The notes beneath the pieces were generated by a model, which saw only the letters and a list, made by a program, of their open reading frames with translations, did not search any database and was not told the origin of the DNA. Below are positions 1-39,990 of a stretch of DNA of 39,990 nucleotides, piece by piece. Origin of the DNA: Desulfovibrionaceae bacterium (GTDB taxonomy: Bacteria; Desulfobacterota; Desulfovibrionia; Desulfovibrionales; Desulfovibrionaceae); NCBI GenBank assembly GCA_016932995.1, contig JAFGBU010000004.1, forward strand, positions 1-39,990. Direction: 5' to 3'. A program made the translations under genes and the position numbers. Within the stretch, counting starts at the first letter, position 1, and each line of letters opens with the position of its first letter.

Positions 1-3378
<3,378 letters not shown>

Positions 3379-3427
3379 TCCGGGTTGAAAAGTCGTTGCC
3401 CTTTGCGGGCGCTTGGGAGATATACTG

Positions 3428-3458
3428 GAGAGGCCCGGTTCGGGCCTCTCTGATTTTT
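3428..3458 (+). terminator. Intrinsic terminator after rpoC
   Basis: A perfect 10-bp stem (GAGAGGCCCG/CGGGCCTCTC, loop GTT) is followed within three bases by five T. It lies 50 bases after the rpoC stop and before the promoter of the rpsL operon. It probably ends the rpoBC transcript, at least in part. Confidence 0.85.
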
Positions 3459-3490
3459 GGGGGCAAGGCCCGCGGGGCCGGCCGGACCCC

Positions 3491-3518
3491 TTGACAAGAC
3501 GGCCTGTTTTGGAATAAC
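3491..3518 (+). promoter_or_regulatory. Predicted sigma70-type promoter for rpsL-rpsG-fusA
   Basis: A perfect TTGACA (3491-3496) is followed after 16 bases by AATAAC (3513-3518), which matches the -10 consensus at four of six positions. The expected start is near 3525, giving a leader of about 40 bases before rpsL. The position just after the rpoC terminator supports a fresh start of transcription here. No experiment supports it. Confidence 0.6.
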
Positions 3519-3564
3519 TGCCTGCCTCTTGCGTCAACATAAAATCGGTAGCTCCGGAGGATCC

Positions 3565-3936
3565 ATGCCGACCATCAACCAGCTGATAAGGAAGCAGCGC
3601 AAGCAGGTGCTAAAGCGCAAGAAGACGCCCGCCCTGCTCGAGTGCCCGCAGAGACGCGGCGTGTGCACCCGCGTCTACACCACGACCCCCAAGAAGCCCA
3701 ACTCGGCCCTGCGCAAGGTCGCCCGCGTGCGCCTGACCAACGGCATCGAGGTCACCGCCTATATCCCGGGCGAGGGCCACAACCTGCAGGAGCACTCGGT
3801 GGTGCTCATCCGCGGCGGCCGGGTCAAGGACCTGCCGGGCGTGCGCTACCACATCATCAGGGGCACCCTGGACACCGCCGGGGTCTCCGATCGCCGCAGG
3901 GGCCGTTCCAAGTACGGGGCCAAGCGGCCCAAGTAG
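3565..3936 (+). CDS. rpsL: 30S ribosomal protein S12
   Basis: S12 sits at the decoding centre of the 30S subunit and helps maintain translational accuracy; it is the classical streptomycin-resistance target. The 123-residue product has the family start [10 protein letters not shown] and the conserved KKPNSALRK and [10 protein letters not shown] segments. The ATG at 3565 is chosen because GGAGG precedes it at good spacing and homologues start here; an in-frame ATG-less extension upstream to 3457 has no homology. It is the first gene of the str block, followed by rpsG after 36 bases. Confidence 0.98.
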
Positions 3937-3972
3937 CCGCAGGATCGGACGCCAAAAGGAGAGTTGTCGAAA

Positions 3973-4443
3973 ATGCCACGCAAAGGACCCGTTTCCAAGA
4001 GGCCGGTTCTTCCGGACCCCGTGTACAGGAGCCGCCTGGCGACCAGGTTCGTCAACAGGCTCATGATCGCGGGCAAGAAGAGCGTAGCCGAGAATATTTT
4101 CTACCAGGCCCTGGCGCGCCTCGGGGAGAAGACCAACGAGGACCCGGTCAAGGCCTTTGAGAAGGCCGTGGACAACGTCAGGCCCCACCTGGAGGTCAAG
4201 TCCAGGCGGGTGGGCGGGGCCACCTACCAGGTGCCCATGGAGGTCCGGCCGGACAGGCAGTTCGCCCTGGCCATCCGCTGGCTCATCTCCTACGCCCGCT
4301 CGCGCGGGGAAAAGGGCATGGTCGCCCGTCTCTCCGGCGAGTTCCTGGACGCCTACAACGGCCGGGGCGGCGCGGTGAAGAAGAGAGAGGACGTCCACAA
4401 GATGGCCGAGGCCAACAAGGCCTTTGCCCATTACCGCTGGTAG
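3973..4443 (+). CDS. rpsG: 30S ribosomal protein S7
   Basis: S7 nucleates assembly of the 30S head and contacts E-site tRNA. The 156-residue product has the usual family length and begins [10 protein letters not shown]. An in-frame TTG three codons earlier (3964) is rejected because the AGGAG Shine-Dalgarno sequence would almost touch it, whereas it is about 11 bases from the ATG at 3973. It lies between rpsL and fusA as in most bacteria. In other bacteria S7 can repress its own operon; no such site is visible here. Confidence 0.98.
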
Positions 4444-4458
4444 TCCCAGGAGTTCGTC

Positions 4459-6531
4459 GTGGCCCGCAAGGTTCCCAGAGACAAGCAGCGCAACATCGGC
4501 ATCATGGCCCACATCGACGCCGGCAAGACCACGACGACCGAGCGCATCCTCTTCTATACCGGCGTGTCCCACAAGATCGGAGAGGTCCACGACGGCCAGG
4601 CGACCATGGACTGGATGATCCAGGAGCAGGAGCGGGGCATAACCATCACCAGCGCCGCGACCCAGTGCTTCTGGAAGGAGTGCCGGATCAGCATCATCGA
4701 CACCCCGGGCCATGTGGACTTCACCATGGAGGTCGAGCGGGCCCTGCGCGTCCTGGACGGGGCCATAGCCGTGTTCGACGCCGTGGCCGGGGTCGAGCCC
4801 CAGTCCGAGACCGTCTGGCGCCAGGCCGACCGCTACCACGTGCCGCGCATCGCCTTTGTCAACAAGATGGACCGGGTGGGCGCGGACTTCGAGCGCTGCG
4901 TGGCCATGATCAGGGGCCGCCTGGGCGCCAAGCCCGTGCCGCTCCAGGTGCCCATCGGCTCGGAGGACAAGTTCTGCGGCATGGTGGACCTGGTCAGGGG
5001 CAAGGCCTTTGTCTACGACAAGTCCGAGAGCCTGGGCGCCGAGTACAGCGTCACCGATATACCCGAGGACATGCGCGAGCGCTGCGCGCTGCTGCGCCAG
5101 GAGCTTCTGGAGGCCGTGTCCGAGGAGGACGAGACCCTGTTGGACAAGTACGTGTCCGGCGAGGAGATCGGCCCCGAGGAGATCATGGCCGGGGTGCGCA
5201 AGGCCACGCTGAAACTGGCCGTCTGCCCGGTGCTCTGCGGCTCGGCGTGCCGCAACAAGGGCGTCCAGCCCCTGCTGGACGCGGTGGTCGACTACCTGCC
5301 CTCGCCCCTGGACGTGAGCGTGATGCAGGCCACGGACCCGCATACCGGCGGGCGCGTGGACTGCCCCTGCGAGGACGACAGGCCCCTGGCCGCCCTGGCC
5401 TTCAAGCTCATGACCGACCCCTTTGTCGGGCACCTGACTTTTTTGCGCATCTACTCGGGCAACATTCAAAGCGGCGCCACCCTGGTCAACGGCGCCAGCG
5501 GCAAGAAAGAGCGCATCGGCCGCCTGCTCAAGATGCACGCCAACAAGCGCGAGGAGATCAAGGAGGCCTACGCCGGGGACATCGTGGCCGCGGTCGGGCT
5601 CAAGACCATGTCCACCGGCGACACCCTGGCCGAGCCCAAGCGGCCCCTGGTCCTGGAGTCCCTGGACATCCCGGAGCCGGTCATCGAGGTGGCCATCGAG
5701 CCCAAGACCAAGGCCGACCGGGACCTGCTCTCCCAGAGCCTGGCCAAGCTGGCCAAGGAGGACCCCTCGTTCCGGGTCAAGGGCGACGAGGAGACCGGCC
5801 AGACCCTGATCGCCGGCATGGGCGAGCTGCACCTGGAGATCATCGTCGACCGCCTGCTTCGGGAGTTCAACGTCAACGCCAATGTCGGCGCGCCCAGGGT
5901 GGCCTACCGGGAGACCATCACCAAAAAGGCCAAGGTCGACGTCAAGCACGCCAAGCAGACCGGCGGCCGCGGCCAATACGGCCACGTGGTCCTGGAGATC
6001 GAGCCCAACCCGGAGAACGGCTACGAGTTCGCGGACGAGATCAAGGGCGGGGCCATCCCCAAGGAGTACATCCCGGCCGTGGACCGGGGCGTCCGGGACG
6101 CGCTCAAGAGCGGGGTTTTGGCCGGGTACCCGGTGGTGGATATGAAGGTCAGGCTGGTGTTCGGCTCGTTCCACGAGGTGGACTCCTCGGAGCAGGCCTT
6201 TTACGTGGCCGGGTCCATGGCCATCAAGGAGGCCTGCTCCAAGGCCGCGCCGGTCCTTCTGGAACCGGTCATGGCCGTGGAGGTGGTCACCCCGGAGGAC
6301 TATCTGGGCGATGTCATGGGCGACCTCAACGGCCGCCGGGGCCGGGTGACCAACCTGGAGGCGCGCATCGGCAGCCAGATAATCAGGGCCCAGGTGCCCC
6401 TGAGCTCCATGTTCGGCTACGCCACGGACCTGCGCTCCAAGACCCAGGGCCGGGCCACGTTCAGCATGCAGTTCGACCACTATGAGCAGGTGCCGGCCGG
6501 GCTGGCCGACGAGCTCATCAAGAGGAAGTGA
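4459..6531 (+). CDS. fusA: Translation elongation factor G
   Basis: EF-G is the GTPase that drives translocation on the ribosome and helps recycle it. The 690-residue protein has the P-loop AHIDAGKT (residues 17-24), the switch motif [11 protein letters not shown], the G3 motif DTPGHVDF and the G4 motif NKMD, followed by domains II to V in full. The start is GTG, 15 bases after the rpsG stop, with CCCAGGAG upstream. It is full length and in the str-operon position, so it is the housekeeping EF-G rather than a divergent paralogue. Confidence 0.98.
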
Positions 6532-6644
6532 GGGCCGGGCCCGCAGGGACGATTTTCCTTGACACAGGGAGTTGACGGAGATTAAGGCTTCGGACCGTTT
6601 GCGGTTCGTCGGGCGTTGCGAGAAATGTTTCAGGAGAAAGCGCT

Positions 6645-6962
6645 ATGGCTTCCATGACCAGCGACAGGATAAGGATAAAGCTCAAGGCTTACGACTACCG
6701 CATACTGGACAAGGCGGTGGGCGAGATCGTGGACACGGCCAGGAACACGGGCGCGGCCATTGCCGGGCCCATCCCCCTGCCCACGGACATGCACCGGACC
6801 ACGGTCAACCGCTCGGTCCACGTGGACAAGAAGTCCAGGGAGCAGTTCGAGCTGCGCATCCACAAGAGGCTCCTGGACATCCTCGAGCCCACTCAGCAGA
6901 CCGTCGACGCCCTGGGCAAATTGTCCCTTCCGGCCGGCGTGGACGTCGAAATTAAGCTTTAG
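6645..6962 (+). CDS. rpsJ: 30S ribosomal protein S10 (NusE)
   Basis: S10 is part of the 30S head and, as NusE, also joins NusB and NusG in antitermination and transcription-translation coupling. The 105-residue product contains the family segments [17 protein letters not shown] and VDIEIKL-like end. The ATG at 6645 follows CAGGAGAAAG. A second ATG three codons later is possible. It opens the S10 block after a 113-base gap in which I see no clear promoter or leader hairpin. Confidence 0.97.
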
Positions 6963-6970
6963 GGGGTATC

Positions 6971-7603
6971 ATGGCCAAAACCCTTGGAATACTTGGAAAG
7001 AAGCTGGGCATGACCCGGATATTCAATCACGACGGCAGCATCCTGCCGGTCACCGTGGTTTCGGCCGGCCCCTGTCCGATCATGCAGGTCAAGACCGTGG
7101 ACAAGGAGGGCTACAACGCCCTGCAACTGGGTTTCGACGAGGTCCCGGAGCGCAAGCTCAACAAGCCGGCCAAGGGGCACCAGTCCAAGGCGGGCAAGGG
7201 CCTTTTCCGCCACCTCAGGGAGCTTCCCCTGGAGGCCGTGGACGGCTACGAGGTCGGCCAGGAGCTCACCGTGGGCATGTTCGCCCGCGGCGAGAAGGTC
7301 AAGGTCACGGGCAGGAGCAAGGGCAAGGGCTTCCAGGGGGTCATGAAGCGTTGGAACTTCAAGGGCATGTGCGCCTCGCACGGGGCCGAGAAGGTCCACC
7401 GCTCCCCGGGCTCCGTCGGCAGCTGCACCATGCCCTCCAAGGTCTTCAAGGGCAAGAAGATGGCCGGGCACATGGGCGACAGGAGGGTGACCTACTCCAG
7501 CGCCGAGGTGGTCGACGTCAGGCCCGAGGAGAACATCATTCTCATAAAGGGACAGGTCCCCGGCCCCAAGAACGGGTTGGTCGTGATCCGCAAGGCAAGT
7601 TAG
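6971..7603 (+). CDS. rplC: 50S ribosomal protein L3
   Basis: L3 is a primary 23S rRNA binding protein whose extended loop reaches the peptidyl-transferase centre. The 210-residue product starts [18 protein letters not shown], a bacterial L3 hallmark, and has the conserved glycine-rich [10 protein letters not shown] segment and the nearby MKRW/HG region. It lies 8 bases after rpsJ, with AGGGGG before the ATG. Confidence 0.98.
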
Positions 7604-7614
7604 GGGGAGCAGTC

Positions 7615-8235
7615 ATGGCTACGGTCAGCATATTCGATCAGCAGAAGAACGAGGTCGGCAACATGGACCTCGCCCCGGACGTTTTCGAGGTCGAGGTCCG
7701 GCCCGAGATACTGCACCTGGCCGTGCGCGCCCAGCTGGCCGCCAAGAGGGCCGGCACGCACTCGACCAAGACCCGGAACACGGTGCGCGGCGGCGGGCGC
7801 AAGCCCTGGCGCCAGAAGGGCACGGGCCGGGCCAGGGCGGGCTCCACGCGCTCGCCCCTGTGGCGGGGCGGGGCGGTGACCTTCGGCCCCCAGCCCAGGG
7901 ACTACGAGTTCAAGGTCAACAGGAAGGTCCGCAGGTTGGCCCTGAAGATGGCCCTGTCCTCGCGCCTTTCCGAGAACCGGCTGATGATCTTGAGCGGCAT
8001 CGATCTGCCCGAGATTAAAACCAAGGATTTCATTCGGGTGGCCAAGGACCTCGGGCTCGGAAAGACCTTGATTGTTTTCAAGGATGCTGCTAACTCTCTC
8101 CTCCTTTCGGCGAGGAATGTCCCCGGCATCAAGCTCTTGAGCGCTGACAAGCTGAACGTATACGACATCCTGCATTATCCTCAACTGGTGATGCTCGAGG
8201 GAGCCGCCCGGGACGTGCAGGAGAGGTTGAAATAG
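7615..8235 (+). CDS. rplD: 50S ribosomal protein L4
   Basis: L4 binds 23S rRNA early in assembly, and its loop lines the exit tunnel near the macrolide site. The 206-residue product has the conserved basic loop with GGGRKPWRQKGTGRARAG and the globular C-terminal domain. The ATG at 7615 has GGGGGAGC upstream; the frame is open far upstream only because of base composition. In E. coli L4 represses the S10 operon, but no leader for that is recognisable here. Confidence 0.98.
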   Translation: MATVSIFDQQKNEVGNMDLAPDVFEVEVRPEILHLAVRAQLAAKRAGTHSTKTRNTVRGGGRKPWRQKGTGRARAGSTRSPLWRGGAVTFGPQPRDYEFKVNRKVRRLALKMALSSRLSENRLMILSGIDLPEIKTKDFIRVAKDLGLGKTLIVFKDAANSLLLSARNVPGIKLLSADKLNVYDILHYPQLVMLEGAARDVQERLK

Positions 8236-8237
8236 CC

Positions 8238-8528
8238 ATGGACTACACCCAGGTTTTGCTCAGACCGCTGATCTCCGAAAAGGCCAGCATGGCCAAGGAG
8301 CAGTCGAATCAGGTCTGTTTTTACGTCCACCCCGAGGCCAACAAGATCGAGGTCAAGAAGGCCGTGGAAAGGGCCTTCGGGGTTACGGTGCGCTCGGTGA
8401 ACATCGTCAGGAAGAGGCCCGTGAACCGCATGCGCTCCGGCCGCGTGGTCGGCAGGCAGTCCGGGTACAAGAAGGCCTTTGTGAAGCTCACCGAGGGCGA
8501 CAAGATAGAGTTCTTCGAGGGAGTCTAA
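8238..8528 (+). CDS. rplW: 50S ribosomal protein L23
   Basis: L23 lies beside the exit tunnel and is the docking site for trigger factor and SRP. The 96-residue product begins [16 protein letters not shown], the usual L23 opening, and contains the conserved VNIVRKRP-type strand. It is separated by 2 bases from rplD and 1 base from rplB, so translational coupling is likely. Confidence 0.97.
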
Positions 8529-8529
8529 G

Positions 8530-9360
8530 ATGTCCATCCGCAAGCTGAAACCCACGTCTCCGGGACGCCGCTTCCAGACCGTGTCCTCGTTTAAGGACAT
8601 CACCCGCGCCGAGCCCGAGAAGTCCCTGACCTGCGGCCTGAGCAAGAAGGCCGGCCGGAACTGCAACGGCCGGGTGACCAGCAGGCGCCGCGGCGGCGGA
8701 CACAAGAGGCTCTATCGGATAGTGGACTTCAAGCGCGACAAGGTCGGGGTCCCGGGCAGGGTGGCTGAGGTCGAGTACGACCCCAACCGCAGCGCGCGCA
8801 TCGCCCTTCTGCACTACGCCGACGGCGAGAAGCGCTACATCCTCGCGCCCGTGGGCCTTTCCGTGGGCGACGTGGTCATGGCCGGGGAGGGCGCGGACAT
8901 CAAGCCCGGCAACGCCATGGGCCTGAAGGGCATCCCCGTGGGCACCGTGGTCCACAACATAGAGCTCGAGCCCGGCCGGGGCGGCAGGTTCTGCCGGGCC
9001 GCGGGCACCTACGCCCAGCTCATCGCCAAGGAGGGCAAGTACGCCCTGCTCAGGCTGCCCTCGGGCGAGGTGCGCAAGGTCCTGGCCGCCTGCGCCGCCA
9101 CCGTGGGCCAGGTGGGCAACATCCATCACGAGAAGATTTCCATTGGCAAGGCCGGGCGCAAACGCTGGCTCGGACGCCGGCCCAAGGTCAGGGGCGTGGC
9201 CATGAACCCCATAGACCACCCCCTCGGCGGCGGCGAGGGCAAGAGCTCCGGCGGCAGGCATCCGTGCACGCCCTGGGGCAAGCCCACCAAGGGCTACAAG
9301 ACCCGGGACCGGAAAAAGTCCTCATCCAAGCTCATAGTCAAGCGCCGCGGCCAGAAGTAG
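8530..9360 (+). CDS. rplB: 50S ribosomal protein L2
   Basis: L2 is needed for subunit association and for assembly of the peptidyl-transferase centre. The 276-residue product has the N-terminal KPTSPGRR segment, the RNA-binding [10 protein letters not shown] stretch and the conserved C-terminal [16 protein letters not shown] region with its functional His. Length and motifs are all normal. Confidence 0.99.
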
Positions 9361-9369
9361 GAGTACAGC

Positions 9370-9648
9370 ATGCCGAGATCGTTGAAAAAAGGGCCTTTCG
9401 TGGACCGCCACCTGCTGAGCAAGGTCCAGGTCGCCAACGAGAACAAGGACCGCCGGGTGATCAAGACCTGGTCCAGGCGTTCCACGGTGATTCCGGACAT
9501 GGTCGGCATGACCTTCGCCGTGCACAACGGCCGCAAGTTCATCCCCGTGTTCGTGACCGAGAACATGGTCGGGCACAAGCTCGGAGAGTTCGCGCCCACC
9601 CGGACCTATTTCGGGCACGCCGCGGACAGAAAGTCCAAGGCCCGCTAA
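9370..9648 (+). CDS. rpsS: 30S ribosomal protein S19
   Basis: S19 forms a complex with S13 in the head of the 30S subunit near the A-site tRNA. The 92-residue product has the diagnostic start [12 protein letters not shown] and the conserved HNGRKFIPV and GEFAPTR segments. It follows rplB after 9 bases in the S10 block. Confidence 0.98.
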
Positions 9649-9663
9649 GGGCAGGGAGTGTCG

Positions 9664-9996
9664 ATGAAAGCCAGAGCAGTCGCCAAGTTCATGCGCGTCT
9701 CGCCGTTCAAGGCGCGCCTGGTGGCCAACAATATAAAGGGTAAGGCCGTGGAGGATGCCTTGAACATCCTGCGCTTCACCCCCAAGAAGTCGGCCAAGGT
9801 CATCAGTCAGGTCCTTTTTTCGGCCATCGCCAACGCCGAGCAGATTCCCGGCGTGGACGTGGACACCCTGGTCGTGGACCGGGTGGTCGTGGACGAGGGC
9901 CCGACCTGGAAGCGCATCCAGCCCAGGGCAATGGGCCGGGCCTACCGCATACGCAAGCGTACCAGCCACATCACGGTTGTAGTCAAGGAATCTTAG
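9664..9996 (+). CDS. rplV: 50S ribosomal protein L22
   Basis: L22 contacts all domains of 23S rRNA, and its beta-hairpin lines the exit tunnel. The product is 110 residues from the ATG at 9664. I prefer this start because GGGAG lies 5 bases before it; an in-frame GTG two codons upstream (9658) overlaps that Shine-Dalgarno sequence. Conserved features are the [12 protein letters not shown]-like start and the C-terminal hairpin segment [14 protein letters not shown]. Confidence 0.96.
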
Positions 9997-10006
9997 GGAC
10001 ACAGGT

Positions 10007-10645
10007 ATGGGCCAAAAAGTACATCCATATGGATTCAGGTTGGGGTACAACAAGAACTGGCTGTCGCGCTGGTACAGCAAGAAGGACTACCCCGCGAACG
10101 TCTTTGAGGACGACCAGCTGCGCAAGTTCATCAAGGACAAGCTCTATCAGGCCGGCGTGGCCAGGATCGAGATCGAGCGCGCCGGGGGCAAGGTCCGGCT
10201 CATCGTCCAGACCGCGCGTCCGGGGATCGTCATCGGCCGCAAGGGCGCGGAGATAGAGAAGCTGCGCGAGGAGCTCAAGAGGAAGTTCAACAAGGATTTC
10301 ACCATCGAGGTCAACGAGATCAGGCGGCCCGAGGTCGAGGCCCAGCTGGTGGCCGAGAACATCGCCCTGCAGCTCGAGCGCCGGGTGGCCTTCCGCAGGG
10401 CCATGAAGCGCACGGTCCAGCTGTCCCGCAAGTTCGGGGCCGAGGGCATCAAGGTCTCCTGCGCCGGCCGGCTGGCCGGGGCCGAGATCGCCCGCTCGGA
10501 GTGGTACCGCGACGGCCGCGTGCCCCTGCACACCCTGCGCGCGGACATCGACTACGGCTACGCCGTGGCCCGGACCACCTACGGGGTCATCGGGGTCAAG
10601 GTCTGGATATTCAAGGGTGAGATACTCGACGAGGTGCAACAGTAA
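10007..10645 (+). CDS. rpsC: 30S ribosomal protein S3
   Basis: S3 helps form the mRNA entry channel and has helicase-like and decoding roles. The 212-residue product starts [13 protein letters not shown] and carries a type II KH domain (around residues 39-107, with [11 protein letters not shown]) and the C-terminal domain ending at GEILDE. The stop and the rplP start overlap by one base (TAATG). Confidence 0.98.
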
Positions 10646-11061
10646 TGCTCGCTCCCAAGAAACTCAAATTCCGCAAGCGCCAGAAGGGCCGCATCAAGGG
10701 CAAGGCCCAGCGCGGCAGCAGCATCGCCTTCGGCGACATAGGCATCAAGAGCCTCGAGCACGGCAAGCTCAGCAGCCAGCAGATCGAGTCCGCCCGCGTG
10801 GCCATCATGCGCCACATCAAGCGCGGCGGAAAGGTCTGGATCCGCGTGTTCCCGGACGTGCCCGTGACCAAGAAGCCGGCCGAGGTGCGCATGGGCAAGG
10901 GCAAGGGCTCGCCCGAGGGCTGGTGCGCCCCGGTCAAGCCCGGCCGCATCCTCTACGAGGTCAAGGGCGTGGATATCAAGCTGGCCAAGGAGGCCCTCAG
11001 CCGGGCGTCCTACAAGCTGCCGGTCAAGACGGCCATCGTGGTCAAGGAGGGCCTGTCATGA
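10645..11061 (+). CDS. rplP: 50S ribosomal protein L16
   Basis: L16 organises the A-site region of the peptidyl-transferase centre. The 138-residue product starts [16 protein letters not shown] and has the conserved [10 protein letters not shown] and [11 protein letters not shown] segments. Its ATG shares a base with the rpsC stop, and its own stop overlaps the rpmC start (ATGA), so this trio is probably translationally coupled. Confidence 0.98.
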
Positions 11062-11249
11062 CCGGCAAGGAGCTTCGCGCCCTCAACGACGCCCAGCTGG
11101 CCGAGAAGTTGGCCGAGTTCAGGAGGGAACTGTTCAACCTCCGCTTCCAGCACGCCACCGCGCAGCTGGAGAACACCCAGCGCATCCCGGAGGCCAAGAG
11201 GACCGTGGCGCGCATTCTGACCGTTCAGCGCGAGAGACAGGGGGCTTAG
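11058..11249 (+). CDS. rpmC: 50S ribosomal protein L29
   Basis: L29 is a small two-helix protein near the exit tunnel that contributes to the SRP and trigger-factor docking area. The 63-residue product contains the family pattern [12 protein letters not shown]-like (here [14 protein letters not shown]) and the closing [11 protein letters not shown]-like helix. The ATG overlaps the rplP stop by 4 bases with GGAGGG upstream. Confidence 0.97.
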
Positions 11250-11252
11250 GCT

Positions 11253-11519
11253 ATGGCCGAGTTGAAGTACACAGGCAACAGGCGCGTGCTCAGCGGAGTG
11301 GTCGTCAGCGACAAGGGCGACAAGACCATCGTGGTCAGGGTCGAGACCCTGATCAAGCACCCGCTGTTCAAGAAATACATCCGCCGCAGGAAGAAGTTCA
11401 TGGCCCATGATCCGGCCAACGAGTGCTCCCGCGGCGACAAGGTGCAGATCGTGGAGTCCAGGCCCATGAGCCGCCGCAAGCGGTGGGCTCTGGTCAAGGT
11501 CATCGAGAAGGCAGCGTAG
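11253..11519 (+). CDS. rpsQ: 30S ribosomal protein S17
   Basis: S17 is a primary 16S rRNA binding protein in the 30S body with an OB fold. The 88-residue product has the typical [14 protein letters not shown] strand and the [14 protein letters not shown] loop. It follows rpmC after 3 bases and ends the S10 block. Confidence 0.97.
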
Positions 11520-11530
11520 GGTAAAAGACC

Positions 11531-11899
11531 ATGATCCAGGTTGAATCCAAGCTCGACGTGGCGGACAACTCCGGGGCCAAGAAGGTTTCCTGCATCAAGG
11601 TCCTCGGCGGTTCCAGGCGCAGATACGCGAGCGTAGGCGACATCATCGTCGTTTCCGTGAAAGAGGCCATGCCCCACTCCAAGGTCAAGAAGGGGGCGGT
11701 CATGAAGGCCGTGGTGGTGCGGACCAAGAAGGAGATCGGCCGTCCGGACGGTTCCTTCATCCGTTTCGACAACAACTCCGCGGTCCTTCTGAACAATCAG
11801 CTCGAGCCCGTGGGCACCCGCATCTTCGGGCCCGTGGCCAGGGAGCTCCGCCAGCGGAACTTCATGAAGATCGTCTCCCTGGCGCCCGAGGTTCTGTAG
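11531..11899 (+). CDS. rplN: 50S ribosomal protein L14
   Basis: L14 forms an inter-subunit bridge and is the binding site of the silencing factor RsfS. The 122-residue product begins [18 protein letters not shown] and ends with the usual [17 protein letters not shown] pattern. It starts the spc block 11 bases after rpsQ with no visible promoter or terminator between the blocks. Confidence 0.98.
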
Positions 11900-11909
11900 G
11901 GGGTTGGCC

Positions 11910-12236
11910 ATGAAAGACAAGTACAAGATACGCAAGGACGACAAGGTCATGGTCATGGCCGGCAAGGACAAGGGCAAGATCGGCAAGATCCTCAAGGTGA
12001 TCAAGAAGAAGGACCAGGTTCTGGTGGAGAACGTGAACAAGATCAAGCGCCACACCAAGGCCAATCCGTACGCCAATCAGCCCGGCGGGATCGTGGAAAA
12101 GGAGTCCCCGGTGCACGTCTCCAACGTCCAGGTCGTGTGCGGCTCCTGCGCCAAGCCGACCCGCGTGGGGCTCCGGCTGACCAAGGACGGCAAGAAAGTC
12201 CGCTTTTGTAGGAAATGCAACGAGACCATCGATTAG
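11910..12236 (+). CDS. rplX: 50S ribosomal protein L24
   Basis: L24 is an assembly initiator that binds the 5' end of 23S rRNA near the exit tunnel. The 108-residue product has the KOW motif near residues 9-35 ([17 protein letters not shown]). Its C-terminal half has two CX2C pairs (CGSC and CRKC), suggesting a small metal-binding knuckle. The ATG at 11910 is preferred over an in-frame TTG at 11904 because AGGGGG lies 6 bases before the ATG. Confidence 0.96.
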
Positions 12237-12244
12237 GTGCGACC

Positions 12245-12784
12245 ATGACACGGATGGAAAATACATACGCCGACAAGGTCGCCCCCGCCCTGGTGAAGGA
12301 GTTCGGGTACAAGAGCCCCATGGAGATCCCGAGGCTCGACAAGATATCCCTGAACATCGGCATCGGCGAGGGCAGCCAGAACAACAAGCTCATCGAGGAC
12401 GCGGTCGAGGAGCTGACCCTGATCGCGGGCCAGCGGGCCGTGGTGACCAGGGCCAAGAAGTCCATCGCGGCCTTCAAGCTGCGCACCGGCATGTCCGTGG
12501 GCTGCCGGGTGACCCTCAGGCGCGAGCGCATGTGGGACTTCTACGACAAGCTCGTGAGCTTCGCCCTGCCCCGGGTGCGCGACTTCCGGGGCGTGCCGGA
12601 CCGCGGCTTCGACGGCCGGGGCAACTTCACCCTGGGGCTCAAGGAGCACACCATCTTTCCCGAGCTGGACATCGACAAGGTCGAGCGGGTCAAGGGCATG
12701 AACGTGACCATCGCCACCAGCGCCCGGACCGACAAGGAAGGCAAGATGCTCTTGGAACTCTTGGGCATGCCCTTCAAAAAGTAG
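12245..12784 (+). CDS. rplE: 50S ribosomal protein L5
   Basis: L5 belongs to the central protuberance and binds 5S rRNA with L18 and L25. The 179-residue product has the standard length and conserved segments such as [28 protein letters not shown] and RGMNVTIAT-like near the C-terminus (here [11 protein letters not shown]). The start is ATG 12245; an open frame upstream to 12215 overlaps rplX and lacks similarity. Confidence 0.98.
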
Positions 12785-12797
12785 GAGGAAGTTAGGT

Positions 12798-12983
12798 TTG
12801 GCCAGGACAAGCTTGCGGGTCAAGGCCCGCCGCAAACCCAAATTCAAGGTTCGCGCATACAACCGTTGCCCGATCTGCGGGCGTTCCCGGGCTTTTTTGC
12901 GCAGGTACGGCGTCTGCCGCATCTGTTTCAGGAACAAGGCCCTGGCCGGCGAGCTCCCCGGCGTGCGCAAGGCGAGCTGGTAA
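12798..12983 (+). CDS. rpsZ: 30S ribosomal protein S14, zinc type
   Basis: This is the short zinc-binding form of S14, a protein of the 30S head. The 61-residue product has four cysteines in CX2C...CX2C arrangement (Cys 24, 27, 40, 43). The start is TTG at 12798, preceded by TAGGAGGAAG; no ATG is available in frame and homologues begin MA(K/R). The longer zinc-free S14 form is not present in this window. Confidence 0.97.
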
Positions 12984-12998
12984 TACAAGGAGTGGAAA

Positions 12999-13382
12999 AT
13001 GGCAGTTGTTGATCCCATTGCGGACATGCTCACCCGCATCCGGAACGCCTACGGCGCCTTTCACAAGTCCGTTATGGTCCCGGACTCCAGGATGAAGCAG
13101 GCCATCGCCGGCATCCTCAAGGACGAGGGGTACATCTCCGACTTTTCTGTGGACGGCCGGGAGTTGAACATCCTTTTGAAGTACTTCGAGGGCAAGCCGC
13201 TCATCTCCGGGCTCAAAAAGGTCAGCACGCCCGGCCGGCGCGCCTATGTCGGGGTCGAGGACATCCCCAAGGTGCAGAACGGCCTGGGCATCTGCATCCT
13301 GTCGACCTCCAGGGGCGTGCTTACGGGCGGCGCCGCGGTCAAGGACAAGGTGGGCGGCGAAATCCTGTGCGAAATCTGGTAA
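12999..13382 (+). CDS. rpsH: 30S ribosomal protein S8
   Basis: S8 binds the central domain of 16S rRNA and is an assembly organiser. The 127-residue product has the usual N-terminal DPIADMLTRIRNA segment and the C-terminal RNA-binding GVLTGGAA...GGEILCEIW end. In E. coli S8 represses the spc operon; no equivalent mRNA site is evident to me here. Confidence 0.98.
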   Translation: MAVVDPIADMLTRIRNAYGAFHKSVMVPDSRMKQAIAGILKDEGYISDFSVDGRELNILLKYFEGKPLISGLKKVSTPGRRAYVGVEDIPKVQNGLGICILSTSRGVLTGGAAVKDKVGGEILCEIW

Positions 13383-13394
13383 CGAGGTCCGGAA

Positions 13395-13931
13395 ATGTCT
13401 AGAATAGGTAAGACCCCCATAGAGATACCTTCAGGAGTGGAGGTCCTGGTCGGGCAGGACTCGATACAGGTCAAGGGGCCCAAGGGCGCCCTGTCCACGC
13501 CCGTCCATCCCCTGTTGAGCTACTCCGTGGAGCCCGGCAGGGTGGTGATCGGCCGCCTGGACGACAGCCGTACGGCGTGCAGCCAGCACGGCCTGCGCCG
13601 GACCCTGTTGGCCAACTGCGTCACCGGCGTGACCAGCGGCTTCCGCAAGGTCCTGGAGGTCGTCGGCGTGGGCTACAAGGTCGCTGTGCAGGGCCGCAAG
13701 GCGCTGCTCAGCGTGGGCTATTCCCACCCCGTGGAGTACGAGCTCCCGGCCGGGGTGGAGGCCGTGGCCGAAGGCAGCAAGCTGACCGTCTCGGGCATGG
13801 ACAAGCAGCTCGTGGGCGAGGTCGCGGCCCAGATCCGCCGCGTCCGTCCGCCCGAGCCTTACAAGGGCAAGGGCATCAAGTACGTTGACGAGCATATCCG
13901 GCGCAAGGCGGGCAAGTCGGGCGCCAAATAG
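13395..13931 (+). CDS. rplF: 50S ribosomal protein L6
   Basis: L6 sits near the sarcin-ricin loop and the factor-binding site. The 178-residue product has the two tandem alpha/beta repeats of the family and the C-terminal signature PEPYKGKGIKY. The N-terminus SRIGKTPIEIP is typical. It follows rpsH after 12 bases. Confidence 0.98.
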   Translation: MSRIGKTPIEIPSGVEVLVGQDSIQVKGPKGALSTPVHPLLSYSVEPGRVVIGRLDDSRTACSQHGLRRTLLANCVTGVTSGFRKVLEVVGVGYKVAVQGRKALLSVGYSHPVEYELPAGVEAVAEGSKLTVSGMDKQLVGEVAAQIRRVRPPEPYKGKGIKYVDEHIRRKAGKSGAK

Positions 13932-13943
13932 CAGGACAAGACA

Positions 13944-14303
13944 ATGAAGCTGAGCAAGGAACAGGCCAGAAAGCGCAGGACCGTGCGCATCCGCAAGAAG
14001 ATATCCGGCACCGGCCTCAGGCCCAGGCTGGTGGTCTTCCGGTCCAACAAGCACATCTACGCCCAGATCGTGGACGACGTCTCGGGCGTGACCCTGGTGA
14101 GCTCGTCCACCCTTGCCCTGGCCAAGGGCGGCAAGGCCGCGCACGCCAACAAGGAAGGCGCGGCCGAGGTGGGCAAGGACGTGGCCGCCAAGGCCGCGGC
14201 CAAGGACATCGCCCAGGTGGTCTTTGACCGCGGCGGGTACATCTATCACGGAAGGGTCAAGGCCCTGGCCGAAGGCGCCCGCGAGGGCGGCCTCAAATTT
14301 TAA
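13944..14303 (+). CDS. rplR: 50S ribosomal protein L18
   Basis: L18 binds 5S rRNA and anchors it in the central protuberance. The 119-residue product has a basic N-terminus, the conserved [14 protein letters not shown]-like strand (here [16 protein letters not shown]) and the closing [25 protein letters not shown] segment diagnostic of L18. Confidence 0.98.
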
Positions 14304-14312
14304 GGACAAATC

Positions 14313-14810
14313 ATGGCGATGGAACACAACGATTCCGGGTTGATCGAAAAGATCGTCTATCTCAACCGCGTGGCCAAGGTGGTCAAGGGCGGCCGGCGGT
14401 TCAGCTTCAGCTGTCTGGTGGTGGTCGGCGACGGCCAGGGCAAGGTCGGATACGGCCTGGGCAAGGCCAATGAGGTCCCGGAGGCGATCCGCAAGGCCTC
14501 GGACCGGGCCAAGAAGGCCATGATCGAGGTGCCCATCCTCGACGGGACCCTGCCCTACGAGGTCCTGGGCCGCTACGGCGCGGGCCGGGTCATGCTCAAG
14601 CCGGCCAGCCGGGGGACCGGAATCATCGCCGGCGGCCCGGTGCGCGCGGTCATGGAGGCCCTGGGGGTCAACGACATCCTGACCAAGGCCATCGGCACCA
14701 CCAACCCGCACAACGTGCTCAGGGCGGCCATGACCGGCCTGGCCTCGCTGCGCAGCGCGGAAGAGGTCTCCAAGGTCCGCGGCAGGCAGTTGAGCACCCC
14801 GAGAAAGTAG
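14313..14810 (+). CDS. rpsE: 30S ribosomal protein S5
   Basis: S5 lies at the mRNA entry tunnel and affects decoding accuracy. The 165-residue product has the double-stranded-RNA-binding-like N-terminal domain with [20 protein letters not shown] and the C-terminal domain with [19 protein letters not shown]. The length is normal. Confidence 0.98.
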
Positions 14811-14835
14811 CGACATTCAATCAGGTGAGGAAGCC

Positions 14836-15009
14836 GTGTTCAAGATAAGACTCGTCAAGAGCATGATCGGGTGCACCCCCAAGCAGCGCGACACGCTCAA
14901 GGCCTTGGGCCTGCGCAGGATCCGCCAGGAAAAGAGCTTTGAGGAGCGCCCCTCGGTGCAGGGCATGATCGAGAAAGTAAAGCACCTGGTGGAGGTGACC
15001 AAGTCATGA
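14836..15009 (+). CDS. rpmD: 50S ribosomal protein L30
   Basis: L30 is a small non-essential large-subunit protein. The 57-residue product reads VFKIRLVKSMIGCTPKQRDT from a GTG start, followed by the LKALGLRRI segment typical of L30. GAGGAAG precedes the GTG. Its TGA overlaps the rplO ATG by 4 bases, so the two are probably coupled. Confidence 0.96.
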   Translation: MFKIRLVKSMIGCTPKQRDTLKALGLRRIRQEKSFEERPSVQGMIEKVKHLVEVTKS

Positions 15010-15452
15010 GGCTTCACGAACTCTACCCCTTTCCCGAGGAGCGCAAGGCCAGAAAGCGCCTCGGCCGCGGCCGCGGCACCGGCCAGGGCGGCACGGCCGG
15101 CAAGGGCCACAAGGGCCAGAACAGCCGCGCCGGCGGCGGCACCCCGGCCTGGTTCGAAGGCGGACAGATGCCCCTGGCCAGGCGGCTGCCCAAGCGCGGC
15201 TTCAAGAACCGCTTCCGCGAGGAGTACTCGCCCCTGAACCTGGGCCGGCTGCTCGAGGCCTTTGAGGGCAAGTCCGAGATATCCCTCGAGGACATCTACT
15301 CCCGCGGCCTGTGCAAGGCCGGGACCCCGGTCAAGATCCTCGGCCGCGGAGAGGTCTCCTCGGCCGTGACCGTGGAGGCGCACCGCTTCAGCGCCGCGGC
15401 CGCGGACAAGATCCGCAAGGCCGGGGGCGTTCCCAAGCCCCTGGAAGGTTAG
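15006..15452 (+). CDS. rplO: 50S ribosomal protein L15
   Basis: L15 is a late-assembly protein of the large subunit that interacts with many rRNA helices. The 148-residue product begins MRLHELYPFP, has the strongly basic and glycine-rich N-terminal tail (GRGRGTGQGGTAGKGHKGQ) and the C-terminal globular domain with AHRFSAAAADKIRKAGG. It is directly followed by secY. Confidence 0.98.
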   Translation: MRLHELYPFPEERKARKRLGRGRGTGQGGTAGKGHKGQNSRAGGGTPAWFEGGQMPLARRLPKRGFKNRFREEYSPLNLGRLLEAFEGKSEISLEDIYSRGLCKAGTPVKILGRGEVSSAVTVEAHRFSAAAADKIRKAGGVPKPLEG

Positions 15453-15455
15453 GCA

Positions 15456-16775
15456 GTGGCCCTTTCCGGAGTCGAGAACCTGGCGCGGCTGCCCGAGCTG
15501 AAGAAAAGGCTTTTCTGGACCTTTATTCTGCTCGCGGTCTACCGCATCGGCATCCACATCCCGGTGCCCGGGGTGGACGCCGCGGCCCTGGCCGACTTCT
15601 TCGCCAGCATGCAGAACAACACCCTGTTCGGGCTGTTCGACATGTTCTCGGGCGGCGGCCTGAAGAGCCTGTCCATCTTGGCCCTGGGCATCATGCCCTA
15701 CATCTCGGCCTCGATCATCCTCCAGCTGCTCACCGTGGTCAGCCCGGAGCTCAAGCGGCTGTCCAAGGAAGAGGGCGCCGAGGGCCGCAAGAAGATCACC
15801 CAGTACACCCGCTACGGGACCGTGCTCATCACCCTGATCCAGGGCTTCGGCATCGCGGTCGGCCTGGAGCACATGAAGAGCCCGACCGGCGCGGCCGTGG
15901 TCCTGTCCGCGGGCTGGGCCTTCAGGTTCGTCACCGTGATCACCCTGACCACCGGGACCATCTTCCTGATGTGGCTGGGCGAGCAGATGACCGAGCGGGG
16001 CATCGGCAACGGCATCTCGCTGATCATCTTCGCGGGCATCGTGGCCGGCCTGCCCGCCGGGGTCATAAACACGGTCAGGCTCATGACCTCGGGCGAGATG
16101 ACCCTGTTCATCCTGCTCTTGATCCTCGCGGTCATGATCGCTGTGCTGGCCTTCATCGTGTTCATGGAGCGCGGCCAGAGGCGGATACCCATCCACTACG
16201 CCAAGCGCCAGATGGGCAGGCGCATGTTCGGCGGTCAGACCACGCACCTGCCCCTGAGGGTCAACACGGCCGGGGTCATCCCGCCCATCTTCGCCTCCAG
16301 CCTGCTCCTGTTCCCGGCGACCCTGGCCAACTTCTCCAACGTGGACTGGCTGCAGAGGATATCCGGCTACCTGGACCCGGGGTCCATCGTCTACAACCTG
16401 CTCTACGTCGGGGTGATCGTGTTCTTCTGCTACTTCTACACGGCGATCATCTTCGACCCCAAGGGCATATCCGAGAACATCCAGAAGCAGGGCGGCTTCA
16501 TCCCCGGGATCCGGCCCGGGGCCAAGACCCGGGAGTACATCGACCGCGTGCTGACCCGGATAACCCTGTGGGGCTCCATGTACGTCTCGGCCATCTGCGT
16601 CTTGCCCATGTTCCTGATCCGGCAGTTCAACGTCCCGTTCTACTACGGCGGAACGGCCCTTTTGATCGTGGTCGGCGTGGCCATGGACTTCATGGGCCAG
16701 ATAGAGTCCTACCTCATCTCCCGCCAGTACGAAGGGCTCATGGGCAAGGCCGGGAAGCTGAAGGGCAGGCGGTAG
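15456..16775 (+). CDS. secY: Protein translocase subunit SecY
   Basis: SecY is the channel subunit of the Sec translocon in the inner membrane, working with SecE, SecG and SecA. The 439-residue protein has the normal length and about ten hydrophobic segments. It shows the conserved N-terminal LFWTFILLAVYRIGIHIPVPG region and the loop and helix VNTAGVIPPIFASSLLLFP. The start is GTG, 3 bases after the rplO stop. Position in the spc block is standard. Confidence 0.98.
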   Translation: MALSGVENLARLPELKKRLFWTFILLAVYRIGIHIPVPGVDAAALADFFASMQNNTLFGLFDMFSGGGLKSLSILALGIMPYISASIILQLLTVVSPELKRLSKEEGAEGRKKITQYTRYGTVLITLIQGFGIAVGLEHMKSPTGAAVVLSAGWAFRFVTVITLTTGTIFLMWLGEQMTERGIGNGISLIIFAGIVAGLPAGVINTVRLMTSGEMTLFILLLILAVMIAVLAFIVFMERGQRRIPIHYAKRQMGRRMFGGQTTHLPLRVNTAGVIPPIFASSLLLFPATLANFSNVDWLQRISGYLDPGSIVYNLLYVGVIVFFCYFYTAIIFDPKGISENIQKQGGFIPGIRPGAKTREYIDRVLTRITLWGSMYVSAICVLPMFLIRQFNVPFYYGGTALLIVVGVAMDFMGQIESYLISRQYEGLMGKAGKLKGRR

Positions 16776-17546
16776 GTGAAGAAGTTCAGGGGTATCTACC
16801 TCAAGAACGCCAGGGAAATCGGCCTGATGCGCGAGGCCAACAGGATAGTGTCCCGGATACTGGACGAACTGGGCGCGGCCGTGAGGCCGGGCGTTGAGAC
16901 CATGCTCTTTGAGGACCTGGCCAGAAGGATCTGCCGGCGGTTCGATGTCGCGCCGGCCTTTCTGGGCTACAACGGATTTCCGTTCGCCCTGTGCTGCTCG
17001 GTGAACGAGGAGGTGGTCCACGGCTTCCCGTCCCGGGAGCGGGTCCTTGTTGAGGGCGACATCGTCAGCTTTGACATGGGTGTGGTGTACAAGGGTTTTT
17101 TCGGCGACTCGGCCCGGACCTTCGGGGTCGGCCGGGTCTCGGAGACCGCCCAGCGGCTCATGGACGTGACCCGGGACGCGCTCATGAAGGGCATTGACCA
17201 GGCCCGGGCGGGCAATGACCTGTACGACATCTCCAGGGCCGTGCAGCAGACCGCGGAGGAGGCCGGGTTCGGGGTCGTGAGGCGCTTCGTGGGCCACGGC
17301 ATCGGGGCCCGGCTGCACGAGAAGCCCGAGGTGCCGAACTTCGTGCCCCGGGGGGCCAAGGCCGTTTTGCTGAAGGCGGGCATGACCCTGGCCATAGAGC
17401 CGATGATAACCGAGGGCGGGCATCAGGTGGAGGTGCTCGAGGACCAGTGGACCGCGGTGACCAAGGACCGCAAGCTCTCGGCCCATTTCGAGCACACCGT
17501 GGCCCTGACCGCGGACGGGCCGGAGATTCTGAGTCTGTCCGACTGA
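16776..17546 (+). CDS. map: Type I methionine aminopeptidase
   Basis: This enzyme removes the initiator methionine from nascent proteins in the cytoplasm. The 256-residue product has the metal ligands expected of the family: Asp in FDMG, Asp in GDSART, His in GHGIG, Glu in IEPM and Glu in FEHT. There is no N-terminal zinc extension. The GTG start follows the secY stop with no gap, which suggests coupled translation. No adk gene lies between secY and map, unlike the order in many Gram-positives. Confidence 0.97.
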   Translation: MKKFRGIYLKNAREIGLMREANRIVSRILDELGAAVRPGVETMLFEDLARRICRRFDVAPAFLGYNGFPFALCCSVNEEVVHGFPSRERVLVEGDIVSFDMGVVYKGFFGDSARTFGVGRVSETAQRLMDVTRDALMKGIDQARAGNDLYDISRAVQQTAEEAGFGVVRRFVGHGIGARLHEKPEVPNFVPRGAKAVLLKAGMTLAIEPMITEGGHQVEVLEDQWTAVTKDRKLSAHFEHTVALTADGPEILSLSD

Positions 17547-17566
17547 GGGGCGTTGGAATTTAAGGC

Positions 17567-17595
17567 TTGCCGTTTAGAGAGATGTGATATATATT
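17567..17595 (+). promoter_or_regulatory. Predicted promoter for the alpha block (rpmJ to rplQ)
   Basis: TTGCCG (17567-17572) and TATATT (17590-17595) are spaced by exactly 17 bases in an unusually AT-rich 105-base gap between map and rpmJ. The gap has no clear terminator, so this would add transcription to an otherwise continuous operon. It is a pattern match only. Confidence 0.55.
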
Positions 17596-17651
17596 ATTCC
17601 CTCGTTTTTTTCGGCAATCTGTAGGCAATCGAGAGTATTCTGGAGTCGGTC

Positions 17652-17765
17652 ATGAAGGTTAGGTCATCGGTCAAAAAGATGTGTTCCAAGTGCAAGATCA
17701 TCAGGCGCAAGGGCGTCTTGAGGGTCATTTGCGAGAACCCCAGGCACAAGCAGCGCCAAGGGTAG
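17652..17765 (+). CDS. rpmJ: 50S ribosomal protein L36, zinc type
   Basis: L36 is the smallest large-subunit protein. The 37-residue product begins [15 protein letters not shown] and carries the zinc motif CX2C-X12-C-X4-H (Cys 11, 14, 27 and His 32), so it is the zinc-containing form. It lies 18 bases before rpsM and is too short for many gene finders. It is the first gene after the internal promoter. Confidence 0.96.
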
Positions 17766-17783
17766 TCTTGAAAGGGGAATGAA

Positions 17784-18155
17784 GTGGCACGTATTGCTGG
17801 TGTTGATCTGCCCAAGAACAAGCGGCTGGACATAGCCCTGACCTATATCTACGGCATCGGCCGGACCACCGCGCTCAAGATCCTGGACAGCGTGGGCGTG
17901 GACTGGACCAAGAACTCCGACGATCTGACCGCCGACGACACCAACGTCATCCGCCGGGAGATCGAGCAGAATCACAAGGTGGAGGGCGACCTGCGCCGCG
18001 ACGTCACCCAGAACATCAAGCGGCTCATGGACATCGGCTGCTACCGGGGTCTGCGGCACCGCAAGGGCCTGCCCGTGCGCGGCCAGAGGACCCACACCAA
18101 CGCCCGCAGCCGCAAGGGCCCGCGGCGTTCGGTCATGGGCAAGAAGAAGAAATAG
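17784..18155 (+). CDS. rpsM: 30S ribosomal protein S13
   Basis: S13 lies in the 30S head and contacts P-site tRNA and the inter-subunit bridge. The 123-residue product has the opening ARIAGVDLP, the segment GIGRTTA and the C-terminal [20 protein letters not shown] region. The start is GTG with AAAGGGG upstream. Confidence 0.98.
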
Positions 18156-18201
18156 CAAGCCGGGCCCTCGCCCGTAGAACAGCCAACCGGAGAACAAGGC
18201 C

Positions 18202-18588
18202 ATGGCCAGACCGCGTCGTTCAGGCAAGAAGAAAGAGAAGAAGGACATACCTGTCGGGCTCGTGCACATAAGGGCGAGCTTCAACAACACCATAATCACC
18301 TTCACGGACATGAAGGGCAACGTGGTCAGCCAGGCCAGCGCCGGGACCGCGTTCAAGGGTTCCAGGAAGAGCACCCCGTTCGCCGCCCAACTGGCTGCCG
18401 AGAGCGCGGCCCACAAGGCCCAGGAGCACGGCATGCGCAGCGTGGGCATCCTGGTCAAGGGTCCGGGCTCGGGCCGCGAGGCGGCCATGCGCGCGGTCGG
18501 GGCCGCGGGCATGAAGGTCAGTTTCATCAGGGACATCACCCCGATCCCCCACAACGGCTGCCGTCCGCCCAAGCGCCGCAGGGTTTAG
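18202..18588 (+). CDS. rpsK: 30S ribosomal protein S11
   Basis: S11 sits on the 30S platform near the mRNA exit path. The 128-residue product has a basic N-terminus, the family segment [19 protein letters not shown] and the C-terminal [18 protein letters not shown]. It follows rpsM after 46 bases in which I see no regulatory signal. Confidence 0.98.
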
Positions 18589-18606
18589 TTATCAGGAGGA
18601 AGGACC

Positions 18607-19233
18607 TTGGCTAGATATACTGAGGCAAAATGCAAGCTCTGCCGTCGCGAGAGCCAGAAGCTTTTTCTCAAGGGAGACCGCTGCTACACCGACAAGTGCG
18701 CCTACGAGCGGCGTCCCTACGCCCCGGGCGGGACCGCCCGCATGCGCAGGAAGATGAGCGACTACGCCGTCCAGCTCCGCGAGAAGCAGAAGGTCCGCCG
18801 GACCTACGGCGTGCTTGAGGGCCAGTTCAGGAACTATTTCAAGCGCGCCGAGGCCCAGAAGGGCGTCACCGGCGCCAACCTGTTGATCATGCTGGAGCGC
18901 CGGCTGGACAACGTGGTCTACCGCCTGGGCTTCGCCAACTCCCGGGATCAGGCCCGCCAGCTCGTGCGCCACGGGATTTTCAAGCTCAACGGCCGCCGGG
19001 TGAACATCCCGTCCCTGCTGGTCAGGCCCGAGGACGTCATCGAGGTCCGCGAGCAGAGCCGCAAGGTGCCGGTGATCATGGAGGCCCAGGAGGTCATCGC
19101 GCGCCGTGGCTGTCCGGCCTGGCTGGAGCCGGACGGTCCGGCCTTCAAGGGCGTGGTCAAGTCCATGCCCTCCAGGGAGGACATCCAGCAGCAGATCAAC
19201 GAGCAGCTCATCGTCGAGCTGTACTCCAAATAA
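18607..19233 (+). CDS. rpsD: 30S ribosomal protein S4, zinc type
   Basis: S4 is a primary 16S rRNA binder and a fidelity protein; in E. coli it represses the alpha operon. The 208-residue product has four N-terminal cysteines (9, 12, 26, 31) that form the zinc-binding version, then the S4 RNA-binding domain around residues 95-155. The TTG start at 18607 is supported by AGGAGGA just upstream and by homologues starting MARY. Confidence 0.97.
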
Positions 19234-19244
19234 TAGGTGGATCC

Positions 19245-20285
19245 ATGCTTATTCAAGACGGTGACAGGCTCATCAATACCAAGAACTGGTCCGAGCTCGT
19301 GAAGCCCGACCAGCTGGTGCGGGATCCGAAGTCCACGGATACCTACGGCAAGTTCGTTTGTGAGCCCTTGGAGCGCGGCTTCGCCACCACCATCGGCAAC
19401 GCCATGCGCAGGGTGCTGCTGTCCTCCTTGCAGGGGGCGGCCATCGTCGCCGTGAAGGTCGAGGGGGTCCAGCACGAGTTCACGACCATCCAGGGCGTGC
19501 TCGAGGACGTCACCGAAATGGTCCTGAACCTCAAGCAGGTCAGGCTGTCCATGACCTCCGAGGAGCCGCAGATGCTCGTTCTGGAGGCCAAGAAGCGGGG
19601 CGCGATCACGGCGTCCATGATCAAGGAGAACCAGAACGTCAGGATCCTGAACCCGGACCAGCACATCGCCACCCTGTCCGAGGACCGGACCCTGAGGATG
19701 GAGCTCGAGGTGCGCATGGGCAAGGGCTATGTCCCGGCCGAGATGCACGAGGGCCTTTCCGAGGACATCGGGCTCATCACCCTGGACTCGAGCTTCTCTC
19801 CGGTGCGCAAGGTCGCCTACAGCGTGGAGCAGGCCCGCGTCGGCCAGATGACCAACTACGACAAATTGATCCTCGAGGTCTGGACCGACGGGTCGATAAG
19901 CCCGGAGGACGCCAGCGCCTACAGCGCCAAGATACTCAAGGACCAGCTCTCGGTGTTCATCAACTTCGACGAGTTCTTTTCCGAGAAGAAGGAGTCCAGC
20001 GACAGCGGCATGGACGTCAATCCCAACCTGTTCAAGAGCATAGACGAGCTCGAGCTTTCGGTGCGCGCCACCAACTGTCTCAAGGCCGCCCAGATCCAGA
20101 TGGTCGGCGAGCTTGTCCAGCGCACCGAGCAGGCCATGCTCAAGACCAAGAATTTCGGCCGCAAGTCCTTGGACGAGATACGCCGGGTCCTGGACGCCAT
20201 GAATCTGAAGTTCGGCATGAGCATTGAGGATTTCGAGAGGAAGTTCAACGAATGGCGGAAGAGGAAAGACAACAATGAGGCATAG
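19245..20285 (+). CDS. rpoA: RNA polymerase subunit alpha
   Basis: The alpha subunit dimerises to scaffold RNA polymerase, and its C-terminal domain binds UP elements and activators. The 346-residue protein has the dimerisation domain with [19 protein letters not shown] and the C-terminal domain with [16 protein letters not shown] and [10 protein letters not shown]. The last 11 bases overlap the start of rplQ, which suggests translational coupling. Confidence 0.98.
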
Positions 20286-20865
20286 AAAGGCTGGCAGGAA
20301 GCTCAACAGGTCGGATTCGCACCGCAGGGCCCTGTTCAAGAACATGGCCCGGGCACTGCTGACGTACGAACGCATCCGCACCACCGAGGCCAAGGCCAAG
20401 GAGCTGCGCAGGGTGGTGGACAAGCTCATAACATTGGCCCTGGGCAACGACCTCCACGCCCGCCGTCTGGCCTACAAGACCCTTGGCAACCATCATCTCG
20501 TCCAGCGGCTCTTTGAAGACATCGGCCCCCGGTACAGCGCCGGAGGCGGCGGATACACCCGCATCATCAAGCTGGCTCAGCCCCGCAAGGGCGACAACGC
20601 CCCGTTGGTGATCATCGAGCTGACCAAGGCCGCGGCCCTGAAAGAGAAGTCCGAGGCCAAGGCGGCCAAGCCCGCAGCCGAGGCCGGGTCCACGGAGTCC
20701 GAGGAGGCCAAGCCGGCCAAGAAGCCCGCGGCCAAGAAGCCTGCGGCCAAGAAGGCCGCCAAGTCCGAGGCCGAGAAGCCGGCCAAGAAGCCCGCGGCCA
20801 AGAAGGCCGCCAAGTCCGAGGCCAAAAAGGCCAAGGAAGAGCCGCCCGCGGCCGCGGCCGAGTAG
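20275..20865 (+). CDS. rplQ: 50S ribosomal protein L17 with long Lys/Ala/Pro tail
   Basis: L17 is a large-subunit protein near the exit tunnel. The first 120 or so of 196 residues are a standard L17 ([32 protein letters not shown]). The remaining 75 or so form a low-complexity tail of AKK, PAAKK and KSEA repeats with interspersed Glu, resembling bacterial histone H1-like tails. Usual bacterial L17 proteins are about 115-130 residues. The ATG at 20275 overlaps rpoA and has GAGGAAAG upstream. A terminator follows 9 bases after the stop. Confidence 0.96.
20710..20805 (+). repeat. Imperfect direct repeats within the rplQ tail
   Basis: A 30-base unit coding for [10 protein letters not shown] occurs at 20710-20739 and again at 20776-20805, and a second unit coding for [10 protein letters not shown] recurs at a 51-base distance. 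The repeats encode the lysine-alanine tail of L17 and could change length by slippage or recombination. Confidence 0.85.
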
Positions 20866-20874
20866 CGAGATATG

Positions 20875-20904
20875 GGGCAGGGCCTTTGGCCCTGCCCTTT
20901 TTTT
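20875..20904 (+). terminator. Intrinsic terminator of the ribosomal superoperon
   Basis: A perfect 10-bp stem (GGGCAGGGCC/GGCCCTGCCC) with loop TTT is followed by seven T. It lies 9 bases after the rplQ stop and is the clearest intrinsic terminator in the window. Confidence 0.95.
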
Positions 20905-20945
20905 GTCCGGAGGCATCGTTTTTTTCTATTTCAAGGATATGGAAA

Positions 20946-21845
20946 ATGGATTTCAGAAAGCTTGAGGCGTTTTGCAAGGTCTATGAGCTGCGCAGCTTTT
21001 CAAGGGCCGGCCAGGAGCTCTTCCTGTCCCAGCCGACCATCAGCGCGCACGTGGCCGATCTGGAGGCCGAGCTCGGGACCCGGCTCTTCGACCGCCTGGG
21101 CAGGTCCATACTGCCCACCCAGGCCGGGGACGTCCTGTACACCTCCTCCCAGGACGTGTTTCTGGACCTGGAGCGGGCAGTGTCCGAGATACACCTTTTG
21201 CGGGACGAGGTGGTCGGCGAGCTGGCCGTGGGCGGCAGCACCATCCCCTCGCACTACATTTTGCCCGAGCTCATGGCCTCGTTCATGGACAAGTATCCCG
21301 AGGTCAGCGTGCGCCTGACGGTCGGGGACACCGAGGCGGTGCAGGAGGCCGTGCTCGGCGGCAGGCTGGTCTTCGGCGTCATCGGCGGCCGGCCCGAGGC
21401 CGCGGGCCTGAACCTGGTCAGGTTCATGGACGACGACCTCGTGGCCATCGCGCCTCCGGGCCGCTTCAAAAAGGCCCGGCCGGCCGGCCTGAGGGACCTG
21501 GCGGACCAGCCCTGGGTCATGCGCGAGCGCGGCTCTGGCACGCGCATGGCCCTGGAGCAGGCCTTCAAGTCCGAGGGGCTGCAGCTTGCCCGGCTCCGGG
21601 TCCGGGCCTGGGTCGCGAGCACGGCCGCGGTCCTGGAGTGCGTGAGGGTCGGCCTGGGGGTCAGCGTGACCTCCAGGCTCGCGGCGGCCGGGCCCGCGGG
21701 CCGGGGCGAGGTGGAGATACTCGAGGGCCTGGAGCTCCCGGTCAGGCGCTCCTTCTTCCTGCTCTACCGCCAGGGCAGGACCCTGTCCCCGGCGGGCGAG
21801 GCCTTTCTCAGGCATCTGGAGTCCTCCAGGCCCGCGCAGGGCTAG
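20946..21845 (+). CDS. LysR-family transcriptional regulator
   Basis: The 299-residue protein has the N-terminal LysR helix-turn-helix (about residues 1-60, with SFSRAGQELFLSQPTISAHVADLEAELG) and a periplasmic-binding-like effector domain (about 90-290). The ATG at 20946 is chosen because the family starts here and AAGGA lies upstream. It follows the ribosomal terminator closely and precedes pyk on the same strand. The effector is unknown. The sequence recalls the CysB/CysL branch and a LysR group linked to selenium metabolism in deltaproteobacteria, but that is from memory and unproven. Control of pyk is possible but not shown. Confidence 0.93.
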   Translation: MDFRKLEAFCKVYELRSFSRAGQELFLSQPTISAHVADLEAELGTRLFDRLGRSILPTQAGDVLYTSSQDVFLDLERAVSEIHLLRDEVVGELAVGGSTIPSHYILPELMASFMDKYPEVSVRLTVGDTEAVQEAVLGGRLVFGVIGGRPEAAGLNLVRFMDDDLVAIAPPGRFKKARPAGLRDLADQPWVMRERGSGTRMALEQAFKSEGLQLARLRVRAWVASTAAVLECVRVGLGVSVTSRLAAAGPAGRGEVEILEGLELPVRRSFFLLYRQGRTLSPAGEAFLRHLESSRPAQG

Positions 21846-21895
21846 GCCCGGGCCGTCCCGGCGGCGCTGTCCGCTTCTTCTTGGCCTTTTCGGCG

Positions 21896-21924
21896 TTGCC
21901 GGGGCCTGCGCTTTGCCGTATCCT
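21896..21924 (+). promoter_or_regulatory. Possible promoter for pyk
   Basis: TTGCCG (21896-21901) and TATCCT (21919-21924) lie 17 bases apart in the 126-base gap before pyk. Each matches consensus at four of six positions. The pair is weak but is the best in the gap. Confidence 0.35.
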
Positions 21925-21971
21925 CAAGCCGAGACGGATTTTTTTTCGACCCCAACAGGAGGGCTTGGGCC

Positions 21972-23402
21972 TTGAAGACCAAGATCGTGGCCACCTTGGG
22001 CCCGGCCTCGGTGGACCCCAGGACCATGAAGGCCATGGTCAGGGCCGGGGTGCGCATCTTCCGGCTCAACTTCTCGCACGCCGACGCGGCCTATTTCCGG
22101 CCCATTGTCCGGACCATACGCGGGCTTGAGCGCGAGCTGGACCTGACCCTGACGGCCATGGCCGATCTGTGCGGCCCCAAGATACGAATCTCCGAGGTCA
22201 AGGGCTCGCCGCTGAACGTGGACCAGGGCGGCAGGGCCTATCTCGGCCTGCCCGGCTCCGCCCGGCTGGTCCCGGACCAGGCCGCGCCCTTTCTCGGCCT
22301 GGACCTGGCCGAGGCCTTGAGGGGCCTGGACGCGGGCGCGGCCGTGGACGTGAGCGACGGCATGCTCCAGTTCACGGTCCGCAAGGTCCTGAAGGCGGAC
22401 GAGCTCTTCGAGCTTCGCGCGGACAATCCCGGAATCCTGACCTCGCACAAGGGCATCGCCTTTCCCGGCCGGACAGTGCCCCTGCCCGCGCTAACGGACA
22501 AGGACCGGCGCGACATCCGCCAGGCCCTGGCCATCGGCGTGGACGCCGCGGCCATCTCCTTTGTCCAGACCCCGGAGGACGTCCGGGACCTGAAGGACGA
22601 GATCGCCTCGATCGGCCGCTGGGTGCCGGTGGTGGTCAAGCTGGAGCGCAAGCCCGCGGTGGACAACCTGGAGGCCATCCTGGACCTGGCCGACGGGGTC
22701 ATGGTCGCCAGGGGCGACCTGGGCCTGGAGTGCCCCATGCCCGACCTGCCGGTCCTGCAGAAGGAGATCATCGCCGCCTGCCGCAGGCGGGAGAAGCCGG
22801 TCATCGTGGCCACGCAGATGCTTCTGTCCATGGTCAACAACCCCATGCCCACCAGGGCCGAGGTCACCGACGTGGCCAACGCCATCATGGACGGCGCGGA
22901 CTGCGTCATGCTCTCCGAGGAGACGGCCATAGGCCGCAATCCGGTCAAGGTCGTGGAGTCCATGCGGGCCATAGCCCGGAGCGCCGAGGCCTTTATCATC
23001 AAGCAGGCCAGGGGGCCCGTGGGCTCGCTGGACAACAAGGCTGATCCGGAAAGGACCCTGGCCTATTGCGCCTGCCTCTTGGCCGAGCAGACCGGGTCCG
23101 AGGCCCTGGTCTGCCACACCCGTTCCGGGATCACGGCCCAGAGGGTCAGCGGCAGGCGGCCCAGGCAGCCGATCTACGCCCTGACCCCCGATCCCGCGGT
23201 CCTGCACCTGCTGAACATGTGCTGGGGCGTGACCCCGAGGCTGGTCGGCCGCAGGCTCAAGAGCCACCTGGGCCGCTGCCAGAGGTTCGTGCAGGACTCC
23301 GCGCTCTTCTCCCCGGGCCGGAGCGTGGTCATCACCGCGGGCCAGAAGACCCCGGGCCGGGACGACCTGCACACCAACGAGGTCAAGGTCTACTACAAGT
23401 AG
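21972..23402 (+). CDS. pyk: Pyruvate kinase
   Basis: Pyruvate kinase converts phosphoenolpyruvate and ADP to pyruvate and ATP, the last step of glycolysis. The 476-residue protein has the N-terminal TKIVATLGPAS, the FRLNFSHA segment, the active-site region VVVKLERKPAVDNLEAI with its Lys and Glu, the following MVARGDLGLE motif, and a C-terminal regulatory domain. The start is TTG with AGGAGGG 8 bases upstream; homologues start at this point. Its stop overlaps the end of the convergent mqnA gene by 10 bases. Confidence 0.97.
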   Translation: MKTKIVATLGPASVDPRTMKAMVRAGVRIFRLNFSHADAAYFRPIVRTIRGLERELDLTLTAMADLCGPKIRISEVKGSPLNVDQGGRAYLGLPGSARLVPDQAAPFLGLDLAEALRGLDAGAAVDVSDGMLQFTVRKVLKADELFELRADNPGILTSHKGIAFPGRTVPLPALTDKDRRDIRQALAIGVDAAAISFVQTPEDVRDLKDEIASIGRWVPVVVKLERKPAVDNLEAILDLADGVMVARGDLGLECPMPDLPVLQKEIIAACRRREKPVIVATQMLLSMVNNPMPTRAEVTDVANAIMDGADCVMLSEETAIGRNPVKVVESMRAIARSAEAFIIKQARGPVGSLDNKADPERTLAYCACLLAEQTGSEALVCHTRSGITAQRVSGRRPRQPIYALTPDPAVLHLLNMCWGVTPRLVGRRLKSHLGRCQRFVQDSALFSPGRSVVITAGQKTPGRDDLHTNEVKVYYK

Positions 23403-24250
23403 TCCTGGTCCGCGCCGGGCATGAACTCCAGGTCCGGGGCCCGGGCGATGAGCCCGATGCGGGCCAGCTTGTCCAGGAAGAGGTTGAGGCCCTGCTTCTC
23501 CTCCTCGCCCAGGTCGTAGACCAGGCCGTTGAAGTAGGAGCACATCTCGGCTTGGTCCAGGACGCTCTTTTCCGCGGCCAGGGCGCACAGCTCGGGCAGC
23601 CGGCGCAGGCCCAGGTCCTTGGCTTGCGCCAGCAGGGCGCAGGCCCGGGCCATGTCCCGAGGCCTGTCCAGGGCGGCCCTGCGCTGCACGATCCAGACCC
23701 CGAAGATGAACGGCAGCCCGGTCCAGGAGCGCCAGGCCTCGCCCAGGTCCAACTTGTGCGGGTAGTCGGCCCTGTTGCGCAGGGCAAGGGCCTCGTCGCC
23801 TATGGCCAGGATGGCCGCGGGCCGGCCGCCGCTCTCCAGCCGCGCGCTGGCCTCCCCGACCTCGAACGCCGCGTCCAGGCCCAGGTGGCTGGACAGGATG
23901 AGCCTTAAGAGCGCGGCCGAGGTGTGGGTCTGGGCGCTGACCAGGATGATCGAGCCGCCGAGGTCCTCCACCGGGACCCGGCTGATCAGAAGCACGCTCT
24001 GGACCGGCCCCCGGCTGCCGATGGCCAGGTTCGGGACCAGGAGGTAGCGCTCCGGGTTTCTGGCGTACTCGATGCTCGAGGCCGAGGACAGGTCCAGGCC
24101 GCCTTGGGCCATGAGCGCGTTCAGCTCGGCCGGGGTCCCGTAGACGAACTCGAAGGGGTTGGCCAGGGCCTTTGTCTCCAGGGGGTGGTAGATGGGCAGG
24201 ACGTTGAGGTAGCGCATCCTGCCCAGCTTAACCGGGCGCTTTGCGCTCAC
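23393..24250 (-). CDS. mqnA: Chorismate dehydratase, futalosine menaquinone pathway
   Basis: MqnA dehydrates chorismate to 3-[(1-carboxyvinyl)oxy]benzoate, the first step of the futalosine route to menaquinone. The 285-residue protein has the family start (RMRYLNVLPIYHPLE), the SSIEYA segment and the conserved AILAIGDEAL motif. The GTG at 24250 overlaps the mqnC stop by 4 bases (GTGA), so this start is favoured over the ATG nine codons later. It is the last gene of the tetR-mqnE-mqnC-mqnA chain. Confidence 0.93.
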   Translation of the reverse strand: MSAKRPVKLGRMRYLNVLPIYHPLETKALANPFEFVYGTPAELNALMAQGGLDLSSASSIEYARNPERYLLVPNLAIGSRGPVQSVLLISRVPVEDLGGSIILVSAQTHTSAALLRLILSSHLGLDAAFEVGEASARLESGGRPAAILAIGDEALALRNRADYPHKLDLGEAWRSWTGLPFIFGVWIVQRRAALDRPRDMARACALLAQAKDLGLRRLPELCALAAEKSVLDQAEMCSYFNGLVYDLGEEEKQGLNLFLDKLARIGLIARAPDLEFMPGADQDYL

Positions 24251-25347
24251 CTCCGGGCCCCTTGGGCCTGGTCCAGGTAGGAGTAGTCCATGCGCCTCTG
24301 CCTGGGCCTGAACCCGGCGGCCCGGATGAGCCGCTCGATCTCCTCCCTGGACAGCCTGAAGCTCACGCCCGCGGCCCGGACCACGTTCTCCTCGATCATG
24401 GTCGAGCCGAAGTCGTTGCCCCCGAAGAACAGGGCCAGCTGGGCGATCTTGGCCCCCATGGTCACCCAGGAGACCTGGAGGTTGTCGAAGTTGTCCAGGA
24501 TCAGCCTGGAGGCGGCCAGGAGCCGCAGATACTCCGGGCTGGTCAGGGGCCGGGCCTGGATGGCCGTGTTTTGGGGCTGGAAGGTCCAGGGGATGAAGGC
24601 CGTGAAGCCGTGGGTCCTGTCCTGGAGCGCGCGCAGGGCCAGGAGGTGCTCGACGCGCTGGCCCGGGGTCTCCAGGTGCCCGAACATCATGGTCGCCGTG
24701 GTCCTGAGGCCCTGGCCGTGGGCCGCCTCCATGACCTCGATCCACTGCCGGGCCGTGCACTTGTTGGGCGAGACCCGGGAGCGGACCTCGTCGACCAGTA
24801 TCTCGGCCCCGCCGCCCGGGATGGAGTCCAGGCCGGCGCGCTTGAGCCTGGCGATGACCTGGGCCGCGGAGAGCCCGGAGAGCTTGGCGAAGTGCCATAT
24901 CTCGGGCGGGGAAAAGGCGTGCACGTGGATATCGAACTCGGCCTTTATGAACGCCAACAGGTCCTCGTAAAAGGACAGGGGCAGGTCCGGGTGGTGGCCG
25001 CCCTGCATGAGTATCTGGGTGCCGCCGAGATCGATCGTCTCCTGGATTTTTTGGGCCAATTCGTCTTTTGAGAGCACGAAGCCGCCCTCCTGGCCCGGGG
25101 CGCGGAAGTAGGCGCAGAAGCGGCAGCCGCAGACGCAGATGTTGGAGTAGTTTATGTTCCGGTCGCCGACATAGGTGACCACGGGCTCGGGGTGCTTTTT
25201 GAGCCGGACCTCGTGGGCCGCGCGGCCCAGGTCGTGGAGCCCCGCGTCCAGGTACACGGCCAGGGCCTCGGAGGGCTCCAGGCGGCCGCCGGAAACGGCC
25301 CTGTGCAGCAGGTCCCGGACCTCGACCGGGGTGTCTTCGGCGTTCAT
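24247..25347 (-). CDS. mqnC: Cyclic dehypoxanthinyl futalosine synthase (radical SAM)
   Basis: MqnC is a radical SAM enzyme that cyclises dehypoxanthine futalosine, the third or fourth step of the pathway. The 366-residue protein has the CX3CX2C iron-sulfur motif (Cys 71, 75, 78), the SIPGGGAEIL segment and the MqnC-type GGNDFGSTMIEENVV near the C-terminus. Its ATG overlaps the mqnE stop by 4 bases. It is paralogous to mqnE next door, and the assignment rests on the segments named. Confidence 0.93.
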   Translation of the reverse strand: MNAEDTPVEVRDLLHRAVSGGRLEPSEALAVYLDAGLHDLGRAAHEVRLKKHPEPVVTYVGDRNINYSNICVCGCRFCAYFRAPGQEGGFVLSKDELAQKIQETIDLGGTQILMQGGHHPDLPLSFYEDLLAFIKAEFDIHVHAFSPPEIWHFAKLSGLSAAQVIARLKRAGLDSIPGGGAEILVDEVRSRVSPNKCTARQWIEVMEAAHGQGLRTTATMMFGHLETPGQRVEHLLALRALQDRTHGFTAFIPWTFQPQNTAIQARPLTSPEYLRLLAASRLILDNFDNLQVSWVTMGAKIAQLALFFGGNDFGSTMIEENVVRAAGVSFRLSREEIERLIRAAGFRPRQRRMDYSYLDQAQGARR

Positions 25348-26447
25348 GCGCCCTCCACGGGGTTGAACAAGGAGTCCCGTTCAACGGGCGTGAGCCCGCA
25401 GCCCCGGATCATGTCCTCGATCTCCGCGCGGCTTAAGGCCTGCTCGGACGCGGCCCCGGCCATGTGCCCGATCTTCTCCTCGACCACTGTGCCGTCGAAG
25501 TCGTCGGCCCCGAAAAACAGCGCGGCCTGGGCCTGCTTGACCGTGAGCATGACCCAGTAGGCCTTGATGTGGGCTATGTTGTCGAGCATCAGCCTGGAGA
25601 CCGCGATGGTCTTGAGCTCCTCCAGGCCGGTGAGCGGCTGCTCGACCTTGAGCCGGCTGTTCTCGGTCTGGAAGGGCAGGGGGATGAAGCAGACAAAGCC
25701 CCTGGAGGCGTCCTGCTGCCTCCTGAGCAGGTCCAGGTGCTCGATCCTGTGCCTCGGGCTTTCCAGGTGGCCGAAGAGCATGGTGCAGTTGGTCCTTATG
25801 CCCAGGTCGTGGGCCTGGCCGTGGATGCGCAGCCAGGTCTGTGCGTCGATCTTCTTGGGGCAGATTTTGGCCCGCACCTCGGGGTCGAATATCTCGGCCC
25901 CGCCCCCGGGGAGCATGTCCAGGCCGGCCTGCTTGAGGGCCTTGAGGACCTCTTCGGTCTCCAGGCCCTCGAGGCGCGCGAAATGGGCGATCTCCACCGC
26001 GGTGAAGCACTTGAGGGTCGCCTCGGGCAGGGCAAGCCTTATGCGCCGCAGGATTTCGACGAAGTGGGCCAGGCCGAGGGTCGGGTGGCAGCCGCCCACG
26101 ATGTGGATCTCCCTGGGCCGGAACGGGTTGCGGTTGATCTTGTCCAGGATCTGGTCCACGCTGAGGGCAAAGGCCCCGTCCTGGCCCTCGCGGCGCTGGA
26201 AGGCGCAGAAGGCGCAGCCGTTGACGCAGACGTTCGAGTAGTTGACGTGTTGGTTGAGGACGTAGAATGCGGCCCGGCCGTTTATTCGCCTGCGGCAGTG
26301 GTCGGCCAGGGCGCCCACGGCCAGGGGGTCGGGACAGGCCAGGAGCCTTTCTCCCTCGGCCAAATCCAGGCGCTCGCCCGAAAGGACCTTGTCCAGGACC
26401 AGGCCGAGGCCCAGGTTTTCGAAACGCTTTTTGTCCACCGAGTTCAT
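25344..26447 (-). CDS. mqnE: Aminodeoxyfutalosine synthase (radical SAM)
   Basis: MqnE joins the MqnA product to the adenosyl part of SAM, giving 6-amino-6-deoxyfutalosine. The 367-residue protein has the CX3CX2C cluster motif (Cys 74, 78, 81), HIVGGCHPTLGL and the MqnE-type GADDFDGTVVEEKI near the end. The ATG at 26447 overlaps the tetR stop as ATGA; an open frame 11 codons upstream lies inside tetR and is rejected. The overlap predicts coupled translation and shared control with tetR. Confidence 0.94.
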   Translation of the reverse strand: MNSVDKKRFENLGLGLVLDKVLSGERLDLAEGERLLACPDPLAVGALADHCRRRINGRAAFYVLNQHVNYSNVCVNGCAFCAFQRREGQDGAFALSVDQILDKINRNPFRPREIHIVGGCHPTLGLAHFVEILRRIRLALPEATLKCFTAVEIAHFARLEGLETEEVLKALKQAGLDMLPGGGAEIFDPEVRAKICPKKIDAQTWLRIHGQAHDLGIRTNCTMLFGHLESPRHRIEHLDLLRRQQDASRGFVCFIPLPFQTENSRLKVEQPLTGLEELKTIAVSRLMLDNIAHIKAYWVMLTVKQAQAALFFGADDFDGTVVEEKIGHMAGAASEQALSRAEIEDMIRGCGLTPVERDSLFNPVEGA

Positions 26448-27088
26448 CTCCCCAGGCCCTGGCGCAGAAAGTCCACGCACTGGCCGATTTTTTTTGCGAC
26501 CTCGGCCCGGTCGGCCCTGAACAGCCCGGCCCCGGCGTCCATGAAGGGCACGCTCAGGGCCTGGAGAAAGCGGTCCATGACCGCGTCCAGGAAGAACACG
26601 ATCATGGCCGGGTCCAGGCCCGGCCGCAGCTCGCCCCTGGCCCGGGCCTGGTCCACCAGGGGCCTCAGGTACTTGGCCGAGTACAGGCGGATCTCCGAGA
26701 GGTGTGTTTCGCGCCTGGGAAAGTCCTCCTGAAAGAGCATCTTCAGGTAGATGCGGTAGATGAGCGGGTGTTCTTCTATGAACCGCGCGCCCGTGGCCAG
26801 GCTGAGGCGCAGGCGCTCGAACAGGTCCTGGTTTGCGCTCGATTGCGCGGCCTGCCTCAATGGGCCCTTGAACAGCCCGACCGAGTGCCTGAAAAGGTAC
26901 TCGAAGAGCCCCTCCTTGGTGCCGAAATATTTGAATATCGAGCCCTTGGCGATGCTCAGCCCGGCGGCCATGCGGTTGACGCTGGCCCGGTGGAAGCCGT
27001 GCTCGGCGAACTCGCTCGCGGCCGCGTCCAGGACGCGTTGTTTTTTTTCGTCCCGCAGGCGCTCGAAGGTCTCGACGCCCTGGTTCAT
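26444..27088 (-). CDS. TetR-family regulator, probable repressor of the mqn locus
   Basis: The 214-residue protein has a TetR helix-turn-helix at about residues 20-65, with ASEFAEHGFHRASVNRMA and the typical IAKGSIFKYFGTKEGLFEYLF, followed by an all-helical ligand domain. It is the first gene of a chain with mqnE, mqnC and mqnA, and a perfect palindrome lies 31 bases before its start. Repression of its own operon and of the divergent mqnD is inferred from this layout. The effector is unknown. A menaquinone precursor or an acyl/lipid ligand is conceivable. Confidence 0.93.
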   Translation of the reverse strand: MNQGVETFERLRDEKKQRVLDAAASEFAEHGFHRASVNRMAAGLSIAKGSIFKYFGTKEGLFEYLFRHSVGLFKGPLRQAAQSSANQDLFERLRLSLATGARFIEEHPLIYRIYLKMLFQEDFPRRETHLSEIRLYSAKYLRPLVDQARARGELRPGLDPAMIVFFLDAVMDRFLQALSVPFMDAGAGLFRADRAEVAKKIGQCVDFLRQGLGR

Positions 27089-27092
27089 TTCC

Positions 27093-27121
27093 TTGCCTTT
27101 GATTTGCTCATGCCGTAAAAG
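27093..27121 (+). promoter_or_regulatory. Predicted promoter for mqnD
   Basis: TTGCCT (27093-27098) and TAAAAG (27116-27121) are separated by 17 bases. The -10 element overlaps the first bases of the 20-bp palindrome. The first part lies in the tetR leader. It is a pattern match only. Confidence 0.45.
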
Positions 27122-27138
27122 TGACCAGGTGGTCACTT
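27119..27138. promoter_or_regulatory. Predicted operator: perfect 20-bp inverted repeat
   Basis: AAGTGACCA and TGGTCACTT form perfect 9-base arms around a GG centre. The site lies between the divergent tetR and mqnD genes and touches the predicted -10 box on each side. Such a palindrome beside a tetR gene is the usual form of a TetR-family operator. A CRP/FNR-type regulator reading GTGA half-sites is an alternative reader. Confidence 0.75.
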
Positions 27139-27165
27139 CTAGCCGAGCCGGGCCGCAGATGTCAA
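27136..27165 (-). promoter_or_regulatory. Predicted promoter for tetR-mqnE-mqnC-mqnA
   Basis: Reading the minus strand, a perfect TTGACA (27165-27160) is followed after 18 bases by TAGAAG (27141-27136), which matches the -10 consensus at four positions. The -10 overlaps the palindrome, so a bound repressor would block it. Confidence 0.55.
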
Positions 27166-27190
27166 ACAGTAAAAAACAAGGGGGCCGAGC

Positions 27191-28045
27191 GTGGCCGAGG
27201 GGGTCTTGAGCCTGGGGCATTCGCCCTGCCCGAACGACACGTTCATCTTTTACGCCCTGACCCACGGCCTGGTCCCTGCCCCGTGCGCGGGCCTGGACCT
27301 GACCCTGGCCGACGTGGAGGTCTTGAACCGTCTGGCCGCGCAGGGGGCGATGGACGTGTGCAAGGTCTCGGTTGCGGCCGCGGCCGGGATACTGGAGCAA
27401 TATGTTTTGCTGCGCTCGGGCGGGGCCATGGGCCGAGGCGTGGGCCCGCTTGTGGTCGCCCGCAAGCCCTTGAGGATTCAGGACCTTGAGGGCAAGGCCG
27501 TGGCCGCGCCCGGGCCCGGGACCACGGCCGGCCTGCTTTTGAATATGCTCTGCCGCGAGGCCGGGGTGGCCGTGCGCCAGGAGCACATGGTCTTTGACCA
27601 GGTCATGCCCGCCGTGGCCCAAGGCGCAGTCGAGGCCGGGGTGGTCATCCACGAGGGCCGGTTCACCTTTGGCGGCCTGGGCCTGGTCCTGGTCCAGGAC
27701 CTGGGCCAATGGTGGGAGGGGCGCTTCAACCTGCCCCTGCCCCTGGGCGCGATCGCGGCCAGGCGCGATCTGGGCCGGTCCGTGCTTCGTGGCCTGGACC
27801 AGGCCGTGCGCCACAGCCTGCTGTTCGCCCGGCAGAATCGGGACGCGGTTTGGCCGTATGTCAAAAGCCTTGCCCGGGAGATGGACGACGCGGTGATCGA
27901 AAGGCACATAACGACCTTTGTCAACGACTTCAGCCTGGATGTCGGGCTTGAGGGCGAAAGGGCCGCGGCCGTTCTCCTGGCCGAGTCGGCCAGGGCCCGG
28001 GGTCTGGCCCTGGCGGACAAGGAAATCTTTTTGTCAGCCGGCTGA
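27191..28045 (+). CDS. mqnD: 1,4-dihydroxy-6-naphthoate synthase
   Basis: MqnD converts cyclic dehypoxanthinyl futalosine to 1,4-dihydroxy-6-naphthoate, the ring precursor of menaquinone. The 284-residue protein has the diagnostic GHSPCPNDTFIFYAL start and a periplasmic-binding-like fold with a VIHEGRFTF segment. The GTG at 27191 has AAGGGGG 6 bases upstream. It is transcribed away from the tetR-mqnECA chain from a shared control region. No mqnB (hydrolase) is present in the window. Confidence 0.94.
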   Translation: MAEGVLSLGHSPCPNDTFIFYALTHGLVPAPCAGLDLTLADVEVLNRLAAQGAMDVCKVSVAAAAGILEQYVLLRSGGAMGRGVGPLVVARKPLRIQDLEGKAVAAPGPGTTAGLLLNMLCREAGVAVRQEHMVFDQVMPAVAQGAVEAGVVIHEGRFTFGGLGLVLVQDLGQWWEGRFNLPLPLGAIAARRDLGRSVLRGLDQAVRHSLLFARQNRDAVWPYVKSLAREMDDAVIERHITTFVNDFSLDVGLEGERAAAVLLAESARARGLALADKEIFLSAG

Positions 28046-28050
28046 GGCGC

Positions 28051-28090
28051 GAAAAAAAACGGCGCGCCTGAAGGTACGCCGTTCTTTTTT
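28051..28090. terminator. Bidirectional terminator between mqnD and the zinc-ribbon gene
   Basis: Arms AACGGCG and CGCCGTT (28058-28064 and 28077-28083) are flanked by eight A on the left and six T on the right. The stem can extend inward by two more pairs after a two-base mismatch. The flanking runs suit termination of both convergent genes. Confidence 0.85.
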
Positions 28091-28105
28091 ATGAAGCGCT
28101 GGCGC

Positions 28106-28369
28106 TCAGCGGCACCAGGCCACCAGGTTGAAGGGCTTGTAGCCGTTGTCCGGGTTCAGGGCGTAGCGGCAGCCGAGGTTGGAATCGTCGCGTTTGTTGT
28201 GGATGTCCTTGTCCGAGCCCACGAAAAAGGGGCAGTCGTTGTTGTTGCAGACCAGTATGACCCCCCAGCCGCTCTCCGGGGGCGCCACCCAGGGTTCGAG
28301 CGGCTTTTTGCAGTACGGGCAGTCGTGGTCCTCCAGCTCGACCTTGATGTCGTAGTATTCGAATATCAC
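28106..28369 (-). CDS. Small zinc-ribbon protein of unknown function
   Basis: The 87-residue product has two cysteine pairs, CX2C-X20-CX4C (Cys 17, 20, 41, 46), plus Cys 67 and 86. The spacing resembles the Ogr/Delta-type zinc finger of phage activators, but the rest is not clearly related, so the function is unknown. The start is GTG at 28369 with AAGGAG 8 bases upstream; an out-of-frame ATG at 28374 stops after two codons. It lies downstream of darP on the same strand, and the bidirectional terminator follows it. Confidence 0.8.
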   Translation of the reverse strand: MIFEYYDIKVELEDHDCPYCKKPLEPWVAPPESGWGVILVCNNNDCPFFVGSDKDIHNKRDDSNLGCRYALNPDNGYKPFNLVAWCR

Positions 28370-28448
28370 TTCATAAACTCCTTGTTCCCGGGTTTGCCCC
28401 GATTTTTTCGGATCATATTTGAAACAACTAACTACCCGGGCGCGTCAG

Positions 28449-28970
28449 TCAAGGCCCGGACGCCTCCGGGGCGAGAAGGCCCATGATCAGCCGGAACAGG
28501 GCCCTGGACGATCTGGGCGGGCCGGACTTGTCCCTTTCCCGCCTGGCCGCGGCCGCGAGATCGACGATCTCCTGCCTGTCGGTGTCCGGGAAGCGGGCAA
28601 GGACCTGGTCAAGTACCTGCTCAAGGGCCTGGTCGTCGCCCAGGATCAGGGCCTCGCGCCAGGACTCGGCCTGGTGAAAGGCCCGGTCGCGCCTTTTCTT
28701 GTCCTCGACGAGCCGGGCCATCTCCCGGCGCACGACCTGGGCGTCCACCCGGCGCATGACCGCGCCGATGTACTGCATCTGCCTGCGCCGGGCCTCGTGC
28801 TTCTTCATGCCCTGAAGGTCGCGCAGGGCGTCCTTCAGCTCTTTGGGGATGTCCAGGCGCTCCACGGCCCCGGGCCCGAGCCCGGCCAGGTCCGCGCCCA
28901 GGTCCTGGAGGGCGGACATGTCCCGCTTCTGCTGCGAGCGGCTTTTTTTCTCCGCCGGATTCGTGTTCAT
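28449..28970 (-). CDS. darP: Ribosome-associated DarP/YjgA family protein
   Basis: The 173-residue product matches the DUF615 (YjgA, renamed DarP) family, which binds pre-50S particles and helps late large-subunit maturation in E. coli. Seen here are the N-terminal KSRSQQKRDMSALQDLG, the central HEARRRQMQYIGAVMRRVD and a late ESWREALI segment, in family order and at about the usual length. It diverges from the mla operon across a 167-base gap. The E. coli role is established knowledge; the role here is inferred. Confidence 0.88.
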   Translation of the reverse strand: MNTNPAEKKSRSQQKRDMSALQDLGADLAGLGPGAVERLDIPKELKDALRDLQGMKKHEARRRQMQYIGAVMRRVDAQVVRREMARLVEDKKRRDRAFHQAESWREALILGDDQALEQVLDQVLARFPDTDRQEIVDLAAAARRERDKSGPPRSSRALFRLIMGLLAPEASGP

Positions 28971-29046
28971 ACCCGCCTTTTTCGTGTCCGACAGAGGTTA
29001 ATCCAGGCCCGCGGTCCTGTCCAGGAAACGCGGTAGGTCCGGGCAT

Positions 29047-29074
29047 TTGCTTTTCGGCCTTCCTCAGGTATAGG
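29047..29074 (+). promoter_or_regulatory. Possible promoter for the mla-type operon
   Basis: TTGCTT (29047-29052) and TATAGG (29069-29074) lie 16 bases apart in the 167-base gap between darP and the STAS-MlaE gene. The gap otherwise holds no gene I can support. This is a weak match. Confidence 0.35.
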
Positions 29075-29137
29075 GGTATGGATGCGGCATTAATAATCTT
29101 TTGCAGTCCAGTCCGAATGAAGGGCAAGGGGTCCCGG

Positions 29138-30292
29138 ATGAGCGAACCTGGCCCGGCCAAGGGCAATGCTTCCAGGGTCGATCTGAGGATCGGCCGCGAG
29201 GAGGGGGGCACCCTGCTGCTCAGCCTTTCCGGACGCCTGGACGCGGACAGCGCGGTTTCTGTCTGGGACCGGGCCGTGGAGGGCGTGAGGCGGGAGCGCT
29301 GGACCAAGGTCGTGGTCGACGCCTCGGGTCTGGAATACATGGACGGCGCGGGCTTCGGCCTGCTGTCCAAGCTCAGGCTGGAGCAGCGCAAGAGGGGCGG
29401 GGACATGGAGATCAAGGGCCTGTCCGCCCGCTTCCGGCACCTGGTGGACCTGGTCAGCGCCTGCGATCTGCCCTTCTGGTCAAGGGACAAGGGCGAGCGC
29501 CGGGGCCTGGCCGAGACGGTCGGCCGCATGGCCGGAGATGTGGCCGTGGACCTGCGGGTGGCCGTGTCCTTCGTGGGCGAGTGCTTCCTGGCCCTGTGCC
29601 ACGCCCTGGCCCACCCGCGCAGGGTGCGCTGGAAGGACGTCCTGCTGACCGCGGAGAAGGTCGGGGTGCAGGGCCTGCCCATAATCGGGCTCATCGGTTT
29701 TCTCATGGGCCTGATCATGTCCTTTCAGACCGCCATGAGCCTGCAGAAGTTCGGCGGCGAGATATTCGTGCCCAACATGCTCGGCCTGGTCATGTTCAGG
29801 GAGCTCGGGCCCCTGGTCACGGCCATACTCCTGGCCGGCCGCTCCGGCTCGGCCTTTGCCGCCGAGATCGGGACCATGAAGGTCAACGAGGAGGTCGACG
29901 CCCTGACCACCATGGGCCTGGCCCCGGTGCGCTTCCTGGTCACGCCCAAGGTCCTGGCGACCCTCGGGGTCATGCCCTTCCTGACCATCTTCTTCAATTT
30001 CTTCAGCCTGATCGGCGGGGCGGTGGTCATGCTCTCCCTGGACTATCCGCTGGCCACCTATACCTCGCGGGTCTTCACCTACGTCAGCGTGTCCAGCTTC
30101 GTGGGCGGCATGTTCAAGGCCCTGGTCTTCAGCCTGCTGGTCGCGGGCGTGGGCTGCCTGCGCGGCCTGGAGACCAGGACCGGGGCCAGCGCCGTGGGCG
30201 CGTCCACGACCAGCGCGGTGGTCAGCGCCATCATCCTCATAGCCGTGGCCGACGGCCTGTTCGCGGTCCTGTTTTACTACCTGGGGATATGA
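29138..30292 (+). CDS. STAS-MlaE fusion, lipid ABC transporter permease
   Basis: MlaE-type permeases form the membrane core of MCE lipid transporters between the inner and outer membranes. The 384-residue product has an N-terminal STAS domain (about residues 10-105, equivalent to separate MlaB) fused to an MlaE permease (about 125-384) with ELGPLVTAILLAGRSGSAFAAEI and the EVDALTTMG loop. The STAS loop reads DGAG at 69-72, with Gly where Ser or Thr is usual. The ATG at 29138 has AAGGGG 6 bases upstream; ATGs at 29078 and 29117 lack this. Its stop overlaps the next ATG. Confidence 0.94.
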   Translation: MSEPGPAKGNASRVDLRIGREEGGTLLLSLSGRLDADSAVSVWDRAVEGVRRERWTKVVVDASGLEYMDGAGFGLLSKLRLEQRKRGGDMEIKGLSARFRHLVDLVSACDLPFWSRDKGERRGLAETVGRMAGDVAVDLRVAVSFVGECFLALCHALAHPRRVRWKDVLLTAEKVGVQGLPIIGLIGFLMGLIMSFQTAMSLQKFGGEIFVPNMLGLVMFRELGPLVTAILLAGRSGSAFAAEIGTMKVNEEVDALTTMGLAPVRFLVTPKVLATLGVMPFLTIFFNFFSLIGGAVVMLSLDYPLATYTSRVFTYVSVSSFVGGMFKALVFSLLVAGVGCLRGLETRTGASAVGASTTSAVVSAIILIAVADGLFAVLFYYLGI

Positions 30293-31107
30293 CCGTGGAC
30301 CGGGCAGGCCGAGAACCGATCATAAGCGTACGCAATCTCACCTGCGCCTACGGAGAGGAGGTCATTGTCAGGGACGTGTCCTTTGACGTCTACGAGGGCG
30401 AGATATTCGTGATCCTCGGCGGGTCGGGCTGCGGCAAGAGCACGGTGCTCAAGCACATGATCGGGCTCTACGAGCCGTTCTTAGGCCGGATACTCATCCA
30501 CGGCCGGGACATCGCCTCGGCCGACCCGGACCAGAAGCGGGCCATCCTGCGGGGCGTCGGGGTGACCTATCAGATGGGCGCCCTGTTCGGGTCCATGTCC
30601 CTGTTGCAGAACGTGCGCCTGCCCCTGGAGGAGTACACGGACCTGTCCTGGGAGGCCGTGGACCTGATAGCCAAGACCAAGCTCTGCCTGGTGGGCCTGG
30701 AAAAGTACGCCTTTCACATGCCCTCGGCCCTGAGCGGCGGCATGCAGAAGAGGGCGGCCATCGCCAGGGCCATGGCCCTGGACCCGGCCATCCTGTTCCT
30801 GGACGAGCCCTCGGCCGGCCTGGACCCGATCACCTCGGCCGGCCTGGACGAGCTGATCAAGGACCTGGCCGAGACCCTGGGCATCACCTTTGTCATCGTC
30901 TCCCATGAGCTGGACAGCATCCTGGCCATCGCCGACCGGGTGATAATGCTGGACAAGCAGGCCAAGGGCGTGGTCGCCGAGGGCGATCCCAAAAAGCTCA
31001 AGGCCTCTTCGGACAACGACCTCGTGCGCCGGTTCTTCAATCCGCGGGCCGACGCGGCGCGGCAAGGCGAGGGGCCGAACAAACTTGAAAGCGGGGATGC
31101 GGCATGA
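30289..31107 (+). CDS. mlaF: MlaF-type ABC transporter ATPase
   Basis: This cytoplasmic ATPase powers the MCE lipid transporter. The 272-residue protein has Walker A GGSGCGKST (44-52), the Q-loop YQMGALF (94-100), the signature LSGGM (148-152), Walker B ILFLDEP (168-174) and the SHEL switch. The YQMGALF form is typical of MlaF. It is coupled to the permease and to mlaD by 4-bp overlaps at both ends. Confidence 0.94.
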   Translation: MTVDRAGREPIISVRNLTCAYGEEVIVRDVSFDVYEGEIFVILGGSGCGKSTVLKHMIGLYEPFLGRILIHGRDIASADPDQKRAILRGVGVTYQMGALFGSMSLLQNVRLPLEEYTDLSWEAVDLIAKTKLCLVGLEKYAFHMPSALSGGMQKRAAIARAMALDPAILFLDEPSAGLDPITSAGLDELIKDLAETLGITFVIVSHELDSILAIADRVIMLDKQAKGVVAEGDPKKLKASSDNDLVRRFFNPRADAARQGEGPNKLESGDAA

Positions 31108-32258
31108 TCAGGAAGACCGACTACTTCAAGCTCGGCGTCTACGTCATATGCGGGCTCGGCCTCATCCTCCTGGTCGTGCTCGTGCTCGGCGCGGGCGAGT
31201 ACCTCAAGACCACCTATTCCCTGGAGACCTATGTGGACGAGTCCGTGAACGGGCTGGAGATAGGCTCGCCGGTCAAGTACCGGGGCGTCAAGGTCGGCAG
31301 CGTGACCGAGATAGGCTTTGTCAACGGCAGGTACGTGGACGTCATGGACTCCGACGTGCGCTATGTGTACATCGGCTGCTCCCTGGAGCAGAAGAGCCTG
31401 CCCTACGAATCCGAGGAGCAGTTCGGCCAGGCCATGGCCAGGGACGTGAAGAACGGCCTCAGGGCCCGGACCGTGTCCCTGGGCCTGACCGGCCAGAAGT
31501 TCCTGGGCCTGGACTTCGTGGACCCCGACAAGAACCCGGTGCTCAAGATATCCTGGAAGCCCAAGAGCATATACGTGCCTTCGGCGCCGAGCATCATGAG
31601 CCGCGTGGAGCAGGCCGTGGCCACCATCAGCGGCACCCTGGAGAGCATCAACAAGGAGGACATCAAGGGCATTGTCGAGGCGGTCAAGAGCGCCAGCGAG
31701 AACCTGTCCTCCATGTTCGACAAGGCCGGGTCGAGCGGCATAGGCGACCTGCTCAAGGCCAACCTGGAGCAGACCAGACGGATGTTCGCCAGGCTGAACG
31801 ACCTGCTCAAGGCCCCGGGCGCCGAGAGCCTGATCCCGGACGCATCGAGGGCCGCGGCCGGGATCAGGCGCGTGGTCGAGGACTCGGGCGGGGACCTGGT
31901 GGTCGCGGTCAAGGACGCCCGCGAGGCCATCGCCGGCCTCAAGAGCTCGGCCGCGCGCATCGACAAATATTTGTCCTCGCCCAAGGCCGAGAAGCGCATG
32001 GCCAGCCTGGCCGAGACCATGGCCAACGTCAACGAGGCCTCGGTCAAGCTCAAGTCCGCGGTGACCAGGCTGCACGAGGTGCTCGGCAGGATAAACGGGG
32101 TTTTGGCCGGCCAGCAGGAGAACGTCCAGGGGATAATGGAGAACACCAGGATGCTTATAGAAAATCTCAAGGAGCTGAGCGGCGAGGTCAAGCGCTACCC
32201 GTCCGGCGCGATCTTCGGCCCGCCGCCGGGCAAGGTCAAGGCGGTGAGCGATGAGTAG
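31104..32258 (+). CDS. mlaD: MlaD-like MCE-domain protein
   Basis: This is the substrate-binding MCE subunit, anchored in the inner membrane and facing the periplasm. The 384-residue product has one membrane segment at about residues 8-31, one MCE domain (about 38-115, with GSPVKYRGVKVG) and a long helical C-terminal region rich in Ala, Ser, Lys and Glu. It is about twice the length of E. coli MlaD because of that extension. Its end overlaps the next gene by 8 bases. Confidence 0.92.
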   Translation: MIRKTDYFKLGVYVICGLGLILLVVLVLGAGEYLKTTYSLETYVDESVNGLEIGSPVKYRGVKVGSVTEIGFVNGRYVDVMDSDVRYVYIGCSLEQKSLPYESEEQFGQAMARDVKNGLRARTVSLGLTGQKFLGLDFVDPDKNPVLKISWKPKSIYVPSAPSIMSRVEQAVATISGTLESINKEDIKGIVEAVKSASENLSSMFDKAGSSGIGDLLKANLEQTRRMFARLNDLLKAPGAESLIPDASRAAAGIRRVVEDSGGDLVVAVKDAREAIAGLKSSAARIDKYLSSPKAEKRMASLAETMANVNEASVKLKSAVTRLHEVLGRINGVLAGQQENVQGIMENTRMLIENLKELSGEVKRYPSGAIFGPPPGKVKAVSDE

Positions 32259-32895
32259 CCCAGTCGGCCCGGCCCTGCGGGTCTTCGCCGGGATATCGGC
32301 CCTGATGGCCCTTTCGGTCTGCGTCTGCGCCTGCGTCAAGCTCGACAGGCCCTCGCTGGACAAGCGCTACTTCGACCTCGAGATCGGCCGGCCCGGGCCG
32401 GCCGCGCAGGCGGACAACGACACGGTCCTGGCCCTGCGCAGGCTCAGGGTTTCGCCGCGCTACCAGGGCCGGGAGCTGGTCTACAAGACCGGGGACAACG
32501 AGTTCTCCTCGGACTTCTACAACCTGTTCTTCGTGCCCCCGGCGGACATGCTCGGCCAGGACCTGAGGGAGTGGATCGAGGCCGCCGGGCTCTTCGGGCA
32601 CGTCGTGGACACGGCCAGCCTGGCGCCTGCGGACCTGGTCCTGGAGGCCGCGGTCAACAGGCTCTACGCGGACTTGAGCGCCACTCCGGCCAGGGCCGTG
32701 GCCGAGATGCAGTTCATTATGCTCCGGGATGTCTCGGGCAAAGACGAGATCGTGTTCAGCGCGGCCTACGAGGCGGCCCTGCCTGTGGAGCGGGACTCGC
32801 CCCAGGGCCTGGTCCGGGCCATGCGCAAGGCCGTTGCCGAGGTCTTCGCGCGGCTGGAGGCGGACCTGCGGGCCGCCGGGCCGGGCAGGCCCTAG
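32251..32895 (+). CDS. ABC-type transport auxiliary lipoprotein, PqiC-like
   Basis: The 214-residue product is a predicted outer-membrane lipoprotein of the PqiC/DUF330 group that works with MCE systems. The N-terminal signal segment ends at a cysteine cluster (Cys 24, 26, 28); VCAC, with Cys 28, best fits a lipobox, but the exact lipidated residue is unclear. The mature part starts with the family-like KRYFDLEI strand and contains a domain with RRLRVSPRYQGRELVYKT. It overlaps mlaD by 8 bases and is probably the last gene of the operon. Confidence 0.87.
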   Translation: MSSPVGPALRVFAGISALMALSVCVCACVKLDRPSLDKRYFDLEIGRPGPAAQADNDTVLALRRLRVSPRYQGRELVYKTGDNEFSSDFYNLFFVPPADMLGQDLREWIEAAGLFGHVVDTASLAPADLVLEAAVNRLYADLSATPARAVAEMQFIMLRDVSGKDEIVFSAAYEAALPVERDSPQGLVRAMRKAVAEVFARLEADLRAAGPGRP

Positions 32896-33030
32896 GAGGT
32901 TGTTGATAAACAACCTCCGCGCGCCAGGACGGCGCGCCCGGAATCATCGGCTTCCGATGATTCCGGAGAGTTGGCGAAACCGCGTTTTCGCCGAATCGAG
33001 TTGAAAAAGTCCAGGACGGACTTTTTCAAC
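32895..33030. repeat. Array of five consecutive hairpins between convergent genes
   Basis: Five inverted repeats fill almost the entire gap between the PqiC-like gene and rpe. H1 (32895-32918) has 10-bp arms and loop GATA. H2 (32919-32937) has 7-bp arms and loop AGGAC. H3 (32938-32966) has 13-bp arms and loop CTT. H4 (32973-32992) has 7-bp arms. H5 (33000-33030) has 13-bp arms and loop AGGAC. All arms are perfect as written. H5 could end transcription from either side, but the whole array is more than a terminator needs. H2 and H5 share the 9-mer CCAGGACGG across their loops. Confidence 0.9.
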
Positions 33031-33036
33031 ATTCTG

Positions 33037-33702
33037 CTAGCCCCGCCAGGCCCGCTCAAAGGTCTTGAGCCGTTCGGCATAGGGCGGGTGGTTGAAGAAG
33101 GCCGAGCCCGAGACCAGGATGTCGGCCCCGGCCTTGACGATCTCCCGGCAGTTCTCCGGGTCCACCCCGCCGTCCACCTGGATCAGGGTCCGGGCCCCGG
33201 CCGCCCTGATCATGATTTTGAGCTCCCTGATCTTGTCCAGGCAGAAGGGGATGAACTTCTGGCCGCCGAAGCCCGGGTTTACGCTCATGATCAGGACCAT
33301 GTGCAGCTGGGGCAAGAGGTACCTGACGGCCTCCAGGGGCGTGGCCGGGTTCAGGGCCGCGGCCGGCAGGACCCCGGCCTCGGCGATGCGCGAGACCAGG
33401 CGCTCCAGGTGCAGGCTGGCCTCGGCGTGCACGCAGATGAGGTCCGAGCCCGCGTCCACGAACTCGTCTATGTACCGCTCGGGCCTGTCGACCATGAGGT
33501 GGGTGTCGAAGAACAGGCCGCTTTCGGCCCGCAGGGCCTTGATCACCGGCGGGCCGAAGGTGATGTTGGGCACAAAGGCGCCGTCCATCACGTCCAGATG
33601 GATCCAGCTCAAACCGGCCAGCTCCAGGTCGGCCAGCTCCTGGGCCAACTTGCCGAAGTCCGCGGAGAGCAGGGACGGCGCAAGTATGGTCTCGGTGCTC
33701 AT
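33037..33702 (-). CDS. rpe: Ribulose-phosphate 3-epimerase
   Basis: This enzyme interconverts ribulose 5-phosphate and xylulose 5-phosphate in the pentose phosphate pathway. The 221-residue TIM-barrel protein has LAPSLLSADF, the metal-site motif HLDVMDGAFVPN and VNPGFGGQKF. Its ATG overlaps the ahbB stop by 4 bases, making it the last gene of the heme operon. The link to heme synthesis is positional only. Confidence 0.96.
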   Translation of the reverse strand: MSTETILAPSLLSADFGKLAQELADLELAGLSWIHLDVMDGAFVPNITFGPPVIKALRAESGLFFDTHLMVDRPERYIDEFVDAGSDLICVHAEASLHLERLVSRIAEAGVLPAAALNPATPLEAVRYLLPQLHMVLIMSVNPGFGGQKFIPFCLDKIRELKIMIRAAGARTLIQVDGGVDPENCREIVKAGADILVSGSAFFNHPPYAERLKTFERAWRG

Positions 33703-34178
33703 TGTTCCTGCCCCGGGTCTTGGCCCTGTTCGCTGTTCATGTCGAAATCGACCTTTATCTTGAACATCTTTTCCATCGGCAGATCAAGGATTTCGATGCC
33801 GGTTTTTGCGCTGATCCCGGCCAGGGCGGCCTCGATGTCCTGCCGGCTCGGGGCGATGTACGTGAACCAGACGTTGTAGCGGTGGCGGCGCAGGTAGTTG
33901 TGGGTCACGCCCGGGTGCCTGTTGACCTCGGCCGCGAACTCCTCGAGTCTGTCCTCCGGGACCCTGGCCGCGCACAGGGTGGAGCTCCAGCCGAGCTTTC
34001 TGGACTGGAAGTTGGCCCCGATGCGCCTGATCACGCCCCGGCTCCTCAATTTGCGCACCCTGGCCAGGGCCTCGGCCCCGGTCAGGCCGACCCGGGCGCC
34101 GATCGCGTCGTAGGGCCTGGCCTCAAGCGGGAAGTCGGACTGGATGAGGTCCAGGATGCGCTTGTCCAGGTCGTCCAT
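33699..34178 (-). CDS. ahbB: Siroheme decarboxylase subunit, AhbB-like
   Basis: AhbA and AhbB together decarboxylate siroheme to 12,18-didecarboxysiroheme in the alternative heme pathway. The 159-residue product has an Lrp/AsnC-type N-terminal helix-turn-helix (LDKRILDLIQSDFPLEARPY) and the C-terminal domain with NYLRRHRYNVWFTYIAP. The start at 34178 fits homologues; an ATG 11 codons upstream at 34211 is possible. The assignment to AhbB rather than AhbA is tentative. The other subunit is not in the window. Confidence 0.87.
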   Translation of the reverse strand: MDDLDKRILDLIQSDFPLEARPYDAIGARVGLTGAEALARVRKLRSRGVIRRIGANFQSRKLGWSSTLCAARVPEDRLEEFAAEVNRHPGVTHNYLRRHRYNVWFTYIAPSRQDIEAALAGISAKTGIEILDLPMEKMFKIKVDFDMNSEQGQDPGQEQ

Positions 34179-34188
34179 GACGGTTTTT

Positions 34189-35292
34189 TCAGGCCTTTTT
34201 CCGGGGTTCATAGCTGCACAGGGGCTCCTCTTCGAGGTAGTGGCCGCGCATGGTCTGGGCCCTGGCCCGGCATCCGCCGCAGACCCGCTCGTACTCGCAC
34301 CTTCCGCATTTGCCCCGATATAACTTTGGGTTGCGTAGCTCTAGAAATTGTCTAGAGTTTTTCCAGATTTCCGGGAAGGGGGTCTGGCGCACGTTTCCGC
34401 AGTCCAGCTCCAGGTAGCCGCAGGGCTGGACCTGGCCGACGTGGGATATGAAGCAGAAGCCCGTGCCGCCCAGGCAGCCCCGGCTCACCGCGTCCAGGCC
34501 GAAGGTCTGGAAATCGACCTTGATCCCCTCCTGCTTGGCCCGCTGGCGCAGGATGCGGTGGTAGTGGGGCGCGCAGGTCGCCTTGAGCTGCATGTCCGTG
34601 GTCTTGCGGAAGTCGTAGAACCAGTTGAGCACGGACTCGTACTCCTGGGCCGAGATGATCTCCGCGCCCAGCTCCGCGGCCCTTCCCGTGGGCACGAGCA
34701 GGAAGATGTGCCAGGCCGCGGCCCCGAGCCCCTGGGCCAGAAGGAAGATGTCCTTGAACCTGGACAGGTTGTGCCGGGTCACCGTGGTGTTGATCTGGAA
34801 CTCCACCCCGGCCGCCTTGAGCTGCTCGATGCCCCGAAGCGAGGCCTCGAAGGCCCCGGTCAGGCCCCGGAACTCGTCGTGGTCCCGGGAGTTCGGCGCG
34901 TCGATGGATATGGAGCAGCGCTCGATGCCCGCGTCCCTGATCCTGGCCGCGGTCTCCTCGGTCACCAGGGTGCCGTTGGTGGCCATGACGCAGCGCAGGC
35001 CCTTGGATTTGGCGTGGACCGCGAGCTCGAAGACGTCCTTTCTCATCAGCGGCTCGCCGCCGGTCAGGATGATGATCGGGCTCCCGGTCTCCGGGAAGGT
35101 CTCGATCAGCGCCTTGGCCTCGGCCGTGTCCAGCTCGCCGGAATAGGGCTCGGGATGGGCCTCGGCCCGGCAGTGCTTGCAGGCCAGGTTGCAGGACCGG
35201 GTGATCTCCCAGGCGATGAGCCTCAGGTCCGGGGTCCTGTCCGCGACCGGGCCGGGCGGCCCGCCGGGGTGGGTCTTCGGCTTCTGGTTCAT
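34189..35292 (-). CDS. ahbD: Heme synthase AhbD (radical SAM, Fe-coproporphyrin decarboxylase)
   Basis: AhbD performs the last step of the alternative pathway, oxidative decarboxylation of Fe-coproporphyrin III to protoheme. The 367-residue protein has the CX3CX2C motif (Cys 34, 38, 41), a GGEPL segment and a C-terminal cysteine-rich region with [13 protein letters not shown], expected to hold an auxiliary iron-sulfur cluster. The ATG at 35292 overlaps the hemB stop by 4 bases. It belongs to the NirJ2-like branch, whereas the operon's first gene is NirJ1-like. Confidence 0.91.
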
Positions 35293-36275
35293 GATCTTTG
35301 GCTCAGAAGACGCAACACGTCCTCGCTGAAGTAGGACAGGATCAGGTCCGCGCCGGCCCGCTTTATGGCCGTCAGGGTCTCCATGACCATGAGCTCCTCG
35401 TCGATCCAGCCGTTCTGGGCCGCGGCCTTGATCACCGCGTACTCGCCGCTGACCTGGTACGCGGCCAGGGGCAGGTCGAAGCTGTCGCGCACCGTCCTGA
35501 GCACGTCCAGGTAGGGCAGGGCGGGCTTGACCATCAGGATGTCCGCGCCCTCCATGGCGTCGGCCGCGGCCTCGCGCAGGGCCTCCCGGGCGTTGGCCGG
35601 GTCCATTTGGTAGGTCTTGCGGTCCCCGAACCGGGGCGCGCTCTCGGCCGCCTCGCGGAACGGCCCGTAGAACGAGGAGGCGTACTTGATTGCGTAGGAC
35701 ATGATCGGCGTGTTCACGAACCCGGCCTGGTCCAGGGCCGCGCGTATGGCCAGGACCCGGCCGTCCATCATGTCCGAGGGCGCGACCATGTCCGCCCCGG
35801 CCCGGACGTGGCTCACGGCCGTCTTGGCCAGAAGCTCCAGGGTCGGGTCGTTCTGCACCTCGCCGCCCGAGACCAGCCCGCAATGGCCGTGCGAGGTGTA
35901 CTCGCACAGGCAGACGTCGGTGATCACGACCAGCTCCGGGAACTCGTCCTTGATCATGCGCACGGCCTGCTGGACAACGCCCTCGTCCGCGTAGGCCTGG
36001 CTGGCGGTCAGGTCCTTCTTTTTGGGCAGGCCGAACAGGATCAGCGCCCTGAGCCCCAGCTCCCGGGCCTGGGCCACGCTCTTCTTGAGCTGGGCCGGGC
36101 CGAGCTGGAACTGGCCGGGCATGGAGTTGATGGGCCTTTTGAAGTCCCGGTCGTCGGTCTCGGCCGCGAAGTAGGGCATGATCATATCCTGGGGCTGGAT
36201 ATCGGTCTCGCGGACCATCTCCCTCAGGGCCTTGGAGCCCCGGAGCCTGCGGCCGCGGAAGAATTCTGGGCTCAT
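35289..36275 (-). CDS. hemB: Delta-aminolevulinic acid dehydratase (porphobilinogen synthase)
   Basis: HemB condenses two 5-aminolevulinate molecules to porphobilinogen. The 328-residue protein has the three-cysteine zinc site (Cys 122, 124, 132 in [14 protein letters not shown]) and the two active-site lysines (197 in AIKYAS and 250 in [10 protein letters not shown]). It is therefore of the zinc-dependent type. AAGGGG lies 7 bases before the ATG. It sits between the two radical SAM heme genes. Confidence 0.97.
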
Positions 36276-36290
36276 GGCTTTCCCCTTGGT

Positions 36291-37508
36291 TCAGGGTCTT
36301 GGCCCGGCGGGCGGTTGCGCCTGGTCCGGGGGCCTGATCTCCTCGTCGCTCAGGTAGCAGGCCGGGTCCTCGGCCCAGATGTCCCCGTAATAGGCCTCGG
36401 CCCTGGCCCTGAAGTTGCCCGCGCAGATGTTCAGGTAGCGGCAGGTCGCGCAGCGCCCGCCCACGTACCTCTTCTTGTCCTTGAGCTTGTGCAGGAGCAC
36501 GATGTCCGGGTCGGTCCAGATCTCGGAGAACGGCCGTTCGAGCACGTTGCCGAAGGTGTGGTTGCGCCAGAACTGGTCCGCGTGGACCCTGCCGTCCCAG
36601 GACACGCAGCCGATGCCCCGGCCGGAGTTGTTGCCCTCGTTGAACTGCAAAAGGCGCATGACCTCCTCGGCCCGGGCCGGGTCCTCCTTGAGCAGCCGCA
36701 GGTAGACGTAGGGGCCGTCGGCGTGGTTGTCCACGGTGAGCACTTCCTTGGGCCTGCCCGCCTCGAACAGGGCCCTGGTCCGGTCCATGATCAGGTCCAG
36801 GACCCGGCGGGTCTGGGCGTGCGACAGGTCCTCCTTGATCAGCTCGGAACCGCGGCCGGAGTAGACCAGGTGGTAGAAGCAGATGCGCGGGACGTCCATG
36901 TCCCGGACGATATTGAACACGGTTGGTATTTCTTTGACATTGCGCTTGTTTATGGTGAACCTGAGCCCGACCTTGAGGCCCTCGGCCTGGCAGTTCTCCA
37001 CGCCCTCAAGGGCCTTCTTGAACGCCCCGGCCACCCCGCGGAACCTGTCGTGGACCGCCTCGCCGCCGTCCAGGGAGATGCCCACGTAGGACAGCCCGAC
37101 CTCTTTCAGCTCCTTGGCCTTGTCCTTGGTTATCAGCGTGCCGTTGGTGGAGATGACCGCGCGCATGCCCTTGGCCACGGCGAAGTGGGCCAGCTCCACC
37201 AGGTCCTTGCGCACCAGGGGCTCGCCCCCGGAAAAGAGCATCACCGGGGCCCCGAACCCGGCCAGGTCCGCGATCATCTCCTTGGCCTGGGCCGTGGACA
37301 TGTCGTCCTGGCCCTCGGGGTCCACGGCCTTGGCGTAGCAGTGGACGCATTTGAGATTGCAGCGCCTGGTCATGTTCCAGACCACCACGGGCTTCTTGTC
37401 CTCGGAGAACTGGAGCAGGTGGGAGGGGAGCTTGCCGGACTTGCGGCCGTAGCGCAGGGCGTCCGAGGCCTCCACCGCGCCGCAATAGAGCTTGGATATT
37501 CCTATCAT
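36291..37508 (-). CDS. ahbC: 12,18-didecarboxysiroheme deacetylase AhbC (radical SAM)
   Basis: AhbC removes the two acetate side chains of 12,18-didecarboxysiroheme to give Fe-coproporphyrin III. The 405-residue protein starts with the NirJ1-type ISKLYCG and LPSHLLQFS segments, has the CX3CX2C motif (Cys 50, 54, 57), GGEPLVRKD and a cysteine-rich C-terminus. GAGGT precedes the ATG at 6 bases. It is the first gene of the ahbC-hemB-ahbD-ahbB-rpe operon; I see no convincing promoter in the 133-base gap upstream. Confidence 0.92.
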   Translation of the reverse strand: MIGISKLYCGAVEASDALRYGRKSGKLPSHLLQFSEDKKPVVVWNMTRRCNLKCVHCYAKAVDPEGQDDMSTAQAKEMIADLAGFGAPVMLFSGGEPLVRKDLVELAHFAVAKGMRAVISTNGTLITKDKAKELKEVGLSYVGISLDGGEAVHDRFRGVAGAFKKALEGVENCQAEGLKVGLRFTINKRNVKEIPTVFNIVRDMDVPRICFYHLVYSGRGSELIKEDLSHAQTRRVLDLIMDRTRALFEAGRPKEVLTVDNHADGPYVYLRLLKEDPARAEEVMRLLQFNEGNNSGRGIGCVSWDGRVHADQFWRNHTFGNVLERPFSEIWTDPDIVLLHKLKDKKRYVGGRCATCRYLNICAGNFRARAEAYYGDIWAEDPACYLSDEEIRPPDQAQPPAGPRP

Positions 37509-37575
37509 CTATTACCTCTTAGCCTGATGTGAGGCCTGGGGTACCACAAAAGAGGGGCGGGGAAAAGCGCTAACC

Positions 37576-37617
37576 CAGGGCCCCGGCGCCCAGGGACATG
37601 GTAAGCCGGGGGCCCTG
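37576..37617 (-). terminator. Large GC hairpin after the OmpA-type gene
   Basis: Arms CAGGGCCCCGGC (37576-37587) and GCCGGGGGCCCTG (37605-37617) pair over 12 bases with one bulged base. It lies 25 bases after the OmpA-type gene on the minus strand. It has no T-run, so termination is only possible, not shown. Confidence 0.45.
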
Positions 37618-37641
37618 CAAGTCAAGGCGCGGGCGGGTCGC

Positions 37642-38730
37642 TCAGCCGGCCAGGCCGACCTCCACCCTGCGGTTGAGCAGCTTGTTGGCCGGGGTGGTGT
37701 TCGGGGCCAGGGGCCTGGTCTTGCCGTAGCCCCGGGTCATGATCCTGTCCGGGTCCACGGGAAAGCGCGTGGTCAGGTATATCTTCACCGCCCTGGCCCG
37801 GTTCTCGCTCAGGGTCTGGTTGTAGGCCTTGGAGGCGTCGGAATCGGTGTGTCCGCTCAGGACCACTCGCCTGGTCTTGAGCGCCTCGCCGGACAGGGCC
37901 TTGCCCAGTTCGTCCAGCAGGGGGTAGGAGGCCTCGGGTATCTCGTAGGAGTCCACGGCGAAGTTGACCTTGAGGATCACCCCGCCGCTCTTGCCCTCCT
38001 GATCAGGGACCAGGTCGCGCTCCATGTCTTGGGCCGTGGTCGCCTCCAGGGGCCGGCCGGCCTGGACATGGCCCTCGGCCGCGGCCCCTGAGCGCTCGCC
38101 CCAGGTCGAGGCCGGAGGCAGCCAGGACTTGAGCACCACGGCCATGTCCTTGGCAATGGCCGACACGGCCACGTAGAACGGCGCGTCGGACATCCGCGTC
38201 TCCTGGCGGAAATAGATCCAGTCCTTGGGCATCTTCTTCTCCATGCGCGCGGACTGGAGCATGGAGCAGATCAGCTGGCCGGTCTTTGTCTCGTAGATGT
38301 CGATCTTGAGGGTGATGGCCGTGTCGTCTAAGGTGTGGCCGGCAAAGAAGTAGGGGACAAAGCCCAAAATGACCAGGTCCGCGCCCATGGCCCGGGCCCG
38401 GGCCACGGCGCTGTCCGGGCCGTTGTAGATCAGGTCCTCGCCGTAGGCCAGGGTCGGAAAGAGCCTCTCCCCGGTCCAGGCCTGGTGGACGATCCTGCCG
38501 AGCTCGCGGCCCAGCAGGAGGTGGTCCGTGGTCTGCTGCTGGACCCAGGGCGGATAGAGCAGGGCGCTCAGGGGCCGGTACTGCCTGGACTTGGGGCTCA
38601 CGGGCACGGCCAGCTCCGAGAGGCGCACCGGCGCGTCCTTGTATATCGTGGTCTGCTTTGTCAGCGAGGGATCGACGTAGTTGCAGGCGCTGATGGCCAA
38701 CAGCGCCAGGGCGAGGGCTATTTTCTTCAT
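37642..38730 (-). CDS. OmpA-family lipoprotein with FlgO-like N-terminal region
   Basis: The 362-residue protein has a lipoprotein signal (MKKIALALALLAISAC, lipidated Cys 16) and a C-terminal OmpA peptidoglycan-binding domain (about residues 250-360, with SGHTDSDASKAYNQTLSENRA and NRRVEV). The middle region (about 40-200) resembles FlgO/CsgG-type domains, with ARAMGADLVILG and LKIDIYETKTG, but this is a weak call. It probably tethers the outer membrane to peptidoglycan. The ATG at 38730 is chosen over an open frame that extends to 38829 because the signal peptide starts there. No strong Shine-Dalgarno is visible. Confidence 0.88.
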   Translation of the reverse strand: MKKIALALALLAISACNYVDPSLTKQTTIYKDAPVRLSELAVPVSPKSRQYRPLSALLYPPWVQQQTTDHLLLGRELGRIVHQAWTGERLFPTLAYGEDLIYNGPDSAVARARAMGADLVILGFVPYFFAGHTLDDTAITLKIDIYETKTGQLICSMLQSARMEKKMPKDWIYFRQETRMSDAPFYVAVSAIAKDMAVVLKSWLPPASTWGERSGAAAEGHVQAGRPLEATTAQDMERDLVPDQEGKSGGVILKVNFAVDSYEIPEASYPLLDELGKALSGEALKTRRVVLSGHTDSDASKAYNQTLSENRARAVKIYLTTRFPVDPDRIMTRGYGKTRPLAPNTTPANKLLNRRVEVGLAG

Positions 38731-38818
38731 GGCGGCTTGCGTGTTCCCGGTTTTGCGCGTCAGTCCGGCCTTGCGCCAAGGCGCTGACGCCATGGGCCGT
38801 TTCAGGACCTTTGGGGAC

Positions 38819-38830
38819 CTTGCTAGCAAG
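38819..38830. repeat. 12-bp palindrome upstream of the OmpA-type gene
   Basis: CTTGCTAGCAAG is a perfect palindrome in the 142-base gap between the OmpA-type gene and the small helical gene. It could be an operator or chance; nothing else in this gap looks like a gene. Confidence 0.35.
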
Positions 38831-38872
38831 ATTTGTACCGCGCCAGGGGTCGGCCCGGGCGCGTTTTCCGGG

Positions 38873-39208
38873 CTACTGGATGGTCTCTGTGGGCGGGGCG
38901 GCGGTGTTTATGGTCCGCATGAGCTGGGCCTTGGACTGGAGCAGGCCCTGGCGGAGCACCTGCCTCTTTTCCGGGGACAGGCGCCGGAACTCCGGCTTGC
39001 CGGTCATCTCGTCCAGGCGCTCCATTTCAGTTATGATCTTGGCTATCCTTGACTGGATGTCCTCTCCGTAGTGGCCCAGGAGCGAGGCCGTCCTGGCCAG
39101 CTCCCCGACCTCCCGGGCCATGTCCCTGATGGCCTTGGGTTCGGTCTGCCTGGACAGCAGGCGGCGGGCCTTGTACTTGCGCCATTTTTTCCTGAGCCGG
39201 TCGAACAT
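38873..39208 (-). CDS. Small charged helical protein of unknown function
   Basis: I do not recognise this 111-residue protein. It is rich in Lys, Arg, Glu and Leu, appears mostly helical and has no membrane segment or signal peptide. A perfect AGGAGG lies just upstream of the ATG at 39208, which strongly supports it as a real gene. It starts 8 bases after the Yip1-like gene stops, so the two are probably co-transcribed and may act together. Confidence 0.75.
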   Translation of the reverse strand: MFDRLRKKWRKYKARRLLSRQTEPKAIRDMAREVGELARTASLLGHYGEDIQSRIAKIITEMERLDEMTGKPEFRRLSPEKRQVLRQGLLQSKAQLMRTINTAAPPTETIQ

Positions 39209-39216
39209 GGGCCTCC

Positions 39217-39990
39217 TCAGACCATTTGCGGGGTCGAGCGCAGAACCAGGGTCAGGATGACGAACAGGATGGCCACGGGGATGAGGAACGCGGCCACGAC
39301 CCTGGGATAGGTGCTCGCGTGTATGTTTTTCCAGCCGATTATGGTGATGATGATGCTGCACAGGGCCCCGGCCAGGGGGCCGAACACCGGGATCACGGAC
39401 AATACGGCGGTTGCGCTGGAGTAGGCCATGGGCCTGAAGGTGGCCTCGTAGCCGCGGCTTGCGGCCCGAAACAGGCTCAGAAAGAAGTGGTTCACCGCGG
39501 CCATGAGCAAAAGCGCCCCGGTCAGAAACAGCGGATAGAGGATCAAGATGAGAAAGGAGCCCATGCCCGTGGCCAGGATGCCCGTTTCCAGGGACTCGCC
39601 GCCGAGGCCGGTCATGCCGCCCAGCCCGGCCAGCTGCCAGAAGAATTGGCACAGGGCCTGGAACTCGGAGAGCAGCAGATAGAAGATCAGGGGCCTGAGC
39701 ATGCCGCGCAGGGGCATGGCCCTGAACAGGCGTCCGGGCGCGAGCAGGACCATGCGCGCGGTCTTGGCCAGGCCGGGGAAAAATCCGTGCTTGTCCAGGC
39801 GCTCAAAGGGCACCTCGAATTCGCCATTGGCCCAGGCGTCGGGCCCGGACTCCGCCTCCTGTTCGCCGCCCGGCCTGAACATCTGGTCCAGGGCCTGCCA
39901 GATGTCCTTTTTGGGCCCTTGGTCCTTGGGCCCGGCGTCTTGCGGACCGGCCGGGTCGGCACCGGCCGGGTCGGCACCGGCCGGGTCGGC
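39217..39990 (-). CDS. Yip1-like polytopic membrane protein (5' end outside window)
   Basis: The frame is open to the window edge, so the start lies outside. The visible 257 residues begin with an Ala/Asp/Pro/Gly linker that contains ADPAG repeats, then a segment IWQALDQMF, and then a hydrophobic region from about in-window residue 90 with several membrane segments in the Yip1 pattern. In related proteins a zinc ribbon precedes this, which cannot be checked here. Its role in membrane biology is not known. Confidence 0.8.
   Translation of the reverse strand, partial: ADPAGADPAGADPAGPQDAGPKDQGPKKDIWQALDQMFRPGGEQEAESGPDAWANGEFEVPFERLDKHGFFPGLAKTARMVLLAPGRLFRAMPLRGMLRPLIFYLLLSEFQALCQFFWQLAGLGGMTGLGGESLETGILATGMGSFLILILYPLFLTGALLLMAAVNHFFLSLFRAASRGYEATFRPMAYSSATAVLSVIPVFGPLAGALCSIIITIIGWKNIHASTYPRVVAAFLIPVAILFVILTLVLRSTPQMV
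39946..39990. repeat. Three tandem copies of a 15-bp unit at the window edge
   Basis: The unit ACCGGCCGGGTCGGC occurs at 39946-39960, 39961-39975 and 39976-39990 and may continue beyond the window. On the minus strand it encodes ADPAG repeats in the linker of the Yip1-like protein. The unit length is a multiple of three, so copy-number change would keep the frame. Confidence 0.9.

Follow-up and report, generated by a model that had tools for sequence, protein, structure and literature searches.

A conserved palindrome between tetR and mqnD as the probable operator of a TetR-family regulator of futalosine-pathway genes

Menaquinone (vitamin K2) serves sulfate reducers as an electron carrier in anaerobic respiration. 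The window analyzed here, a stretch of 39,990 nucleotides from a Desulfovibrionaceae bacterium (assembly GCA_016932995.1, contig JAFGBU010000004.1, positions 1 to 39,990), contains genes of the futalosine route to menaquinone on either side of a 102-bp gap, one of them preceded by a gene for a TetR-family protein. The gap holds a palindrome, and the locus thus raises the question of whether this element is the operator through which a single regulator governs the genes on both sides, as had been suggested in a first-pass annotation of the sequence.

The mqn locus and its TetR-family protein

On the minus strand, the window encodes a TetR-family regulator of 214 aa (26444-27088), for which we suggest the name MqnR, followed by mqnE (aminofutalosine synthase; 25344-26447), mqnC (cyclic dehypoxanthinyl futalosine synthase; 24247-25347), and mqnA (presumably chorismate dehydratase; 23393-24250). 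The genes overlap by 4 bp at each junction (ATGA for tetR/mqnE and mqnE/mqnC, GTGA for mqnC/mqnA), an arrangement that would couple the translation of tetR-mqnE-mqnC-mqnA. The plus strand carries mqnD (presumably 1,4-dihydroxy-6-naphthoate synthase; 27191-28045), which has a GTG start with AAGGGGG upstream. MqnE (TIGR03700, 471.2 bits; cut-off 434.55) and MqnC (TIGR03699, 494.3 bits; cut-off 428.1) both score above the curated cut-offs of futalosine-pathway models. The products of mqnA and mqnD both match PF02621 (201 and 234 bits, respectively), neither is matched by an NCBIfam model, and the two are named provisionally by their N-terminal motifs. At the far end of the minus-strand unit, mqnA converges with pyk (21972-23402, plus strand), and the 10-bp overlap of their 3' ends (23393-23402) leaves no space where a terminator could fit. 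Elsewhere in the window, strong inverted repeats at 32939-32965 and 32895-32918 (arms of 12 and 10 bp) lie between convergent genes and are probably terminators.

The assignment of the regulator to the TetR family is supported by an N-terminal helix-turn-helix domain (TetR_N, PF00440; 50.9 bits, cut-off 24) and by an AlphaFold2 model (pLDDT 93.9, pTM 0.87) with the all-helical TetR fold, whereas C-terminal Pfam matches stayed under the cut-off (24.6 and 24.4 versus 27). A fold search with the model returned 371 PDB matches at E <= 0.001, and TetR proteins lead the 50 matches listed. Caur_2714 of Chloroflexus aurantiacus (PDB 3nrg), a TetR-family protein with no stated function, is both the best profile match (136.6 bits) and the best fold match (29% identity, TM 0.73). 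Fatty-acid regulators and RutR are also among the fold matches, which does not thereby identify the ligand. The recognition-helix stretch is nearly invariant across 24 orthologues. Distances among the TetR proteins correlate with those among the MqnE proteins over 43 loci (Mantel r 0.81, 0/999 permutations), as common descent predicts, and this correlation alone is no proof of function.

The palindrome and its association with tetR

The putative operator spans 27119-27138, is assigned to neither strand, and consists of a 9-bp inverted repeat around a 2-bp center, AAGTGACCA-GG-TGGTCACTT, with the core TGACCA-GG-TGGTCA at 27122-27135. It had been described as a perfect 20-bp inverted repeat; the position and the repeat stand, but the symmetry is imperfect, extending to 18 of the 20 positions, with the central GG being asymmetric. 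Repeats with arms of at least 9 bp and a spacer of 0 to 4 bp arose in just 3 of 2,000 dinucleotide shuffles of the gap. However, 11 listed matches of the same class, at 10 places, occur across the whole window, and symmetry alone is therefore insufficient for calling an operator and was rejected as evidence for one. The core, TGACCANNTGGTCA, is present in a single copy in the 2.48-Mb genome, and a one-mismatch version is found at one other place (C6:5895-5910), within a reading frame.

The operator core of RutR, the TetR-family regulator of pyrimidine use, is probably the same sequence; a literature search for such a RutR-like core yielded no relevant paper. The two proteins have the TetR fold in common and differ in the pathway served; RutR ranks 30th among the fold matches listed, with 18% identity to the window protein, and membership of the latter in the RutR family was rejected by two RutR models (TIGR03613, 33.7 bits versus a cut-off of 368; NF011584, 30.5 versus 230). 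The palindrome bound by RutR measures about 16 bp (PMC10891134).

Conservation of the palindrome beside the tetR-mqnE pair had been named beforehand as a test of the proposal, and the comparison within the family bore it out. A protein search of 199 same-family genomes, with orthologues taken as matches scoring 99 bits or more (the runner-up reached 65.9), identified tetR orthologues in 50. The 47 loci first read, which represent 30 of these 50 genomes, all match the core at 11/12 or better. The pattern RTGACCASSYGGTCAY, set after these loci had been read, has a match within 500 bp of the aligned tetR start in 50/50 genomes, including 20 that were examined only after the pattern had been fixed. 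By contrast, the pattern was matched in only 10 of the 149 family genomes without an orthologue, all 10 matches falling within long, mechanically called reading frames (Fisher 2e-37, a P value overstated by the relatedness of the genomes). The reversed control pattern was matched in 2/199 genomes, and an extra operator match in G036 lies within a reading frame. Downstream of tetR, mqnE follows on the same strand 54 to 152 nt behind the tetR match in 49 of the 50 genomes, the 50th having a partial tetR on another contig. Since mqnE exceeds the TIGR03700 cut-off in 132/199 genomes, and most of the 199 have an mqnE-like match, the operator tracks the regulator rather than the pathway as such.

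The association extends to the phylum. A profile built from 24 orthologues found matches in 88 of 395 genomes at E <= 1e-25, 77 of them at 150 bits or more, and the strict operator pattern was present in 64 of these 77 genomes versus 15 of the 318 without an orthologue (P of 1e-45, again inflated by relatedness); the reversed control was matched in 6/395. We read 76 of the 77 loci, leaving out G028, which was already in the family set; the 76 include the window and G060, and some of the genomes coincide with, or closely resemble, ones read earlier, so that these counts are partly non-independent. Named relatives among those read earlier include Desulfacinum, Pseudodesulfovibrio, Salidesulfovibrio, and Desulfosoma, names that point to Desulfobacterota as the phylum and Desulfovibrionaceae as the family of the window. 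A core of at least 11/12 lies upstream of tetR in 57 of the 76, and in 49 of these 57 mqnE/mqnC is situated behind tetR; mqnE or mqnC is behind tetR in 50, and 49 have both. Lower-scoring TetR matches (<150 bits) were rejected as family members: among the 7 read of the 22 listed, the strict operator occurs in 0/7, an 11/12 core in 1/7, and a nearby mqnE in 0/7. Two individual loci deserve mention: in G244 (L220), operator matches lie both upstream of tetR and on its mqnE side (C78:33561 and 34267), and the match in G054 is at a contig end.

Sites in genomes without an orthologue (15/318 in the phylum, 10/149 in the family) would be expected if the palindrome served a different regulator of more global reach, with the TetR gene as a bystander. 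Yet the presence of a match follows the orthologue (50/50 and 64/77), the 10 family matches are in reading frames, and of the 5 orthologue-less phylum sites that were read, none is by mqnE, although one is located about 410 bp behind the gene of a different TetR protein. Furthermore, G155 has no tetR orthologue (its best match, at E 1.7e-8, is elsewhere), and in this single genome, where mqnD and mqnE are still divergent, the site is damaged: the core is reduced to 10/12 by changes in the second half-site, whereas the -35 and -10 boxes are kept. We regard a global regulator as extremely unlikely.

In some genomes, tetR and mqnE-mqnC lie apart. An upstream core of 11/12 is missing from 19 of the 76 phylum tetR loci, and in 15 of these 19, mqnD comes after tetR in the same orientation, at most 1,500 nt away. 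One such arrangement, in G542, reads nusB-like gene, tetR, phosphorylase-superfamily nucleosidase (PF01048), mqnD, the nucleosidase being a candidate mqnB. When 18 of the 19 genomes were searched for the exact core TGACCANNYGGTCA, it was found before mqnE-mqnC elsewhere in the genome in 16 (13 + 3); G255 and G502 had no exact core anywhere in the genome. The 19th, G406, has a 10/12 core upstream of tetR; its exact site comes immediately after tetR and precedes mqnE. In G213, G365, G470, G250, G388, G507, G285, and G313 (loci L273, L274, L275, L277, L284, L285, L287, and L288), each with tetR at a separate place in the genome, the operator before mqnE is present as paired copies 43 to 57 bp apart, which may point to cooperative binding. 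Taken as a whole, these comparisons suggest that the palindrome is very probably the binding site of the adjacent TetR-family regulator.

Predicted promoters of the tetR-mqnD gap

The predicted promoter of tetR-mqnE-mqnC-mqnA occupies 27136-27165 on the minus strand, with a -35 box TTGACA (27165-27160), an 18-nt spacer, and a -10 box TAGAAG (27141-27136). That of mqnD, at 27093-27121 on the plus strand, has TTGCCT (27093-27098) and TAAAAG (27116-27121) separated by 17 nt and is the best plus-strand candidate in the gap. The palindrome extends 3 bp into the best -10 candidate of either side, in agreement with the first-pass annotation. The promoters had also been called divergent, a term that holds for the genes but not for the promoters, which are face to face rather than back to back: the tetR promoter is the one nearer mqnD and points left, and the mqnD promoter is the one nearer tetR and points right. 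Both transcription starts, expected about 7 bases past each -10, would fall inside the palindrome. The mqnD -35 box partly coincides with the ribosome-binding-site region of tetR. The tetR leader also contains an 8-codon reading frame, MSKSKARK (27085-27111, minus strand), with an ATGA overlap with the tetR start.

A generic promoter scan returned 0 sites at its threshold, the consensus match of both predicted promoters is modest, and the case for both rests on conservation. On the tetR side, a -35 box with at least 5/6 consensus bases is found in 46 of the 47 family loci, usually with a 17-nt spacer, and the operator directly follows the -10 box in most of them. Among the 57 phylum loci with an upstream core, a TTGA-type box precedes the core by 24 to 36 nt in 49, versus 2/57 at random positions, and is not at the expected place in 8. 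On the mqnD side, a TTG box combined with a TA -10 is present in 19 of the 33 loci with a divergent mqnD versus 0 of the 14 without (Fisher 1.2e-4). The distance from this TTG box to the operator is 29 nt in 18 of the 19 loci and 30 nt in one, a constancy partly built into the pattern, which allowed one nucleotide of play, whereas the distance to the tetR start varies between 2 and 12 nt. The fixed distance to the operator and the variable one to tetR favor reading the box as part of a promoter over reading it as a ribosome-binding site.

These promoter data bear on whether the palindrome serves the autoregulation of tetR only, with mqnE-mqnC-mqnA affected merely as downstream genes and mqnD not at all. 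Many TetR proteins do act chiefly on the gene that encodes them, the mqnD-side promoter conforms only weakly to the consensus, and no positioned mqnD promoter was seen in 14 of the 33 loci with a divergent mqnD. However, where tetR is elsewhere, the operator stands before mqnE-mqnC and not before tetR (16/18 genomes), and the positioned mqnD promoter, which constitutes the evidence for control of mqnD, appears only where mqnD is divergent (19/33 versus 0/14). Autoregulation alone is accordingly a distinctly unlikely explanation.

A model of repression, wider targets, and known systems

It is highly likely, judging from these genome comparisons, that regulator, operator, and pathway belong together, and the best explanation is that a TetR dimer at the palindrome represses both mqn units and its own gene. 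The original suggestion that one dimer serves both tetR-mqnE-mqnC-mqnA and mqnD is supported by the conservation of the site and by its position before mqnE in the 16 of 18 genomes with tetR elsewhere. We infer binding of the protein to the palindrome beside its gene, where a dimer would cover the two overlapping start regions of the face-to-face promoters, block RNA polymerase at both, and reduce the expression of both tetR-mqnE-mqnC-mqnA and mqnD, so that tetR would also restrain its own expression. The affinity of the protein for DNA would change with a small ligand, probably a quinone or a metabolite of menaquinone synthesis.

The sign of control is likely repression, rather than activation, since operators placed across the -10 box and the transcription start typically serve repression. 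The protein might instead activate or shift polymerase between the two promoters: some TetR proteins activate, and face-to-face promoters compete for polymerase, so that a bound protein could favor one side. Given that the operator covers the -10 edge and start region of both window promoters and directly follows the tetR-side -10 in most loci, we consider this very unlikely and retain the model of a repressor acting on both units.

Beyond the locus, exact pattern matches far from tetR occur about 40 to 46 nt before the gene for ADH synthase in G053, G076, G013, and G147 (L087-L090 and L198-L200); of these four genes, the two tested scored 370 and 368 bits with TIGR01949 (cut-off 299). ADH synthase (2-amino-3,7-dideoxy-D-threo-hept-6-ulosonate synthase) starts an alternative route to chorismate, the substrate of MqnA. 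Regular control of this gene was rejected as a general feature, a core of at least 11/12 being found in 3 of 30 best-copy loci and at a second copy in G147. In G205, a gene for a menaquinone decarboxylase (UbiD family; TIGR03701, 636 bits, cut-off 496) lies behind tetR, and a second operator-like site (11/12, L266:6058-6071) is located between the two. The best ADH-synthase copy of the window's own genome has only 9/12 upstream, and we claim no targets there beyond the two mqn units. We offer, tentatively and as a somewhat doubtful extension, an ancestral regulon of Desulfobacterota-like bacteria in which MqnR would read menaquinone supply and set the futalosine genes and, in some lineages, a separate ADH-synthase copy at the chorismate entry as well as a menaquinone decarboxylase, co-tuning quinone and aromatic precursor; the face-to-face promoters would be mutually exclusive for polymerase and form a switch operated by one dimer.

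In keeping with the first-pass annotation, which knew of no characterized regulator of this pathway with this layout, the literature searched contained no dedicated regulator of the futalosine route, including the parts consulted of PMC4746308, PMC10891134, PMC5343134, PMC3840689, PMC11505543, and PMC12340547; an unpublished prediction may exist among the 92 Desulfovibrionales regulogs of RegPrecise. RegPrecise-type TetR regulons, such as those of FabR, PsrA, and LiuQ (passages of PMC5343134), resemble the present one in having an auto-controlled TetR protein and a conserved palindrome before pathway genes; none of these passages deals with menaquinone, and the words "menaquinone," "futalosine," and "mqn" are absent from that text. 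The regulon is thus mechanistically ordinary but apparently undescribed. Together, the regulator, the operator, and the list of genomes make the control of quinone supply open to simple binding and deletion tests, and the operator, if confirmed, would offer a small sensor for a menaquinone intermediate.

The closest parallels in layout are bioA/bioBFCD and argECBH of Escherichia coli, in which face-to-face promoters share an operator and one repressor (BirA and ArgR, respectively) stops both units. As in these systems, the mqn locus comprises two biosynthetic units read apart from a single putative operator. BirA and ArgR, however, have no relation to TetR, their ligands are biotinyl-AMP and arginine, respectively, and the mqn locus differs from both in that the regulator gene is the first gene of one of the controlled units.
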